This document shows positions 1 to 64,000 of a stretch of 64,000 nucleotides of DNA, in pieces. The stretch spans positions 868,001-932,000 of the forward strand of contig NZ_CP119145.1 of assembly GCF_029167625.1 (NCBI RefSeq). The letters run 5' to 3'. The translations under genes and the position numbers were made by a program. Positions within the stretch are counted from its first letter, which is position 1, and the number at the start of each line of letters is the position of its first letter. This DNA is from Streptomyces sp. AM 4-1-1. Lineage in GTDB: Bacteria > Actinomycetota > Actinomycetes > Streptomycetales > Streptomycetaceae. Below the pieces are notes generated by a model, which saw only the letters and a program-made list of their open reading frames with translations, did no database searches and was not told the origin of the DNA.

Positions 1-1271
1 GTGAGCGTCCTGTCCAGCTCGTCCGCCATCTGCTCCTTGGTGCAGTAGATGTGCGCGTCGTCCTGCGTGAAGCCGCGCGAGCGGGTCAGACCGTGCACGA
101 CGCCGGACTTCTCGTACCGGTACACCGTGCCGAACTCGAAGAGCCGCAGCGGCAGTTCACGGTACGAGCGGCCGCGCGCGTCGAAGATCAGGTTGTGCAT
201 CGGGCAGTTCATCGGCTTGAGGTAGTAGTCCACCCCGTCGTCGAGCTGCATGGGCGGGTACATGCCGTCGGCGTACCAGTCCAGGTGGCCGGACTTCTCG
301 AAGAGCTTGCCCTTGGTCGCGTGCGGGCTGTAGACGAACTCGTAGCCCTCCTCCTCGTGGCGTCGGCGCGAGTAGTCCTCCATGGCCCGGCGGACGGTGC
401 CGCCCTTGGGGTGGAAGACGGCGAGGCCGGGGCCGATCTCGTCCGGGAAGGAGAACAGGTCCAGTTCGCTGCCGAGCTTGCGGTGGTCGCGCTTGGCGGC
501 CTCCTCCAGGAACTCCAGGTGCGCCTTGAGCTCGTCCTTGGTGGGCCACGCGGTGCCGTAGATGCGCTGGAGCATCGGGTTCTTCTCGCTGCCGCGCCAG
601 TACGCGGCGGCGTTGCGCATCAGCTTGAACGCCGGGATCAGCCGGGTGGTGGGCAGGTGCGGACCCCGGCAGAGGTCCTTCCAGCACAGGTCACCGGTCT
701 TCGGGTCGAGGTTGTCGTAGATGGTCAGCTCGCCGCCGCCGACCTCGACGTCCGCGCCGTCACCGGCGCTCTCGACGGAGCCGGAGCCCTTGATGCCGAT
801 GAGTTCCAGCTTGTACGGCTCGTCGGCCAGCTCCGCGCGGGCGTCCTCGTCCGAGACGACGCGGCGGGCGAACCGCTGTCCGCGCTTCTGGATCTCCTGC
901 ATCTTCTTCTCGACGGCCTTGAGGTCCTCCGGGGTGAACGGCCTCTCGACGTCGAAGTCGTAGTAGAAGCCGTCCTTGACCGGCGGACCGATACCGAGCT
1001 TGGCCTCGGGGAACAGCTCCTGCACGGCCTGCGCCATCACGTGCGCGGTGGAGTGGCGCAGGATGTTCAGGCCGTCCTCGGAGGAGATCTCCACGGGCTC
1101 GACGGTCTCGCCGTCCTGGAGCTCGTACGCGAGGTCCTTCAGCTCACCCGCCACCCGGGCCGCGACGACGGTGCGCTGTCCGGGGAAGAGATCGGCCGCC
1201 GTAGTGCCCGTCGTCACCACGCGCTCTTCCCGCTCGGAATCGCGTTGTACGGTCACACGGACGTCTGACAC
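1..1271 (-). CDS. thrS: Threonine--tRNA ligase, N-terminal part (3' end outside window)
   Basis: Charges tRNA-Thr with threonine in the cytoplasm. About 423 codons are present; the rest lies beyond the left edge. Seen in order: an N-terminal TGS-like domain, the editing-domain motif HSTAH (residues 73-77), a zinc-ligand segment with KPMNCPMH near residue 385, and class II motif 2 around [16 protein letters not shown] just before the window ends. The GTG start at 1271 is preceded by an AGGAGAG ribosome site; no other in-frame start fits as well. It is divergent from the DnaQ-like gene at 1575. Family assignment is very secure. Confidence 0.97.
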
Positions 1272-1574
1272 CGGTCTCTCCTGACTGAGGGGGCGCACCG
1301 CGTTCCTGTCGCAGATGCCGTACGAATCGTACCGAGCCCCGGGCCCCCCGCGCGAAAGGGATACGCCGGGGCGGCCCGCCGCCCGTGTCCCGTGCGCCCG
1401 CCGGACCGGCCGTCGGGCCCCGGCCCGGTCCCCCGGCGGGTGGCGGGCCGTCCGTGCGACCGGGAGGCCCGCGTGCGCGGGGCGTGCGCGGCGTACCGGG
1501 GAGAAGGGGCGGGTATCACCGAACCGGGGCAGGCGAATCGCGCCATCTGCCAAGCAGATGCGAGGAGTTCGGAG
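1272..1574. other. Divergent intergenic region with a hairpin before the 1575 gene
   Basis: This 303-bp stretch separates the divergent thrS and DnaQ-like genes and must hold both promoters. No open frame in it has convincing coding character. Directly upstream of the rightward ribosome site GAGGAG is a perfect 7-bp hairpin, CATCTGC-caa-GCAGATG (1544-1560), which would lie in the 5' leader of the rightward gene. I see no T-box motif for thrS. Confidence 0.4.
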
Positions 1575-2309
1575 ATGATGCGCTGGTACGAGGGGCCACT
1601 GGCCGCCTTCGGGATCAGAACCACGGGTGCGGACGCAGAGGAGGACCGGATCGTCTCGGCCGCCCTGGTCGTCCAGGAGACGGCGGGCGGGCTGACCCGG
1701 GTGAGCCGGTGGCTGGTGAGTCCGGGGGTGCCGGTCCCCCCGGAGGCCACCGGGATGCCCGGTCTGACCGACGAGCATCTGCACCGCAACGGCCGGTGGC
1801 CGGCGCCGGTGATGGGAGAGATCGGACGGTCCCTGGCCGATCAGTGCGCGACCGGGCGTCCGCTCGCCGTGATGGACGCGCCGTTCGGTCTGACCCTGCT
1901 GGACCGGGAGCTGAAGCGGCACCGGGCGACGTCACTGCGCGGCTGTCTGGCGGGGGCGCCGCTGTGCGTGCTCGATCCCCGGGTCCTCGACGGACAGCTG
2001 GACCGCTACCGCAAGGGACCGCGCGCGTTCGCGGATCTGTGTGAGGTGTACGGGGTCTCCGGGGCGACCCCGGAGCCGATGCCCGACGCGGCGGCGGACG
2101 CGGTGGCCTCGATGGAGGTGGTCCGCGCGGTGGGGCGGCGGTTCGCGGCCCGGCTGGAGCGGCTGGCCCCCGCGGAGCTGCACACCTTGCAGACGGCGTG
2201 GCACGCGGCGCACGCGCGCGGCGGGCAGGCGTGGTTCCCGAGGAGCGGGGCCACGGAGGCGGTGGACGCCGCCTGGCCGCTGCGCCCGGCGGTCCCCGCG
2301 GCGGCCTGA
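1575..2309 (+). CDS. DnaQ/DEDDh exonuclease-fold protein with degenerate active site
   Basis: A 244-residue protein with the full layout of the Streptomyces 3'-5' exonuclease (DnaQ epsilon-like, DEDDh) family: the Exo I stretch AFGIRTTG, the Exo II stretch [12 protein letters not shown] and the Exo III stretch PDAAADAV. The catalytic residues are mostly replaced: the Exo I DxE is G13-I-R15, the Exo II Asp is Gly105, and the Exo III His is Pro170; only the last Asp (175) remains. Family knowledge says those residues bind the two catalytic metals, so I infer a non-catalytic paralogue, perhaps a nucleic-acid-binding protein. The ATG at 1575 follows GAGGAG by 7 nt; a second ATG at 1578 is also possible. 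Confidence 0.8.
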
Positions 2310-2363
2310 GCACCGGACGCGTCGAAGGGGGACGGGCAGCGATGAATTGCCGACGGATACGCG

Positions 2364-2395
2364 AAGGCCGGTCCACGCGTGCGTGAACCGGCCTT
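2364..2395 (-). terminator. Hairpin downstream of tRNA-Val
   Basis: AAGGCCGGT and ACCGGCCTT form the outer arms of a hairpin, with an inner CACGC/GCGTG pairing. It lies just past the 3' end of the leftward tRNA-Val at 2402 and just after the rightward gene ending at 2309, so it may stop transcription from both sides. Confidence 0.55.
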
Positions 2396-2401
2396 TCCCG
2401 G

Positions 2402-2473
2402 TGGGCGATACTGGGTTCGAACCAGTGACCTCTTCGGTGTGAACGAAGCGCTCTCCCACTGAGCTAATCGCCC
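2402..2473 (-). tRNA. tRNA-Val (anticodon CAC)
   Basis: A 72-nt cloverleaf on the minus strand. The acceptor stem is GGGCGAT/ATCGCCC, the anticodon stem CTTCG/CGAAG encloses the loop TTCACAC (anticodon CAC, reading GUG), and the T arm is CTGGTTCGAACCCAG. No CCA is encoded. An identical copy lies at 5392-5463, on the other side of the membrane-protein gene. Confidence 0.95.
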
Positions 2474-2695
2474 GGGAACGGACTGAACCATACAGGGCCA
2501 CGCGGCTCTCGTTCAAACCGTTCCCGTCCGGCCACCGGCGGACGATCCCGTCTCCGCCTCTCATCCGGGCCGGGGCATCCCGGTCACCCGCGGGCGACGG
2601 CGGCTCCGGGCCGTGGGACGGTCCACGGGTACTCAGCGGGGGAACTGAGTACCCGCGCGCATGTTTGATTCCACGACCGGCCGCACACTGCGTCC

Positions 2696-5263
2696 ATGGA
2701 ACATGTGCCGCCGCCCGCCGAGGAACTGACGCTCCTCGACCGTGAACTGGTCCGGCTGGACGCCCGCCGGGCCCAGTTGCTGACCCGCCGTGCCTGGCTG
2801 CTGACGGTGCTCCAGCCACCCGGCACACCCGGAACACCCCATCCGGGGCCGTACGCCGCCCCGGCCGCCGGCCCCGGATGGGGGGCGGCTCCTGGGTGGG
2901 GGGCGGCTCCTGGGTGGGGGGCCACGGCTCCCGGGTGGGGTGCCCCCGCCCGGACCGCGCCGAAGGGCGCGCTCTCGCCGCGTGGCGCACAGCACGTGCT
3001 GCTGATCCTGGGCGGGCTGCTGCTGACGATCGCGGCGATCGCGTTCACCGTGGTCAGCTGGGGCCGGATGGGGATCGGCGGCCGGGCGGCGGTGCTCGGC
3101 GTACTGACGGTGGCGGCGCTCGCCGCCCCCGTGCCGCTGCTGCGGCGGAAGCTGCCCTCGACGGCCGAGGCGCTGGCCGCGCTCGCCCTGGTGCTGACCG
3201 CTCTCGACGCCTACGCGTGGTACCGGGTGGCTGCCCCCGGCACCGGGGGCCTCGGTTTCGCGGCGGGCGCCTCGGCGGTGCTGGCGGTGCTGTGGGCGGG
3301 TTACGGCCTGCTGCTCCCCGCGCTGCGGGTGCCGCTGCCGGCCGCGGTGGTGGGCGCCCAGTTCCCGTTCCTGTTCTGGGCGGCGGCGACGGACGCGTCG
3401 GCGCTGGGGATCGGCTGGGCGCTGGTGCTGACGGCGACGCTCGACGGAGTGATCGCCATCCGTTGCGGCCGTCCGGCGATGCGCGCGACGGCCGTCACCG
3501 TGGGGTGCGTGACGGGGTTCGTCGGGCTTCTGACCGGACTGGCCGCGTCGCTGACGGCGCAGTCGGCGGCGGCTGCCGTGAGCCCCGGAGTGCTGCTGCT
3601 GGTGGCCGCCGGGGGGCTGCTGCTGGTGGCCTGCCGGGCACCGAGGGAGTTCGGTACGGCCGGTGGCGCGGCGGCCGGGCTCGCCGTCGTCGCGGCGGTG
3701 GGCGGTGTGGTGCGCCCGGAGGTGCCGGCGGGCTGGTGGGTGGCGGTGTATCTGCTGTGCGGGGCGGCGGTCGCCGCGGCGGCGCGGGGTCCACTGCCCC
3801 GGCCGGTGCGCAGGGGCGCGCGGGCGTCGGTGGCCGCGGTGGCGGCGGGAGCCGCGCTGTGGGCGGCGCCCGCGGCCGGCGTGGTGCTGCTGGGTCCGTT
3901 GTCACGGGTCGGCGACGCGTGGGCGGGGGCGCCCTCGGGCGCCCGGGAAGCGCTCGGCACGACGCTGCTGTGGCCGCACTGGAACGCGGTCCCGGTGGTG
4001 CTGGCGGTGCTGTCCGGCCTGTGCGCCGCGGCGCACCGGTGGTCGCTCCGGCCGGACGGGACGGACGCTCCGGAGGCGGTCGCTCCGGGGACCGCCGGTC
4101 CTTCGGTGTCCGTTCCGAGGCGCGTCACGGCGCGGCGGACCGCCGGGGTCTGTGTGGTGGTGTCCGGGTGGGGCGCGCTGCTGACGCTGCCGGCCGCGCT
4201 CGACGTGCCGTACCCGGTGGCGTGGGCCGCCCAGACGCTGTGGGTCGGCGCGCTGCTCGCGGTGGGGGTGCGCGGCTGCCGTGGCCGCGTCGCGAACCCG
4301 GCGGTGACCGTGACGGCGCTGGTGTGCGCCGGGGTCGGCGCGGTGAGCGCGGGGGCACTCTCGCTGGCGTCCGAGCCCGCGACCTACGCGGTGTTCGGCG
4401 CGCTCGCGGCACTGGCCGTGACCGGCGCGGTGCGGGCTCCCGGGGGCGCGGTGCGGGCGGTGCTCGGCTGCGCGGCCGTGATGTGCGCGATCGTCGTGGC
4501 CCGTGCGGCCGGGGAGTCGCTGGGACTCGCCGGGCATCGCGCGGCGCCGATCGTGCTGATCGTGCCCGCGCTGACGGTACTGCTCGGGGCGCGGCTGCGC
4601 CGCGACCCGGTGGCCGCACCCGTCGAGGCGGCAGGGGCGCTGGGGGCCCTGGTGGCCCTCGGGACGGCGGTGACGGACGCGTCGGCGCTCTCCCTGGTGC
4701 TGGGGCTCTGCGGGGTGCTCGCCGCCGGAACCGCCGTGCGCCCGGAGCGCCGGGCGGTGGCCGGGTGGCCGGCGGTGGCCCTGCTGGCGATCGCCGTCTG
4801 GGTACGGCTCGCGGCTTCCGGGGTGTCGGCCCCGGAGGCGTACACCCTGCCGTTGACGCTCCCCGCGCTGGCCGCGGGCGCGCTGCTGCGGCGGCGCGAT
4901 CGGGGGGCGTCGTCGTGGAAGGCGTACGGCGGCGGGCTCGCGGTGACGCTGGTGCCGAGTCTCGGCGCGGTCTGGGCCGACCCGCACTGGACGCGTCCGC
5001 TGCTGCTGGGAGCGGCGGCGCTGGTGATCACTCTGGCCGGGGCGCGGTTCCGGCTCCAGGCGCTGCTGGTGCTCGGCGGCGCGGCGCTGGCGCTGGACGG
5101 TCTGCACGAGCTGGCGCCCTATGTGGTGCAGGTGGCGGGTGTGCTGCCGCGCTGGGTGCCGCCAGCGCTGGCCGGGGTGCTGCTGCTGGCGGTGGGGGCG
5201 ACGTACGAGCACCGGCTTCGCGACGCCCGTCGGCTGAGGGACGCGGTGGTCCGGATGCGCTGA
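2696..5263 (+). CDS. Large polytopic integral membrane protein
   Basis: 855 residues. Residues 1-40 form an amphipathic, probably coiled helix ([21 protein letters not shown]). Residues 45-90 are a Pro/Gly-rich linker with GWGAAP repeats, and from about residue 100 to the end there are some twenty hydrophobic segments rich in Ala, Val, Leu and Gly. This layout resembles the actinobacterial proteins I recall being annotated as SCO7613 C-terminal domain-containing membrane proteins, whose function is unknown. It has no recognisable transport or catalytic motif. The ATG at 2696 lacks a strong ribosome site. It stands alone between two tRNA-Val genes. Confidence 0.85.
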   Translation: MEHVPPPAEELTLLDRELVRLDARRAQLLTRRAWLLTVLQPPGTPGTPHPGPYAAPAAGPGWGAAPGWGAAPGWGATAPGWGAPARTAPKGALSPRGAQHVLLILGGLLLTIAAIAFTVVSWGRMGIGGRAAVLGVLTVAALAAPVPLLRRKLPSTAEALAALALVLTALDAYAWYRVAAPGTGGLGFAAGASAVLAVLWAGYGLLLPALRVPLPAAVVGAQFPFLFWAAATDASALGIGWALVLTATLDGVIAIRCGRPAMRATAVTVGCVTGFVGLLTGLAASLTAQSAAAAVSPGVLLLVAAGGLLLVACRAPREFGTAGGAAAGLAVVAAVGGVVRPEVPAGWWVAVYLLCGAAVAAAARGPLPRPVRRGARASVAAVAAGAALWAAPAAGVVLLGPLSRVGDAWAGAPSGAREALGTTLLWPHWNAVPVVLAVLSGLCAAAHRWSLRPDGTDAPEAVAPGTAGPSVSVPRRVTARRTAGVCVVVSGWGALLTLPAALDVPYPVAWAAQTLWVGALLAVGVRGCRGRVANPAVTVTALVCAGVGAVSAGALSLASEPATYAVFGALAALAVTGAVRAPGGAVRAVLGCAAVMCAIVVARAAGESLGLAGHRAAPIVLIVPALTVLLGARLRRDPVAAPVEAAGALGALVALGTAVTDASALSLVLGLCGVLAAGTAVRPERRAVAGWPAVALLAIAVWVRLAASGVSAPEAYTLPLTLPALAAGALLRRRDRGASSWKAYGGGLAVTLVPSLGAVWADPHWTRPLLLGAAALVITLAGARFRLQALLVLGGAALALDGLHELAPYVVQVAGVLPRWVPPALAGVLLLAVGATYEHRLRDARRLRDAVVRMR
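2878..2942 (+). repeat. Tandem 18-bp repeat inside the membrane-protein gene
   Basis: About three copies of GGGTGGGGGGCGGCTCCT in tandem, the last imperfect, encode the GWGAAP repeats of the linker between the N-terminal helix and the first membrane segment. The long G runs could also form G-quadruplexes. Confidence 0.6.
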
Positions 5264-5345
5264 GCCGGGTTCGCGGTCCGGGCCGTCCCGGCGGCCGGCC
5301 GGGGGCGGCGAGGTTGGGAGCGGCGGGGTCCGGGACCGGGGAACG

Positions 5346-5385
5346 CCGAGGGCCCGGGAGACTTGGCAGTCTCCCGGGCCCTCGG
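5346..5385. terminator. Perfect 18-bp hairpin, bidirectional terminator
   Basis: Arms 5346-5363 and 5368-5385 are perfect complements (CCGAGGGCCCGGGAGACT and its reverse) with a 4-nt TGGC loop. It sits between the end of the rightward membrane-protein gene and the 3' end of the leftward tRNA-Val, so it probably serves both. Confidence 0.8.
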
Positions 5386-5391
5386 TCCGGG

Positions 5392-5463
5392 TGGGCGATA
5401 CTGGGTTCGAACCAGTGACCTCTTCGGTGTGAACGAAGCGCTCTCCCACTGAGCTAATCGCCC
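5392..5463 (-). tRNA. tRNA-Val (anticodon CAC), second copy
   Basis: All 72 nt are identical to the tRNA at 2402-2473, including the acceptor stem GGGCGAT/ATCGCCC and anticodon CAC. A strong hairpin terminator follows at 5346-5385. The two copies bracket the 855-residue membrane protein gene. Confidence 0.95.
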
Positions 5464-5529
5464 CGGCGCGCAGCAAACATTACCCCATGTCAGCGGCGCA
5501 CCCGGACCGGCCTGGCGACCGGTCCGCCC

Positions 5530-6012
5530 TCACTGGTCGATCTTCCACGGCATCTCGATGCCGAATTTCAGGACGTAGACGCCCACCAGCACGGCGATGA
5601 TCACGAGCCCCACCACGGTGAGGACGATGTTCCGCCGCCGGACCTCGGGATCGAGCGCCCGCTGCGCGGCCTCGGTGACCTTCCGCCGGGTCCAGCGCAG
5701 CACCAGCTGGGCCCATACGAACTCGGTCGCCCAGATCGCCATTCCGCCGAAGATCACCAGCCATCCCGGACCGGGCAGCGGCAGCATGACGACGCCCGCC
5801 ACCACCACGGCGAGGCCGACGACGAAGACACCGGCCTGCCAGCTCAGGTGCAGCGTCCTGGACGCCTTGATGAACCCGGGTGCCCGCGAGCCCAGCCCGC
5901 GTCCTCCCCGCGGGCTCCGTGCGTCACCGGCCCCGTCGGCCCCGCTCGTCCCGGGCTCCCCGCCGGTCCCTGTCGCACCGACCGCATCAGTCACGTCGTT
6001 CACGTCCGCCAC
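5530..6012 (-). CDS. PGPGW-motif transmembrane protein (TIGR02611-like)
   Basis: About 160 residues. A Gly/Ser/Ala-rich N-terminal tail is followed by two hydrophobic segments flanking the signature LPLPGPGWLVIFGG, an amphipathic helix (AQLVLRWTRRKVTEAAQ) and a last membrane segment (IVLTVVGLVIIAVLVGVYV). This matches the small actinobacterial PGPGW membrane family, function unknown. I chose the GTG at 6012 because GGGGG lies just upstream; the open frame extends back to 6360 but the extra part has no protein-like character. Single gene, divergent from ssgB. Confidence 0.8.
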   Translation of the reverse strand: MADVNDVTDAVGATGTGGEPGTSGADGAGDARSPRGGRGLGSRAPGFIKASRTLHLSWQAGVFVVGLAVVVAGVVMLPLPGPGWLVIFGGMAIWATEFVWAQLVLRWTRRKVTEAAQRALDPEVRRRNIVLTVVGLVIIAVLVGVYVLKFGIEMPWKIDQ

Positions 6013-6182
6013 GCCCCCATCGCGGGCTCCGGACCACCGGGCACGGCGGTCCCGCCCGCTCGTCGCTCTCCGTACACGTACGGAGCAAACGTACCGGAGC
6101 GCCGTGTCACCGAGATGGCGTAATGACGCAAAGTTACACACCGCCGTACGAGCTACCTGAAGGCCCACAAAAAGGTCAGAGG

Positions 6183-6207
6183 GGTTTACAACGGCACTGT
6201 AGGTGGC
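6183..6207 (+). promoter_or_regulatory. Candidate stress-sigma promoter of ssgB
   Basis: GGTTTA (6183-6188) followed, after 13 nt, by GGTGGC (6202-6207) resembles the GTTT / GGGTA pattern of SigB/SigH-type Streptomyces promoters. Published work on S. coelicolor ssgB reports SigH control, which is why I looked here. The -10 match is imperfect. Confidence 0.35.
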
Positions 6208-6268
6208 ATGTCGATTTCGCCGACGTGCGAATCCCCGAGCGCACACTGAGCGAAAGGCCCTGGCGCTT

Positions 6269-6682
6269 ATGAACACCACGGTCAGCTGCGAGCTGCACCT
6301 GCGCCTCGTTGTGTCGAGCGAGTCCTCACTGCCTGTACCCGCGGGCCTGCGGTATGCCACGGCCGATCCCTATGCCGTGCACGCCACCTTCCACACCGGA
6401 GCGGAGGAGACGGTCGAGTGGGTCTTCGCCCGCGACCTCCTCGCCGAGGGCCTGCACAGGCCCACCGGTACCGGAGACGTCCGGGTCTGGCCATCACGTA
6501 GCCACGGCCAGGGCGTCGTCTGCATCGCGCTGAGCTCCCCAGAGGGCGAAGCACTGCTCGAAGCCCCGGCGAGGGCGCTGGAGTCGTTCCTGAAGCGGAC
6601 CGACGCCGCGGTCCCACCAGGCACCGAGCATCGTCACTTCGACCTCGACACCGAACTCTCACACATCCTGGCCGAGAGCTGA
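6269..6682 (+). CDS. ssgB: Sporulation-specific cell division regulator SsgB
   Basis: 137 residues, the exact length of SsgB, and from the start MNTTVSCELHLRLVVSSESS to the end ELSHILAES it reads as the highly conserved Streptomyces protein (SCO1541 in S. coelicolor). SsgB is an SsgA-like protein that recruits FtsZ to future septum sites in aerial hyphae, with SsgA. The start is fixed by homology; a weak GAAAGG ribosome site precedes it. Monocistronic, with a hairpin terminator at 6701. The strongest taxonomic marker in the window. Confidence 0.97.
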   Translation: MNTTVSCELHLRLVVSSESSLPVPAGLRYATADPYAVHATFHTGAEETVEWVFARDLLAEGLHRPTGTGDVRVWPSRSHGQGVVCIALSSPEGEALLEAPARALESFLKRTDAAVPPGTEHRHFDLDTELSHILAES

Positions 6683-6700
6683 GCCAGGCCGAGAGCTGCA

Positions 6701-6731
6701 CGGCGCCGTCCGACTCGGGGAGACGGCGCCG
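6701..6731 (+). terminator. Hairpin terminator after ssgB
   Basis: CGGCGCCGTC (6701-6710) pairs perfectly with GACGGCGCCG (6722-6731) across an 11-nt loop, 19 nt after the ssgB stop. A second GC-rich hairpin follows at about 6757-6806. Confidence 0.7.
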
Positions 6732-6971
6732 CGCGGACAACCTCATAGGGCACACACCGGCGCCGGAGCCGCGGAACCCACCGCGGTGACGGCGCCGGCG
6801 CCGGTTCCGGGCCCGCCTCCACCCCTCTCGGCCGTTTTCGGGACACTTCGGAGCCCGGGAGACCCAGCCCCGCCGTCGAAGGCTCCGACGGGCCCCTGTA
6901 CGGGTCCGGCGAGCCAGTAGAGTCAGCGCGCACCGGCGGGCACCCGCCCCCGGCAGGCCAGGGAGCGAAGC

Positions 6972-7529
6972 GTGCTGATCCCCCACGACACCCGGATCGC
7001 CCTCGACACGGTGGTCGATCTGGTGAACACCGTGCCGGAGGGCGAGCGGAGCGACGGCATCGGCGACGTCGGGTCGCTGTACGGCTTCGCCGAACGGCAC
7101 CGCATCAGTGGCGTGGACGAGCTCGGCCCGAGGGACCTGCGGGCCGTGCGGGACGTGCGCGCGCGGTTCGCGGAGATCTTCGCGGCGCCCGACACCCGTA
7201 CCGCCGCCACGCTCGTCAACCGGCTCGTCGCCTCGGCCGGCACCACCCCCCAGCTCAGCGACCACGACGGTTACGACTGGCATGTGCACTACTTCGCGCC
7301 GGACGCCTCGCTCTCGGACCACCTCGCGGCCGACTGCGGCATGGCGCTGGCGTTCATCATCGTGGCGGGCGAGCGCGAGCGGCTGCGCCGCTGCGAGGCA
7401 CCGGACTGCCGGCACGCGTTCGTCGACCTGTCGCGCAACCGCTCCCGCCGCTACTGCTCCAGCCGTACCTGCGGCAACCGGTTGCACGTCGCCGCGTACC
7501 GGGCCCGCCGCAAGGAGGCGGCGGGCTGA
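6972..7529 (+). CDS. CGNR zinc-finger (ABATE-domain) protein, putative transcriptional regulator
   Basis: 185 residues. The N-terminal region (LDTVVDLVNTVPEG onward) is the ABATE-type helical domain. The C-terminus carries CEAPDC and CSSRTCGNR, the two Cys pairs of the CGNR zinc finger, followed by a basic tail AAYRARRK. Such proteins are thought to be stress-related DNA-binding regulators; the target is unknown. GTG start at 6972 with GGGAG six bases upstream. No partner gene in the same direction. Confidence 0.88.
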   Translation: MLIPHDTRIALDTVVDLVNTVPEGERSDGIGDVGSLYGFAERHRISGVDELGPRDLRAVRDVRARFAEIFAAPDTRTAATLVNRLVASAGTTPQLSDHDGYDWHVHYFAPDASLSDHLAADCGMALAFIIVAGERERLRRCEAPDCRHAFVDLSRNRSRRYCSSRTCGNRLHVAAYRARRKEAAG

Positions 7530-7562
7530 CGAACCCGCGGCAGGCAGCGGCTCCCGGCGGGC

Positions 7563-7718
7563 TCAGAGCAGGAAGAGGTCATGTACCGCCGCCATCAACA
7601 GCAGGCCGCCCACCACCGTGAGGAAGATCATCAGGGGTGGCTGGGAAAGCGCGAAGAGGCAGCCACGCGGCTCTTCGGCGGGGGGTGCGGGGGCGTCGCC
7701 CCGGGACGTGTCCACCAT
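7563..7718 (-). CDS. Small single-pass membrane protein, hypothetical
   Basis: An open frame of 51 residues. The N-terminal half is hydrophilic (MVDTSRGDAPAPPAEEPRG). It is followed by a single membrane segment (PPLMIFLTVVGGLLLMAAV) and ends HDLFLL. Third codon positions are GC-rich and the topology is protein-like, but there is no clear ribosome site before the ATG. I do not recognise a family. It may be transcribed with the leftward gene at 7908-8369. Confidence 0.5.
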   Translation of the reverse strand: MVDTSRGDAPAPPAEEPRGCLFALSQPPLMIFLTVVGGLLLMAAVHDLFLL

Positions 7719-7907
7719 CTCGGGACGATCATGACGCAAGCGCGGACCGCTTGGCGGTCAAGGCGCTTTTCCAGGCGGGAGTTCACCCTCTCCTCAGCCG
7801 AAAGCAATCGCTCCGGCGTCCGAACCGCCGTCACATGTTCGCGGACTCCGCACACCGGGGAGCACACCGAGAGCGCACCTGTGCGCCCGGCCGGCCCGGC
7901 CGCCGCG

Positions 7908-8369
7908 TCAGATGCCGTGCTTCTTCAGGATGGCCTCGATGTCACTGAAGTCGTCGCCGGACGCGCCGCCCGACTGCTTGCCCCTGACCCTGCCCCCCGG
8001 CTCGGAGCCGCGGTCCGGAGCGCCCGCCCCGAGTGAGGGCGCGGAGGCGGCGGGGGCGACCGCGTCGTGCCGCGCGGACCGGGCGGCGGCCCTGCGTTCC
8101 TTGCGGGTCCCCCCCGTGCGGCGCTCGACCGCACGGGTCGCCATGAAGAGCAGCCAGGCCGCCCCGAGCAGCCCGAAGCCGAGCCACACGCTCGGCCTGA
8201 AGGCGATGCCGGAGATCCATTCGACGGTACCGGTGAGCACCAGTCCGACCGGGACGAACGCGTAGGCCGCTGTCCGGGCCGCGGTGAGGAATCGTCTTCG
8301 GTAGGCGGTGACCGCGGCGATGCCCAGGCCCGCCGCGGATACCGCGGAACAGATGGTCTCGGCAATCAT
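7908..8369 (-). CDS. Membrane protein of unknown function
   Basis: 153 residues with three hydrophobic segments: AETICSAVSAAGLGIAAV, AAYAFVPVGLVLTGTVEW and VWLGFGLLGAAWLLFMA. A charged cytoplasmic tail follows, rich in Arg and Gly, ending in the acidic/helical motif DDFSDIEAILKKHGI. The ATG at 8369 follows CTGGAGGCACG, a good ribosome site. No family recognised; the terminal DIEAIL motif suggests a conserved interaction peptide. Divergent from the DsbA-like gene. Confidence 0.75.
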   Translation of the reverse strand: MIAETICSAVSAAGLGIAAVTAYRRRFLTAARTAAYAFVPVGLVLTGTVEWISGIAFRPSVWLGFGLLGAAWLLFMATRAVERRTGGTRKERRAAARSARHDAVAPAASAPSLGAGAPDRGSEPGGRVRGKQSGGASGDDFSDIEAILKKHGI

Positions 8370-8516
8370 CGTGCCTCCAGGCGCAGGGGAAAGGTCCCTT
8401 CCATCGTGCACCCACCGAGGGGGACGGGGCCACGGTTCCGTGCCACATCAGGGACATTTCAGGGCCGCGCTCCTCCCTGAGGAGTGGCCGTGTCCGGGTG
8501 CTGGGAGACTGTCGGC

Positions 8517-9032
8517 ATGAGCGATTCCACCCCCGCGACGCCGGTCGTCCTCGATCTCTGGTGCGACCTCGAATGCCCCGACTGCCACCGGGCCCTCTCC
8601 GATGTGCACGCGCTGCGGGCCCGGTACGGCGACCGCCTCCAGGTACGGCTGCGGCACTTTCCGCTGGAGAAGCACAAGCACGCGTACGCCGCCGCCCAGG
8701 CGGCCGAGGAGGCCGCGGCGCAGGGCAAGGACTGGCCGTACATCGAGGCGGTGCTCGCCAGGACCGACGCTCTCGGCCGGACCGGCGAACCGCTGCTCAT
8801 CGAGATCGCCGCCGAACTGGGCCTGGACAGCGAGGAGTTCGACACGGCTCTGATCGACGGACGGCATCTGCTGATCGTCGACGCCGACCACGCGGAGGGC
8901 AGGGCGATCGGGGTGACCGGCACCCCGACGTACGTGATCGGCGGCGAACGGCTGGACGGCGGCAGGAGCCAGGACGGGCTGCGCGAGCGGATCGGGACGA
9001 TCGCGGACCGGCTGCTGGCCGAGCGGGACTGA
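8517..9032 (+). CDS. DsbA family protein (thioredoxin fold)
   Basis: 171 residues with a DsbA/FrnE-type thioredoxin fold. VVLDLWCDLECPDC near residues 11-24 contains the redox motif CPDC, and IGVTGTPTYVIGG near residue 140 contains the cis-proline. No signal peptide, so probably a cytoplasmic oxidoreductase or isomerase. The ATG at 8517 has GGGAG about 10 nt upstream; a GTG at 8484 is in frame but less likely. The gene converges on the acetyltransferase gene, with a terminator between. Confidence 0.88.
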   Translation: MSDSTPATPVVLDLWCDLECPDCHRALSDVHALRARYGDRLQVRLRHFPLEKHKHAYAAAQAAEEAAAQGKDWPYIEAVLARTDALGRTGEPLLIEIAAELGLDSEEFDTALIDGRHLLIVDADHAEGRAIGVTGTPTYVIGGERLDGGRSQDGLRERIGTIADRLLAERD

Positions 9033-9074
9033 GCGCGGCGGACGGGGGGCGGGACCGGAGACCACGGAATCCGG

Positions 9075-9141
9075 GCCGGGAGGCGCCGGCCGGGGACCGG
9101 CCGGTTCGGCTTCGGCCGCTCCGGAACCGGCGCCTCCCGGC
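9075..9141. terminator. Long-stem bidirectional terminator
   Basis: GCCGGGAGGCGCCGG (9075-9089) pairs with CCGGCGCCTCCCGGC (9127-9141), with a smaller hairpin inside. It lies exactly between the convergent DsbA-like and GNAT genes. Confidence 0.75.
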
Positions 9142-9978
9142 CTACAGGTCCTTGGCCAGGTTGTACATGGTGGGCTCGTAGCCCAGTGATTCGTACAACC
9201 GCAGCGCGGGGACGTTGTCCGCGAAGACGTGCAGACCGATCCGCCGCTCCCCGGAGGCGAGGGCGATGTTCTCCGCCTGGAGCATCAGCGCGCGGCCGTG
9301 TCCCTGGCCCCGGTGCTCCTCACGGACCTCGACGTCGAAGACGTACGCCACCGTGTCCTCCGCGGTCACACCGTGCCGCGCCACCCACACATGGCCGACG
9401 ACCCGGTCCTCCCTGAGGAGGACGTGCATGTGCGCACCCTCGGTGGCGAGCCCGTCCGGGAGGTTCGTGGAGTGGTCCAGGTCGGACTTGCGCCGGGCCT
9501 GGTCCTCCGGGACGCCCTGGTCGATCCAGTTCTGCGCGTAGGCGACGCGGCTGGCGCGGTCCCAGCGCGCGTACTCCTCGTCGGACATGGGGCGCGCGGT
9601 GACGGTGTCCGGCAGGGCGGGTGGTGTCCCGGGCAGCCGCTTCAGCATGTTCCGGCTGCGTTCCGCGTATCCGAGCACGGCCGCCAGGCCCAGTGCCGCC
9701 GGATCGTCCGCCGGGGCGGTGAGGCGGACCTGGGCGCACCCCCAGCCGCGCAGCACCTCCTCGGCGGCGAGCGCGGCGATCGTGCCCCGGCCGCGCCTGC
9801 GGCTGGGACCGTCGATCCGCAGTGCTCTGAGCACACCGGCCCTCGCGCCGAACGCGGGGTCCGTGCCGATCTCGACGGCGCCGACGGGCCGCCCGTTGTC
9901 GCACACGTCGTACGCGCGGATCTTCGCGCCGTCGGCGCCCTGCTGGATCGGCCCGGTCGGCCTGAGTGTCGTGGTCAT
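9142..9978 (-). CDS. Tandem-domain GNAT N-acetyltransferase
   Basis: 278 residues with two GNAT halves. The first (about 1-115) contains VLRALRIDGPSRRRGRGT, where RRRGRG resembles the acetyl-CoA pyrophosphate loop. The second (about 130-278) contains VFDVEVREEHRGQGHGRALM, a classic motif A, and LRLYESLGYEP. Acetyl-CoA-dependent acetylation of an unknown small molecule or amine. ATG start at 9978. Single gene. Confidence 0.88.
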   Translation of the reverse strand: MTTTLRPTGPIQQGADGAKIRAYDVCDNGRPVGAVEIGTDPAFGARAGVLRALRIDGPSRRRGRGTIAALAAEEVLRGWGCAQVRLTAPADDPAALGLAAVLGYAERSRNMLKRLPGTPPALPDTVTARPMSDEEYARWDRASRVAYAQNWIDQGVPEDQARRKSDLDHSTNLPDGLATEGAHMHVLLREDRVVGHVWVARHGVTAEDTVAYVFDVEVREEHRGQGHGRALMLQAENIALASGERRIGLHVFADNVPALRLYESLGYEPTMYNLAKDL

Positions 9979-10054
9979 CAGGGGTGTTCTACCCCGCGGG
10001 CCCCGACCGCGTCACACACTTTTCCGGCCCTTCGAAAGGCCCTGCACCCTTCCG

Positions 10055-10876
10055 TCACGGGTCGATGTCGTCCTCGGCGCGCTCGGCGAAGATCCGCACG
10101 GCCTTGGCCGTGACGGGGCCGGGAGCGCCCGGGAGTTCGCGTCCGTCGATCCGGTGGACGGCCTGCACATCGCGGAGGGTGGAGGTGAGGAAGACCTCCT
10201 CGGCACGACCGACGACGTCCATCGGCAGCTCGGTCTCCCGGGCGCCCGTCCACTCCACGACCAGGGCGCGGGTGATCCCGGCGAGGCAGCCGGAGCGGAC
10301 GGGCGGCGTGTGCAGCTGCCCGTCGAGCACGACGAAGACATTGGAACCCGTCCCCTCGCAGAGCTGTCCGACGGTGTTGGCGAACAGGGCCTCGGACGCC
10401 CCCCGCTCATGGGCGCGGGCGAGCGCGATGACGTTCTCCGCGTACGAGGTGGTCTTGAGCCCGGCGAGCGCACCGCGCTCGTTGCGCGTCCACGGCACGG
10501 TGATCACGGCGGTGGTGTCGGCGCGGCGCACGGTCTCCCCCAGTGCGATCACCAGTCCGGCCACGGCGTCGCCCCGGTCGGAGCCGAGCGGCGACACGCC
10601 ACCGGTGTAGGTGATGCGGAGCCGGCCGAGCGGCATCGGGTTGGCGTCGATCACGGCCGCGACGGCCCGGCGCACCTCGTCGGTGTCCGGCTCGGGCAGT
10701 CCGAGACCGCGCGCCGAGCGGGTCAGCCGGTCGAGATGCCGGGTGAGCGCGAAGGGTGTGCCGTGGACGATCTTCAGGGTCTCGAAGACGCCGTCCCCCA
10801 CGGTCAGTCCGTGGTCGAGCACGGACACCCGGGCGTCCTCGGCGTCCCGCAGCCCGCCGTTGACCCATATCCTCAT
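10055..10876 (-). CDS. pabC: Class IV aminotransferase, probable aminodeoxychorismate lyase
   Basis: 273 residues. A fold-type IV PLP enzyme: VSVLDHGLTVGDGVFETLKI near residue 20, the PLP-lysine region LKTTSYAENVIALARA, NTVGQLCEGTGSNVFVV, and a C-terminal TSTLRDVQAVHRIDG. Its ATGA overlap with the chorismate-binding gene upstream makes 4-amino-4-deoxychorismate lyase (p-aminobenzoate/folate pathway) the best call; a D-amino-acid or branched-chain aminotransferase is the alternative. ATG at 10876 with GGAGGGACGAGAGC upstream. Confidence 0.88.
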   Translation of the reverse strand: MRIWVNGGLRDAEDARVSVLDHGLTVGDGVFETLKIVHGTPFALTRHLDRLTRSARGLGLPEPDTDEVRRAVAAVIDANPMPLGRLRITYTGGVSPLGSDRGDAVAGLVIALGETVRRADTTAVITVPWTRNERGALAGLKTTSYAENVIALARAHERGASEALFANTVGQLCEGTGSNVFVVLDGQLHTPPVRSGCLAGITRALVVEWTGARETELPMDVVGRAEEVFLTSTLRDVQAVHRIDGRELPGAPGPVTAKAVRIFAERAEDDIDP

Positions 10877-11964
10877 GCTCTCGTCCCTCCGGTCGCGTGT
10901 GCACCCGACGCTACAGCGAGCAGCCGGGACGCCTTGAGTTCGGTCTCGTCCCACTCACGCTCCGGGTCGGAACCCCACGTGATGCCCGCTCCGGTGCCGA
11001 AGCGCAGCAGTGGGGCGGGCCCGGTCCGGTCGATCCAGAAGGTCCTTATGCCGACGGCCAGCTGGGCCGTGCGGCGGTCCGCGTCGACCCAGCCGACGCC
11101 TCCGCAGTACGGGCCCCGGGGCGCGGTCTCCAGAGCCCCGATGATGCCGAGCGCGCTGGCCTTGGGGGCCCCGGTGACGGAACCCGGCGGGAAGGCGGCG
11201 GCGAGCAGTGCGGGCCAGCCGGCCCCCTCGGCGAGTTCTCCTCGCACGGTGGAGACGAGATGGACGAGACCGGGGTGCTTCTCCGTCACACAGAGATCGG
11301 GGACGGTCACGGTGCCGGTGGCGCAGACCCGGCCGAGGTCGTTGCGGACCAGGTCGACGATCATCACGTTCTCGGCGTGGTCCTTCTCCAGGAGGTCGGC
11401 CTCGGTGCGTCCGGTTCCCTTGATGGGTCCGGACTCGACGGTCCGCCCGGTCCTGGCGAGGAAGAGCTCGGGTGACGCGGTGGCCAGTTCGACGCCGTGC
11501 CCGGGCAGCCGGATCGTTCCCGCGTACGGGGCGGGGTTGCCGCGTGCCAGCAGCGCGGTGAGGGCGTCCACGTCCGCGGGCCCCTCCGCGGCCGGACGCG
11601 CGGGCAGCGGCGCGGACAGCACACGGCAGAGGTTGGCCTGGTAGACATCGCCCGCCGCGATGTGCTCACGTATCCGCCGCACGCCCGCGGTGTACGCGAG
11701 CCGGTCGAGCGACGACGTCCAGTCACCGGCCGAGGGACCGCGCCACGCCCCCGGCACCGGGGCAGGCACGGGTTCGGTCCGTACGTCGTCGAAGCGGGCG
11801 CAGACGAGACGGCCCTCGAAATCAGCACATACCGCCCAGAAACCGGACGAGTCAAGGGCTGCGGGGTCGTCGGTCACGTCCCGGAGACCGGAGGCGACGA
11901 GGCCGCCGAAGCGGGCCAGAGGAGCGAGGTCGTGCACGCCGACGAGTCTATGGCGGCCCGCCAC
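10873..11964 (-). CDS. pabB: Aminodeoxychorismate synthase component I (chorismate-binding)
   Basis: Up to 363 residues of the anthranilate synthase I / PabB fold. Hallmarks are AAGDVYQANLCRVL, SGPIKGTGRTEADLL (the PIKGT motif), NVMIVDLVRNDLGRVC, FPPGSVTGAPKASALGII and FGTGAGITWGSDPEREWDE. It converts chorismate plus ammonia to aminodeoxychorismate. The glutaminase partner PabA is not adjacent. The start is uncertain: GTG at 11964 gives the longest frame, GTG at 11937 gives MHDLAPLARFGG, and neither has a clear ribosome site. Overlaps pabC by 4 bp. Confidence 0.92.
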   Translation of the reverse strand: MAGRHRLVGVHDLAPLARFGGLVASGLRDVTDDPAALDSSGFWAVCADFEGRLVCARFDDVRTEPVPAPVPGAWRGPSAGDWTSSLDRLAYTAGVRRIREHIAAGDVYQANLCRVLSAPLPARPAAEGPADVDALTALLARGNPAPYAGTIRLPGHGVELATASPELFLARTGRTVESGPIKGTGRTEADLLEKDHAENVMIVDLVRNDLGRVCATGTVTVPDLCVTEKHPGLVHLVSTVRGELAEGAGWPALLAAAFPPGSVTGAPKASALGIIGALETAPRGPYCGGVGWVDADRRTAQLAVGIRTFWIDRTGPAPLLRFGTGAGITWGSDPEREWDETELKASRLLAVASGAHATGGTRA

Positions 11965-12082
11965 CGCCCGCGCCGGGGCGGAAGCGGCGCAGCACGCTGC
12001 GCAAACGTGTTTTTGTGCTGGCTCCGGAATCCGCTAGAGTTCAACACGTCGCCGGAACACGTGAGTGAACCGGAAACGACAA

Positions 12083-12155
12083 GCGGACGTAGCTCAGTTG
12101 GTAGAGCGCAACCTTGCCAAGGTTGAGGTCGCCAGTTCGAACCTGGTCGTCCGCT
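12083..12155 (+). tRNA. tRNA-Gly (anticodon GCC)
   Basis: 73 nt. Acceptor stem GCGGACG/CGTCCGC, D arm AGCTCAGTTGGTAGAGC, anticodon stem CAACC/GGTTG with loop TTGCCAA. First gene of a five-tRNA rightward array. Confidence 0.95.
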
Positions 12156-12192
12156 CGAAGTGGGGGGAGTCTTCCCGAGCCCCCGCACTCCT

Positions 12193-12266
12193 GGTGGAGT
12201 GGCCGAGAGGCGAGGCAACGGCCTGCAAAGCCGTCTACACGGGTTCAAATCCCGTCTCCACCTCCA
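12193..12266 (+). tRNA. tRNA-Cys (anticodon GCA)
   Basis: Acceptor stem GGTGGAG/CTCCACC, anticodon loop CTGCAAA, with the CCA end encoded (12264-12266). Only one base separates it from the next tRNA, so the two must be cut from one transcript. Confidence 0.95.
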
Positions 12267-12267
12267 A

Positions 12268-12339
12268 GGACGATTAGCTCAGCGGGAGAGCGCTTCCCTG
12301 ACACGGAAGAGGTCACTGGTTCAATCCCAGTATCGTCCA
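12268..12339 (+). tRNA. tRNA-Val (anticodon GAC), copy 1
   Basis: 72 nt with acceptor stem GGACGAT/ATCGTCC and anticodon loop CTGACAC. The body is identical to the next two copies, but two acceptor base pairs differ in a compensated way. Confidence 0.95.
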
Positions 12340-12357
12340 CCGGTCCGCAAGGACCCC

Positions 12358-12429
12358 GCGCGATTAGCTCAGCGGGAGAGCGCTTCCCTGACACGGAAGA
12401 GGTCACTGGTTCAATCCCAGTATCGCGCA
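12358..12429 (+). tRNA. tRNA-Val (anticodon GAC), copy 2
   Basis: 72 nt with acceptor stem GCGCGAT/ATCGCGC. Same internal sequence as copy 1, and identical to copy 3 throughout. Confidence 0.95.
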
Positions 12430-12452
12430 CGCAGTACACGCAGGGTCACCCT

Positions 12453-12524
12453 GCGCGATTAGCTCAGCGGGAGAGCGCTTCCCTGACACGGAAGAGGTCA
12501 CTGGTTCAATCCCAGTATCGCGCA
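12453..12524 (+). tRNA. tRNA-Val (anticodon GAC), copy 3
   Basis: Identical to copy 2 over 72 nt. It ends the array; the hairpin at 12532 follows 8 nt later. Confidence 0.95.
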
Positions 12525-12531
12525 CTGCCGT

Positions 12532-12562
12532 AAGCCCCCGGTCGTCTCGACGCCGGGGGCTT
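12532..12562 (+). terminator. Terminator of the tRNA array
   Basis: AAGCCCCCGG (12532-12541) and CCGGGGGCTT (12553-12562) form a perfect 10-bp stem with an 11-nt loop, directly after the last tRNA-Val. Confidence 0.85.
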
Positions 12563-12703
12563 CGTCGTGTGCGGGCGCGGTCCTCCGTCCCTCATCGGCG
12601 CCGGGCCCGGTGGGTCCGGGCCCGGTGTCGATGCGGTGGAGTGCGGTGGGGTGGGGTCACGCGTTCCCGGCCGGTCCGGCCGGCTTCCGCTTCCCGCTTC
12701 CGG

Positions 12704-13009
12704 TCAGGAGGAGAAGAGCATCCGGCCGAAGCTCTTCTGCCGGTAGTGGCCGTGGTGGCCGCCGTGGTGCTGCGGCGCGCCCCAGGCGGGGCCGGGAGCC
12801 GCCGGGTAGGGCTGGGGCGGGTAGGACTGGGGCGGGACCGGGGGCGCGGGGGCGGGCGGCACCTGCTGGGTCCACTGCGACTCCAGGCGGGTCAGGGCCT
12901 CCAGCTCGCCGTAGTCGAGGAATATCCCCCGGCAGCCGCCGCACTGCTCGATCTGGACGCCGTTGCGGTTGTAGGTCTGCATCGGGGCATGACACTTGGG
13001 GCACTGCAT
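12704..13009 (-). CDS. Zinc-ribbon (TFIIB-type) protein
   Basis: 101 residues. MQCPKCHAPMQTYNRNGVQIEQCGGCRGIFLD holds two CxxC knuckles of a TFIIB-type zinc ribbon at residues 3-30, followed by a helix LEALTRLESQW, a Pro/Tyr-rich linker and a His/Gly stretch HHGGHHGHY that could bind metal. The ATG at 13009 sits 6 nt after AGGAG; ATG 13012 is also in frame. Function unknown; monocistronic. Confidence 0.82.
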   Translation of the reverse strand: MQCPKCHAPMQTYNRNGVQIEQCGGCRGIFLDYGELEALTRLESQWTQQVPPAPAPPVPPQSYPPQPYPAAPGPAWGAPQHHGGHHGHYRQKSFGRMLFSS

Positions 13010-13076
13010 CATCGGCTCGGCTCCTCGCCTTCGGTCCGCCTCGCCGGAACGCGGGTCCGGCGACGGTCGGTTCAGC

Positions 13077-14042
13077 CTACGACGGACGTCCCGGCGCCAA
13101 CTCGGGTGGGAGGGCGGCGATTCGGGCACAGCAGTCGATCATCGTCCGCTCCACCTCGTCCGGATCGCGCCGCTGCTCGGCGGACTTCGCGAGGGCGAGT
13201 GCCGCCGTCTGGACGGTCAGGGCCCGGGCCGCGGTGTCCAGTTCGGGCCAGGGGTCACCGTCCGGGGGCACGGCGGGGCCGCCCTCGGCCCGGTAGGTGT
13301 CCAGGAAGCGCAGCCAGACCTCCGGGGGCAGCAGTCCGGCCGCGTACCAGGCGGCGGGCCTGGCGAGGTCCCAGGTGGGGTCGCCCCGGCCGAGATCGTC
13401 GATGTCGATGAGGAGCCAGCGGCCGTCCGGGGCCGGATGCCGGACCAACTGGCCCAGGTGGAGGTCCCCGTGGCACAGGGCGACGGCCCGGTGCGGGGGT
13501 GCCGGCTCCTCGGCCCGGGCCCAGTCGGGCAGCCGGCGCCAGGCGGCGTCCACCGGGGCGGTGGCCGAGTCACCGGGCCGGGCCGCCCGCATCCTGGCCA
13601 CCGCGCGGGCTGCCTTCACCGGCCCGCGCATCGGGGCCAGTCCGCGCGGGGCACGGACCCGGTGGAGGCGGGCCAGCAGGACGGCGGCCTCCTCCCAGGG
13701 GGCGGCGTCCGGATCGTCCGGGTCGACGGGGGCGCCGTACGGCCAGAGGGTGATGAGGCGGCCATGACGTGTGGTGGGCCGGACGGACAACGGCGGCAGC
13801 AGGACACCGGCCAGCCGCGGGGCCGCGGCGAGGGCGAGCCTGGCGGCCAGGCCGGGGGCATCGGTGCCGGGGGCGTGCGCCTTCGCGACGGCGGGGCCGC
13901 AACGGACGACCGTGCCGTCGGCGCGGTCCGCGAGCACGTCCGGCGCGGGGCAGGCACAGGGACGGGCGGGTGATGCCGACGGGTCCGGGTGGACGAGGCC
14001 GTGGGCGAGGGCGCCGAGCGCCCGTACGACGGTGCTGGTCAC
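13077..14042 (-). CDS. Aminoglycoside phosphotransferase (APH) family kinase
   Basis: About 321 residues with the APH/choline-kinase signature: catalytic loop ALCHGDLHLGQLV near residue 205 and metal-binding LLIDIDDLGRGDPTWDLARPA. Such proteins phosphorylate small molecules (aminoglycosides, choline, homoserine); the substrate cannot be read from the sequence, and resistance should not be assumed. I chose the GTG at 14042, with GGGGAG immediately upstream; the open frame continues far upstream without protein-like content. Confidence 0.8.
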   Translation of the reverse strand: MTSTVVRALGALAHGLVHPDPSASPARPCACPAPDVLADRADGTVVRCGPAVAKAHAPGTDAPGLAARLALAAAPRLAGVLLPPLSVRPTTRHGRLITLWPYGAPVDPDDPDAAPWEEAAVLLARLHRVRAPRGLAPMRGPVKAARAVARMRAARPGDSATAPVDAAWRRLPDWARAEEPAPPHRAVALCHGDLHLGQLVRHPAPDGRWLLIDIDDLGRGDPTWDLARPAAWYAAGLLPPEVWLRFLDTYRAEGGPAVPPDGDPWPELDTAARALTVQTAALALAKSAEQRRDPDEVERTMIDCCARIAALPPELAPGRPS

Positions 14043-14242
14043 GGTCTCCCCGGTGGCGTGCGGCAGGGGGCCCGGTGACGTCGGGCCCGGCGACGAGCGT
14101 ACGAGCCGTGTCCGGGCAGCGCGAGGTCCGGTCAGCTCCCCAGCTGACCGGACGCACGCTGCCGTCCGCCGCACCCCCGTCCCCACGGGGTTGTTGGCCG
14201 GATGTCCCGGTCCGGACCGCTCTTCCGGACCCGGGGCGCCGC

Positions 14243-14452
14243 TCAGCGCCCCAGCATCACGCCCACGGACGACGCTTGGGTGACCACTGCCTCCCAGCCG
14301 CCGAAGGCGACCACGAGGAGGGCCGCCAGGGGAAGGACCATGGCGGTCGCCACCAACGGGTGGCGCCGGCCGGACGACGGACGGCTGCCGAACGAGGCAC
14401 GGGCCCTGCGTCCCTGGGTACGGATCATGGTCCGTACTGCCGTGTCCGACAT
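14243..14452 (-). CDS. Small single-pass membrane protein
   Basis: 69 residues: a basic N-terminus (MSDTAVRTMIRTQGRRARAS...RRHPLV) and one membrane segment (ATAMVLPLAALLVVAFGGW), then a short exposed tail. A strong ribosome site, CAGGAGAGGAACC, precedes the ATG, supporting real translation. No known family. Confidence 0.72.
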   Translation of the reverse strand: MSDTAVRTMIRTQGRRARASFGSRPSSGRRHPLVATAMVLPLAALLVVAFGGWEAVVTQASSVGVMLGR

Positions 14453-15045
14453 GGTTCCTCTCCTGACCTGATGTGGGGCGGCGGGCGTCGACCTCGGGGG
14501 ACGAGCGCAGCGCCCGCCGCTTGACCTCAACATTAGGGACAGGAGGAGCACGGGTCGTCATGCCGGCGTACCGAATGCCGGGCCTCCCGGAGGATGAGTC
14601 GCCGATGCCCGGCGTACTCCCCTGGGTGGAGATCAACTGCCGGACCCCGGGGTCATCCCGGAAGGGTCGCGCCGCCCGCGCGGGGAAGCCGGCACGCGTC
14701 CGGGCCTTGCCGGACGGGTGACTTCACTCACTCCGCACTCCCCCGGGGGCACCTCCGGCAGCGCTCCGCGACCGGGTCGCGGGTACCCCGCCCGGTGGGT
14801 CCGGAGCGGGTCCGGCACCATCCGTACCGGGTCGGCCCCCACGTGCCCAACCGTCCGCCGGGTCAGCCGGATTGAGGTCGCGCGTCCGCCGGAGCCCGTG
14901 CGTGCGCGGCCCGCTGACCGCTTCTCACGTCCGCCGCCGGGCGCCGTCAATCGGTCGACGGGCAAGGGCGCGGCCTCTGAGCACGCCGGGCCACGGGTAC
15001 GTAAGCTGTGCCCGTCAGGCGGACCGGCAGCGGGGATGGGCAGAC
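14453..15045. other. Non-coding stretch before the Ser/Thr kinase gene
   Basis: About 590 bp between divergent genes. None of its open frames shows domain-like sequence or a ribosome site. It probably contains the two promoters only. I see no convincing repeat, RNA or regulatory motif in it. Confidence 0.4.
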
Positions 15046-16341
15046 ATGGCGATGATGCGGCTCCGGCGCGAGGACCCGCGTGTCGTCGGTTCGTTCAGGC
15101 TGCACCGGCGGCTCGGCGCGGGCGGCATGGGGGTCGTCTACCTGGGCTCGGACCGGCGCGGCCAGCGGGTCGCGCTGAAGGTGATCCGTCCGGACCTGGC
15201 GGAGGATCAGGAGTTCCGGTCGCGGTTCGCGCGTGAGGTGTCGGCCGCGCGGCGCATCCGGGGCGGCTGTACGGCGCGGCTGGTGGCCGCCGATCTGGAG
15301 GCGGACCGGCCGTGGTTCGCCACGCAGTACGTACCGGGTCCCTCGCTGCACGACAAGGTCGCCGAGGAGGGTCCGCTGCCGGCCGCCGAAGTGGCCTCGA
15401 TCGGTGCGGCGCTGTCCGAGGGGCTGGTGGCGGTGCACGAGGCCGGTGTCGTCCACCGTGATCTGAAGCCGTCCAACATCCTTCTCTCGCCCAAGGGCCC
15501 CCGGATCATCGACTTCGGCATCGCCTGGGCCACCGGGGCGAGCACGCTGACGCACGTCGGTACGGCGGTGGGCTCGCCGGGGTTCCTCGCACCGGAGCAG
15601 GTACGGGGCGCGGCCGTGACGCCCGCGACGGACGTCTTCTCGCTGGGTGCCACGCTGGCGTACGCGGCGATGGCCGATTCGCCCTTCGGGCACGGCAGTT
15701 CCGAGGTGATGCTCTACCGCGTGGTGCACGAGGAGCCTCAGTTGTACGAGGTGCACGACGCGCTCGCACCGCTGGTCCGCGCCTGTCTGGCGAAGGACCC
15801 GGAGGACCGGCCGAGCACCCTTCAACTCTCCATGCGGCTCAAGGAGATCGCCGCGCGGGAGGCGCACGGGCTGCACGAGAGCAGGCCGCCGGCGCAGCGG
15901 TCGGCCCTGGAGCTGGACCGGCCGACCGGGCCGCTGGACGGCCCGTACACCGAGCAGCACACCCGTCGGGCGGCGGGCCCTTCGACGTCCGGGACGGCCG
16001 GCCGGCCCGTGCGGAGTCCGTCGTCGCGTTCGTCCGCGCCCCGTACCGGCGGTGCGCGCCCGCAGGCGCCACGCGGCGGTGCCCGTCCCGGTGGGCGTCC
16101 CCGGGGCACGGACGGCAGGCCGGGCACCCGGCCCGGGTCCCGTCCGACGTCGGCGGGGCGGCGCCCGGCCAACCCCCGGCTGCTGCGGCAGCGGCTGTTC
16201 GTCTTCGTCGTGGTGACTCTGCTGGTCGCCCTGGGGATCGCGGCGGCACAGGGCTGTCAGGGCCCGGCGCGCGGGCTCGGCGGCGGGGACGGCGTACAGC
16301 GGACGTGGTCGGCGGCCCAGCAGTCGCCGTACGAGAGGTAG
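15046..16341 (+). CDS. Serine/threonine protein kinase, membrane-anchored
   Basis: 431 residues. The Hanks-type kinase domain (about 15-275) has Gly loop LGAGGMGVVYLG, lysine VALKVI, catalytic VVHRDLKPSNILL, DFGIAWA in place of DFG-x, and VGSPGFLAPEQ. A disordered Pro/Arg/Gly linker follows, then a membrane segment (LFVFVVVTLLVALGIAAA) and a short extracellular tail, so it lacks PASTA repeats. A signalling kinase of unknown ligand. ATG at 15046; ATGs at 15052 and 15055 are alternatives. Confidence 0.92.
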   Translation: MAMMRLRREDPRVVGSFRLHRRLGAGGMGVVYLGSDRRGQRVALKVIRPDLAEDQEFRSRFAREVSAARRIRGGCTARLVAADLEADRPWFATQYVPGPSLHDKVAEEGPLPAAEVASIGAALSEGLVAVHEAGVVHRDLKPSNILLSPKGPRIIDFGIAWATGASTLTHVGTAVGSPGFLAPEQVRGAAVTPATDVFSLGATLAYAAMADSPFGHGSSEVMLYRVVHEEPQLYEVHDALAPLVRACLAKDPEDRPSTLQLSMRLKEIAAREAHGLHESRPPAQRSALELDRPTGPLDGPYTEQHTRRAAGPSTSGTAGRPVRSPSSRSSAPRTGGARPQAPRGGARPGGRPRGTDGRPGTRPGSRPTSAGRRPANPRLLRQRLFVFVVVTLLVALGIAAAQGCQGPARGLGGGDGVQRTWSAAQQSPYER

Positions 16342-16433
16342 CCGGGCGGCCGGGGAGAACACCGTCGTACCGGGATCGCTTGCGGAGCCGGCCGGTACCG
16401 GCCGCACGGCGACGGGCCGGGCGCCGGGTCAAG

Positions 16434-16716
16434 GCGGTTCGCGGCAGGGCGGCATCGGGCACGGCACCGGATTCGGACGGTTCGCGGCCGGACGGCATCA
16501 GGCCCGACGCACCGGGTCCAGGCGCTTCACGGCCGGGCGGCCTCGGGCCCGGCGCCGGATTCGCACGGTTCGCGGCCGGGCGGCATCAGGCCCGACGCAC
16601 CGGGTCCAGGCGCTTCACGGCCGGGCGGCCTCGGGCCGGGCACCGGATTCGGACGGTTCGCGGCCGGGCGGCATCAGGACCGACGCACCGGGTTCAGGCG
16701 GTTCGCGGCCGGGTGG
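16434..16716. repeat. Six 44-bp (three 88-bp) tandem repeats
   Basis: A period of exactly 88 bp is visible: GGTTCGCGGCCGG recurs at 16479, 16567 and 16655. Each 88-bp unit is two diverged 44-bp halves, one with GGTTCGCGGCCGGGCGG and one with GCTTCACGGCCGGGCGG. The last unit runs into the 3' end of the methyltransferase gene, whose final codons (TRPRTA-stop) are a copy of the same unit. The array fills almost the whole gap between the kinase and methyltransferase genes. Confidence 0.85.
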
Positions 16717-17590
16717 CGTAGAAGGCGACGGCCGAGGCGGCAGCCACGTTGAGGGAGTCGACGCCCGCGTCCATCGGGATGCGGACGTGCTCGTCGGCCG
16801 CGGCGAGGGTTCTGGGGGCGAGGCCGGCGCCCTCCGTGCCGAAGACCAGGGCGAGTGCCCCGACGTTCCGCGCGGCGAATTCGTCGAGGGTGATCGCCCG
16901 GTCGCTCAGGCAGAGCGCGGCGACCGTGAACCCCTCGGCACGCAGGGCCTCGACGTCCTTCGGCCAGGACTCGAAACGAGTCCACGGGATCTGGAAGACG
17001 CCCCCCATCGAGACTTTCACGGACCTCCGGTAGAGAGGGTCGGCGCAGCCCGGGGTGAGGAGCACGGCGTCGACGCCGAGGGCGGCGGCGTTCCTGAAGG
17101 CCGCCCCCAGATTGGCGTGATCGACGATGTCCTCGAACACGGCGACGCGCCGAGCCCCACCCTCCCGCGGTCCCGGACGCAGCGCTCCGCCGGTACCGGT
17201 GTGATCGCCGACGGACTCCACCGTTCCCCCGCGGCGGGCCGTCGTGAGCAGTTCGCCGACGGACGGCAGGGGGGCGCGCCGCATGGAGGCGAGGGCGCCG
17301 CGGTGCACGTGGTAGCCGGTGACACGTTCGGCGATCTCCGGGGCGACCGCGTAGACGGGAGCCGGCACCTCGTCGATGACATCGCGCATGACGTCGACCC
17401 ACTTGGGGGTGAGCAGCATGGACCGCATCTCGTAACCGGCGTCCCTGGCGCGTCGGATCACCTTCTCGCCCTCGGCGATGAAGAGGCCCTCGGCGGGTTC
17501 GCGCCGGCGCCGGAGTTCGACGTCGGTCAGGCCGGTGTAGTCGTACAGGCGCGGGTCGTCGGGGTCGTCGACGGTGATGAGTTCAGCCAC
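16694..17590 (-). CDS. TrmH (SpoU) family RNA 2'-O-methyltransferase
   Basis: 298 residues. An N-terminal substrate-binding domain (GLFIAEGEKVIRRARDAGY) precedes a SPOUT domain with VFEDIVDHANLGAAFRNAAALGVDAVLL, ALVFGTEGAGL and VDSLNVAAASAVAFYATR, the three trefoil-knot motifs. It methylates tRNA or rRNA; the site is not predictable. ATG start at 17590. The last codons lie inside the 44-bp repeat array, so the C-terminus may vary between strains. Confidence 0.93.
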   Translation of the reverse strand: MAELITVDDPDDPRLYDYTGLTDVELRRRREPAEGLFIAEGEKVIRRARDAGYEMRSMLLTPKWVDVMRDVIDEVPAPVYAVAPEIAERVTGYHVHRGALASMRRAPLPSVGELLTTARRGGTVESVGDHTGTGGALRPGPREGGARRVAVFEDIVDHANLGAAFRNAAALGVDAVLLTPGCADPLYRRSVKVSMGGVFQIPWTRFESWPKDVEALRAEGFTVAALCLSDRAITLDEFAARNVGALALVFGTEGAGLAPRTLAAADEHVRIPMDAGVDSLNVAAASAVAFYATRPRTA

Positions 17591-17653
17591 GGGTGATGCT
17601 GCCTTGTCCGGTGTGGGTTACCAACGGCGGGTGGGAACGACGGCTCCCGGCGG

Positions 17654-18904
17654 TCACTCGGCGGGAAGGCCGGTGCCGGGTCCGACCGCGACGACGTCAC
17701 CGATGACGATCACGGCCGGGGGACGCACGTTCGCGGCGACGGCCCGGTCGGCGACGGTGGCGAGCGTGGCATCGACGCGGCGCTGGGCCGCCATGGTGCC
17801 CTCCTGGACCAGGGCCACCGGGGTCTCGGGGTCCTTGCCGTGGGCGATGAGGGTACGGGCGATGGCGCCGATCTTGTCGACGGCCATCAGCAGCACCAGG
17901 GTGCCGCGCAGGCGCGCGAGGGCGGCCCAGTCGACGAGCGACCGCGGGTCGTCGGGGGCGACGTGACCGCTGAGCACGGTGAACTCGTGGGCGACCCCCC
18001 GGTGGGTGACCGGGATGCCCGCCGCGCCGGGGACGGAGATCGAGCTGGAGATGCCGGGGACGACGGTGCAGGGGATGCCGGCCTCGGCGAGCGCCTGGGT
18101 CTCCTCCATGCCGCGGCCGAAGACGAACGGGTCGCCGCCCTTGAGGCGGACGACGGCCTTGCCCGCCCTCGCGTGCTCGATCAGCGCGTTGTTGATCGCC
18201 TCCTGGGCCATGAAGCGGCCGTACGGGATCTTCGCCGCGTCGATGACCTCGACGTGCGGCGGGAGCTCGTCGAGCAGGTCGCGGGGGCCGAGCCGGTCGG
18301 CGATGACGACGTCGGCCTCGGCGAGCAGCCGCCGGCCGCGCACGGTGATCAGGTCGGGATCGCCGGGTCCGCCGCCGACGAGAGCGACGCCCGGCGTCCG
18401 GCGGCGGTGGTGCCGCGCCGCGAGGGTGCCGTCGCGCAGGCCCTCGACGACGGCGTCCCGGACGGCGGCGGAGCGGCGCGGATCGCGGCCCTGGGTGTCG
18501 GTGGTGAGGACGGCGACGGTCACGCCCTCGCTGCGGCCGGTGGCCGGGGTCAGCGCGGTGGCCGCGTCGGCGGCGTCGCTGCGCACGCACCAGACGCGGG
18601 CGCGCTCGGCCTCGGCGGACACGGCGGCGTTGGCGGCGGTGTCGGTGGACGCGACGAGGGCGTACCAGGCACCTGCCAGGTCGCCCTCCTGGTACGCGCG
18701 GCGCTCCCAGCGGATCTCCCCGGCCGTCGCCATCGCCTCCACGGACGGGGTGGCGGTCGGCGATATGAGGACGATGTCGGCACCGGCCGCGATGAGCGCG
18801 GGGAGGCGGCGCTGCGCGACCTGGCCGCCACCGACGACCACGACGCGGCGCCCACTGAGGCGCAGTCCGACGGGGTAGGCGGGGTGATCGGCGTGCTCGG
18901 CCAT
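17654..18904 (-). CDS. cobA: Uroporphyrinogen-III C-methyltransferase fused to siroheme-synthase-like domain
   Basis: 416 residues. The N-terminal 150 residues resemble the CysG/Met8 Rossmann domain (VVVVGGGQVAQRRLPALI), although the usual catalytic centre looks eroded. Residues about 168-416 are a SUMT: VGGGPGDPDLITVRGRRLL, ADRLG, VRLKGGDPFVFGRG, PGISSSISVPGAAGIPVTHRG. It makes precorrin-2, the branch point to cobalamin and siroheme. It heads the leftward cob group with cobT and cobL upstream. ATG start at 18904. Confidence 0.95.
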   Translation of the reverse strand: MAEHADHPAYPVGLRLSGRRVVVVGGGQVAQRRLPALIAAGADIVLISPTATPSVEAMATAGEIRWERRAYQEGDLAGAWYALVASTDTAANAAVSAEAERARVWCVRSDAADAATALTPATGRSEGVTVAVLTTDTQGRDPRRSAAVRDAVVEGLRDGTLAARHHRRRTPGVALVGGGPGDPDLITVRGRRLLAEADVVIADRLGPRDLLDELPPHVEVIDAAKIPYGRFMAQEAINNALIEHARAGKAVVRLKGGDPFVFGRGMEETQALAEAGIPCTVVPGISSSISVPGAAGIPVTHRGVAHEFTVLSGHVAPDDPRSLVDWAALARLRGTLVLLMAVDKIGAIARTLIAHGKDPETPVALVQEGTMAAQRRVDATLATVADRAVAANVRPPAVIVIGDVVAVGPGTGLPAE

Positions 18905-19295
18905 GACGGTGTGCGCTCCTCGGCGGGACGGCGGACTGCGGTGGCGCGACCGCTGCGGCGGTGGAGCGGCGCTGGTGGGACGGGGTACGGGACCTCTGTG
19001 ACCACTTTACGGGGCGCGACCGGGGCGGAGCCCAGGGGCGGGTACGGGGTCGGCGACGCGGGAAGACCGGGCGGGCAGGGACAGCGAGGTGAGCGGAGGG
19101 ACGGGACCACGGGACGAAGGGACCACGGGACGAAGGCGCCCCGCGACGCGGCTGCGTCGTGGGCGCCTCCTCCGGGTGGTCCGTGGCCGGAGAGCGCCGC
19201 AGCCTGGCCGTTCTCCGGCCGTGGTGGTTCCTTCGCCCTGCCGACCACTTCACCGCGCCGGCTGCTTCGCCGTAACGGCCGCTTCGCCGTGCCCG
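18905..19295. other. Intergenic region between cobA and bluB-cobT
   Basis: 391 bp. It contains a 16-bp direct repeat GGACCACGGGACGAAG (two copies near 19105-19136), a palindromic GGCGCC...GGCGCC region, and the terminator at 19185-19220. I looked for a B12 riboswitch box and did not find one. Confidence 0.45.
19185..19220 (-). terminator. Hairpin downstream of bluB-cobT
   Basis: GGCCGGAGA (19185-19193) pairs with TCTCCGGCC (19212-19220). It lies 76 bp past the bluB-cobT stop and upstream of cobA, so cobA probably has its own promoter. Confidence 0.6.
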
Positions 19296-22200
19296 CTACT
19301 TCTCGGTGACGCCCGCCGAGTCGAACGTGGCCACCTCGTGCATCGCGCGGGCCGCGCTCTGCACGACGGGCAGCGCGAGCAGTGCGCCGGTGCCCTCACC
19401 GAGGCGCAGGTCGAGGTCGACCAGCGGGCGCAGACCGAGCTTGTTGAGCGCGGCGACATGGCCGGGTTCGGCGCTGCGGTGTCCGGCGATGCAGGCGGCC
19501 AGGGCCTCTGGCGCGATCGCGTGGGCGACCAGGGCCGCGGCTCCCGCGCTGACACCGTCCAGGATGACGGGCGTGCGCAGGGACGCGCCGCCGAGGACGA
19601 ACCCGGCCATCGCGGCGTGTTCCAGGCCGCCGACCGCCGCGAGCACACCGATCGGGTCGGCCGGGTCGGGTCGGTGCAGTTCGAGGCCCCGGCGGACCAC
19701 GTCGACCTTGCGGGCGTGCATCTCGTCGTTGATGCCGGTGCCGCGTCCGGTCACCTCGGCCGGGTCGATGCCCGTGTAGACGCAGATCAGCGCGGCGGAC
19801 GCGGTGGTGTTGGCGATGCCCATCTCGCCCGTGAGCAGGCCCTTGTTGCCGGCCGCGACCAGATCGCGGGCGGTCTCGATGCCGACCTCGACGGCGGCGA
19901 GGACCTCCTCGCGGGTGAGCGCCGGGCCGACCGTGAAGTCGGCCGTGCCGGGACGCACCTTCCGGGGCAGCAGACCGGGCGTCGCGGGCAGGTCCGACGC
20001 GACACCGACGTCGACCACGCAGACCTCGGCTCCGACCTGGGCCGCGAAGGCGTTGCAGACGGCTCCGCCGCCGAGGAAGTTGGCCACCATCTGCGCGGTG
20101 ACCTCCTGCGGCCAGGCGGTGACGCCCTGTGCGTGCACTCCGTGGTCACCGGCGAAGATCGCGACCGCCGCGGGCTCCGGAATCGGCGGCGGGCACATCC
20201 GGGAGAGCCCGGAGAGCTGCGCGGAGATGATCTCCAGCATGCCGAGCGCGCCGGCCGGCTTGGTCATCCTCTTCTGGCGTTCCCATGCCTCGCCGAGCGC
20301 CTTGGCGTCCAGCGGACGGATGTTGGCGATGGTCTCCTGGAGCAGGTCGTGCGGCTCCTCACCGGGGAGCGCGCGACGGCCGTACGTCTCCTCATGGACG
20401 ACCCAGGACAACGGGCGGCGCTTGGACCAGCCCGCCTGGATCAGCTCGGGCTCCTCGGGGAACTCGTCGACGTATCCGACACAGAGGTACGCGACGACTT
20501 CGAGGTGTTCGGGCAGGCCCAGGGCGCGGACCATCTCCCGCTCGTCGAAGTAGCTGACCCAGCCGACGCCAAGTCCCTCGGCCCGAGCGGCGAGCCAGAG
20601 GTTCTCGACGGCGAGCGCGGAGGAGTACGGGGCCATCTGCGGCTGGGTGTGCCGGCCGAGGGTGTGCCGGCCCCCACGGGTGGGGTCGGCGGTGACGACG
20701 ATGTTCACCGGGGTGTCGAGGATGGCCTCGATCTTCAGTTCCTTGAACTGCTTGGCCCGGCCCTTGGGCAGTGACTTGGCGTAGGCGTCACGCTGACGCT
20801 GGGCCAGTTCGTGCATGGAACGGCGGGTCTCCGCCGAGCGGATCACGACGAAGTCCCAGGGCTGCGAGTGGCCGACACTGGGGGCGGTGTGCGCGGCTTC
20901 CAGGACGCGGAGCAGGACCTCGTGCGGGATGGGGTCGCTGCGGAAACCGTTGCGGATGTCCCGGCGTTCCCGCATGACGCGGAGGACGGCTTCGCGCTCG
21001 GCGTCGTCGTAGCCGGGGGCGGGCGCGGTGGTCTCGGGCGCGGGGGTCCCGGACTCCACGGCGGACCGGTCCGCTTCCGTGGCTTCGTCCACGGCCACTG
21101 CCTCGTCCGTGGTATCCGTGGCGACCGCTGCGGGGGCCTCGGCCGCCGCCGGTGCGGCGGGCTCCGTGATCTCCGGGACCTCGACGTTTTCCGTAGCTGT
21201 CCCGGCCTCGGGACGCGCCTCGGGAGCGGGTACGGACACGGATGCCGGTACGGGGACCCGCTCGGCGGCGGGTGCTGCTTCCGGCGACTCGGGGGCGGCC
21301 GCCTCGGACGTGGCCGGGGCCTCCGGGCCCGGAGCGGTCCGCGCGACCGTCACCGGTTCGGTGACCTCGGGAGCGACAGCCTCGGGAGGGACGGGCTCGG
21401 CCGCCACCGGTTCGGTGACGGTCGCCTCGGGAGCGACGGGCTCGGCCGCCATCGGCTCGGGCTGTGCCGCCTCGACGACCGCGACGGGCTCGGGCGGAGC
21501 GGCTTCCGGCGCGGCCCGGACCGGCGCAGGTTCCATGACGATCGCGGCTCGCGCGGGCCCGGGTTCCGCCACGGGAGCGTCCGGCCGCGCGGACTCCGTC
21601 ATCGCTTCGGGTGTGACGGCATCGGGAAGCTCGGCGGCGGGGTCGACCGCATCGGGCCGGGCGGCTTCGGCAGCCACGGCTTCCGGCTGGACGGCCTCGG
21701 GAGCCGGCGCCGCCGGCTGAGCGGTCTCCGGCTGAGGGGCCTCCGGCTGAAGAACCTCCGGCTCGGTCCGTACCGGCTCCGCCGCCGGGGCGGTCTCCGT
21801 CTGCACCGGTCCGGCCACAGCGGGCTGCTCCACCGCGGCCTCGGGGGCGGTCTCCGGGGTGGGGGCGACCTGTTCGGCGGTCACCGGCTGCTCGGCGGCC
21901 ACCTCGGGGTCGGCCGCCTCGGCCACCTGGACGGGCGCGGGCCCCTCCACGGGCGCGGCGGGGGCGGCGGGCTCGGCGGAAGCGACCTCGCCGCCATCCG
22001 CGGCCTCGACGGCCCCTGTGGTCTCGATGACCTCGGCGGTGTCGGCGGTCTCGGCGTCATCCGCGACCTCGGTGGCCTCGCCGGCCTCCCCGTCATCCGT
22101 CGCCACCACTGACGGCTCGGCCGGGACCTCCGCGGGCATCGCCGCCGAAGGCTCCGCGGCCTCGGCGGGCGGCGCCTCGGCCACTGCCTCCGCCTCCGCC

Positions 22201-23252
22201 ACCCCCGTTGCCTCGGCCACGGCTGCCGCCGGGACGACGGTCGCAGGAGTCTCCGCAGCGACCGGAGCGGTCTCGACCGCGACGGCATCCGCCGAGGGGG
22301 CGTCGACGACGGGCTCGGGCCGGGCCGCCGGTCCGGCCGGGGCGGACTCGGCGACCTGGGCCGCCGGGGCCTCGCCGACCGCCGGTTCGGGGACCGCCAG
22401 TTCCGGGGAGGCCGGTTCGGGGACGGTCGGTTCCGGCACCGTCACCGCCGCCACAGGCGGTTCCGGGGAGGCCGGTTCCGGGGAGGCCGGTTCCGGGGAG
22501 GCCGGTTCGGGGACGGTCGGTTCCGGCACCGTCACCGCCGCCACGGGCGGTTCCGGAGCGGCCTGCGGCACGGGCGGCTGCGCGGCCCACGGGCTACCGC
22601 TCTGCGGCGGGATCTCGCCGAGCTGGGGGCCCGGGAGCACGGCGGCCTCACCGACAGCCGAATCAGCGAGCCCGGGACCGGTCGTCGGCGGTCCGGAGTG
22701 CCGCGCGGCCGGCGAGCCCGCCGGGCCGCGGTCGGCGAGTGAACGGACCACTCCCCCGGTCTGTGTCCCGCCGTATGACGGACCGGCGTCGGCCGCCGGA
22801 CCCCGGTGCAGCGGGCGGCGCGCGGCGGACTGCGCCTGCGCGCCCACCGGCACCTGGGGCTGCGCCGGGGACTGCGACTGGGCCGGCCCGGGGATGCGTA
22901 CGCCGCTGAGGTCCACGGCGCCGGAGTCACGGCCACCGGACTCGTGTGTGCCGGGCCTGGCGTCGGCCTGCTGCTGGGCGTACCCGTTCCGAGCGGCGGC
23001 GTGTGCGCGGGTCTGCGTCCTGGTCTGCCCGGGAACGCCGGCGTGGTGCTGCTCGACCGACTGGCTGGGCACCACCTGCGGGTCGCCCCAGCCGCCCTGG
23101 GAACTCGGCATCAGGAGAAGATCGTCGTCCTCGGTGACATGCTCGGAGGGGTCGAGGAAGGTGTACGCGTCCGGGGCGGGGACGCCCGGCTGCTCCACCA
23201 TGCCTGCGTTCTCCGGCAATCCCTCGCCCGGGACCTGGCCGGTGTCAGTCAT
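19296..23252 (-). CDS. cobT: BluB-CobT fusion with long low-complexity N-terminus
   Basis: 1318 residues in three parts. Residues 1-740 are low-complexity, dominated by Pro, Glu, Ala and Val (PEPASPEP, EVTEPV-type repeats). Residues about 745-975 are a nitroreductase-fold BluB-like domain (MRERRDIRNGF, HTAPSVGHSQPWDFV, GVGWVSYFD), which makes 5,6-dimethylbenzimidazole from FMNH2. Residues about 980-1318 are CobT (AGDHGVHAQGVTAWPQEVT, GEMGIANTTASAAL, GTGINDEMHARK), which activates that base for the lower ligand of cobalamin. Both steps are therefore on one chain. ATG at 23252 after GAGGGG. Typical CobT is about 350 residues. Confidence 0.93.
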   Translation of the reverse strand: MTDTGQVPGEGLPENAGMVEQPGVPAPDAYTFLDPSEHVTEDDDLLLMPSSQGGWGDPQVVPSQSVEQHHAGVPGQTRTQTRAHAAARNGYAQQQADARPGTHESGGRDSGAVDLSGVRIPGPAQSQSPAQPQVPVGAQAQSAARRPLHRGPAADAGPSYGGTQTGGVVRSLADRGPAGSPAARHSGPPTTGPGLADSAVGEAAVLPGPQLGEIPPQSGSPWAAQPPVPQAAPEPPVAAVTVPEPTVPEPASPEPASPEPASPEPPVAAVTVPEPTVPEPASPELAVPEPAVGEAPAAQVAESAPAGPAARPEPVVDAPSADAVAVETAPVAAETPATVVPAAAVAEATGVAEAEAVAEAPPAEAAEPSAAMPAEVPAEPSVVATDDGEAGEATEVADDAETADTAEVIETTGAVEAADGGEVASAEPAAPAAPVEGPAPVQVAEAADPEVAAEQPVTAEQVAPTPETAPEAAVEQPAVAGPVQTETAPAAEPVRTEPEVLQPEAPQPETAQPAAPAPEAVQPEAVAAEAARPDAVDPAAELPDAVTPEAMTESARPDAPVAEPGPARAAIVMEPAPVRAAPEAAPPEPVAVVEAAQPEPMAAEPVAPEATVTEPVAAEPVPPEAVAPEVTEPVTVARTAPGPEAPATSEAAAPESPEAAPAAERVPVPASVSVPAPEARPEAGTATENVEVPEITEPAAPAAAEAPAAVATDTTDEAVAVDEATEADRSAVESGTPAPETTAPAPGYDDAEREAVLRVMRERRDIRNGFRSDPIPHEVLLRVLEAAHTAPSVGHSQPWDFVVIRSAETRRSMHELAQRQRDAYAKSLPKGRAKQFKELKIEAILDTPVNIVVTADPTRGGRHTLGRHTQPQMAPYSSALAVENLWLAARAEGLGVGWVSYFDEREMVRALGLPEHLEVVAYLCVGYVDEFPEEPELIQAGWSKRRPLSWVVHEETYGRRALPGEEPHDLLQETIANIRPLDAKALGEAWERQKRMTKPAGALGMLEIISAQLSGLSRMCPPPIPEPAAVAIFAGDHGVHAQGVTAWPQEVTAQMVANFLGGGAVCNAFAAQVGAEVCVVDVGVASDLPATPGLLPRKVRPGTADFTVGPALTREEVLAAVEVGIETARDLVAAGNKGLLTGEMGIANTTASAALICVYTGIDPAEVTGRGTGINDEMHARKVDVVRRGLELHRPDPADPIGVLAAVGGLEHAAMAGFVLGGASLRTPVILDGVSAGAAALVAHAIAPEALAACIAGHRSAEPGHVAALNKLGLRPLVDLDLRLGEGTGALLALPVVQSAARAMHEVATFDSAGVTEK
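22401..22556 (-). repeat. 90-bp duplication in the low-complexity region
   Basis: 22401-22466 and 22491-22556 are nearly identical, offset by 90 bp, with 15-bp GCCGGTTCCGGGGAG units between them. They encode repeated PEPASPEP/VAAVTVPEP segments and look like recent slippage growth of the linker. Confidence 0.75.
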
Positions 23253-23585
23253 GCGTACCCCTCGCCCATCGTCAGTGCTCCTTCGGCCCATCGCCCGGGG
23301 CGCCCGGCCACGGCACGCCGACACTCGCCAACAACAACGAGCGGACGCGACGCGCGGCACGAACCGCTCGCGAGCACACAGCATTCTCGCGGCTTTTCGT
23401 CGCCGCGGCGGCAACTCCCGCCACGGCCGGCTGTGGACTGCGCCACGTTGCGCGGCCCCCGGTGGTGCCGTATCACAGCGGGGGCCAAAACGGTCCCCTT
23501 TTCCGGACATTGACGAACGAAGCGACGAACGTCCGGCTGCGGTACAACAATCGGCCAGCCTACCTCCCGCCACGCTCCGACCGGG
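23253..23585. promoter_or_regulatory. Leader region of bluB-cobT, with mini-ORF
   Basis: 333 bp between cobL and bluB-cobT (both leftward). Just before the cobT start the minus strand reads GAAGGAG, 8 nt, then ATG GGC GAG GGG TAC GCA TGA (23268-23248). This six-codon frame stops on the ATGA that starts cobT. It has a better ribosome site than cobT itself, so it may couple initiation. No riboswitch box recognised. Confidence 0.4.
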
Positions 23586-24824
23586 TCACGGGGCGAGGTC
23601 GGAGCGCAACGCCGAGAGCAGAAAGACGACCGCGCGTTCCCGCTCCGACCAGGTGACGGCGTCGAGTTCCACGGACTGGAGCAGCGCGCACTCGACGGTG
23701 TACCCGTTCTCGGTGAGCGCGGTGCCGAGTGCTTCCGCCTCGTCCCTGGTCGACGCGTGGGTGACGACGCGTTCGGGCCTGCGGTCGGTGACGGCGACGA
23801 CCACGGGCACGCCACCGCCCCCGATCCGTACGACGTCCGGCTCGGGCAGGCTCTCCAGCACATGGGGGGCGCGTCCCTGGACGACCTGGAGCTGGACACC
23901 GAAGGCACGGGCGTTCGCCGCCGTACGGGCGCAGGCGGCCGGATCGCTGTCGACGGCCAGGACCGCCGCGCCGAACCGGGCGGCCTCCACCGCCAGCGCG
24001 CCGCTGCCGGAGCCGATGTCCCAGACGAGGTCGCCGGCGCGCGGTCCGAGCCGGGCCAGCTGGACGGCCCGCAGCCCTGGCGACTCCCCCTCCGAAGCCC
24101 CGGCCGGCTGTTCCTCCCAGGTGGCTCCGTACGCGTCGGCGGGCAGCGCCCAGCCCCGTACACCACGCGGGTAGGCCGGATGGCGGCCCGAGATCCACTG
24201 GCCGGTGGCCTGGGGCTCGGGCCCCCCGCCGATCACGATCACGACGTTCGGGTCGCGCCAGACGTGGTCGGCGGCCCGGTCGGACGTGAGGACGGTGACC
24301 TGTTCGCGGTCGGTGCCCAGCTCCTCGCAGATGACGAACGTCCGGTGGACGCCTTCGAGCAGCAGGGCCAGCTCGGCCGGACCCGCCCCCGGCGAGGTGA
24401 GGACGGCGACCTTGTGATGGGCGCGGCAGACGTTGACGGCGCGGCGCAGGGTGCGCGGGTGGGCGACGACGATCTGGGCGTCGTCCCAGGGCATCCCGGC
24501 ACGGGCGAAGGCGGTGGCGACGGAGGAGACGGCGGGTACGACCTCCACCTCCAGCCCGTGCTCGGGGGCGTGCAGGGCGCGTACGACCCCGAAGAAGCCG
24601 GGGTCGCCGTCGGCGAGGACGACCGGGCTGCCGCGGTGTCCGGCGATCCGGCGGGCGGCCAGGTCGATGCTGCCGAGGCGGACGCGTTCGGCGCCGGGCG
24701 GCACTTCGGGCAGTGCGAGGTGGTGGGCGGCGCCCGCCACCAGGGTGGCGGCCGAGAGCGCGGCCCTCGCCGCGGCGGTCAGGGGCGAGCCGTCCCAGCC
24801 GATCACCGTGACCCGGTCGGCCAT
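23586..24824 (-). CDS. cobL: Precorrin-6Y C5,15-methyltransferase (decarboxylating), CbiE-CbiT fusion
   Basis: About 412 residues. The N-terminal half is a CbiE-type tetrapyrrole methylase (VTVIGWDGSPLT, LADGDPGFFGVVR, VVPAVSSVATAFARAGMPWDD). The C-terminal half is a CbiT-type class I methyltransferase with the SAM loop LVWDIGSGSGALAVEAA. It methylates C5 and C15 and decarboxylates ring C side chain in cobalamin synthesis. ATG 24824 lies 10 nt after GGAG; ATG 24833 is in frame but only 1 nt from GGAG. Confidence 0.94.
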   Translation of the reverse strand: MADRVTVIGWDGSPLTAAARAALSAATLVAGAAHHLALPEVPPGAERVRLGSIDLAARRIAGHRGSPVVLADGDPGFFGVVRALHAPEHGLEVEVVPAVSSVATAFARAGMPWDDAQIVVAHPRTLRRAVNVCRAHHKVAVLTSPGAGPAELALLLEGVHRTFVICEELGTDREQVTVLTSDRAADHVWRDPNVVIVIGGGPEPQATGQWISGRHPAYPRGVRGWALPADAYGATWEEQPAGASEGESPGLRAVQLARLGPRAGDLVWDIGSGSGALAVEAARFGAAVLAVDSDPAACARTAANARAFGVQLQVVQGRAPHVLESLPEPDVVRIGGGGVPVVVAVTDRRPERVVTHASTRDEAEALGTALTENGYTVECALLQSVELDAVTWSERERAVVFLLSALRSDLAP

Positions 24825-25040
24825 CGTCGTCATTCTCCAGGGGTCTGTGACAGGCGGGGGCTGCCCGGCCGCATGGCGGGCAGGGGGTGAGGTTACCGGG
24901 CCGTACCGGGCGGGTGCCGCGGGGCCCGGACCTGATGTCGCGGGCTCCGGGTCCGGTGCCGGCCGTGGGACCGGTCCGGGGCGGACGCAGTGGAACCTCG
25001 GCCCGGTGTCGTGGAATCCCGGGCCCGGTGTGCCGTGGGG

Positions 25041-25679
25041 TCAGTTCCAGTCGTTGTGGGCGCCGTAGCGGCCCGCGTCGGTGAGTTGTCCGGCCACCTC
25101 TTCCAGGTCCTCGGGAAGCAGGCTCCAGACGATCAGATCGGTGCGGATGTCGGTCCAGCCGCCGTCCTCCGTCTGGCTGCGCGCTATCCAGGCGTTGCGC
25201 AGGACGCCCTCGCTGATGCAGCCGAGCTTCTGGACGACCTGCTGGGAGGCGGAGTTGTCGGCGGCGGTGCGCAATTCGACGCGTTCGAAACCCTGGTCGC
25301 GGAAGAGCCACTGGGCGACGGCGAGCACCGATTCGGTGGCGTATCCCTCGCCGCGCGCCCAGGGGGCGGTGATGTACGAGGCCTCGGTCGCGCGCAGCCG
25401 CCAGTCGGTGCCGTGCAGCCGGACGGTGCCGACCAGCCGCTGGGTGAGGAATTCGGTGACGGCGAAGACGATGCCCCTGCCCTGGGTGCGCTCCGCCGGG
25501 GCGATCCGGCGGACCCAGCGCTCGGCGTCGACCTGGGTGTAGGGGTGGGGCACGGTCGTCCACGCGGTGACGAGTTCGTCGTTCATCATCTCGATGTAGG
25601 CGGGGACGTCCGCCATGTCGAGGGGGCGCAGCACCAACCGATCCGTGCTGATGGAGATGTCCGGAAAGGTGGAAGTCAT
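25041..25679 (-). CDS. GNAT acetyltransferase (RimJ/RimL type)
   Basis: 212 residues, typical of the RimJ/RimL-like GNAT subfamily: DRLVLRPLDMADVPAYIEMM at the N-terminus, YITAPWARGEGYATESVLAVAQWLF as motif A, ELRTAADNSASQQVVQKLGCISEGVLRNAW as motif B. It probably acetylates a protein N-terminus or a small amine. ATG at 25679 with GGAG 6 nt upstream. No functional link to the met genes visible. Confidence 0.88.
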   Translation of the reverse strand: MTSTFPDISISTDRLVLRPLDMADVPAYIEMMNDELVTAWTTVPHPYTQVDAERWVRRIAPAERTQGRGIVFAVTEFLTQRLVGTVRLHGTDWRLRATEASYITAPWARGEGYATESVLAVAQWLFRDQGFERVELRTAADNSASQQVVQKLGCISEGVLRNAWIARSQTEDGGWTDIRTDLIVWSLLPEDLEEVAGQLTDAGRYGAHNDWN

Positions 25680-25822
25680 GCGCAGCTCCATGCCGAAGAC
25701 CGTGTAAAGGCACAGCATGCAGCATCGGGCGGGGGGCGCGCATGGGCGGGGGTGCGGCACGGCGGAGCCCCGCGCGTCCCGGTGGGACGGGCGGGGCTCC
25801 ATGGGCAAGTGCCGTCCGGCGG

Positions 25823-26674
25823 TCAGGACTTGGCGGGGATGACCGAGCCCTGGTAGGTGTCGTCGATGAACTTCTTGACCTCGTCGGACTTGAGGAGTTC
25901 GACGAGCTTGAGCACCCGGGCGTCCTTCTCGTTGCCCTTCTTCACCGCGAGGATGTTGGTGTACGGGTTGCCTTCGGCCTTCTCCAGGACGAGGGCGTCC
26001 TTGGCGGGCTTGAGCTTGGCCTCGATGGCGTAGTTGCCGTTGATGACGGCGGCGTCGACGTCGTTCAGGGCGCGGGGCACGGTCGCCGCCTCCAGCTCCT
26101 TGAACTGGAGGCCCTTCTTGTCCGTGATGTCGCTGAGCTTGGCGTCGGTGCCGACGCCGTCCTTCAGGGTGATCACGCCGTTCTGGGCGAGGAGCTGGAG
26201 GGCGCGGCCCTCGTTGGTCGTGTCGTTCGGGACGGCGACGGTCTGGCCGGACTTCAGGTCCTTGAGGTCCTTGACCTTCTTGGAGTACAGGCCGAGGGGT
26301 TCGAGGTGCACCTGGGCGACCGGGACGATGTGGGTGTTGTTCTTCTTGTTGAAGTCGTCGAGGTACGGCTGGTGCTGGAAGAAGTTGGCGTCGACCTGGC
26401 CGTTCTCGGTGGCGGTGTTCGGCAGGACGTAGTCCGTGAACTCCTTGACCTCCAGCTTGAGGCCGGCCTTCTCGGCCAGGTTCTTCTTGACGAATCCGAG
26501 GATGTCGGCGTGCGGCGTCGGGGACGCGGCGACGACGAGCGCCTTCGAGGTGTCGGCCTCGGCGCCCGTGCCGCTCTTGGCGGCGGGGTCCGAGTCGGTG
26601 CCGCAGGCGGTGAGCCCGAGGGCGACGGCGGCGGTGACGGCGGCGGCAGCGGTGATCTTGATGTTCTTACGCAC
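25823..26674 (-). CDS. metQ: Methionine-binding lipoprotein of ABC transporter
   Basis: 283 residues. A lipoprotein signal (MRKNIKITAAAAVTAAVALGLTAC) has lipobox LTAC with Cys24; then the NlpA/MetQ fold: VAASPTPHADILGFVKKNL, GQVDANFFQHQPYLDDF, VALPNDTTNEGRAL-like VAVPNDTTNEGRALQLL and ALNDVDAAVINGNYA. The lipid-anchored protein binds D/L-methionine at the membrane exterior and delivers it to MetI/MetN. GTG start at 26674 with AAGAGG upstream. Last gene of metN-metI-metQ. Confidence 0.95.
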   Translation of the reverse strand: MRKNIKITAAAAVTAAVALGLTACGTDSDPAAKSGTGAEADTSKALVVAASPTPHADILGFVKKNLAEKAGLKLEVKEFTDYVLPNTATENGQVDANFFQHQPYLDDFNKKNNTHIVPVAQVHLEPLGLYSKKVKDLKDLKSGQTVAVPNDTTNEGRALQLLAQNGVITLKDGVGTDAKLSDITDKKGLQFKELEAATVPRALNDVDAAVINGNYAIEAKLKPAKDALVLEKAEGNPYTNILAVKKGNEKDARVLKLVELLKSDEVKKFIDDTYQGSVIPAKS

Positions 26675-26764
26675 GAAGAGTGCCTCTTTCCGATGGTGAT
26701 GGTGGTACGCCCGGACAAGGAGTGCGGGCTCGTGGGTGGGAGGGTTCAGGGGGCCGGCAGCGGG

Positions 26765-27436
26765 TCAGGAGGTGGTCCGGCCGCGGCGGGCCAGCAGGCG
26801 TACGGCTCCGTCACCGATCAGCTGGACGACCGTGACGATGACGATCAGCAGCGCGACGGTGATGAGCATGAACTGGTTGTCGAAGCGCTGGAATCCGTAG
26901 GTGACGGCCTTGGAGCCGAGCCCTTCGCCGCCGACCGCGCCCGCCATGGCCGAGTAGCCGATGAGGACGATGACGGTGGTGGTGATCCCTGAGATCAGGG
27001 AGGGCAGGGCCTGCGGCAGCAGCACCTTGCGGACGATCGTCGGGATCGATCCGCCCATCGACTGGACGGCTTCGACGAGCCCGTGGTCGACCTCGCGGAC
27101 CGCGGTCTCGACGAGCCGGGCGAAGAACGGGACGGCTCCGACGGCGAGCGGCACGATCATCGCGGTGGGGCCGATGAAGGTACCGACGACCCAGGTGGTG
27201 AAGGGGATCAGGGCGATCAGCAGGATGATGAACGGCAACGAGCGGCCGATGTTCACGATCACGCCGACGACCTTGTTGACCACGACGTTCTGGAGCAGTC
27301 CGCCCTTGTCGGTGAGGACCAGCAGGACACCGAGGGGGAGGCCGACGAGGACGGTGACGACGGCGGACCAGAGCACCATGTAGAGGGTGTCGACGGTTCC
27401 CTGGGTCAGCAGCGGCTGCATTTCGGACCAGGTCAC
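26765..27436 (-). CDS. metI: Methionine ABC transporter permease
   Basis: 223 residues, about five membrane helices. The EAA loop is LVEAVQSMGGSIPTIVRKVLLPQALP, which docks on MetN. Overlaps metN by 4 bp (ATGA-type) and is followed 91 bp later by metQ, so the three form one operon. ATG at 27436. Confidence 0.95.
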   Translation of the reverse strand: MTWSEMQPLLTQGTVDTLYMVLWSAVVTVLVGLPLGVLLVLTDKGGLLQNVVVNKVVGVIVNIGRSLPFIILLIALIPFTTWVVGTFIGPTAMIVPLAVGAVPFFARLVETAVREVDHGLVEAVQSMGGSIPTIVRKVLLPQALPSLISGITTTVIVLIGYSAMAGAVGGEGLGSKAVTYGFQRFDNQFMLITVALLIVIVTVVQLIGDGAVRLLARRGRTTS

Positions 27437-28497
27437 TTCGCTGCCTCCTCGGTGAGCGGGGCGGTGGTCTGTTCGGGGAGGCCCGCGGCGGGGTCCTTGA
27501 CGACCTCGGCCTGGAGGCCCTGTTCGCGGAGGAAGCCGATCGGTACGACGTTCTCGTCGAAGCCGCCGGGCAGCTCGATGCGCATCCGGCCGATCTGTCT
27601 GCCGGCGACGGTGTCCATCGCGGCGCCCAGGATCGAGATGTCGATGTTGTAGGTGCGCGACAGCTGGGAGATGACCGGGCGGCCGGCGGACTCGCCGTGG
27701 AAGGTGACGTCGACGACGGTGCGGTCGGGGGCGGAGGCCGTGCCGCCGCCGACGGGGAACAGCGCGTGGGCGAGTTCGGAGCCGGGGGTGGCGAGCAGCT
27801 CGCCGACCGTGCCGGACTCGACGACGCGGCCCCGGCGCATCAGCGCGGCCGAGTCGCAGACCGTCTTGACGACGTCCATCTCATGGGTGATGAGCAGCAC
27901 GGTGAGGCCGAGCTGCTGGTTGAGGTCACGCAGCAGCTGGAGGATGGAGCGGGTGGTGTCCGGGTCGAGGGCGGACGTCGCCTCGTCCGAGAGCAGCACC
28001 TTGGGGTCGCCGGCCAGGGCGCGGGCGATGCCGACGCGCTGCTTCTGGCCGCCGGAGAGCTGTCCGGGGTAGGACTTGGCCTTGTCGGCGAGGCCGACGA
28101 GGTCGAGGAGTTCGAGGGCCTTGCGGGTGCGGTCCCGGCCGGTGACGCCGAGGATCTCCAGCGGGAGTTCGACGTTGTCCCGGACGGTGCGTGAGGCCAG
28201 GAGGTTGAAGTGCTGGAAGACCATGCCGATGCGGCTGCGTGCCTCGCGCAGTTCCTTGCCTGCCCGGCGGCCACGGCCGGCGAGCGCGGTGAGGTCCTGG
28301 CCGGCGACGGTCACGGTGCCGGAGGTGGGGCGCTCCAGCAGGTTGACGCAGCGGATCAGGGAGGATTTCCCGGCGCCGCTCTGCCCGATGACGCCGTACA
28401 CCTCGCCCTCGCGGACGTGCAGGTCGACGCCGTCCAGAGCGGTGACCTCACGGTCGCGCGACTGGTAGACCTTCGTGAGGCCCGTAGTGGTGATCAC
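27433..28497 (-). CDS. metN: Methionine ABC transporter ATP-binding protein
   Basis: 354 residues. Walker A GQSGAGKSSL (about 38-47), signature LSGGQKQRVGIARAL, Walker B VLLSDEATSALD, switch His in LLITHEMDVV, and a C-terminal NIL domain (about 260-340) that senses methionine and inhibits transport when the cell is replete. Two-layer control is likely: the NIL domain at protein level and the leader peptide at 28715-28801 at RNA level. GTG or ATG at 28497 gives MITTTGLTKVYQ. Confidence 0.96.
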   Translation of the reverse strand: MITTTGLTKVYQSRDREVTALDGVDLHVREGEVYGVIGQSGAGKSSLIRCVNLLERPTSGTVTVAGQDLTALAGRGRRAGKELREARSRIGMVFQHFNLLASRTVRDNVELPLEILGVTGRDRTRKALELLDLVGLADKAKSYPGQLSGGQKQRVGIARALAGDPKVLLSDEATSALDPDTTRSILQLLRDLNQQLGLTVLLITHEMDVVKTVCDSAALMRRGRVVESGTVGELLATPGSELAHALFPVGGGTASAPDRTVVDVTFHGESAGRPVISQLSRTYNIDISILGAAMDTVAGRQIGRMRIELPGGFDENVVPIGFLREQGLQAEVVKDPAAGLPEQTTAPLTEEAAK

Positions 28498-28714
28498 AGG
28501 GGTTTTCCGTCACTGTCGAGTGCGCGGCGCGGGGTCCGCCGGGCACGGGGCATTCGTCTGATGAGACTGTTCGGACGTTCCGACCGGTGGGTCTCGGCAC
28601 GGCCGGGCGCGGCGGGGCCGGGCGGACGGCACGTGCTCGGGCGGGCTCGCTCCGCTCGACGCGGACGGCACGGCCTCGGTCTCGCTTCGGGGCGTGAGAC
28701 TCGGGCGGGGGCCC
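28498..28714 (-). promoter_or_regulatory. Candidate attenuator between leader peptide and metN
   Basis: 217 bp of transcript leader. Just past the leader stop the minus strand can fold GTCTCaCGC-cccgaa-GCGAGAC. Further on an 11-nt direct repeat GTGCCGTCCGC occurs twice. Alternative pairings among these could couple leader translation to metN expression, but I cannot compute them. Confidence 0.35.
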
Positions 28715-28801
28715 TCAGAAGGCGCGCATTCGACACATACAACGAGCACCGGGCGTCGTGATCGCCTCGGTCGCAAGGGTGCGGCTGCTCGTCGTGGTCA
28801 T
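28715..28801 (-). CDS. Putative Cys/Met-responsive leader peptide of metNIQ
   Basis: A 28-residue frame, starting MTTTSSRTLATEAITTPGAR and ending CMCRMRAF, so that two Cys and two Met codons cluster just before the stop. It lies 217 bp upstream of metN on the same strand. No ribosome site precedes the ATG, but TTTACT stands 7-12 bases upstream, the position of a -10 box for a leaderless transcript. Short leader peptides rich in the regulated amino acid are known in actinobacteria (cysteine attenuators). I infer that ribosome stalling at these codons signals sulfur amino-acid supply. Confidence 0.6.
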   Translation of the reverse strand: MTTTSSRTLATEAITTPGARCMCRMRAF

Positions 28802-29127
28802 GCGACAAGTAAAACAGACGAAATGCCCCGTCGGAGCCGTCCGTCCGAATAGCGGACACCCGTGGATGGCCGGGCGGCGCGATCCGGCCCACTCGGACGG
28901 TCCTGATGCGTAGGGCCGTGACCTGCGCCTGTACGGCGGTACGGGCGGCGGGGGCCGAGGGGCGGGCCGACGCGTCAGGGGCGGGCGCTGTGGCCAAGGC
29001 CACGGACGCGGCGCCCGTCGCCCGCCTTGCCGGCGGCCTCGCGGAGGCGCCCGGGGCCCGGTCCGAGCGGGTCCCGCGCACCGGGGGCGCACGCGGCGGG
29101 GTGCCCGGCCCGTAATACCCTCGCCTC
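28802..29127. other. Intergenic region upstream of the met leader
   Basis: 326 bp between divergent units. It holds the presumed leader promoter (28802-28840) and CAGACGAAATGCCCCG (28815-28830), an inverted near-copy of 28546-28560. A GC-rich rightward frame of 69 codons (28906-29115) is probably chance. Confidence 0.4.
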
Positions 29128-29487
29128 ATGCTTGACGCCCTGACGGTCGCGGTCGCCGTGGCCGCGCTCGCCCTAGCCGCCTGGTGCGGGTTCGCCGCGT
29201 ACCGGGACCAGCCGACGAAGGACTGGCACTTCATCGGGATGGCCGTGGTCTCGCTGCTGGCGGTGGCACAGCTGGTGGTGGGGATCGTGCGGCTGAGCCG
29301 CGGTGAGCGGCCGGAGCAGGGCATGGCGATGTTCCTCGCCTATCTGATCGGTTCTTCCGCGGCCGTGCCCGCGGCCGGTTTCCTGTCGCTCGTCGAGCGG
29401 ACCCGCTGGGGTTCGGTCACGGTGGCGGCGGGCGCGGTCGTGCTGGCGGTGCTCGAAGTAAGGCTCTACGACATCTGGGGAAACTGA
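29128..29487 (+). CDS. Small four-helix membrane protein
   Basis: 119 residues, four hydrophobic segments: LTVAVAVAALALAAWCGFAAY, FIGMAVVSLLAVAQLVVGIV, MAMFLAYLIGSSAAVPAAGFL and VTVAAGAVVLAVLEV. It is the usual size of a widespread uncharacterised actinobacterial membrane protein. ATG at 29128; weak ribosome site. The next gene begins 2 bp after its stop, so the pair is translationally coupled. Confidence 0.8.
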   Translation: MLDALTVAVAVAALALAAWCGFAAYRDQPTKDWHFIGMAVVSLLAVAQLVVGIVRLSRGERPEQGMAMFLAYLIGSSAAVPAAGFLSLVERTRWGSVTVAAGAVVLAVLEVRLYDIWGN

Positions 29488-29489
29488 CC

Positions 29490-29969
29490 GTGACCGACAC
29501 CGATCGCGCCACCGGCTCCGGGGCCACCGCCGATTCCACGGCCTCCGGGACCGTCACCGGTGCCCGTGCGCCGAAGCCCGGCTTCGAGCTGGGGACGGGC
29601 CCCGGCCGGGTCCTGGTCTGGTTCTACGGGGTGTTCACCGTGGCCGCCGCCTCCCGGGCGATCGTCCAGATGATCCTGGACTTCGGCCGGGCTCCGCTCG
29701 CCTATGTGCTGTCCGCCGTCGCGGCCGTCGTGTACGGCTTCATCACGTACTCGCTGGTGCGCGGCGGGGAGAAGGCCCGCAGGGCGGCGCTGGTCTGCTG
29801 CGCCGCCGAGCTGGTGGGGGTGCTGGTCGTCGGCACCTGGACGCTGGTGGAGCCGTCGGCCTTCCGGGACGCCACCGTCTGGTCGGACTTCGGCATGGGT
29901 TATGTGTTCATCCCGGTGATCCTTCCGGTCACCGGGATGATCTGGCTGCGCCGGGCCGAGCGCCCGTGA
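29490..29969 (+). CDS. Membrane protein of unknown function
   Basis: 159 residues. A Thr/Gly/Ala-rich cytoplasmic tail (1-35) precedes four hydrophobic segments (VLVWFYGVFTVAAASRAIV, LAYVLSAVAAVVYGFITY, AALVCCAAELVGVLVVGTW, MGYVFIPVILPVTGMIWL). It starts with GTG 2 bp after the preceding gene, so both membrane proteins are co-expressed and perhaps form a complex. No family function known. Confidence 0.8.
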   Translation: MTDTDRATGSGATADSTASGTVTGARAPKPGFELGTGPGRVLVWFYGVFTVAAASRAIVQMILDFGRAPLAYVLSAVAAVVYGFITYSLVRGGEKARRAALVCCAAELVGVLVVGTWTLVEPSAFRDATVWSDFGMGYVFIPVILPVTGMIWLRRAERP

Positions 29970-30093
29970 CCCGTACCGGCCGGGCGCTCGCGTCCTGCCC
30001 TGTCGGCGGAGCACCGGACCGGCGGCGCGCAACGGGTCGAGGCGCCAGCGGTTCAGGCGCCACCGGCCCGGTCGCGGCCGGGCGCCGGCGCGT

Positions 30094-30597
30094 TCAGGCG
30101 CTGGCCGCGAGGGTCTGCGCGGCGCCGTCCTTCTCCAGCAGGATCAGCCGGACGCCGTCCGCGCCCGTGAGGTCGCCCACGGTCGCGTACCCCGCCCGCC
30201 GGTAGAGCCGCAGATTGCCCTCGCTGCGGTGGCCGGTGTGCAGCCGGAACCGCTTGGCCGAACGCTCGGCCGCGAGTCCCGACTCCGCCGCCCGCAGCAG
30301 TCTGGCGCCGAGGCCGTGCCCCTGGAGCCGGGGGTGGACGCAGAGCTTCCCGATCCGGCCGACGCCGTCCGGGTCGGTGAAGCCGCGGACCGAGCCCACG
30401 ACTTCCTCGCCGAGCCGTGCCACGTAGACGAGATCCGTGGCCACTTCCTCGCGGACCGATTCGAGGGTCTGGACGAGCGGGTCGATCCGGTAGTTGCCGT
30501 ACAGCTCCGCCTCGCTCTGAAAGCAGAGGTACTGGAGTTTGAAGATCTGTTCGACGTCCTGAGTGGTCGCCGCCGCGATGATCACACTGGTGCCCAT
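30094..30597 (-). CDS. GNAT acetyltransferase
   Basis: 167 residues. IGKLCVHPRLQGHGLGARLLRAAESGLA is motif A with the QGHGLG acetyl-CoA loop; RFRLHTGHRSEGNLRLYRRAGYATVGD is motif B. Substrate unknown. The ATG at 30597 has GGGAGG 9 nt upstream; a GTG at 30618 is in frame. The 3' flank (about 30035-30093) contains several degenerate copies of TTCAGGCGC, the last bases of the gene. Confidence 0.87.
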   Translation of the reverse strand: MGTSVIIAAATTQDVEQIFKLQYLCFQSEAELYGNYRIDPLVQTLESVREEVATDLVYVARLGEEVVGSVRGFTDPDGVGRIGKLCVHPRLQGHGLGARLLRAAESGLAAERSAKRFRLHTGHRSEGNLRLYRRAGYATVGDLTGADGVRLILLEKDGAAQTLAASA

Positions 30598-30634
30598 GTG
30601 TGCATGCCTCCCGCTCACCTGATCCGCCGGTTGT

Positions 30635-31252
30635 CTACCGCTCCTTTCCCCGCGGTTCAGGAGCTACAACCTCCGCCGTCAGCATTCTGCGCAGACATCC
30701 AAGGCAACGGGAACGGATCGGCCCCAAGCTGCCTTGTGACATACCCAACTTCCCTGCGATTTCGCGGTAGGTCGGATCACCCGGAGCGAGTAGTGCCGAG
30801 ATCAGCCGGGCGCACCGGTCCGGCAGCCGGCCCACCGCCGCCCGCAGCGCCCTGCGTTCGGCCGCGCCGACGGCGATCCGTTCGGGGCAGTCGGCCGGGT
30901 CGGCGGTGATCTCCTCGGTGTACGGGCCCTCGCGGCGGCTCCTGCGGCGGGCGCGGCGCGCCTCCCCGCGTACCGCGCCTCGCACCCAGCGCGCGGTGTC
31001 CGACGGCGGTCCCTGCGTCGCGACCCGCTCCAGCAGGCGCAGCCAGACGGCCTGTTCGAGGTCGGCCGGGTCGATCGCCGCCGCCAGGGCCTCTGCCGTC
31101 GCCTCGGCGCTGACCAGGGGGCGCAGGGCACGGACGACGGCGTCGGAGGCGGTGGGAGCGGCAGGGGCGGCGGTGAGCGCGGGGGCCGCGCCGGGGGCAG
31201 CGGGGAGAACGCCGGGGGCCGCGGGGGCGGTGCCGGGAGCGGGAGGTGTCAT
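30635..31252 (-). CDS. RNA polymerase sigma factor (sigma-70 family, ECF-like)
   Basis: About 205 residues. After an Ala/Pro-rich N-terminus, residues 55-100 resemble region 2 (DLEQAVWLRLLERVATQG) and the C-terminus is region 4: LPDRCARLISALLAPGDPTYREIAGKLGMSQGSLGPIRSRCLGCLRRML, with the YREIA...GSLGPIRSRCL helix-turn-helix. No anti-sigma gene is adjacent. The start is uncertain: ATG 31252 is used; an upstream start at 31306 is possible. Target genes unknown. Confidence 0.85.
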   Translation of the reverse strand: MTPPAPGTAPAAPGVLPAAPGAAPALTAAPAAPTASDAVVRALRPLVSAEATAEALAAAIDPADLEQAVWLRLLERVATQGPPSDTARWVRGAVRGEARRARRRSRREGPYTEEITADPADCPERIAVGAAERRALRAAVGRLPDRCARLISALLAPGDPTYREIAGKLGMSQGSLGPIRSRCLGCLRRMLTAEVVAPEPRGKER

Positions 31253-31368
31253 GACCCACGCAACGCCCGCCGGGGGCCGCGGGTTGCCGCGTCCCCCGCG
31301 GGCCACTCGACCGGGGCACCGGGGGAACGGACGGCTGACGCCCCGCGCTGACGCCCCGTCCGGCCCGG

Positions 31369-31415
31369 CGGGCCTGACACCCGGCGTCCCGTACCGGAGC
31401 CGGGTGTCAGGCCCG
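31369..31415 (-). terminator. Perfect 16-bp hairpin terminator
   Basis: CGGGCCTGACACCCGG (31369-31384) and CCGGGTGTCAGGCCCG (31400-31415) pair perfectly around a 15-nt loop, just after the leftward glycerophosphodiesterase gene. Confidence 0.85.
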
Positions 31416-31462
31416 CGGGGCCGGACGCCCGCTGCCCTGACGGCGTGCGTCCGCGCCCGCCG

Positions 31463-32635
31463 TCAGCGTCCGGCGAAGTCCGCCGCGGCGAGCAGCGCGG
31501 TGTCCGGGTTGTCGGAGAAGACGCCGTCGATGCCGGTCGCGAAGTACGCCAGCAGCGCGCCGAAGGCGTCCCCGTACGCGTTGGGATCGGTGCCGCGCCT
31601 GAAGTCGGCGGGCAGGAAGGTGTTCTCGTTGCGCAGCGTGTACGGGTGGAGGATCAGGCCCTGCGCGTGCGCGTCCCGGACCAGGGTGGTCGGTGTGCCG
31701 AGCCGGCCCGACGCGTCCTTGGGGACGATCAGGTCGAGGGTGGGCCCGATGCCGTGGGCGTAGCCCGCCATCCACTTCAGGCCGACGGGCTTCACGAGAT
31801 CGGCGACGGTGCGGGGATCGCCCGACGCGACGAAGTCCCAGGGCCGCTCCCCCGGGCCCGACAGCAGGACCACGCGCGGGGTGGCGACGAGCTTCGACAG
31901 CCGCTGGACGCTGCTCGGTTCGAAGGACTGGAGGATCAGCGGCGACTGCGCGCGGTGGCGCCCGTAGCGGCGCAGCAGCCGGGCCAGGGGCTCTTCGAGG
32001 CCCAGCCCGAGACCGCGGAAGTACGTGGGGTGCTTGGTCTCGACGTACAGCCAGACGGGCCTTCCGCGCCTGCGGCCCTCGCGGTCGGCCCAGCGCAGTA
32101 CCTCCTCGAAGGTGGGGATCTCCCAGCGTCCGTCGTACAGGGTGTTGCGCTGGCGGTTGCCGGGGATGCGCTCCTTGGCGCGCAGCGTCTTGAGTTCGGC
32201 GAGCGTGAAGTCCTCGGTGAACCAGCCGGTGAGGGGGACGCCGTCGACCTTCTTGGTGGTCCTGCGGTTCGCGAACCCGGGGTGGGCGGCGACATCGGTG
32301 GTGGCGGTGATGTCGTTCTCGTGGCGGCAGACGAGATGGCCGTCCTTGGTGGGGACGACGTCCTGCTCGATGATGTGCGCGCCCATGTCGAGGGCCGCCT
32401 GGTACGAGCCGATGGTGTGCTCCGGGCGGTATCCGGCGGCGCCCCGGTGGCCGATGACGGTCGGCACCGGCAGGTCGAGCCGGAAGCCGTGGCCGTGCCC
32501 CGGGCCGTCCGCGCCCCGGCCGGGCCGGGGCTCCGCCGCGCTCGCCGTGCCGGGCAGTCCGAGGGCCGCGGTGCCGAGGGCGGCGGCCCCCAGGAGGGCC
32601 CGCCGTCCGGGGTTCGCCTGTGCGCGCTCTGCCAT
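31463..32635 (-). CDS. Glycerophosphodiester phosphodiesterase, Tat-exported
   Basis: 390 residues. The N-terminus NPGRRALLGAAALGTAALGLPGTASA is a twin-arginine signal with AxA cleavage. The GDPD TIM barrel follows: VIGHRGAAGYRPEHTIGSY, IIEQDVVPTKDGHLVCRHEND, WLYVETKHP, QSFEPSSVQRL, GVFSDNPD. It hydrolyses glycerophosphodiesters outside the cell to glycerol-3-phosphate plus alcohol, for phosphate or carbon scavenging. ATG at 32635 after GAGGAGTATCC. A strong terminator follows. Confidence 0.94.
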   Translation of the reverse strand: MAERAQANPGRRALLGAAALGTAALGLPGTASAAEPRPGRGADGPGHGHGFRLDLPVPTVIGHRGAAGYRPEHTIGSYQAALDMGAHIIEQDVVPTKDGHLVCRHENDITATTDVAAHPGFANRRTTKKVDGVPLTGWFTEDFTLAELKTLRAKERIPGNRQRNTLYDGRWEIPTFEEVLRWADREGRRRGRPVWLYVETKHPTYFRGLGLGLEEPLARLLRRYGRHRAQSPLILQSFEPSSVQRLSKLVATPRVVLLSGPGERPWDFVASGDPRTVADLVKPVGLKWMAGYAHGIGPTLDLIVPKDASGRLGTPTTLVRDAHAQGLILHPYTLRNENTFLPADFRRGTDPNAYGDAFGALLAYFATGIDGVFSDNPDTALLAAADFAGR

Positions 32636-32884
32636 GGATACTCCTCGGGTGTGCGGTCCGTCGTGTGCCGGGCGAGGCCCGAGCGTAGGGCGCCGGGCCC
32701 GTCCGCCGGGGTCCTTCCGGACGAACATGCCGCAAACACACGTCAACACCGCGTATCCGTACCGTGAACCCGATGTGCGATCCACGGGTACCCGCGAGTA
32801 TCGTCCTCACCTGCGCGACACGCACCATCACTCGAACCGCAGACCCTCGCCCCGGCCGGCTCGGCCACGACACCGGAGGAACCG

Positions 32885-33556
32885 TTGTCCCGACACGCGT
32901 TCATCAAGGCAGTGCTCGGACCGATTCTGCGCCTGATGTTCCGGCCACAGGTCGAGGGCGTCCAGAACATCCCCGGGTCCGGGCCGGTGATTCTGGCGGG
33001 CAACCACCTGACGTTCATCGACTCGATGATCATGCCGATCTGCTGCGACCGGCCGGTGTTCTTCATCGGCAAGGACGAGTACGTCACCGGCAAGGGCGTC
33101 AAGGGCCGGCTGATGGCGTGGTTCTTCAGCGGCTGCGGCATGATCCCGGTGGACCGGGACGGCGGGCGCGGCGGGGTCGCGGCGCTGATGACGGGCCGTC
33201 GGGTGCTGGAGGAGGGCGGCGCGTTCGCCATCTACCCGGAGGGCACCCGCTCGCCCGACGGACGGCTCTACCGGGGCCGTACGGGCATCGCGCGGCTGAC
33301 GCTGATGACCGGCGCCCCCGTCATCCCGTTCGCGATGATCGGCACGGACAAGCTCCAGCCGGGCGGTGCGGGTCTGCCCCGGCCGGGCAAGGTGACGGTC
33401 AGGTTCGGTGAGCCGATGGAGTTCTCGCGGTACGAGGGCATGGACCGCGACCGCTATGTGCTGCGGGCGGTGACCGACTCGGTGATGGCCGAGGTGATGC
33501 GGCTGTCGGGCCAGGAGTACGTCGACGTCTACGCCACCAAGGCGAAGGCCGCCTGA
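32885..33556 (+). CDS. 1-acyl-sn-glycerol-3-phosphate acyltransferase (PlsC family)
   Basis: 223 residues. NHLTFID is the NHx4D catalytic motif and FAIYPEGTRSPDGRLYRGRTG the phosphate-binding motif; PVIPFAMIGT is motif IV. It acylates lysophosphatidate to phosphatidate at the inner membrane face. The start is a rare TTG at 32885, supported by GGAGG 6 nt upstream. It is divergent from the glycerophosphodiesterase, a thematic phospholipid neighbour. Confidence 0.92.
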   Translation: MSRHAFIKAVLGPILRLMFRPQVEGVQNIPGSGPVILAGNHLTFIDSMIMPICCDRPVFFIGKDEYVTGKGVKGRLMAWFFSGCGMIPVDRDGGRGGVAALMTGRRVLEEGGAFAIYPEGTRSPDGRLYRGRTGIARLTLMTGAPVIPFAMIGTDKLQPGGAGLPRPGKVTVRFGEPMEFSRYEGMDRDRYVLRAVTDSVMAEVMRLSGQEYVDVYATKAKAA

Positions 33557-33578
33557 GCCGGGCACGCACGCGCAGGAC

Positions 33579-33624
33579 ATGGGTGAGGGCCCGTACCCCG
33601 GCCGGGGTGCGGGCCCTCACCCAT
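33579..33624. terminator. 46-bp near-perfect palindrome, bidirectional terminator
   Basis: ATGGGTGAGGGCCCG (33579-33593) and its complement (33610-33624) flank the self-complementary ACCCCGGCCGGGGT; only one position (33594/33609) is a T-G mismatch. It separates convergent acyltransferase and MFS genes. Confidence 0.85.
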
Positions 33625-33630
33625 GGGACT

Positions 33631-35175
33631 TCAGGGGTGTTCCACGCCGTCCTCCAGCTTCTGTCCGCGCAGCAGGAACCAGGCCGCGACGGCCGTCGCG
33701 AGCAGCACCACCGCCCCGGCGCCCGCCGCGAGCCGAAGTCCGTCCACGAACGCGTCCTGTGCCGCCGCCATCAGCGCCGCCCCCTCCTTGGCGGGGAGCG
33801 CGGCGGCCGCTTCCACCGCGCCGCCCAGGGACTCGTGGGCCGCGACGGAGGTCGGGGCGGGGACGCCGGCCGGTGAGGCGAAGTCCTGATAGACGCCGGT
33901 GACGATGGAACCGAGCAGGGCGATGCCGAGAGCCGCCCCCAGTTCGTACGCCGTCTCGGAGACCGCCGAGGCCGAGCCCGCCTGCTCCTTCGGCACGCTG
34001 GACAGAATGACGTCCGCGGTCACGGTGAAGGCGAAGCCCGCGCCGACACCGACGACCAGGAGCACCCCGCCGAGCAGCGGGTAGCCGGTCTCCTTGCTGA
34101 GCACGGTGAGGGCGGCGAGGGCCAGGCCGATCGCGCCGAGCCCGCCGCCCACCACGGACCGCACGGAGAAGCGGCGGGCCGTGATGCCGGCCAGCAGCCC
34201 CGCGGTCACCGCGCCGACGGCCGCGGGCAGTTCGGCGAGTCCCGCCTCCAGCGGTCCGCGTCCCTGGACCAGTTGCAGGTACTGGGAGAGGAAGAAGACC
34301 AGGCCGGACAGGCCAAGGATCGTCAGCAGGTCGGCGAGGACGGCGCCGGAGAAGCCCCGGTGGTGGAAGAGCCGCATGTCCAGGAGGGGCGCGGGCAGCC
34401 TCAGCTGACGGCGTACGAACCAGGCCAGCGCGGCCACCCCGATGACGGCCGAGGCGCCGACCTGCCAGCTCGCGCCATGGGCGGCCACCTCCTTGACCGC
34501 GTACACCACGCCGATCATGCCGATGAGCGACAGCGCCACGCTGGGCAGGTCCCAGGGGCCGGGCGCCGGGTTCTTCGACTCGGGGATCAGCTTGATGCCG
34601 ACCAACACGAGGACCGCCATGACCGGCAGGTTGATGAGGAAGACCGAACCCCACCAGAAGTGCTGGAGGAGGAATCCGCCGACGACGGGTCCGACGGCCG
34701 CGCCCGCCGACGCCATGGCGCCCCAGATGCCGATGGCGAAACTGCGCTCGCGCGGATCGTGGAAGAGGTTGCGGATCAGGGCCAGCGTCGACGGCATCAG
34801 GGTGGCGCCCGCGACACCGAGCAGCGCGCGGGCCAGGATCATCATCTCGGGACTGGTGGCGTACGCGTTGAGCGCGGAGACCGCTCCGAAGGCCAGCGCC
34901 CCGGTGAGCAGCAGCTTCTTGCGGCCGATGCGGTCACCGAGGCTGCCCATCGAGACGAGGAGTCCGGCGATGACGAAGGAGTAGACGTCGCCGATCCAGA
35001 GCAGCTGGGTGCCGGAGGGTTTCAGGTCCTCGCTGAGGAACGGGGTGGCGAGGCCGAGCACGGTGGCGTCGACGGCCACCAGCAGTACGGCCAGCACGAG
35101 GACGGCCAGGGCGATCCACCGCCCGGGCCCGCGTACCTCGTCCGGGGTGTCGGTGGCTGTGTCGGTGCTCGTCAT
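33631..35175 (-). CDS. MFS drug transporter, DHA2 (14-TM) family
   Basis: 514 residues with about 14 membrane segments. DVYSFVIAGLLVSMGSLGDRIGRKKLLLTGA holds motif A, GVAGATLMPSTLALIRNLF and GPVVGGFLLQHFWWGSVFLINLP motif C. This is the proton-driven multidrug exporter (EmrB/QacA) family. Its start overlaps the tetR stop by 4 bp, so the pair is one operon under TetR control from the operator at 35722-35761. The exported drug is unknown. Confidence 0.93.
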   Translation of the reverse strand: MTSTDTATDTPDEVRGPGRWIALAVLVLAVLLVAVDATVLGLATPFLSEDLKPSGTQLLWIGDVYSFVIAGLLVSMGSLGDRIGRKKLLLTGALAFGAVSALNAYATSPEMMILARALLGVAGATLMPSTLALIRNLFHDPRERSFAIGIWGAMASAGAAVGPVVGGFLLQHFWWGSVFLINLPVMAVLVLVGIKLIPESKNPAPGPWDLPSVALSLIGMIGVVYAVKEVAAHGASWQVGASAVIGVAALAWFVRRQLRLPAPLLDMRLFHHRGFSGAVLADLLTILGLSGLVFFLSQYLQLVQGRGPLEAGLAELPAAVGAVTAGLLAGITARRFSVRSVVGGGLGAIGLALAALTVLSKETGYPLLGGVLLVVGVGAGFAFTVTADVILSSVPKEQAGSASAVSETAYELGAALGIALLGSIVTGVYQDFASPAGVPAPTSVAAHESLGGAVEAAAALPAKEGAALMAAAQDAFVDGLRLAAGAGAVVLLATAVAAWFLLRGQKLEDGVEHP

Positions 35176-35723
35176 TTCTCCACGCTCCGGCGTGCTCCGC
35201 CGAGCAGCAACTCGGTGATCATGTAGGGGAAGTCCTGCGCGGCGACCCGGCCGGCCTGAACGGCCCAGGCTCCGGTGCCGATGAGCCCGTAGAGGGCTTC
35301 GGTCAGCCAGGCGGGGGTGAGGTCGATCCGGAACTCGCCGCGCTCCTGGCCCCGCCGGAAGAAGGCGGCGACCCGGGCGTCGAGCCGGCCCCAGCCCTCG
35401 TTGACCTCGTCGCCCTCGAAGAGCTGGTTCTCGGTGATGAGGAACGACAGCAGTCCGGCGCCCGGTTCGACGGCGACGACCAGCCTGCGCAGCGCCTCCT
35501 CCGAGGTGCCCTCGTCGAGGGCGGCGGCGTCGAGAGCCGCTTCGAACTCCTGGATGCCCAGCTCTTCCAACGCCCTGACCAGCGCTTCGCGTCCCGCGAA
35601 GTGGCGGTGCAGGGTGGCGCGGCCGATGCCCGCCGCCCTGGCGACCTCGTCCATGGTGGCGGTCGATCTGTGGGTCAGGAGAACCGCGGCGCTGCGCAGC
35701 ACCTGCGCACGGTCGAATGTCAT
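35172..35723 (-). CDS. TetR family transcriptional repressor
   Basis: 183 residues. The N-terminal HTH is MTFDRAQVLRSAAVLLTHRSTATMDEVARAAGIGRATLHRHFAGREALV; the C-terminal ligand domain is divergent as usual. It is the first gene of the tetR-MFS operon, 4-bp overlap with the transporter. It probably represses its own promoter through the TGAGAC/GTCTCA sites directly upstream and is released by a transporter substrate. Confidence 0.93.
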   Translation of the reverse strand: MTFDRAQVLRSAAVLLTHRSTATMDEVARAAGIGRATLHRHFAGREALVRALEELGIQEFEAALDAAALDEGTSEEALRRLVVAVEPGAGLLSFLITENQLFEGDEVNEGWGRLDARVAAFFRRGQERGEFRIDLTPAWLTEALYGLIGTGAWAVQAGRVAAQDFPYMITELLLGGARRSVEK

Positions 35724-35761
35724 GAGACGAACCTAGCTCACTTGAGACACAATCGTCTCAT
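35722..35761 (-). promoter_or_regulatory. TetR operator
   Basis: The palindrome TGAGAC-N6-GTCTCA lies at 35743-35760, and a third half-site ATGAGACGA (35722-35730), overlapping the start codon, is the mirror of TCGTCTCAT (35753-35761). TAGGTT on the minus strand between them can serve as -10. Confidence 0.65.
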
Positions 35762-35837
35762 CATTCTCGGCGTCCTCCTTCGCCCCTGCCGCCCCTGGTT
35801 CATCCCGTCCGGCCGGTGAGGAGAGGAGCATGTGACC

Positions 35838-36377
35838 ATGAAGCCGCTTCTGCTGCTCGACATCGACGGTCCGCTCAATCCGTACGCGGCGCCGGCGCGC
35901 CGGCAGCCGCCGCAGGGGTACGTCAGGCACATCACCCGCCCCGCCGGATGGCCCCACGGCACCCTGCCGGTGCTCCTCGCCCCCGCGCACGGCGACGAAC
36001 TGCGGGCCCTCTCGGACCGGTACGAACTGGTCTGGGCGACGACCTGGAAGGAAGAGGCCAACGAGTGGATCGGGCCACGGATCGGCCTGCCGCCGCTGCC
36101 GTGGATCGAGTGGCCCGCGATGCACGCCGTCCGGCCCGACGGGACGTACTGGAAGACGCGGTACGTCGTCGAGTACGCGGCCGGGCGGCCGTTCGCATGG
36201 GTCGACGACGAGATCACCGCGCTGGACCGGGAATGGGTCGCCGCCCATCACCAGGCCGGGTCCCTGCTCCTGCGGATCGACCCGGGAGTGGGGCTGGTAC
36301 GGGCGGACTTCGTCACGCTCGCCGAGTGGGTCGCGGGCCGGGGGGCGGCCGGCGCGGTACGAGGGCCGGGGGCGTGA
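35838..36377 (+). CDS. HAD-like hydrolase-fold protein
   Basis: 179 residues. LLLLDIDGPLNPY near the N-terminus is a DxDG HAD motif I; LVWATTWKEEAN resembles motif II and FAWVDDEITALD motif IV. This is the secreted-free, small HAD-like family common in Streptomyces annotated as hypothetical. It probably hydrolyses or binds a phosphate ester. The ATG at 35838 stands 9 nt after GGAG; GTG 35832 is in frame but too close to it. Divergent from tetR. Confidence 0.8.
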   Translation: MKPLLLLDIDGPLNPYAAPARRQPPQGYVRHITRPAGWPHGTLPVLLAPAHGDELRALSDRYELVWATTWKEEANEWIGPRIGLPPLPWIEWPAMHAVRPDGTYWKTRYVVEYAAGRPFAWVDDEITALDREWVAAHHQAGSLLLRIDPGVGLVRADFVTLAEWVAGRGAAGAVRGPGA

Positions 36378-36446
36378 CCGGCGGGCCGGCCCCGTCGCAC
36401 CGCCGGATGCGGGGTCCCGGCCGCTACGCCCCTCGGTCTTCCTCGG

Positions 36447-37988
<1,542 letters not shown>

Positions 37989-39182
37989 TTACGCGAGGTC
38001 GCGCTTGGCCGCGATCTTCGAGGAGAGGCCGAAGATCTCGATGAAGCCCTGCGCCTTGGACTGGTCGAAGGTGTCGCCCGAGTCGTAGGTGGCGAGGTTG
38101 AAGTCGTACAGCGACTGCTCGGACTTCCGGCCGGTGACCACGGCGCGGCCCGCGTGCAGGGTCATCCGGATGTCACCGGTGACGTGCTGGTTCGCCTCGT
38201 TGATGAAGCCGTCCAGGGCGCGCTTGAGCGGGGAGAACCACAGGCCGTCGTAGACCAGCTCGCCCCAGCGCTGCTCGACCTGCCGCTTGTAGCGGGCCAG
38301 CTCGCGCTCCACGGTGACGTTCTCCAGCTCCTGGTGGGCGGTGATCAGGGCGATCGCGCCGGGCGCCTCGTACACCTCGCGGGACTTGATGCCCACGAGC
38401 CGGTCCTCGACGATGTCGATCCGGCCGATGCCCTGGGCGCCCGCCCGCTCGTTGAGCTGCTGGATCGCCTGCAGGACGGTGACGGGCTTGCCGTCGACGG
38501 CGACCGGGACGCCCTCCTTGAACGAGATGACGACCTCGTCGGCCTCGCGGGGCGTGGCCGGGTCCGAGGTGTACTCGTAGATGTCCTCGATCGGGGCGTT
38601 CCAGATGTCCTCCAGGAAGCCCGTCTCGACGGCGCGCCCGAAGACGTTCTGGTCGATGGAGTACGGGGACTTCTTGGTGGTCGCGATCGGGAGGTTCTTC
38701 TCCTCGCAGAAGGCGATCGCCTTGTCGCGCGTCATCGCGTAGTCACGGACCGGGGCGATGCACTTCAGATCGGGACCGAGGGCGGAGATGCCGGCCTCGA
38801 AGCGGACCTGGTCGTTGCCCTTGCCCGTGCAGCCGTGGGCGACGATGCCCGCGCCGTGCTTGTTCGCGGCGGCGACGAGGTGCTTGACGATGGTCGGCCG
38901 GGAGAGCGCCGAGACCAGCGGGTAACGGTCCATGTAGAGGGCGTTGGCCTTGATCGCCGGGAGGCAGTAGCCCTCGGCGAACTCGTCCTTGGCGTCCGCG
39001 ACCTCGGCCTCGACGGCGCCGCAGGCGAGCGCGCGCTTGCGGATGACGTCCAGGTCCTCTCCGCCCTGGCCGACGTCCACGGCGACGGCGATGACCTCGG
39101 CGCCCGTCTCCTCGGCGATCCAGCCGATGGCGACGGAGGTGTCCAGGCCGCCCGAGTAGGCGAGTACGACGCGCTCGGTCAC
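37989..39182 (-). CDS. argG: Argininosuccinate synthase
   Basis: 397 residues. [15 protein letters not shown] is the PP-loop that binds [17 protein letters not shown] and [19 protein letters not shown] are type I ArgG motifs. It condenses citrulline and aspartate. The GTG at 39182 follows AAGGAGAAACCC. The promoter with ARG-box-like sequence is at 39215-39247. Confidence 0.97.
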
Positions 39183-39214
39183 GGGTTTCTCCTTACGGTC
39201 CAATCACTGATGGG

Positions 39215-39247
39215 TATAACTATGCAAGCCTCTGTATGGTTTGTCAA
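39215..39247 (-). promoter_or_regulatory. argG promoter with ARG-box-like operator
   Basis: On the minus strand TTGACA (39242-39247) and CATAGT (39219-39224) are separated by 17 bp, a good sigma-70-type promoter. The segment GCTTGCATAGTTATACCC covering the -10 resembles the TTGCATA-containing ARG boxes of Streptomyces, so ArgR would block it. Confidence 0.65.
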
Positions 39248-39438
39248 AGCTGCTGCTCAGGCGGGCGGCACGGGCCGTACGCGCTCGGCCGCGCCCCTTC
39301 CAGGACGCCGTGTCCCGCGGCCCGGAACCACCGGTCCGCCGATCGCGCGGCGACGACGATCGCGCCGGGTGAGTCCACTGGGCCGTACGGAGCAGCTTCG
39401 CGGGGCGGGCGCGCGGTGGCGTGCGTAGCGTCGCGGTC

Positions 39439-40146
39439 ATGCGCATGCGTGGAACTCTGATGACCGGATTCGTCCTGCTCGCCCTGGCGGGCTCCGTCGC
39501 GGCCCGGCCGGCCGAACCGGCGCCGCTGCCGGAACGGATGGTCGACACGGGCGGCGGTACGCAGCTGATCACCGCCGAGGCGGCGGACACCGCGGCCACC
39601 ACCGGGACCGTCACCTGGTGGAGCCTGCGTGCCGACGGCTGGACGCGGGTGGGATCGGCGCCCGCGCGGTTCGGCGAGGGCGGGCTGGTCGAGGGCGAAC
39701 GGCGGGAGCAGGGCACCGGGACCACCCCCACCGGTCTGTTCGGCCTGCCGTACGCGTTCGGTGTCGACGCGGCCCCGGCCGGCATCCGCTATCCGTACCG
39801 CCGCGCCGACGACCGCTCGTGGTGGTGCGAGGACAACGAGGCCCGTGCCTACAACCGCTGGGTGGAACCGCTGCCCGCGGACTGCCGGGCGAGCGAGGCG
39901 GAGCACCTGACCGACTACCCGACGCAGTACGCCCACGCGTTCGTGATCGGCTTCAACTACGACCGTCCGGTGCGCGGCCGGGGCGCCGGGATCTTCCTCC
40001 ATGTGAACGGGCACGGGGCGACGGCCGGCTGTGTGTCCGTACCGGCCGAGGCGCTGGACCGGATCATGGAGTGGGCCGAGCCGGGGCGGGCCCCGCACAT
40101 CGCGATCGGCACCACCACGGGGCCGACGGCGATCACCCGCTACTGA
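39439..40146 (+). CDS. L,D-transpeptidase family (YkuD-like) secreted protein
   Basis: About 235 residues. The N-terminus MRMRGTLMTGFVLLALAGSVAARPA is a Sec signal peptide. The catalytic block FLHVNGHGATAGCVSV matches the HG-x-T/S-x-GC-V/I pattern of YkuD, with Cys as nucleophile, preceded by HAFVIGFNYDR. It probably cross-links or edits peptidoglycan outside the membrane. The start is uncertain: ATG 39439 or GTG 39421; no good ribosome site. Divergent from argG. Confidence 0.83.
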   Translation: MRMRGTLMTGFVLLALAGSVAARPAEPAPLPERMVDTGGGTQLITAEAADTAATTGTVTWWSLRADGWTRVGSAPARFGEGGLVEGERREQGTGTTPTGLFGLPYAFGVDAAPAGIRYPYRRADDRSWWCEDNEARAYNRWVEPLPADCRASEAEHLTDYPTQYAHAFVIGFNYDRPVRGRGAGIFLHVNGHGATAGCVSVPAEALDRIMEWAEPGRAPHIAIGTTTGPTAITRY

Positions 40147-40215
40147 GCCTGGGCCCACCGGCTCCGGCCGGGCCGCTGCCCCGGTCGCGGCGGCCCGGCC
40201 CGCCGCCCCGGCGCC

Positions 40216-40752
40216 TCAGCGGTCGTTCTGCGCCAGCCGCAGCAGGTGCTCCGAGAGCGCCTGCCCGCCCACCGGGTCGCGACTGATCAGCATCAGCGTG
40301 TCGTCGCCCGCGATGGTCCCCAGGATGTCCTGGAGTTCCGCCTGGTCGATGGCGGAGGCCAGGAACTGGGCCGCGCCCGGCGGTGTCCGGAGCACGACGA
40401 GATTGGCCGACGCCTCCGCCGAGATGAGGAGTTCCGCGGAGAGTCGGCGCATCCGCTCCTCCTTCGCGGACTCGCCGAGCGGGGCCTGCGGGGTGCGGAA
40501 TCCGCCCTCGCTGGGCACCGCGTAGATCAGCTCGCCTCCGGTGTTGCGGATCTTCACCGCGCCCAGTTCGTCGAGGTCCCGGGAGAGCGTCGCCTGGGTG
40601 ACGCTCAGCCCGTCGTCGGCCAGGAGCTTGGCCAGCTGACTCTGCGAGCGCACCGGCTGCCGGTTCAGGATGTCCACGATCCGGCGGTGGCGCGCCGTGC
40701 GGGTCTGCGGCACGGACTGTCCTCCGTGCTCGGTCTCCTGCGTCTCGGTCAT
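40216..40752 (-). CDS. argR: Arginine repressor
   Basis: 178 residues. The N-terminal winged helix ([47 protein letters not shown]) contains the SR-D DNA-contact helix; the C-terminal oligomerisation domain has GDDTLML for arginine. A hexameric repressor of arginine biosynthesis that binds ARG boxes. ATG 40752 follows GGAGG by 8 nt. Last gene of argC-J-B-D-R, 25 bp after argD. Confidence 0.97.
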
Positions 40753-40777
40753 CTTCGTCGCCTCCATCTCCGGAGGG

Positions 40778-41974
40778 TCATGCCCCGGATCGTCCGTCCC
40801 CGTGTGCGGTGTCGAGGACGCCGGGCACGGTCCGCAGGAACGCGTCCACCTCCGTGTCGCCGATGATCAGCGGGGGCATCAGCCGTACGACATCGGGGGC
40901 GGGCGCGTTCACCAGGAGTCCGGCGTCCTGAGCCGCCTGCTGCACCTGGTGTGCGCGGGGCTCGGTGAGCACGATACCCAGCAGCAGTCCGGCGCCCCGG
41001 ACGTGGGAGACCAGCGGGTGTCCCAGTCCTTCCACACCGTCGCGGATCTTCTCGCCGAGCCGCTTCACCTCGTCGAGCGCGCCGTCGGCGGAGAGGGTGT
41101 CCAGGACCGCGAGCCCGGCGGCGCAGGCGATCGGGTTGCCGCCGAACGTCGAGCCGTGGTGGCCGGGCTTCAGCAGCTCGGCCGCCGCGCCGAACGCGAC
41201 GGTGGCGCCGATCGGCAGTCCGCCGCCGAGTCCCTTGGCGAGCGTGACCACGTCGGGCTCGACCCCTTGGTGGGCCTGGTGCTCGAACCACTGGCCGCAC
41301 CGGCCGATGCCGGTCTGCACCTCGTCGAGCACCAGCAGGGTGCCGGTCGCCCGGGTGATCTCCCGGGCGGCCTCCAGATAGCCCTCGGGCGGGACGACGA
41401 CGCCGGCCTCGCCCTGGATCGGTTCGATGATCAGCAGGGCGGTGTCGCTGGTGACCGCGGCCCGGAGGGCCGCCACATCGCCGTACGGGACATGCGTGAC
41501 GTCGCCGGGCAACGGCAGGAACGGCTCACGCTTCGACGGCTGGCCGGTGAGGGCGAGCGATCCCGTGGTGCGGCCGTGGAAACCTCCGACGGTGGCGACC
41601 ATGTGCGTACGCCCGGTCAGCCGGCCGATCTTGAAGACGGCCTCGTTGGCCTCGGCGCCCGAGTTGGAGAAGTAGACCCGGCCGGTCCGGCCGAACAGCT
41701 GGAGCAGCCGTTCGCCGAGGGCGACCGGAGGTTCGGCGATGAACAGGTTGGAGACATGGCCGAGGGAGGCGATCTGCGTGGAGACGGCCTCGACGACGGC
41801 CGGGTGGGCGTGGCCCAGGGCGTTCACCGCGATGCCGCCGACGAAGTCGAGGTATTCGGCGCCGTCGGCGTCCCAGACCCTGGCGCCCGCTCCGCGCACC
41901 AGGGAGAGCCGCGGGGTGCCGTAGTTGTCCATCAGCGCGTTCTGCCAGCGCTGCGAGAGTTCCGCGTTGCTCAT
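40778..41974 (-). CDS. argD: Acetylornithine aminotransferase
   Basis: 398 residues. Class III PLP enzyme: [49 protein letters not shown]-lysine in [15 protein letters not shown] and [13 protein letters not shown]. Converts acetylglutamate semialdehyde to acetylornithine. Start ATG at 41974 overlaps the argB stop by 4 bp. Confidence 0.97.
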
Positions 41975-42873
41975 CGTTCCCCCTGTCCGTCCGGCACGAC
42001 CATCGTGCCGATTCCCTCATCGGTGAAGATCTCCAGCAGGATCGAGTGCTGGACCCGGCCGTCGATGACGCGGGCGGTCTCCACGCCGTTGCGCACGGCG
42101 AAGAGGCAGCCCTCCATCTTGGGCACCATGCCGCTGGAGAGGTCCGGCAGCAGTTTCTCCAGTTCGGTCGCGGTGAGCCGGCTGATCACGTCGTCGCTGT
42201 TCGGCCAGTCCTCGTACAGGCCCTCGACGTCGGTGAGGACCATCAGCGTCGCGGCGTCCAGCGCGGCGGCGAGCGCGGCGGCGGCGGTGTCGGCGTTGAC
42301 GTTGTAGACGTGTCCGTCGTCGGCGGAGCGGGCGATGGAGGAGACGACGGGGATACGGCCGTCATCGAGCAGCGCCTGGACGGCGCCCGTGTCGATCGCC
42401 GTGATCTCGCCGACCCGGCCGATGTCGACGGGCTCGCCGTCTATCACCGGGCGGTGCTGGACCGCGGTGATCGTGCGGGCGTCCTCGCCGGTCATGCCGA
42501 CGGCGAGCGGGCCGTGCTGGTTCAGCAGGCCGACCAGTTCGCGCTGGACCTGTCCGGCCAGCACCATCCGTACGACGTCCATCGCCTCGGGCGTGGTGAC
42601 CCGCAGCCCGGCCTTGAACTCGCTGACCAGGCCCTGTTTGTCGAGCTGGGCGCTGATCTGCGGCCCGCCGCCGTGCACGACGACGGGCTTGAGTCCGGCC
42701 TGGCGCAGGAAGACGACGTCCTGGGCGAAGGCCGCCTTCAGCTCCTCGTCGACCATGGCGTTCCCGCCGAACTTGATGACGACGGTCTTGCCGTTGTGCC
42801 GGGTGAGCCAGGGCAGTGCCTCGATGAGGATCTGTGCCTTCGGCAGCGCGGTGTGCTTGCGTGCGGCGCTCAT
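41971..42873 (-). CDS. argB: Acetylglutamate kinase
   Basis: 300 residues. [45 protein letters not shown] has the KFGGNA and HGGGPQ substrate motifs; [22 protein letters not shown] binds ATP. Second step of the pathway and the arginine feedback point in many organisms. Overlaps argJ and argD by 4 bp each. Confidence 0.97.
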
Positions 42874-44024
42874 GAGCTGTACGCGCTGTTCTCGTGGACG
42901 TAGTCCGCAGTGAGGTCGTTGGCCCAGATCACCACGGACTCGGTGCCCGCGGAGAGGTCGGCGGTGATCCGCACCTCGCGGTAACGCATGTCGACGAGGT
43001 CACGGTCCTCGCCGACGCTGCCGTCGCGGCACACCCAGACGTCGTTGATGGCGACGTTCAGCCGGTCGGGCTCGAAGGCGGCGCCGGTCGTACCGATCGC
43101 GGAGAGGACCCGGCCCCAGTTGGGGTCCTCACCGTGGATGGCGCACTTGAGGAGGTTGTTACGGGCGATGGAGCGGCCCACCTCCAGGGCGTCGTCCTCG
43201 TCGGCCGCGCCCACGACCTCGATCCGGATGTCCTTGGAGGCTCCCTCGGCGTCGCCGATGAGCTGGCGGGCGAGGTCGGCGCAGACGGCCCGTACCGCTT
43301 CGGCGAACACGTCCTCCTCCGGGGTGATCCCGGAGGCGCCGGAGGCGAGCAGCAGCACGGTGTCGTTGGTCGACATGCAGCCGTCGGAGTCGATGCGGTC
43401 GAAGGTGGTACGGGTCGCGGCGCGCAGCGCGGTGTCGAGCGCGGGGGCGTCGACGTCGGCGTCGGTGGTGAGGACGACGAGCATGGTCGCGAGGCCGGGG
43501 GCGAGCATGCCCGCGCCCTTGGCCATGCCGCCGACGGTCCATCCCTCACCGCCCGCGACCGCCGTCTTGTGGACGGTGTCGGTGGTCTTGATGGCGATGG
43601 CGGCCTTCTCGCCGCCGTGCTCGCTCAGCGCCTCGGCGGCCCGCTCGATACCGGTCAGGAGCTTGTCCATCGGCAGCCGCACGCCGATGAGCCCGGTCGA
43701 CGCGACGGCGATCTCCCCCGCGCTGTGGCCGGTGAGGACGTCGGCCACCTTCTCCGCGGTGGCGTGGGTGTCCTGGAAGCCCTGTGGGCCCGTACAGGCG
43801 TTGGCGCCACCGGAGTTGAGGATGACGGCGGTCACCTCGCCGCCCTTGATCACCTGCTCCGACCACAGGACGGGTGCGGCCTTGACGCGGTTGGAGGTGA
43901 AGACGCCGGCGGCGGCGCGACGCGGCCCGTGGTTGACCACGAGGGCCAGGTCCGGGCTTCCGCTCTCCTTGATCCCGGCGGCGATGCCCGCCGCCGTGAA
44001 TCCCTGTGCTGCCGTGACGCTCAC
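42870..44024 (-). CDS. argJ: Glutamate N-acetyltransferase / ornithine acetyltransferase
   Basis: 384 residues. [21 protein letters not shown] contains the autocleavage threonine (LA-T-ML) of ArgJ, with [18 protein letters not shown] downstream. It recycles the acetyl group from acetylornithine to glutamate. GTG at 44024 follows AAGGAG by 5 nt. An 88-bp gap separates it from argC. Confidence 0.97.
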
Positions 44025-44112
44025 TGCATCTCCTTGTTCACGCCGCCGGGGTGGCGGCTGTGGTCGCTGCCGGTCTCGCTGCCCCGCGGCCGGACGGCCG
44101 CGCGTCCGTCGT

Positions 44113-45436
<1,324 letters not shown>

Positions 45437-45535
45437 GGGCCGTATAGGACGGCTGAGCCGTGCTCTTCCCCCGTGACTCCCGCCCGCACCTCTGCGCAGG
45501 GCGGTCCGCCTCCCAGGCCGGGTGCCCCTACCGGT

Positions 45536-46462
45536 TCACGGGGACGGCGAGGACGGCGGTACGTAGAAGCCGGCCAGCATCGTGTCCATGACCTGGCGTT
45601 GCCGGGGCCAGTCGGTGCTCGGTCCCGCGCTCTGGACGCTGTACATGGCCCCGCCGGGCGTGGTGAAGACGCGGTAGATGCCGCGTCGGCGTCCGCCGTC
45701 CGGGAGGTCGTAGCCGAAGTTCACCTCGACGGCCGCGTCCGGTCCTTCGCCGACCGGCCCGAACCCCGTCTCCACGTAGCCCGTCCAGACCGACGCCACC
45801 CCTCGTGAGAAGCCACGCGCCAGCTCGACGGCTTCGGCCTTGAACGACACCGGGTAGATCTCCAGGTACGAGGAGTGGTCCGCCGCTTCGTAGACGACCG
45901 CGGCGGTGTTCGTGCGGTGCGCCCAGTCCTCCGGGACCGCGAGGGTGACGCCGTCGGGGCCCTCGGCGAGGCGGTAGCCGCTGCGCGACACGGTCGGGGA
46001 CGCGGTGGGGAAGGCGGTCGCGGCGGCGGAGGACGCGGCGCCGGACGGTGTGTCGTCCTGTCCCAGCCACACCGCCGCGACGGCCACGAGCACGGCGGCG
46101 GCGAGTCCGGCGGCGGGCAGGGCGAGCCGGCGCGTGCGCGCCGGTCCACCGGACCCGCCCGCTCCCGGATCGCCGACGGCCGGATGTCGCGGTACGGGTG
46201 GTGGTGCCAGCGGGGGCCGGGGCACGGGCGGCGGTGTCAGCGGTGGCCGTGGCCCGGCACCGTCCCGGGAAGCGGGAGCCGGGGTACGGGTCGCTGCCGC
46301 GTCCGGGGGCACCGGTCCTGGCACGGTGGGCGGGCCGCTCCCGGTGCGCGCGCCGTCCTGGTCCGGGTCCGGACGGGGCTCCGGGAACGCCATGGGCGCG
46401 TCGTGGTCCGGGAACTCCCAGCTCTGGTCACCCGCGTTCCACCGGGGACCGGGTGGTGACAC
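45536..46462 (-). CDS. Membrane-anchored protein of unknown function (third gene of the RHIM-like operon)
   Basis: 308 residues. Residues 1-105 are a Pro-rich cytoplasmic region, with one membrane segment (LALPAAGLAAAVLVAVAAVWLG, about 112-133), a Ser/Thr/Ala linker and a folded extracellular domain (about 160-308) beginning GYRLAEGPDGVTLAVPEDWAHR. That phrase resembles the LpqN/DUF-type C-terminal domains of many actinobacterial Pro-rich anchored proteins. GTG at 46462 lies 2 bp after the preceding stop, so it is translationally coupled. Confidence 0.75.
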   Translation of the reverse strand: MSPPGPRWNAGDQSWEFPDHDAPMAFPEPRPDPDQDGARTGSGPPTVPGPVPPDAAATRTPAPASRDGAGPRPPLTPPPVPRPPLAPPPVPRHPAVGDPGAGGSGGPARTRRLALPAAGLAAAVLVAVAAVWLGQDDTPSGAASSAAATAFPTASPTVSRSGYRLAEGPDGVTLAVPEDWAHRTNTAAVVYEAADHSSYLEIYPVSFKAEAVELARGFSRGVASVWTGYVETGFGPVGEGPDAAVEVNFGYDLPDGGRRRGIYRVFTTPGGAMYSVQSAGPSTDWPRQRQVMDTMLAGFYVPPSSPSP

Positions 46463-46464
46463 CG

Positions 46465-46893
46465 TCAGGCTCCCAGCAGGGCGGCCACGGAGGTGGCGAC
46501 CGCGCTCCCCGAGGCGAGGAGTTCGACCACCGGGCCCGCCGAGAGGAGCGCGTCACGCAGCCGGGCGAGACGGCCCGGGGTGACCACGTCGGTGGACTCG
46601 ATCTCGTCCTGTACGGACACCAGTTCCGCGTCCAGCACGGCCACCGGCCCACGGTCCGCCACGCGCGCCGTCAGCCGGGACAGATCGGCTCGCAATTCCC
46701 GTACCGCCGAAAGCAGTTCGGTCACCGCCGCCTCCCGGTCGGCTCCGGACGCGCCGTTGACCGTACCGACCTGGTTGTGGTCGCCGATGGCGAAGGAGCT
46801 GCCCGACACCGAGCCGATGTGCACGGCGCGTTCGGAGGGTGAGGGCTCGGAACCCACGGGCCGCGCGGTCCGCTCCGGTTCAGGGTGTGTCAC
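46465..46893 (-). CDS. Small protein with N-terminal RHIM-like motif
   Basis: 142 residues. Residues 24-42 read VHIGSVSGSSFAIGDHNQV, which aligns without gaps to residues 560-578 of the preceding membrane protein; the core FAIGDHNQV resembles the RHIM pattern (V/I-Q-V/I-G-x-x-N-x-V/L). Residues 52-142 are predicted helical and coiled (REAAVTELLSAVRELRADLSRLTARV), ending in a small-residue tail. I infer an adaptor that meets its partner through the motif. GTG start; overlaps the upstream gene by 14 bp. Confidence 0.72.
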   Translation of the reverse strand: MTHPEPERTARPVGSEPSPSERAVHIGSVSGSSFAIGDHNQVGTVNGASGADREAAVTELLSAVRELRADLSRLTARVADRGPVAVLDAELVSVQDEIESTDVVTPGRLARLRDALLSAGPVVELLASGSAVATSVAALLGA

Positions 46894-48670
46894 CTGTCGA
46901 CTCCTTCTTCCCCGCGGCCCCGTCGTTCGAGGCGCTGACGGTGTTCCTGTCGCCGATCCCGACGGCGCTGTTGTGCACCGACTGGATGTAGACCGCCCCC
47001 TGACCGAGGTGCACGGCCTTGCGTTCGAACTCGGTCGTCTGCCAGCCCGCCTCGTACAGCGCGAGCTGCACCCCGCGTGCCACCCGGTCCTCGACGGTCT
47101 TCAGATAGCGGTCGACGTCCATGGTCTGGAACAGCGAGGCGTCGGGCTCCGCGCCCAGTTCGCGTACCGCCGTGCCGGGACCGGTCGGTGGCTCCCCGGA
47201 GTTCGCGGCGGACAGCGCGTGCCAGCCGCTCAGCAGCCCCCTGGCGAGCGCGAGCAGCGCCGTGCCCAGGTCCCGCGGAGCGTGCGCGAGGGCCTGGAGT
47301 CCCAGCGCGACCGCGTTGTTCCGGCCGAGGCGCTGCCCTACGCCGCCCGTGCCGCGGAACTTCGCCCGCACAGGGCGCAGTACGTGCGGGGCGACCTCCA
47401 GCATCAGCATGCCGCCCTGGGTGTGCACCCGGACGAAGACGGTGACGACGATGTCCTCGTCCCAGCCGCCCACCCGAATCCGCAGGAAGTGCCGGCGCTT
47501 CTCGCCGCCCTCCTCGACCGCGTCCGCGCGGTGTTCCTCGAAGTCGTCCGCCGTGAGCGGCGCGTCCTCGCGCAGGCGCAGACCGGTGGCCGGCAGGAAG
47601 ACGCACTCGTCGACGACGAGTTCGCGCAGCCGGTCCAGGACCGCGGCCGCGGCCTGCGGTGAGCCGTGCGGGGACGGCACGCGCAGCGACTCGACGAGGG
47701 GGACGACGCGGCGCAGGATCTCCTCGTTGTCCACCGCCTGCGGTTCCCGGGCGCCGAGGTCCGTGCGCGGGCGCAGCTCGACCGACAGGTGCCAGGGCCG
47801 GAACGGCATTCCGGCGCCGCAGAAGGGCTTCTCCGTCGCGTACATCACCAGCGGCCAGTGCTGTTCGGCGCGGATCAGTTCCCGGACGAACCGCAGACGT
47901 GAGCCGTGGAGCCGTTCGGCCGGGTCCGCGGCGAGGTCGTCGTACCGCTCGCGGGACAGCGGGCCGGACATGGTCCGGGCCAGCCACTCCCGCCGCAGTC
48001 CGGTGAGCACCGCGAGCAGCAGCAGGAAGGCGAAGACGGTCCAGGACGAGCGCTGCCAGGTGTCGCCCCCGTTGAAGTAGAGCTTCAGCTGCCACGTCAG
48101 CGGCATCATGCGGTACTGGAGGTCGAGTGCCCGGGTGACGCTGTGCACGAACTGCACGAACCAGTTGTCGAGCAGCTGCCAGTTCGCCTGGATCAGCGGG
48201 GTCATCGCCACCGTCAACAGCAGGAATCCCAGGAGCAGTCGGGCGTACATCTGGAGCAGCCAGGCGGGCAGGCGCAGCGCGGAGTTCTCCCGGGACGCCT
48301 CCACGGCCCGCGCGCCGGCGCTCAGCAGCAGGCAGGGCAGCAGCAGACGGGTGAGGAACCAGCCGTCGGTGACGACCGCGGCCACCACCCACAGTCCGGT
48401 CACCGCCGCCGCCCAGAGGAGTTCACCGCGCCTGGCGTACAGGGCGTGTGCGAGGACGCGGGCCGCGTCGATGCCGTAGCTCGGCGCGACGAAGCGCTCG
48501 TGGTGGACGTACAGCTCGTCGATGACCCGGTCCCGGAAGCGCGGGTCGAGGTACACCCCCACGCACAGCAGGCGCCCCGCCTCACTGGTGGCCGGGTCGG
48601 CCGGTGCCTTGACGTGCGTGTGCGAGTCGGAAGGACCCGCCGGCCGAGGAGGAACCGCCGTCTGGTTCAC
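46880..48670 (-). CDS. Multi-pass membrane protein with C-terminal RHIM-like motif
   Basis: About 596 residues. Residues 70-235 contain about four hydrophobic segments (LLWAAAVTGLWVVAAVVT, LLLPCLLLSAGARAV, LLLGFLLLTVAMTPLI, WTVFAFLLLLAVLTGL). Residues 250-555 are a large soluble domain I do not recognise. The end reads VYIQSVHNSAVGIGDRNTV (560-578) plus a disordered tail. The last core, VGIGDRNTV, resembles RHIM/BASS3 amyloid motifs. GTG 48670 has no ribosome site but TATCGT lies 8-13 bases before it, fitting a leaderless start; the frame is open to 48865. Confidence 0.75.
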   Translation of the reverse strand: MNQTAVPPRPAGPSDSHTHVKAPADPATSEAGRLLCVGVYLDPRFRDRVIDELYVHHERFVAPSYGIDAARVLAHALYARRGELLWAAAVTGLWVVAAVVTDGWFLTRLLLPCLLLSAGARAVEASRENSALRLPAWLLQMYARLLLGFLLLTVAMTPLIQANWQLLDNWFVQFVHSVTRALDLQYRMMPLTWQLKLYFNGGDTWQRSSWTVFAFLLLLAVLTGLRREWLARTMSGPLSRERYDDLAADPAERLHGSRLRFVRELIRAEQHWPLVMYATEKPFCGAGMPFRPWHLSVELRPRTDLGAREPQAVDNEEILRRVVPLVESLRVPSPHGSPQAAAAVLDRLRELVVDECVFLPATGLRLREDAPLTADDFEEHRADAVEEGGEKRRHFLRIRVGGWDEDIVVTVFVRVHTQGGMLMLEVAPHVLRPVRAKFRGTGGVGQRLGRNNAVALGLQALAHAPRDLGTALLALARGLLSGWHALSAANSGEPPTGPGTAVRELGAEPDASLFQTMDVDRYLKTVEDRVARGVQLALYEAGWQTTEFERKAVHLGQGAVYIQSVHNSAVGIGDRNTVSASNDGAAGKKESTGDTP

Positions 48671-49113
48671 CCGGGCGACGATAGAGGCGCGGCGGTCGCA
48701 CGGACAGACGTAATCGCGCCAGAACACCCGTACAGGATGTGCCGGGAGGGGTCCGTGGCGACTTGTCCGAACTCTTTCGGTCACCCGGCATAGAGCGAAG
48801 TCGCCTTTCGGGGGCCCGAGTTGGCGGTCGCGCTGCGGTCGTCGGGCGGATGCGGCCGGTCGCACCCACTGCCGGTGCCCGGCCGGGTGCCCTCCGCGCG
48901 CGGTACGGCCGGTGGCGCGCGGACCGTCCCTCGCGTCGCATCAGTTTCCGGGGTGTCAGGCGGAGTTGGGCGCTCAACGGACTGGACAAGGAAGCCCTGC
49001 CGGGTAATACTCATGCAGAGTATTACTCATAACGAGTGGTACCTGCTTCCGGTGAGTGCCGTGGCCCCGCGAGGAGCCACGAGCGTGCAGGGGTTCGCGT
49101 AGTATCCGGCGCC
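48671..49113. promoter_or_regulatory. Divergent intergenic region with promoter and double palindrome
   Basis: 443 bp. Near 48983 a rightward promoter TGGACA-N17-AATACT can be drawn; its -10 lies within the first of two ACTC-N5-GAGT palindromes (49009-49021 and 49025-49037). TAGTAT at 49100-49105 suits a second, leaderless start for the NUDIX gene. The left end should hold the promoter of the RHIM-like operon. No convincing gene inside. Confidence 0.5.
48983..49037 (+). promoter_or_regulatory. Operator: tandem ACTC-N5-GAGT palindromes over a promoter
   Basis: AATACTC-atgca-GAGTATT (49006-49024) is a perfect 7-bp inverted repeat; ACTC-ataac-GAGT (49025-49037) repeats the core exactly 16 bp later. 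They cover and follow the -10 of the TGGACA-N17-AATACT promoter, as expected for a dimeric repressor (GntR-like spacing). The regulator is not adjacent. Confidence 0.6.
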
Positions 49114-49650
49114 ATGATTGACACCACCCCGCGCTGGCAAGAGATTTCGCGAACCACCGTCTTCGAAAAATACGGACGCGGTATCGAGAAGGTGGTCTTC
49201 CAACTGCCTGACGGCCGCATCGAAGATTTCTTCATCAAGGCCGAGAGTTCAGCCGCCGCGGTGCTGGCGCTGACCGAGGACCTGAAAGTCGTCGTGGCCA
49301 AGCAGTTCCGTCCCGGGCCGATGGACTTCCTCTACGAGTTGCCCGGCGGGTTCATCTCGCCGGGCGAGGAGGCCCTGGTCGCCATGGAACGGGAGCTGCT
49401 GGAGGAAACCGGCTATCGAGGACAGCTCGAACACGTCACCACCTGCTACGACGATGCCTACTCGACCGTGGTGAGGCACTGCTTCGTAGCGACGAACTGC
49501 GTCAAGATCGCCGAACCGTGCACGGAGGACAACGAGTTCATCGAAGTCACCCTGCTCGACCAGCCCTCCTTCCGGAACATTCTCCGAAAGGGACGGATGA
49601 GCGATGTGGAAGTGGCCTACCTCGGACTCGATCATCTGAACCTGCTCTGA
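49114..49650 (+). CDS. NUDIX hydrolase
   Basis: 178 residues, ADP-ribose pyrophosphatase-like. The NUDIX box runs GEEALVAMERELLEETGYRG, preceded by ELPGGFISP. Likely splits ADP-sugar or another nucleoside diphosphate conjugate. The ATG at 49114 lacks a ribosome site but has TAGTAT nine bases upstream, so a leaderless mRNA is plausible. First of three rightward genes with a nucleotidyltransferase and a PhyH dioxygenase, preceded by the double palindrome. Confidence 0.9.
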   Translation: MIDTTPRWQEISRTTVFEKYGRGIEKVVFQLPDGRIEDFFIKAESSAAAVLALTEDLKVVVAKQFRPGPMDFLYELPGGFISPGEEALVAMERELLEETGYRGQLEHVTTCYDDAYSTVVRHCFVATNCVKIAEPCTEDNEFIEVTLLDQPSFRNILRKGRMSDVEVAYLGLDHLNLL

Positions 49651-49715
49651 ATCCTCCCGGAGCAGAACTTCGGCGGCGGCGCCACCCACACCCTCAGACT
49701 GCGGGATGGTCACCC

Positions 49716-50561
49716 ATGAAGACGAACGTCGACGTCTCCTCCTGGTTCTCCAGCGTCCAGGTCTCCCTGCCGCCTTCGGCGGTGGCCCTGGTTCTGGCCG
49801 GGGGCAAAGGAAGCCGGCTCAAGGCCGCCGCCGATCCGGAACTGCGCGGCACTCCGAAGGTCCTCGTCCCCATCAAGCGTCCCGGCGGGACGACGACCAT
49901 GCTCGGCCACGCGCTCAACGAGCTGGCCGGCACCGGATTCCGTCGCGTGTCCCTGCTGACCAGCTCCGACCCCGAGGCGGGCGGCCCAGCGGTGGAGGCA
50001 TACGCGCAGGCGCAGTTCGGCAGCACCTTCGAACTGCACATCTACCGTGAGGGCTACCCGCTCGGCACGGCCGGCGCGGCCTTCGCCGCGCTGCGCCACC
50101 TGGAGTCCGAGGTGGCGGTGATCATTCCGGCCGACACCCTCTTCCCCTTCTCCCTCCTGCCGTCCGCGGTCGCCTCGCACCATGCGGACGGGTCCGCGGT
50201 GACCTGGGTGGTGACGACCTCGCCGGGTCTGCACGCCCAGAACACCGGGCGGATTCTGCTGGACGCCACCGCTCCTCGTATCAGGCACGCGCTCGAAGGG
50301 GTGGACGCGGTACCGCCCGCCGACGTACGCCACCGGCTGCGCGGCGCGACGAGCGCGGGCGTCGTCATCGTCAGGCCCGGCGAGTTCTGCGAGCTGTTCG
50401 AGCAGTACGCGCGACGCCTCGCCGAGCCCTGCGCCACCGATCTGTACCGGGAGTTCATCCCCTGGATGGTCAGCCGGGCCGTCCCGGTCGGTGCCTTCGA
50501 CATCGGCCAGGCCGCCCCCGACCTCGGGACACCGGACCGGCTGCGCGCGTTCGGACGGTGA
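49716..50561 (+). CDS. Sugar nucleotidyltransferase-like protein
   Basis: 281 residues. ALVLAGGKGSRLKAA with PKVLVPIKRPGG is the NTP-transferase loop; GYPLGTAGAAFAAL and VAVIIPADTLFPF continue the GT-A fold, with PAD where the metal-binding Asp is expected. It probably activates a sugar phosphate as an NDP-sugar. The ATG at 49716 has only a weak ribosome site (GGGATGG). 65 bp after the NUDIX gene. Confidence 0.85.
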   Translation: MKTNVDVSSWFSSVQVSLPPSAVALVLAGGKGSRLKAAADPELRGTPKVLVPIKRPGGTTTMLGHALNELAGTGFRRVSLLTSSDPEAGGPAVEAYAQAQFGSTFELHIYREGYPLGTAGAAFAALRHLESEVAVIIPADTLFPFSLLPSAVASHHADGSAVTWVVTTSPGLHAQNTGRILLDATAPRIRHALEGVDAVPPADVRHRLRGATSAGVVIVRPGEFCELFEQYARRLAEPCATDLYREFIPWMVSRAVPVGAFDIGQAAPDLGTPDRLRAFGR

Positions 50562-50570
50562 CGCCTCTCC

Positions 50571-50598
50571 CACGACAGGGAGCGGGTTCCCTGTCGTG
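50571..50598 (+). terminator. Hairpin after the nucleotidyltransferase gene
   Basis: CACGACAGGGA (50571-50581) pairs with TCCCTGTCGTG (50588-50598) around a 6-nt loop, so the dioxygenase gene may have its own promoter in the following 145 bp. Confidence 0.7.
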
Positions 50599-50742
50599 AG
50601 GGAGGTCGTAAGGACCGTCCCATGATCCCCGGCGGACGCGGGACGCCGGGATGATCCCGTCCGCCGCCGTCGGACCACCCCGCGCCGGGGTCCGACGGCG
50701 GCCCGTCCACAGCGATCGGCCCCTTCGACGACGGAGAGAGAC

Positions 50743-51495
50743 ATGAGCCTCACCCCCTTGCAGATACGCCATTTCCGGGACTCCGGATACCTCAGGATTC
50801 CCGGAGTGGTCCCGGCGGCGCTGGTCGCCGAGATCCGCGGGATGTTACGGACCGAGTTCGCGGACGCCTCGGCGTCGGTCCCGCCCCGACAGGGCACCCC
50901 CGCGAAGCTGTACCGGTTGCACGAGCGCGCTCCCGGGCTGATGGGCCGGCTGATCACCCTCCCCGGTCTGGTGGGCCCGCTGCGCGCACTGCTCGGTCCG
51001 AACGTGGTCTACCTGCTGAACCGGCACAACCAGGCGGCCGTCAACGCACCCGGCGAAACCCTGTCGCGTCTGCACCGCGACATCCTCCAGTGGACGCGCG
51101 GCCTCGTCACCGCCGTGGTCTACCTGGAGGACGCCACCCCGGCCAACGGGTGTACGCACCTGGTCCCCGGCTCCCACCATCTGCCCTTCGTGGGGGTGCC
51201 GCAGCCCGACGGTGGCGGCACCTGGATGGACGAGCACCCCGAACTCGCCGATCTGATGGACCAGTCCGTGCCCGTCCCGGTACCCGCCGGGGGCGTCCTG
51301 CTCTTCGACGCGCTGGCGTTCCACACGGTCGGTGCCAACACGGGTGACACCAGCCGGATGAGCCTGGTCCTGGGCTTCCGTAGCGTGGACGAGCTGGACG
51401 CGCACCCCGACCGGGACCGGCAACTCCTGGTCAGCGGACGGCACATCTACCGGGGCAACGACCGGGCCGCCGACCGGCCGGTCGTGTCCGGCTGA
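50743..51495 (+). CDS. Phytanoyl-CoA dioxygenase (PhyH) family protein
   Basis: 250 residues. Fe(II)/2-oxoglutarate oxygenase: RLHRDILQWT supplies the HxD, AFHTVGANTGDTSRMSLVLGF the distal His and the 2-oxoglutarate Arg; CTHLVPGSHHLPF is typical of PhyH. It hydroxylates an unknown metabolite. ATG at 50743 follows GGAGAGAGAC. Its grouping with NUDIX and nucleotidyltransferase genes suggests tailoring of a nucleotide-linked or sugar metabolite. Confidence 0.9.
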   Translation: MSLTPLQIRHFRDSGYLRIPGVVPAALVAEIRGMLRTEFADASASVPPRQGTPAKLYRLHERAPGLMGRLITLPGLVGPLRALLGPNVVYLLNRHNQAAVNAPGETLSRLHRDILQWTRGLVTAVVYLEDATPANGCTHLVPGSHHLPFVGVPQPDGGGTWMDEHPELADLMDQSVPVPVPAGGVLLFDALAFHTVGANTGDTSRMSLVLGFRSVDELDAHPDRDRQLLVSGRHIYRGNDRAADRPVVSG

Positions 51496-51561
51496 GTCGG
51501 CGGGACGGACGCGGCACGGAACGGATCGGCGGGACGGACGGATCGGCGGGACGACCAGGTC

Positions 51562-51646
51562 GGTAGGAAGGTCGGGCCGGTAGGACGGTCGGGCCGGTAG
51601 GACGGTCGGGTCGGTAGGACGGTCGGGTCGGTAGGACGGTCGGGTC
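51562..51646. repeat. Five 17-bp tandem repeats
   Basis: GGTAGGACGGTCGGG(T/C)C is repeated five times head to tail (starts 51562, 51579, 51596, 51613, 51630; the first has one mismatch). It is preceded by irregular GGATCGGCGGGACG copies and lies between the convergent dioxygenase and SIR2 genes. Confidence 0.9.
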
Positions 51647-51762
51647 CCCGGGACGGACGGAGCGGCGAACAGGGGAAGAGCGCGGCGGGACAGGTCGCCA
51701 AGGGGGGCGGTGCGGGGTTGCCCCGCACCGCCCCCGTCACCGCTCCGTCCGCCCTCCGTGGA

Positions 51763-53721
51763 TCAGCCGAGCAGCGCGCGCAGGACAGGTGCCCCCGCCC
51801 GGTCCACCTCCCCCTCCAACGCGTCGATGAGCGCGGACGTCTCATCGGCGGTCAACGGGCTGGGGAAGCCGTACCGCTTCAGGATCAACAGGTCCTTCAG
51901 CACCAGTGAGGGGGTCCGGCACAGCCGCGCCTTGGCGATCGACTCCAACAGGAACCGGTGGGCGCGTTCGCGTGCCTCGGCGGCCTCGGTGCCGCCCGTG
52001 CCCGCGGTGCCCGCCCCGGCCAGGCACCGCAGCGCCGCGTCGCGCGTCGCGATCGCCCCGGCGACCAGATCGCCCACCACCTCGGCGCCCAGCACCGCCT
52101 CCAGGTCCGGTGCCCGCCCGTCGGCGCTCCGGGCCCGGTACTTGGCGACGTTCACCATGCCCCGCATGTATCCGACGCGCCTCGCCATGGAGCCGATTCC
52201 TCCCCAGATCGCGCGGTCCCAGCCGGGGTGACCGGCGAAGACCGTCCGGCCGAGCCGTGCGGAGGCCGCGGCGATCCGGATCAGGTGCTCGGTGTAGTCG
52301 CAGGCGAACGCCAGGGCGTCGTAGTGCCGGGCGTCCTCCTCCCAGTGCCTGAGCGTGCGCATCGCCCGCGCCTGGAGCGGGGCGAGCAGCAGCGCGTCCG
52401 CGGCCAGCCGTGCGATCGCACGGGCCTTCACCACGCCGCCGCGGTGGGCGGTGCGGACCTCGGGTTCGTTGAAGGAGCTGTTGTGGCGCCTGAACCTGCT
52501 GTAGGCGCGGGCGATCTCCGCCCGCCCCCAGCCCGTCGCGTCGCCCGCCCGTAACGCGAGGCGGCGGGCGGTGCGGGAGGTCGCCTCCGCGGAGCGGTAG
52601 AGGTCCATGGACTCCTGCGCGAACTGCACGGCCAGCAGCGTGCGTACGTCCGCCGGGCCGCGGTCCTCGTGCTGCGCGAGGTCGATCACCTGCGGGAAGT
52701 CCGCGACGGTGTTGAGCATCGCGGCGAGCGCCAGACGGGCTGCCCGGGGCCGGTCCGCCACGACGGCGCGCACCTCCTGCCGTACCGCCAGCCGCACCCG
52801 CTCGGCGAACGCCTCCCTGACGTGCCGCTCGGCGGATTCGGGAAGGGCGGTCAGCTGCCGTACGGCTGCCGCCGCGTCGCCGAACGGTGCGAGTGTGCCC
52901 CGGGAGGCGAAGAACTCCCGTGCCAGGTCCTCGAAACTACCCTGCCAGGTGAGGCAGTTCGGGAGCAGACGGGAACGGTGGTCGGCCGGGAAGCTCAGGT
53001 CGACCCAGAGCACCTGGCAGCGGCTGCCGAACTCCGCGAGCCAGGGGAAGACGTCGAAGTCCCGGCCGCTGTACCCGACGATCAGGACGCGTTCCAGGGT
53101 GACCGGCAGGGCCGTCCGGACCGCCTGGTAGGAGCTGCGTACCAGATCGGCGGGCTGACTGCGCAGGGTAAGCGCGTCGAGGGCGGTTCCGTGCAGCTTC
53201 CACACCGCCACCCCGCCGGGCGCCGCCGTCACGGCGGGGAACGACCCGTCCGCGACGGGCAGTCCGACGACCGTGTCCCTGCCCTGACGCCGGGCGGCCG
53301 TTTCGAGGAACAGATCGAAGTTGGTGGTCAGGACGGGCAACGCGTGCCGTGCGGCGAGCCCTGCCAGCAGATGGTGACCGGCGTTGGGCTGCGGCGCGAG
53401 GTCGTCGGGCCGTTCCCCGGTCCAGGCGTACGCCTGCCACAGACGGAGATGGTCGGCCTTCCCCACGGAGGCGGCGATGGCCCCGTAACACGATTCCGGC
53501 AGCAGCCGGTCGCGGAAGGCGGGGTCGAGGGCGGCCCGGCCGGGGGAACCTACAAGGCCGGCCGTGTCGCGCAGGACGTCGATGGTGGCGCCCATGACCT
53601 TCGCGACCCCGGGCGCGCAGGCGGGCGCGGGTATGGAGATCCCGGCGCCCGCCATGGTCAGGCAGGCCGTGTCCGCCGCCAGCCAGTCCAGCGCCTGCTG
53701 TGTGTCGACCGTCGAGTGCAA
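51763..53721 (-). CDS. SIR2-like domain protein, candidate NADase
   Basis: 652 residues. The N-terminal 230 residues match the SIR2_2 fold: MAGAGIS (GAGIS at 25-29), LTTNFDLFLE (N134), VWKLHG (H177) and VGYSGRDFDVF (215-225). The Asn and His pair is what NAD-cleaving SIR2 domains of phage-defence proteins (ThsA, DSR families) require. The rest is a long helical region without recognised domains. I infer NAD+ hydrolysis or deacylation; a defence role is conjecture. TTG start at 53721 is uncertain. The gene is solitary, flanked by the 17-bp repeats. Confidence 0.82.
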   Translation of the reverse strand: MHSTVDTQQALDWLAADTACLTMAGAGISIPAPACAPGVAKVMGATIDVLRDTAGLVGSPGRAALDPAFRDRLLPESCYGAIAASVGKADHLRLWQAYAWTGERPDDLAPQPNAGHHLLAGLAARHALPVLTTNFDLFLETAARRQGRDTVVGLPVADGSFPAVTAAPGGVAVWKLHGTALDALTLRSQPADLVRSSYQAVRTALPVTLERVLIVGYSGRDFDVFPWLAEFGSRCQVLWVDLSFPADHRSRLLPNCLTWQGSFEDLAREFFASRGTLAPFGDAAAAVRQLTALPESAERHVREAFAERVRLAVRQEVRAVVADRPRAARLALAAMLNTVADFPQVIDLAQHEDRGPADVRTLLAVQFAQESMDLYRSAEATSRTARRLALRAGDATGWGRAEIARAYSRFRRHNSSFNEPEVRTAHRGGVVKARAIARLAADALLLAPLQARAMRTLRHWEEDARHYDALAFACDYTEHLIRIAAASARLGRTVFAGHPGWDRAIWGGIGSMARRVGYMRGMVNVAKYRARSADGRAPDLEAVLGAEVVGDLVAGAIATRDAALRCLAGAGTAGTGGTEAAEARERAHRFLLESIAKARLCRTPSLVLKDLLILKRYGFPSPLTADETSALIDALEGEVDRAGAPVLRALLG

Positions 53722-54069
53722 GACCCCACCCCTTCGCCCGGTTGAAACGCCTGCCCGGTACCACTACTTCGCCCGGTCCCACCGGGTCGCCCGATGCGCC
53801 GCTTCGGGGGATTCGTCCCTTCGCCCTGTTCACCTGTTCACCGCTTCGGTCGTGCGGTCCCCGTCGTGCGTGACCACGGGTGCTCGGGCCCGGACCCGAG
53901 CACGGTCTCTCGTGCCGAGGCCGCCGCGAGTACCAATGGGTGCGTGGCAGACCATCCCTGACGGCCCGTCCACGAGTGGGCGGTCGGTCCGTTCCGTCTC
54001 CTCCGCCGGGGCCACCACCCGTGGGCGGCCGTAGGCGTACGGGCGCCACCGGGGCCGCGCACCCGGACG
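53722..54069. other. Non-coding stretch upstream of the SIR2 gene
   Basis: 348 bp between two leftward genes. It contains a short palindrome GTGCTCGGGcccggaCCCGAGCAC near 53878-53901 that could terminate the NUDIX regulator transcript or act as an operator for the SIR2 gene. No coding frame is convincing. Confidence 0.4.
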
Positions 54070-55011
54070 TCAGCCCGCGTCCCGCCCATCGGCGCTGCCC
54101 AGGAAACCGGGATGGAACTGCCGGGCGGGCCCGGCCCGGTACAGCTTCTGGTTACGGGGGCCGCCACGCGGGTTGCTGCGTGGCGCCGATACGCCGACGC
54201 TCTCCACGAAGCCGGGCGTGGCGGTGACCTTGCGGCGGAAGTTCGCCGCGTGGAGCGGTTCGTCGTGGACGATCTCGTAGACCTCCTGGAGCTCGCCCAG
54301 GGTGAACTCGTCGTCCACCAGGGCCAGCGCGATCGGCGTGTACTGCATCTTCGAGCGGACCCGGGCGACGGCGTCCGCGGCGATCCGCGCGTGGTCGAAG
54401 GCGAGCCGTACCGGTCCCGCCCCGGCCGGTTCGCCCGCACCCCGCTCACCGCTGCCGCCGCTCCCGCTGCTCCCGCCGTTCCCACTGCTCGCGCCGCTGC
54501 CGCTGCTCGCGCCGCTGCCGTTGCCGCTGTCGCCGCCGCTCAGGGCGAGATCGGCGACCGGCACCCAGTCGGCCTCCCGGGCGTCGGAGCCGGCGCGCAC
54601 TCCCGTGACGTGCCGGGCCAACGCGACGTAGGCCACGGTCACCACCCGCATCCGGGGATCACGCCCCGGCCTGCCATAGGTGGCCAACTGCTCCAGATAG
54701 ACGCTCTGCCGGGCGGCCGGAGTCGGACTGCCCGGGACCAACAGCCCCGTCTCCTCCATCAGTTCACGGGCCGCGGCCTCGTGGAGGTCCTCCCCCTGGT
54801 CCTCCCCCACCCCGGAACCGACCCGGAGGAACCCTCCCGGCAGCGCCCAGCTCCCCTCGTACGGCGGCTCACCGCGCCGCACCAGCAGCACGCACAGGCG
54901 GCCCCCGACGACGGTCAGGACCACGATGTCGACCGTGACGGCCACGGGTGGATAGTCACGCGGTTCGTACGACTGCAGGAACGACAGTTCCCCGGCAACG
55001 CTGTGCGGCAC
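54070..55011 (-). CDS. NUDIX regulator, NrtR-like
   Basis: 313 residues. The NUDIX domain (about 22-155) includes SWALPGGFLRVG and EDLHEAAARELMEETGLL; then a Gly/Ser linker (158-200), and a winged helix (about 201-300) with YTPIALALVDDEFTLGELQEVYEIVHDEPLHAANFRRKV, which is diagnostic of NrtR. NrtR proteins sense ADP-ribose and repress NAD synthesis genes. The linker is an odd low-complexity insertion. GTG at 55011 follows GGAGG by 5 nt. It lies next to the SIR2 gene, another NAD-related protein. Confidence 0.88.
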   Translation of the reverse strand: MPHSVAGELSFLQSYEPRDYPPVAVTVDIVVLTVVGGRLCVLLVRRGEPPYEGSWALPGGFLRVGSGVGEDQGEDLHEAAARELMEETGLLVPGSPTPAARQSVYLEQLATYGRPGRDPRMRVVTVAYVALARHVTGVRAGSDAREADWVPVADLALSGGDSGNGSGASSGSGASSGNGGSSGSGGSGERGAGEPAGAGPVRLAFDHARIAADAVARVRSKMQYTPIALALVDDEFTLGELQEVYEIVHDEPLHAANFRRKVTATPGFVESVGVSAPRSNPRGGPRNQKLYRAGPARQFHPGFLGSADGRDAG

Positions 55012-55035
55012 AGCACCCTCCCCGGCCTCAAGTTG

Positions 55036-55048
55036 CTCTCATCGAGAG
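55036..55048 (-). promoter_or_regulatory. Palindrome upstream of the NrtR-like gene
   Basis: CTCTC-atc-GAGAG, extended to GCTCTCATCGAGAGT, sits 25 bp before the start of the NrtR-like gene, where an autoregulatory operator would be expected. Confidence 0.4.
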
Positions 55049-55172
55049 TAGGACTCATGGGGAGGCGTGCCAAGGGGGCCTTGTCCCGGGCGGACCTCGC
55101 CGATCGGCCGCCCCGGTCGCCGTCCGCGCGGTCGCCGTCCGCGCGGTCGTCACCCGGGTCCGGCCCCGGCCG

Positions 55173-55748
55173 TCAGCCCGCCACGGCCTCGAACCGCAGG
55201 CTCCAGCGGCCGGGGCCACCGGTCAGGGTCACCGTGGAGAGCGGCCGGACATCGACGTTCCAGTACGTCGGGGGCGGCGCCTTCAGCGCGTACACCAACG
55301 CGGCCCTGACCACGGCCGGTTCGGCGACCGCGACGATCGAGCCGTCACAGGCGGGGCGGGTGTCCAGCCAGCCGCCTATCCGTGAGATGAAGGCGAGCAG
55401 AGGCTCCCCACCGTGCGGGGCGGCCCAGGGGTCGGTGAGCCAGACATCGACCGCGTCCGGTTCGCGGGCCGCGACATCGGCCAGGGTGCAGCCGCGCCAG
55501 CGGCCCATGTCACAGTCGCGCAGGGCCGGTTGGACGAGCGGGGCATAGCCGAGCGCGCGGCCCGTGGCGCGACTGCGCGGGGTGGGCGAGCAGTAACGCA
55601 GCTCGGCCGCCCCGAGCGGCACGAGGACCTGTGCGGCGCGCTGGACCTCGTACCAACCGGTCTGGTCGAGCGGCCGGTCGTCGTCGAAGCGCTCGGCCAG
55701 GAGGGATGAGCTGCGCGCTGCGGCGACGAGCGAGACTCGAACACTCAT
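55173..55748 (-). CDS. Histidine-phosphatase-fold protein lacking catalytic histidines
   Basis: 191 residues. The fold is clear: RYCSPTPRSRATGRALG matches the SPxxRAxxTA region, RDCDMGRWRGCTL the W-G loop, VYALKAPPPTYWNVDV the C-terminal part. But the RHG signature is replaced by A-R12-S13-S, and the second catalytic His region reads AVAE143PAVVRAAL instead of SHGG. I infer a non-catalytic or repurposed member (pseudophosphatase). ATG 55748 has no clear ribosome site. Confidence 0.78.
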   Translation of the reverse strand: MSVRVSLVAAARSSSLLAERFDDDRPLDQTGWYEVQRAAQVLVPLGAAELRYCSPTPRSRATGRALGYAPLVQPALRDCDMGRWRGCTLADVAAREPDAVDVWLTDPWAAPHGGEPLLAFISRIGGWLDTRPACDGSIVAVAEPAVVRAALVYALKAPPPTYWNVDVRPLSTVTLTGGPGRWSLRFEAVAG

Positions 55749-55925
55749 GGCGGCGATCGTGGGTCCGAACGCCGCCCGGGTCAAGAGCGCGACGAGGTTA
55801 CGGCCGGTGGGGCGGACATCGCCCCGTGCCCTGACCGGCCGCGCCACGACGACGGCAGAGGCACACCGGTTTCCGTCCGGGGCGGTGCGCCGCCGCGCCT
55901 CCCCCGGCTCACCGCCACCCCCGGA

Positions 55926-56456
55926 TCAGCGCGGCGGGGCGAGTCGGTTGACCATCCACTTCTCGGGGGCGTCGAGCGGCTCGAAGCCGACCTTCGCGTA
56001 GACGCCGTGGGCGTCGTCGGTGGCGAGGTAGAGGGCGCGGACACCGGTCCGGGCGAGGTGGTCACGGGCCGCGGTGACCAGGCGCGTGCCGAGGCCGTGG
56101 CCACGGGCCGCCCTGTCGACGTACACATCGCAGAGCCAGGCGAAGGTCGCATGGTCGGTGACCACCCGGGCGTAGCCGACCTGCTCGCCCGAACGGGTGT
56201 CGTACGCACCGAAGTTGAGCGATCCCGCGATGGCCAGGTCATGGTGCCGGCGGGTGCGGCCACGGGCCCAGTACGTGTCCTGGCCGAGCCATGCGTGGAT
56301 GCGCGCGCGATCCAGGCGGGCCGGGTCGGAGGAGATGTCGTAACGCTGCTCGGGGACGTCTGTCGTCCCGGCTGCTTCTGTCGGCTCGGCCGCTTCTGTC
56401 GACCCGGCCGCTTCTGTCGACCCGGCTGCTTCTGTCGACCCGGCTGCTTCTGTCAT
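55926..56456 (-). CDS. GNAT acetyltransferase with TEAAGS repeats
   Basis: 176 residues. After an N-terminal run of TEAAGS repeats (2-30), the GNAT domain shows VCDVYVDRAARGHGLGTRLVTAARDHL-type motif A (LCDVYVDRAARGHGLG) and LYLATDDAHGVYAKVGFEPLD. Its stop is separated from other genes; its start overlaps the stop of the MocR gene by 4 bp, so they share a transcript. Substrate unknown. Confidence 0.88.
   Translation of the reverse strand: MTEAAGSTEAAGSTEAAGSTEAAEPTEAAGTTDVPEQRYDISSDPARLDRARIHAWLGQDTYWARGRTRRHHDLAIAGSLNFGAYDTRSGEQVGYARVVTDHATFAWLCDVYVDRAARGHGLGTRLVTAARDHLARTGVRALYLATDDAHGVYAKVGFEPLDAPEKWMVNRLAPPR
56366..56454 (-). repeat. 18-bp tandem repeats encoding TEAAGS
   Basis: GTCGACCCGGCTGCTTCT-type units occur about four to five times in a row at the 5' end of the acetyltransferase gene, encoding its hexapeptide repeats. 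Confidence 0.75.
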
Positions 56457-57931
56457 GAGGGGAGGCTAACGGAGCGTTCCGAGGCGCCCCGACGGCCGAG
56501 CAGGGAGTCATGGGCGGACCGCAGACGTCTGACGCCTTCGGCGATCTCGGCCGTTCCGGCCGCCGCGCCGAAGCTCAACCGCACGTGTTCGGCCGGGGGT
56601 TCGGCGCAGAAGTACGGACGCCCCGGCGCGATCGCGACATCCTCGCGCAGCGCCGCGGCGACGAGGGCGGAGCTGTCGGCCCCGGCGTCCGGGAGCCGCA
56701 GCCAGAGGGCTCCGCCGCCGCTCGGGACGAGAGGCACGGTGAGTTCGGGCAGCTCTTGGCGCAACGCGGCCGTGAGGGCGGAGCGCCGGTTCCTCAACTC
56801 TCCTGCCATGGTGCGGAGATGGTGGTGCCAGGCCGGGGAACCGACGAGTTCGAGTGCGGCCTCCTGGAGGGGCCGGGGCACGAAGAAGCTGTCGACGACC
56901 TGGATCGCGCGCAGTCGTTCCAGGACGGGGCCCCGGGCGGCCAGCGCGCCCACCCGTAGGCTGGGCGAGGTGATCTTGGTCAGTGAGCAGACATGGACGA
57001 CGACGCCGTCCGGATCATCCGCGGCCAGCGGTGCGGGCAGCGGTCCCGCGTCGTCGTGGACGAGTCGGCGGGCGAAGTCGTCCTCGATGACGAAGGCGCC
57101 CGCGGCGCGGGCGATCGCGACCACTTCACGCCGCCGTCCGGGGGCGAGGACCGTACCGGTCGGGTTCTGGAACAGCGGCTGACAGACGAAGACCCGGGCG
57201 CCCGTGGCGCGGAAGGCTGCGTCGAGGAGTTCGGGGCGCACGCCGTCGGCGTCGACCGGGACGGGGACGGGCCGCAGACCGATGGCGCGGGCCGCCGCCA
57301 GCATGCCTGGATAGGTCGGGGACTCGACGAGGACCGGGGCTCCCGGCGGGGCGAGGGCGCGCAGCGCGGTGGCCAGGGCGCTCTGCCCGCCCGCGGTGAT
57401 CACGACGTCGGCGGGGGTGACAGCGGGTCCGATCTCCCGGGCGAACCAGGACCGCAGCTCGGCCAGCCCGTCCATGGGCGGCCGCCCCCAGGCGCAATGC
57501 CGGCGTCCGGCCCGGGCCAGGGCGGCGGACAGCGCCCGCTCGGGCTGGAGCGAGGGATGGAGGTAGCCGCCGTTGAGTTCGATGACCCCGGCCGGCGGCG
57601 CGGCGAGCGTGACCAGGACACCGGAGGCGTCCACCGTGCGGGGCACTGCCTCGGGCCCGCCGTCGCCGCTGAGCGAGATCTCCTGCCAGGAGGTGTCGCC
57701 GGGGGCACGCGCCTCGGTGCGGGGCGGCGCCCGGAAGGCGCCCGCGCCGGGGCGGGTGACGACCAGCCCCTCGGCGACGAGCCGTGCGACGGCCCGGGAG
57801 ACCGTCACGGGACTGACCCGGTAGCGCTCCACAAGGGCCCGGCTGGACGGCAGCTTTCCCCCTTCGCGGTAGCGGTCGAGTTCACCGCGAAGAGAATTCA
57901 CCAGCTCCGCCACGCTGTTACGCTCATGCAT
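56453..57931 (-). CDS. MocR-type regulator (GntR HTH plus PLP aminotransferase domain)
   Basis: 492 residues. The HTH (about 10-70: LPSSRALVERYRVSPVTVSRAVARLVAEGLV) is GntR type; the remainder is a fold-type I aminotransferase (TAGGQSALATALRAL, CQPLFQNPTGTVLAPGRR, VIEDDFARRL, VCSLTKITSPSLRVGAL with the PLP Lys). MocR proteins sense amines or vitamin B6. The ATG at 57931 overlaps a palindromic ATGCAT; TATTGT upstream fits a leaderless transcript. Divergent from the DMT exporter, its likely target. Confidence 0.9.
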   Translation of the reverse strand: MHERNSVAELVNSLRGELDRYREGGKLPSSRALVERYRVSPVTVSRAVARLVAEGLVVTRPGAGAFRAPPRTEARAPGDTSWQEISLSGDGGPEAVPRTVDASGVLVTLAAPPAGVIELNGGYLHPSLQPERALSAALARAGRRHCAWGRPPMDGLAELRSWFAREIGPAVTPADVVITAGGQSALATALRALAPPGAPVLVESPTYPGMLAAARAIGLRPVPVPVDADGVRPELLDAAFRATGARVFVCQPLFQNPTGTVLAPGRRREVVAIARAAGAFVIEDDFARRLVHDDAGPLPAPLAADDPDGVVVHVCSLTKITSPSLRVGALAARGPVLERLRAIQVVDSFFVPRPLQEAALELVGSPAWHHHLRTMAGELRNRRSALTAALRQELPELTVPLVPSGGGALWLRLPDAGADSSALVAAALREDVAIAPGRPYFCAEPPAEHVRLSFGAAAGTAEIAEGVRRLRSAHDSLLGRRGASERSVSLPS

Positions 57932-57971
57932 GAGAGCAGACAATAGCGCTACCACCACTTCATCGATAGCG
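57932..57971. promoter_or_regulatory. MocR operator region with direct repeats
   Basis: AATAGCGCTACC and GATAGCGGTGACC are direct repeats 28 bp apart between the divergent MocR and DMT genes, the arrangement seen for MocR operators. TATTGT (minus strand) is a -10 candidate. Confidence 0.45.
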
Positions 57972-58931
57972 GTGACCTCCGCCGCTCCTCACCCCTCCCG
58001 CACCGGCGCCGGCGGAACGGCGGGCCGTGGTGACGGGGCAACCGGTGAGATCGGCGGGACCGGTAACGGGACGCTGCTCGCCGGGCTGGGCGTCGTGGCG
58101 TTCTCGCTCACCTTCCCCTCCACCGTCTGGGGCCTGGAGAGCTTCGGTCCGTGGTCACTGGTGGCGGTGCGCGGTGTGCTGGCCGCGCTCATCGCGGGGG
58201 CCGCGCTGCTCGCGGGCCGGGTGCCGGTCCCCGCACGCGCCCACTGGGCGGGACTCGCGGTGGTGGCGGGCGGTGTGGTGGTGGGCTTCCCGCTGCTGAC
58301 GACGCTGGCCCTGCGGACGTCCACGTCCTCGCACGCCGCCGTCGTGGTGGGACTGCTGCCGCTGACGACCGCGGTGTTCTCCTCGCTGCGCACCGGGGCG
58401 CGGCCGTCCCGCGCGTTCTGGATCGCGGCGCTCGCCGGGGCCGCCGTGGTGATCGGGTTCACCGTGCAACAGAGCGGTGGGACCCTCGGCAGCGGGGACC
58501 CGTACCTGTTCGGGGCACTGCTGGTGTGCGCGGCGGGCTACACCGAGGGCGGCAGACTGGCCCGCACCATGCCGGGCTGGCAGGTGACCGGCTGGGCGCT
58601 GCTTCTCGCACTGCCACTGGCCCTGGCGGGCGCCGCTGTCGCGCTGCCCTCCGAGCCGGTCCACCTCACCGCGCACGGCGTCATCGGCCTGGTCTGGGTG
58701 GCGGCCGGTTCGACCTTCTGCGGCCTGTACGTCTGGTACCGGGGCATGGCGGAGATCGGGGTGCCCCGGGCCAGCCAGCTCCAGCTCGCGCAGCCACTGC
58801 TCACCCTGGCCTGGTCGTTCCTGCTGCTCGACGAGGAGCTGTCGCCGGCCGCTCCGGTCGCGGCGGTCGCCGTGCTCGCCTGCATCGCGGTCACCCAGCG
58901 GGCGGGCGGCGCCCGGCGACCGCGGCGGTAG
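57972..58931 (+). CDS. DMT superfamily transporter (EamA family)
   Basis: About 319 residues with ten hydrophobic segments and two EamA repeats (WSLVAVRGVLAALIAGAALL... and ...VPRASQLQLAQPLLTLAWSFLLLDEELS). Exporters of amino acids or metabolites. I prefer GTG 57972, because the upstream ATG 57930 would place the first 14 codons in the MocR operator. Paired with the divergent MocR regulator. Confidence 0.88.
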   Translation: MTSAAPHPSRTGAGGTAGRGDGATGEIGGTGNGTLLAGLGVVAFSLTFPSTVWGLESFGPWSLVAVRGVLAALIAGAALLAGRVPVPARAHWAGLAVVAGGVVVGFPLLTTLALRTSTSSHAAVVVGLLPLTTAVFSSLRTGARPSRAFWIAALAGAAVVIGFTVQQSGGTLGSGDPYLFGALLVCAAGYTEGGRLARTMPGWQVTGWALLLALPLALAGAAVALPSEPVHLTAHGVIGLVWVAAGSTFCGLYVWYRGMAEIGVPRASQLQLAQPLLTLAWSFLLLDEELSPAAPVAAVAVLACIAVTQRAGGARRPRR

Positions 58932-59033
58932 GACGGTCACGGACCGGTGGTACGGGCGGTGGCCCGACACCCGTACCGCCAGACCCCGCCATCACCCGGT
59001 ACCCATTCCCCTGCCATCGTCTCCCCGGCCCGG

Positions 59034-60302
59034 TCAGCGGGGTGTGCGCGCCCGGCCCCCGTAGTGGTCGGCCACCACCCTGGCCATCGCGCCGATCCGG
59101 TCCCGCACCACGTCCTTCGCGGAGAAGTGGACGTGCCCGCGCACCTGGTCGTAGTCGTGGGCGAAGGTCAGATGGCGGGAGAGTTCGGCGGGGTCCCGCC
59201 AGGCGGCCGGCTGGGCCGGGTCACCCGCCTTGTACAGCGCCTCACCCACGTACAGTTCCACGCCCGTGCCCCGCACCGTCCGGTCCCACCAGGGCAGCAG
59301 CTTGGCGTAGTCGGCGTCGGCGAAGCCGATGTGCCAGTAGATCTGCGGGCAGACGTAGTCGATCCATCCCTTCCTGACCCAGCCCCGGGTGTCGGCGTAC
59401 AGATCGTCGTACGTCTGCACCCCGGCCGCCGTGTCCGAGCCGAGCGGATCGGTCGAGGCGTTGCGCCAGACGGCGAACGGGCTGATCCCGAACCGCACGT
59501 CCTTCTTCAGCCCCTTGATCCGCTCCGCCGTCTCCCGCACCAGCCGGTCGATGTTGTCGCGCCGCCAGGCCGCCCGGTCCCGGAAGCCCGCACCGTGCTT
59601 CTTGTACGAGGCGGAGTCACCGAAGACCTGCCCGGCCACCGGGTACGGATAGAAGTAGTCGTCCCAGTGCACCGCGTCGATGTCGTAACGGCGGACCGCG
59701 TCGAGCATCGCGTCCTGCACGAAACGGCGGACCTCGGGCAGCCCCGGGTCGTAGTAGAGCTTCCCGCCGTACGGCAGCACCCAGCCCGGATGACGGCGGG
59801 CGGGGTGGCCGGCCGCCAGCCGGGACGGGTCGGTGTGGTTCGCGACCCGGTACGGGTTGAACCAGGCGTGCAGTTCCAGGCCGCGCCGGTGCGCCTCGGA
59901 CACGGCCGTGCCCAGCGGGTCCCAGCCGGGGTCCTTGCCCTGGACCCCGGTGAGACAGGCGGCCCACGGCTCGTACGACGAGGGCCACAGCGCGTCGGCG
60001 GTCGGCCGGACCTGGAGCATGACGGTGTTGAGCCGGCGGTCCACGGCCCGGTCCAGGAGTGCGACCAGTTCGGCCCGCTGCGCCGCCGCCGTGAGACCCG
60101 GCTTCGACGGCCAGTCCACATTGGCGACCGTGGCGATCCAGACACCGCGCAGCTCACGCCGAGCGGCACGCCCGGCGGGCGCCGCGGCCCCGGCGAGCGC
60201 GGTCCGCCGACGGGACGGCACGACGGCGTCACCCGCCATCACCGCTCCCGTCACCGCCGCGGCGGCCCCTGTCACGAAAACCCTCCGGCCCGCGTCTCTC
60301 AT
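59034..60302 (-). CDS. Tat-exported glycoside hydrolase-like protein (GHL10/DUF187)
   Basis: 422 residues. A twin-arginine signal (RDAGRRVFVTGAAAAVTGAVMA) precedes a TIM-barrel: RELRGVWIATVANVDWPSKPGL, LNTVMLQVRPTADALW, LELHAWFNPYRV, IDAVHWDDYFYPYP, VRFGISPFAVWRN, WIDYVCPQIYWH. This is the family-10-like hydrolase (FenI/UPF0748), probably acting on cell-wall or external glycans. The ATG at 60302 follows GCGAGAG; exposed twin Arg supports it. Confidence 0.92.
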   Translation of the reverse strand: MRDAGRRVFVTGAAAAVTGAVMAGDAVVPSRRRTALAGAAAPAGRAARRELRGVWIATVANVDWPSKPGLTAAAQRAELVALLDRAVDRRLNTVMLQVRPTADALWPSSYEPWAACLTGVQGKDPGWDPLGTAVSEAHRRGLELHAWFNPYRVANHTDPSRLAAGHPARRHPGWVLPYGGKLYYDPGLPEVRRFVQDAMLDAVRRYDIDAVHWDDYFYPYPVAGQVFGDSASYKKHGAGFRDRAAWRRDNIDRLVRETAERIKGLKKDVRFGISPFAVWRNASTDPLGSDTAAGVQTYDDLYADTRGWVRKGWIDYVCPQIYWHIGFADADYAKLLPWWDRTVRGTGVELYVGEALYKAGDPAQPAAWRDPAELSRHLTFAHDYDQVRGHVHFSAKDVVRDRIGAMARVVADHYGGRARTPR

Positions 60303-60474
60303 CTCTCGCACCTGTCGTCCCGGTCCCGTCGCTCTCGTAGGTATCCGCACACACCGCGGAACATGCCCGCCCCGGCCCGCCGCCACCCCCGGTCCGCCGG
60401 GTACCGTCGGGGGGCCCGGACGGGACCGGAATCAGACGGCGCCCCGTCGATCGGAGATCAGCGAAAGGCACGAG

Positions 60475-61344
60475 GTGACGGACTCTATGGCCGACATTGC
60501 ACGCGTCGGAGTGGTGGGCTGTGGCCAGATGGGCGCGGGCATCGCGGAGGTATGCGCCCGCAGCGGCCTCGAAGTGAAGGTGGCCGAGACCACCGGCGAG
60601 GCACTGGAGATCGGCCGGACCCGGCTCTACAACTCCCTCACGAAGGCCGCCGAACGCGGCAAGATCACCCCCGCCGAACGGGACGCGGCCCTTGACCGCC
60701 TCAGCTACACCACCGACCTCGGTGAGTTCGCCGATCGCGATCTCGTCATCGAGGCCGTCGTGGAGAACGAGCAGGTCAAGACCGAGATCTTCCAGGTGCT
60801 CGACCAGGTGGTGACCCGGCAGGACGCGATCCTCGCCTCCAACACCTCGTCCATCCCGCTGGTGAAACTGGCCGTGGCGACCGCCCGTCCCGACCAGGTC
60901 ATCGGCATCCACTTCTTCAACCCGGCGCCCGTACAACGGCTCGTCGAGCTGATCCCGGCCCTGACCACCTCCGACGAGACGATCACCCGCGCCGAGGCCG
61001 TGGTACGGGACATACTCGGCAAGCACTCGATCCGCGCCCAGGACCGGTCCGGTTTCGTCGTCAACGCGCTGCTGATCCCGTACCTGCTCTCCGCGATCCG
61101 GATGTTCGAGTCGGGCATCGCCAGCCGCGAGGACATCGACAACGGCATGGAACTGGGATGCGCCCACCCGATGGGCCCGCTGAAGCTCTCGGACCTCATC
61201 GGTCTCGACACGGTGGCCTCGATCGCCGATTCGATGTACGCGGAATACAAGGAGCCGCTGTACGCCGCGCCCCCGCTGCTCCAACGCATGGTCGACGCGG
61301 GCCGCCTGGGCCGGAAGACGGGGTCGGGCTTCTACGCGTACTGA
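60475..61344 (+). CDS. 3-hydroxybutyryl-CoA dehydrogenase
   Basis: 289 residues. NAD loop VGVVGCGQMGAGIAEVCARSG, SNTSSIPLVKLA, catalytic HFFNPAPVQRLVEL and ELGCAHPMGPLKLSDLIGLD of the short HBDH family. Oxidises 3-hydroxybutyryl-CoA (butyrate, polyhydroxybutyrate or polyketide starter supply). GTG 60475 with AAAGG upstream, or ATG 60487. Monocistronic, with a very strong terminator at 61411. Confidence 0.94.
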   Translation: MTDSMADIARVGVVGCGQMGAGIAEVCARSGLEVKVAETTGEALEIGRTRLYNSLTKAAERGKITPAERDAALDRLSYTTDLGEFADRDLVIEAVVENEQVKTEIFQVLDQVVTRQDAILASNTSSIPLVKLAVATARPDQVIGIHFFNPAPVQRLVELIPALTTSDETITRAEAVVRDILGKHSIRAQDRSGFVVNALLIPYLLSAIRMFESGIASREDIDNGMELGCAHPMGPLKLSDLIGLDTVASIADSMYAEYKEPLYAAPPLLQRMVDAGRLGRKTGSGFYAY

Positions 61345-61410
61345 TCACCGGTCATCGGTCCGACGGCCGGGCACGGGCAGAGAACCCGGCCGTCAACCAC
61401 CGACGTCGCC

Positions 61411-61457
61411 GCGCACGTGAGTTCCGTCAGGTACCGCCTGACGGAACTCACGTGCGC
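61411..61457 (+). terminator. Perfect 21-bp hairpin terminator
   Basis: Arms 61411-61431 (GCGCACGTGAGTTCCGTCAGG) and 61437-61457 are exact complements with a 5-nt TACCG loop, 66 bp after the dehydrogenase stop. The longest perfect hairpin in the window. Confidence 0.9.
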
Positions 61458-61557
61458 GGAAACACATCCGCCGGGTGGGTCTCAGCACCCGGGTGGGATC
61501 GTGAAACTCGACAAGCAGATTTTTCCCCTGATACCGACGAAGGATCTCGCCAGAATT

Positions 61558-62646
61558 CTAGTGTCCTGAGTCGTTAATTCGTGTGCAGTATGCGGCGAGG
61601 GTGTCGAGGATGTCGTCGGTGGTCTTCGTCCAGACGAACGGCTTGGGGTTCTTGTTCCACTCGTTGATCCAGCCGCGGATGTCGCGTTCGAGTTCGATGA
61701 CGCTGCGGTGGGCCGAGCGGCGGAGTTTGCGGCAGGTCAGTTCGGCGAACCAGCGCTCGACGAGGTTGAGCCATGAGGCCGAGGTGGGGGTGAAGTGCAG
61801 GTGGAAGCGGGGGTGCCGCAGCAGCCACTTCTTGACCGGCTCGGTCTTGTGGGTGGCGTAGTTGTCCAGGATCAGGTGAAGTTCGAGGTCCTTGGGTACC
61901 GCAGCCTCGATAACCTTCAGGAAGCGGAGGAACTCCTGGTGGCGGTGGCGGCGGTAGTGCTGGGCTATGACTGATCCGGAGGCGATGTCGAGGGCGGCGA
62001 ACAGGCTGGTCGTGCCGTGCCGGACGTAGTCGTGGGTCATCTTCGCCGGCGTGGCCGGGGCCATCGGCAGGACGGGCTGGGTTCGGTCCAGGGCCTGGAT
62101 CTGCGACTTCTCGTCCACCGCCAGGACCAGCGCGTTCTCCGGCGGCGACAGGTAAATACCCACCACATCACGCACCTTGGTCACGAACTGCGGATCGGTC
62201 GACAGCTTCCACGTCTCCACGATGTGGGGCTTGAGGCCGAAGGCCCGCCAGATCCGCGAGACGGCCGACTGCGACATACCCTGCGCCTGGGCCATCGAAC
62301 GCGTCGACCAGTGCGAATCACCCGTCGGCGGCGCCTGATCCAGGGTCCTGGTGACCAGCGCCTCGACCTGCTCGTCCGTGATCCTCCGCGGCGCACCCGA
62401 ACGGGGCCGGTCCACCAGGCCCTCCAGCCGATCCGCGGCGAACCGGGCCCGCCACTTGCGTACGGTCTCCCGCGAGACACCGAGATCCTGCGCGACCTCC
62501 GCGTTCGGCCGGCCCTCCGCGCACGCCAGCACGATCCTCGACCGCAGCACCAACGCCTGAGACGCCGTCTGCTTGCGCAACCAGCCCCGCAGCACCCGGC
62601 GTTCGTGATCGGACAACTCCAGCGACAGCGGCTTTGGACCAGGCAT
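61558..62646 (-). CDS. IS630 family transposase
   Basis: 362 residues. An N-terminal HTH (NAEVAQDLGVSRETVRKWRARFA) and the DDE catalytic core: LVLAVDEKSQIQAL, LHLILDNYATHKT and WLNLVERWFAELT. The frame is intact, so the element may be active. ATG at 62646 follows AGGG by 7 nt. The reading frame continues through the terminal repeat, and the stop TAG is made from the TA duplication plus one flanking chromosomal base. Confidence 0.94.
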   Translation of the reverse strand: MPGPKPLSLELSDHERRVLRGWLRKQTASQALVLRSRIVLACAEGRPNAEVAQDLGVSRETVRKWRARFAADRLEGLVDRPRSGAPRRITDEQVEALVTRTLDQAPPTGDSHWSTRSMAQAQGMSQSAVSRIWRAFGLKPHIVETWKLSTDPQFVTKVRDVVGIYLSPPENALVLAVDEKSQIQALDRTQPVLPMAPATPAKMTHDYVRHGTTSLFAALDIASGSVIAQHYRRHRHQEFLRFLKVIEAAVPKDLELHLILDNYATHKTEPVKKWLLRHPRFHLHFTPTSASWLNLVERWFAELTCRKLRRSAHRSVIELERDIRGWINEWNKNPKPFVWTKTTDDILDTLAAYCTRINDSGH

Positions 62647-62689
62647 CACCACACCCTATAACCGCAAGCCAACTAACGACTCAGGACAC
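61561..62689 (-). mobile_element. IS630-family insertion sequence, complete
   Basis: 1129 bp bounded by inverted repeats GTGTCCTGAGTCGTTA(A/G)TT (left end 61561, right end 62689) and flanked by TA on both sides (61559-61560, 62690-62691), the IS630 target duplication. One transposase gene fills it. It inserted directly beside the ISAzo13-type element. Confidence 0.93.
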
Positions 62690-62706
62690 TAAGGGCTTGC
62701 AGGTCA

Positions 62707-64000
62707 TTAACACGGTGTCTTGATCTTGATGCTGGTGTCGCCGGTCAGCGCGAGGACCCTGGCATGGAGGACTGCGAGGGACGCGGGTGGGGTCTTCGCG
62801 GGCGGGATGGTGATGCCCTGGGCCTCGAGCAGTCTTCTGTTCTTGAGGAGGGTGCGGTGCATGGCCGTGCGGCTGCTGGTGAACAGTACGGCGAGTGGTT
62901 CCGCGGCCAGGGCGACCCGCAGGTGGAGCACGGTCGCCAGGACTTGTTCGGGGAAGGTGAGTCGGGGTGGGCGGCCGCGCTGAATGTCCCCGTCGGTAGC
63001 CAACATTGCCGTGAGGTTGTCCAGTTGCTGGCGGGGCATCCCGGTCAGTGAAGGATCGGAAAGCAGAGCCTGGTCCCACTGCGTGTCAGCGGCCTGTGGG
63101 GATTGTGTCGCCGACATTGCAGGCCGTATCTGGGGGTGCAGGGCATAGTTCCAGTCTCCGTGGAAGGCATGCCGGGTCAGCGGCAGAGCGGCCATCTCTG
63201 CGTCGCTGATCTTCACCCCGATGGGATAGCTGTTGGTGTCGAGCGCGGCCTTCACGCGCAGTCCGGTGCGGGTGGTGGTCGCTGCGATGCTGTTCACGAT
63301 GACTTCGTGGCTGGTCAGCGGGCGGCCACGCCAGTTCATGGTGATGTGCGAGAACAACCGGTGCTCGATCTTGTTCCACTTCGACGTGCCGGGCGGCAGA
63401 TGACACACGGTGATGGTCAGCCCTGTTTCGGCGGCGAGCCGTGCGAGTTCGAGCTTCCAGGCCCGGGTGCGGTAGCCGTTGGATCCGCCCGCGTCGGCGG
63501 TGACCAGCAGCCGGGTTGCCCGCGGGTAGGCGTCCTGGCCCTGGCCGTGCCACCAGCGGCGGATCGACTCCACGGCAAACGCAGCGGTGTCGTGATCGGT
63601 GCCGACGTTGACCCAGCCGGTGTTCTCCTCGATGTCGTAGACCCCATAGGGGACGGCCTTGCCCAGTTGCGGGTCGGCGAAGTCGTGGACGCCCACCAGT
63701 ACCGGATCACCCGCCGGCCGCCACTCACGGCCGCCGTTCTTGAACTCTCCGACGAGCTCCTTCTTCTTGGTATCCACGCTGATCACCGGCTGGTCGGCGT
63801 CCCGGTATTCGCGGGCCTGCTCGTTGAGATAGCGGAACTGGGCGTCGCGATCGCTGTGCTGGCCGCCCTCCAGGGTCTTGGCGTTGGCCTGCAAGCTGAA
63901 GCCTTCCTCCCGCAGCAGGTCGGCGACGGTGTCGGCACTGACCTTGTGACCGGCCCGGGACAGCTCCCGGGCAAGGGCGCGTGTCGACTTCACCGTCCAC
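62707..64000 (-). CDS. ISAzo13 family transposase, 5' end outside window
   Basis: About 431 codons to the window edge, no stop. The start of the visible part reads WTVKSTRALARELSRAGHKVSADTVADLLREEGFSLQANAKTLEG, then VISVDTKKKELVGEFKNGGREW, VTADAGGSNGYRTRAWK, LPPGTSKWNKIEHRLFSHI and TGLRVKAALD, all typical of ISAzo13/IS1595-like rhodopirellula-type transposases. Upstream codons (W-T) continue in frame, so the true N-terminus is to the right. The C-terminal part after about residue 310 contains an extra HTH-like segment. Confidence 0.85.
   Translation of the reverse strand, partial: WTVKSTRALARELSRAGHKVSADTVADLLREEGFSLQANAKTLEGGQHSDRDAQFRYLNEQAREYRDADQPVISVDTKKKELVGEFKNGGREWRPAGDPVLVGVHDFADPQLGKAVPYGVYDIEENTGWVNVGTDHDTAAFAVESIRRWWHGQGQDAYPRATRLLVTADAGGSNGYRTRAWKLELARLAAETGLTITVCHLPPGTSKWNKIEHRLFSHITMNWRGRPLTSHEVIVNSIAATTTRTGLRVKAALDTNSYPIGVKISDAEMAALPLTRHAFHGDWNYALHPQIRPAMSATQSPQAADTQWDQALLSDPSLTGMPRQQLDNLTAMLATDGDIQRGRPPRLTFPEQVLATVLHLRVALAAEPLAVLFTSSRTAMHRTLLKNRRLLEAQGITIPPAKTPPASLAVLHARVLALTGDTSIKIKTPC

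Follow-up and report, generated by a model that had tools for sequence, protein, structure and literature searches.

In a 64,000-nucleotide stretch of the genome of Streptomyces sp. AM 4-1-1 (the window), a three-gene operon encodes a membrane protein and a small partner protein which carry matching motifs, one near the C-terminus of the first protein and the other in the N-terminal part of the second. At the sequence level the two motifs co-evolve in residues as well as in length, without codon-level signs of gene conversion, and in homologous loci the partner is exchanged for proteins of other classes, including known effector types. Together with the absence of a recognizable NLR domain from the Pfam scans, these observations make it probable, though far from certain, that the operon encodes a membrane-anchored, NLR-free signalosome, in which tag-templated (probably cross-beta) assembly would couple the membrane component to interchangeable effectors. 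In our best reading the 142-residue protein of the window occupies the effector slot.

Organization of the operon and its products

The features of the operon are listed in Table 1. Genes 1 and 2 overlap by 14 nt, and the gap between genes 2 and 3 is 2 nt. Loci with room downstream of gene 2 were searched for the third gene, and 60 of the 72 had a homologue within 1.5 kb, in agreement with the proposal of the first-pass annotation that gene 3 is part of the unit.

Table 1. Coordinates of the operon features in the window
Feature	Position	Strand	Basis or remark
Gene 1, membrane protein	46880..48670	-	596 aa from GTG at 48670; ORF listing
Gene 1 membrane-spanning region, residues 82-225, 3-4 helices	47996..48427	-	Hydropathy and AlphaFold2 (AF2)
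Gene 1 cytosolic alpha/beta domain, residues 257-545	47036..47902	-	Possible weak similarity to Bet v1/START/KA1 folds
Gene 1 C-terminal motif, VYIQSVHNSAVGIGDRNTV	46937..46993	-	Translation; near C-terminus of the 596-aa protein
Gene 2, 142-aa protein, putative effector slot, DUF5955-like	46465..46893	-	ORF listing, Pfam, AF2
Gene 2 N-terminal motif, VHIGSVSGSSFAIGDHNQV	46768..46824	-	Translation; inside disordered leader
Gene 2 helical bundle, residues 49-141	46471..46749	-	AF2
Gene 2 hydrophobic C-terminal stretch, residues 122-140	46474..46530	-	Candidate membrane-inserting element
Gene 3, 308-aa protein	45536..46462	-	Pro-rich N-terminal part, one membrane helix (113-131), putative extracellular domain

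An in-frame start farther upstream would extend the product of gene 1 to 661 aa. This protein had zero Pfam matches at E<=1 and 846 homologues at E<=1e-5, labelled, where they have a name, 'hypothetical', 'uncharacterized' or 'large membrane protein' among the matches listed (120 of 846). In its AF2 model (pTM 0.81) helices span residues 69-100, 104-126, 130-162 and 204-235, and hydropathy peaks at residues 82-111, 138-160 and 207-225. The AF2 model of the gene 2 product has block means of 84-97 across residues 51-142, and the leader which contains the motif has pLDDT values mostly below 50; both motifs sit in low-confidence, probably disordered protein ends. The hydropathy of the C-terminal stretch of gene 2 is 1.79, and in 82 sequences its S128 was invariant, L126 and A127 nearly so.

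The match of the gene 2 product to DUF5955 (PF19380; 20.4 bits, E=6.7e-4) stayed under the curated threshold (27.1 bits); at loci L153, L176 and L181 the slot is occupied by proteins scoring 29.7, 29.1 and 41.1 bits. Pfam searches at E<=1 found neither TIR (PF10137) nor PNP (PF01048) in the window's gene 2, unlike in homologous loci, where both families are present. Consistent with the earlier statement that no NLR is encoded here, Pfam found no NLR domain in the three window proteins; neither NB-ARC nor NACHT was matched by Pfam in these proteins or in any of 26 further partners examined.

The motif pair and its co-evolution

Translation confirmed both members of the 19-residue pair. A motif profile (21 positions, 22 rows) was searched against the 7.47-Mb genome, and the only two sites below E=1e-7 were those in the window (2.8e-8 and 7.6e-8), followed by one with E=0.87. 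Both window motifs are among the rows and match the profile by construction, and the informative result is that the genome holds no further matches. The pair thus stands above genomic background, and chance similarity of the motifs was rejected on this search and a comparison with mismatched pairs (see below).

The first-pass annotation had called the motifs RHIM-like. The RHIM core reads (V/I)Q(V/I/L)GxxNx(L/M/I), and the window pair shares a hydrophobic-x-hydrophobic-G-x-x-N core with the RHIMs of mammalian RIPK1/RIPK3/TRIF and with the fungal PP motif. The window cores, VGIGDRNTV and FAIGDHNQV, nevertheless have G or A at the position where RHIM demands Q, and the Pfam RHIM model (PF12721), a 22-position model of low sensitivity, gave no match at E<=1 in the window proteins or at E<=10 in the whole genome. 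Because of the replaced glutamine and the silent Pfam model, the RHIM label overreaches, and membership in the RHIM family proper is not supported. The prediction of motif-templated assembly fared better: at the sequence level, the pair is conserved in orthologues, matched and co-evolving, as such assembly would predict.

Co-variation of the partners was seen in spacing, residues and tree changes. Intra-motif spacing was equal in both partners in 94 of 95 Streptomyces loci (two rows anchored specially, L041 by hand and L100 via an added pattern). On a tree of 90 loci each partner underwent five spacing changes, which fell on the same five branches, four of them to the same length. Mean motif similarity in 90 loci was 55.3 for cognate and 27.7 for non-cognate pairs, and the partial Mantel correlation between the motifs, with both protein bodies controlled for, was r=0.64. 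A control partial correlation, between the C-terminal motif and the last helix of gene 2, was also high (r=0.425), and may stem from clade-specific changes which helix and motif have in common. The cognate motif beat the motifs of the 10 nearest relatives in only 71% of comparisons, and for the tail in the window three non-cognate gene 2 motifs outscored its own (55, 60 and 43 vs 38). The partner motifs match by identity and not by complementarity, which is what stacking requires; matched length changes in both partners are a sharp, testable mark of in-register stacking.

Identity and length matching are also predicted by a finite stacked beta structure. The contact could be an ordinary, non-amyloid homotypic one (a small mixed beta-solenoid or a fixed-size intermolecular beta-sheet) forming a stable complex without templated growth, and the partner in locus L181 has a weak beta-solenoid repeat match at its motif (PF18836, E=0.0018, 18.5 bits; cut-off 30). 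However, the segments are short, proline-free and located in probably disordered ends, like known amyloid signalling motifs, and a constitutive complex would leave the choice of TIR and PNP_UDP partners unexplained. We regard such a contact as rather unlikely. In the extracted motifs no proline was found among 3,710 residues (the extraction pattern itself sets a few positions), vs 76/970 and 146/1,151 in the following stretches.

Adjacent genes can exchange segments, and the motifs within a locus are alike, as would be expected if neighbours had recently undergone gene conversion or segmental duplication without being functionally coupled. The same-codon rates at identical residues, however, were equal in cognate (77.2%) and non-cognate (77.1%) pairs and thus gave no sign of gene conversion, which was rejected on these rates as the source of the match. 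The likeness also survives where gene 2 is unlinked: in two Streptomyces genomes the operon is without gene 2, the single gene 2 homologue found is elsewhere, and its motif is still like the tail encoded by the one membrane gene detected. This disfavoured explanation is therefore highly improbable. A point against our reading is that G012, G024, G151 and G519, four genomes whose membrane proteins have tails, gave no gene 2 homologue at E<=1e-3 in a search which, in three of them, scored 150 of 276-315 first-look candidates.

Partner classes in the wider membrane-protein family

The comparison was widened to 54 membrane-protein loci that have a next gene, the window included, against a background of 2,664 mismatched pairs. 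The tails in this set are diverse, and in 40 of the 54 loci, falling into 17 motif clusters, the next gene matched above the 99th percentile. Among the 14 loci under this threshold, L175 and L198 do carry a C-terminal extension, but beside a neighbour without a match, and in L193 there are just 317 bases past the stop. Of seven homologues lacking a motif tail, five have a next gene, and none of these five matched it (scores 21-43), nor did tail-less L196 (score 22). Low-complexity matching as the sole cause was rejected: 26 of 30 best downstream matches topped the maximum of 200 shuffled tails, in a test that favours the real match by setting the best of several downstream frames against shuffles in that frame only. 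The exceptions were L162, L163, L175 and L182; the 62-residue tail used for L163 was too short, and with 80 residues its cognate score was 88.

In a Pfam scan of 27 partners, six matched CAP12-PCTIR_TIR (PF10137, E 7e-21 to 8e-27) and five PNP_UDP_1, all 11 of them above the 99th percentile. EAD1 was the downstream neighbour in three loci, one above the percentile and two (L172 and L182) below. In PADLOC, PDC-S35 was the related entry for two TIR partners, and 'Effector, PN-superfamily' for two of the PNP ones. The small protein of the window had earlier been taken for an adaptor. Because homologous loci hold TIR or PNP_UDP in its place, an effector fits better, although the three EAD1 would fit an adaptor. 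For the DUF5955-like bundle itself, it is the position in the operon that suggests an effector role.

The partner classes also bear on the direction of signalling. Gene 2 (or gene 3) could be the sensor and the membrane protein the killer, in the manner of Bell/HeLo-type pore-formers switched on via a C-terminal motif. The polarity of the BASS systems is the same: according to PMC7889193, their membrane-targeting Bell protein bears the C-terminal motif and their NLR receptor the N-terminal one. In contrast, TIR, PNP_UDP and EAD1, which occupy here the slot with the N-terminal motif, elsewhere act as effectors or recruit them, and what stays constant is the membrane protein, large and multi-domain. 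Signalling in this reverse direction is unlikely in our judgement. Even less probable is a role of the operon in the envelope, for housekeeping or development, with the motif as a mere tether: gene 3 appears to be envelope-exposed and many Streptomyces carry the operon, but its occurrence is patchy (at E<=0.01, 21 of 61 genomes have gene 2, a count that includes the window's own genome and weak matches), the window's flanking genes are kept in 0 of 80 loci, and immune-type partners occur among the homologues.

Proposed mechanism and related systems

In the signalosome that we favour, gene 1 would end in a flexible cytosolic tail with the short motif, and the N-terminal leader of gene 2, likewise flexible, would carry the matching one. 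A putative trigger acting on the membrane protein would cluster the tails, and these would stack in register into an ordered assembly, most likely of the cross-beta kind known from RHIM, PP and BASS amyloids; gene 2 would be recruited as its motif joins this stack. Recruitment may concentrate or open the helical bundle of gene 2, whose C-terminal helix is hydrophobic, and this domain would probably act on the membrane or bring in a further factor. Since related systems have TIR, nucleoside-phosphorylase-family proteins or EAD1 in the gene 2 slot, the most likely output in these filamentous actinobacteria would be growth arrest or abortive cell death. In the Streptomyces branch, gene 3 would probably add an accessory regulator or sensor. 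With the same tagging principle linking the membrane protein to cell-suicide-type enzymes in relatives, the arrangement looks like NLR-free bacterial immunity wiring.

A broader proposal, for and against which the chances seem evenly divided, is that such NLR-independent membrane-receptor signalosomes are widespread in actinobacteria, with many co-evolving cross-beta tags privately wiring one family to interchangeable death effectors (TIR, nucleoside phosphorylase, EAD1 recruiter and DUF5955 bundle), the last being a new effector class. In the parts of the literature covered, bacterial amyloid-motif signalling is described around NLR proteins, and a membrane-protein family that draws on many motif types and on several classes of effector would broaden this principle. 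It would also hint at a function for DUF5955 and for membrane proteins that number in the hundreds and are uncharacterised, and its co-evolved tag pairs would form a natural library for studying amyloid signalling specificity. No NLR-free membrane-protein tag system was found described in the literature searched, the primary BASS study being outside that search.

Like the BASS Bell-NLR pairs, the system comes from filamentous bacteria and pairs two neighbouring proteins by short matching motifs, C-terminal in one and N-terminal in the other, and the BASS3 peptide VDLRDAKGVQVGDGNVQINRF, as given in PMC8086366, has the hxhGDxN core common to the window motifs. Unlike in those pairs, no NLR partner was found, the C-terminal motif is on a large multi-pass membrane protein, and the partners with the N-terminal motif include TIR, PNP_UDP, EAD1 and DUF5955-type proteins. 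In the fungal system of the PNP_UDP-associated amyloid signalling motif (PUASM), described in PMC9815663, a PNP_UDP effector is wired through a short amyloid motif, similarly to the five loci with motif-bearing PNP_UDP_1 partners; there, however, the receptor is an NLR instead of a membrane protein, and motif and kingdom differ. The six loci with PF10137 partners resemble CAP12/Pycsar TIR effectors, whereas recruitment here would be through the motif. The EAD conflict systems share EAD1 itself with three loci, but EADs are folded domains, in contrast to the pairing part here, a tag of ~19 residues, and the core here is a membrane protein, of which the EAD descriptions consulted make no mention.

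Operon and motif pair in the window

The first-pass annotation described a matched pair of RHIM-like motifs in adjacent genes; both were found at the positions it had given (see table), and they align without gaps over 19 residues. With a motif profile built from 22 rows, both window rows among them, the window pair gave the only sites in the genome at E<1e-7, the next match having E=0.87. In the AlphaFold2 models the gene-2 motif is in a low-confidence leader, followed by a confidently predicted helical bundle with a hydrophobic helix at the end, and the gene-1 product combines helices at its N-terminus, membrane helices and a predicted cytosolic alpha/beta domain; its motif lies in a tail of low confidence. 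The N-terminal start of gene 3 carries a W-x6-W segment (PRWNAGDQSWEF), which recurs in relatives, e.g. RWNAGAQRWEF at locus L057.

Features of the operon in the window
Feature	Product or length	Position	Strand	Remark
Gene 1	membrane protein, 596 aa	46880-48670	minus	
Gene 2	142 aa	46465-46893	minus	14-nt overlap with gene 1
Gene 3	single-pass protein, 308 aa	45536-46462	minus	
Gene 1 motif	19 residues	46937-46993	minus	C-terminal tail
Gene 2 motif	19 residues	46768-46824	minus	N-terminal

Co-variation of the motifs in Streptomyces loci

Among 61 genomes, gene 1 was present in 39 (E<=1e-5, a count that takes in paralogues without a motif tail) and gene 2 in 21 (E<=0.01, counting the genome of the window itself and a few weak hits from other genera). 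Twenty loci from this gene-1 survey and 80 named Streptomyces loci, the best 80 of 322 confirmed stretches from one scan, made up a 100-locus set, in which 95 loci had usable motif pairs; four loci lacking gene 2 and one with a broken frame were dropped. At 72 loci there was room for a gene-3 homologue within 1.5 kb on the downstream side of gene 2, and 60 of them had one. No such homologue was detected downstream of gene 2 in L126, L127, L130, L131, L134 and L136, loci with STFAVG- or ADNSSFAFG-type motifs. The ArgJ, ArgC, NUDIX, NTP-transferase and PhyH genes flanking the operon in the window were seen at none of the 80 loci (best 80 of 322; E<=1e-20, sequence around each locus), which suggests that the three-gene unit moves as a cassette.

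The window core is replaced by clade variants (GNVTLGxHNTV, GAVGIGDHNTI, SAFSVGGSNNTN, STFAVGSHA, ADNSSFAFG, GAFAFGEHGVANN and others), and the two partners of a locus generally carry identical or similar variants. Spacings of 9, 10 or 11 residues separate the conserved strand residue from the invariant glycine. That homologous neighbours keep both motifs and co-vary, as the first reading would have it, was borne out by equal spacing in 94 of 95 loci (L100 was anchored via an added pattern and L041 manually) and by a partial Mantel r of 0.64 after correction for the two protein bodies (p=5e-4); in the sole mismatch, L090, both partners are lengthened, unequally (13 and 11). A FastTree phylogeny built from gene 1 minus its tail (90 loci, 178 branches) has five spacing changes in each partner; all five branches coincide, and on four of them the two changes are identical (hypergeometric p=7e-10, all branches being weighted equally). 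Past the glycine, residue classes changed 13 times in one partner and 12 in the other, with six branches in common. Mean motif similarity was 55.3 for cognate pairs (from one locus) and 27.7 for non-cognate pairs (unconstrained permutation z=18), and against the ten nearest relatives the cognate was ahead in 71% of comparisons. Control partial correlations were -0.20, 0.04 and -0.13, and one control, pairing the C-motif with the final helix of gene 2, was unexpectedly high (0.425). Since identical residues had the same codon at nearly equal rates in cognate (749/970, 77.2%) and non-cognate pairs (21,805/28,268, 77.1%), the likeness is at the protein level. There was no proline in the 3,710 residues of the extracted motifs.

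In S. chryseus and S. albidochromogenes (L057, L062) gene 2 is absent between genes 1 and 3; at the thresholds used each genome has one gene-2 homologue and one membrane gene, on different contigs. The tail and the unlinked gene-2 motif of the same genome have 11 or 12 of 21 residues in common (score 60-67), and these tails share 9-11 with the window and L058 motifs (score 37-47). Profile matches around the unlinked gene 2 (8.5 kb and 6 kb) were limited to gene 2 itself, the 6-kb stretch reaching only about 500 bases upstream of gene 2, to the end of its contig.

Wider relatives and their neighbours

Further relatives of the membrane protein, with tails mostly unlike that of the window, were taken from 20 regions and two genome surveys, one of the class (296 genomes, 48 with a match) and one of the phylum (296 genomes, 12 with a match, 10 already in the class survey). 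Where a tail is present, a matching segment usually stands at the start of the next gene, as in L137 (NNYGHNNSFVHGDNNTTNSGTQ / NDFGRNNSFVTGNNNTTNSGTQ), L141 (IAHHGSGHISSRNSGTQTQGDQSPVNA / VTHHGTGNISVGNSGTLSQGDHSPVNA) and L169 (NSGIVNMGGTNDFTNTAVGDQA / NSGIVNMGGTNSFTNTAVGDQA). In a 42-locus comparison the cognate ranked first among the 42 candidates in 23 rows and 24 columns, and many of the remaining ones are explained by near relatives with like tails. Against 2,664 mismatched pairs with unlike tails, the cognate score exceeded the 99th percentile in 40 of the 54 loci, the window among them, that have a next gene, representing 17 motif clusters, and the maximum in 18. The 14 below threshold comprise five tail-less homologues with a next gene, the likewise tail-less L196, five with some resemblance (L161, L162, L172, L181, L182), L193, with 317 bases after its stop, and L175 and L198, in which a C-terminal extension had no visible match in the next gene.

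The gene after L175 has W-x6-W segments similar to that of gene 3. L193 and L198 (genome G519), membrane homologues from a different class in the phylum, have C-terminal extensions (IINKGIWIGTQNGNMIIGDDGK in L193); no matching gene 2 was seen for either, L193 having little sequence after its stop. A paralogue family of the membrane protein has an own-genome member about 2 kb left of the window (G000:C1:865543-866130); the paralogues L144, L154, L155 and L196 end in ...KADxYDA, without motif tail or matching neighbour.

Partner domains and proposed mechanism

Candidate partners were collected from 46 loci (the 42-locus set plus L192, L194, L195 and L199), and 27 were scanned against Pfam; L138, 90% identical to L137, was outside these 27. 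Matches were to CAP12-PCTIR_TIR (six), PNP_UDP_1 (five), EAD1 (three) and DUF5955 (three above cut-off and five weaker, the window's among the latter), and five had no informative Pfam match. PADLOC related two TIR and two PNP partners to the candidate system PDC-S35, 'Effector, PN-superfamily' and PDC-M60C. Bacterial immune systems employ TIR and PNP-superfamily proteins as effectors, so the slot held by gene 2 is most likely one for effectors.

In-register stacking of two different chains requires them to match in both identity and length, a lock-and-key contact does not, and this favours tag-templated assembly. The motifs very probably pair physically, and this pairing may well be of the amyloid type. 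Clustering of the membrane-protein tails would nucleate tag-templated assembly, probably cross-beta, and the assembly would recruit and activate the gene-2 protein, with cell death or immunity as a moderately likely output; we infer the direction of signalling, the trigger and the role of gene 3.

In the retrieved portions of PMC7889193, PMC8086366 and PMC9815663, the closest known systems are the BASS Bell-NLR pairs, RHIM/PP and fungal PUASM, and a review among them reports BASS motifs, less often, with CHAT or TIR domains too, so that the combination of TIR and amyloid motif is by itself no novelty. We provisionally regard as new the membrane-protein core in the place of an NLR, the PNP, EAD1 and DUF5955 partners in a membrane-protein setting, and the length-matched co-evolution of the motif pair.

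The gene-2 homologue P0163 carries the source label 'IS5 family transposase', evidently a misannotation. Two motif copies were seen in the N-terminal part of some gene-2 proteins (homologues P0207, P0216, P0220 and P0229; loci L173, L184 and L185), and the membrane protein tail of L041 has two tandem copies; such two-copy proteins are reminiscent of the HET-s double repeat.
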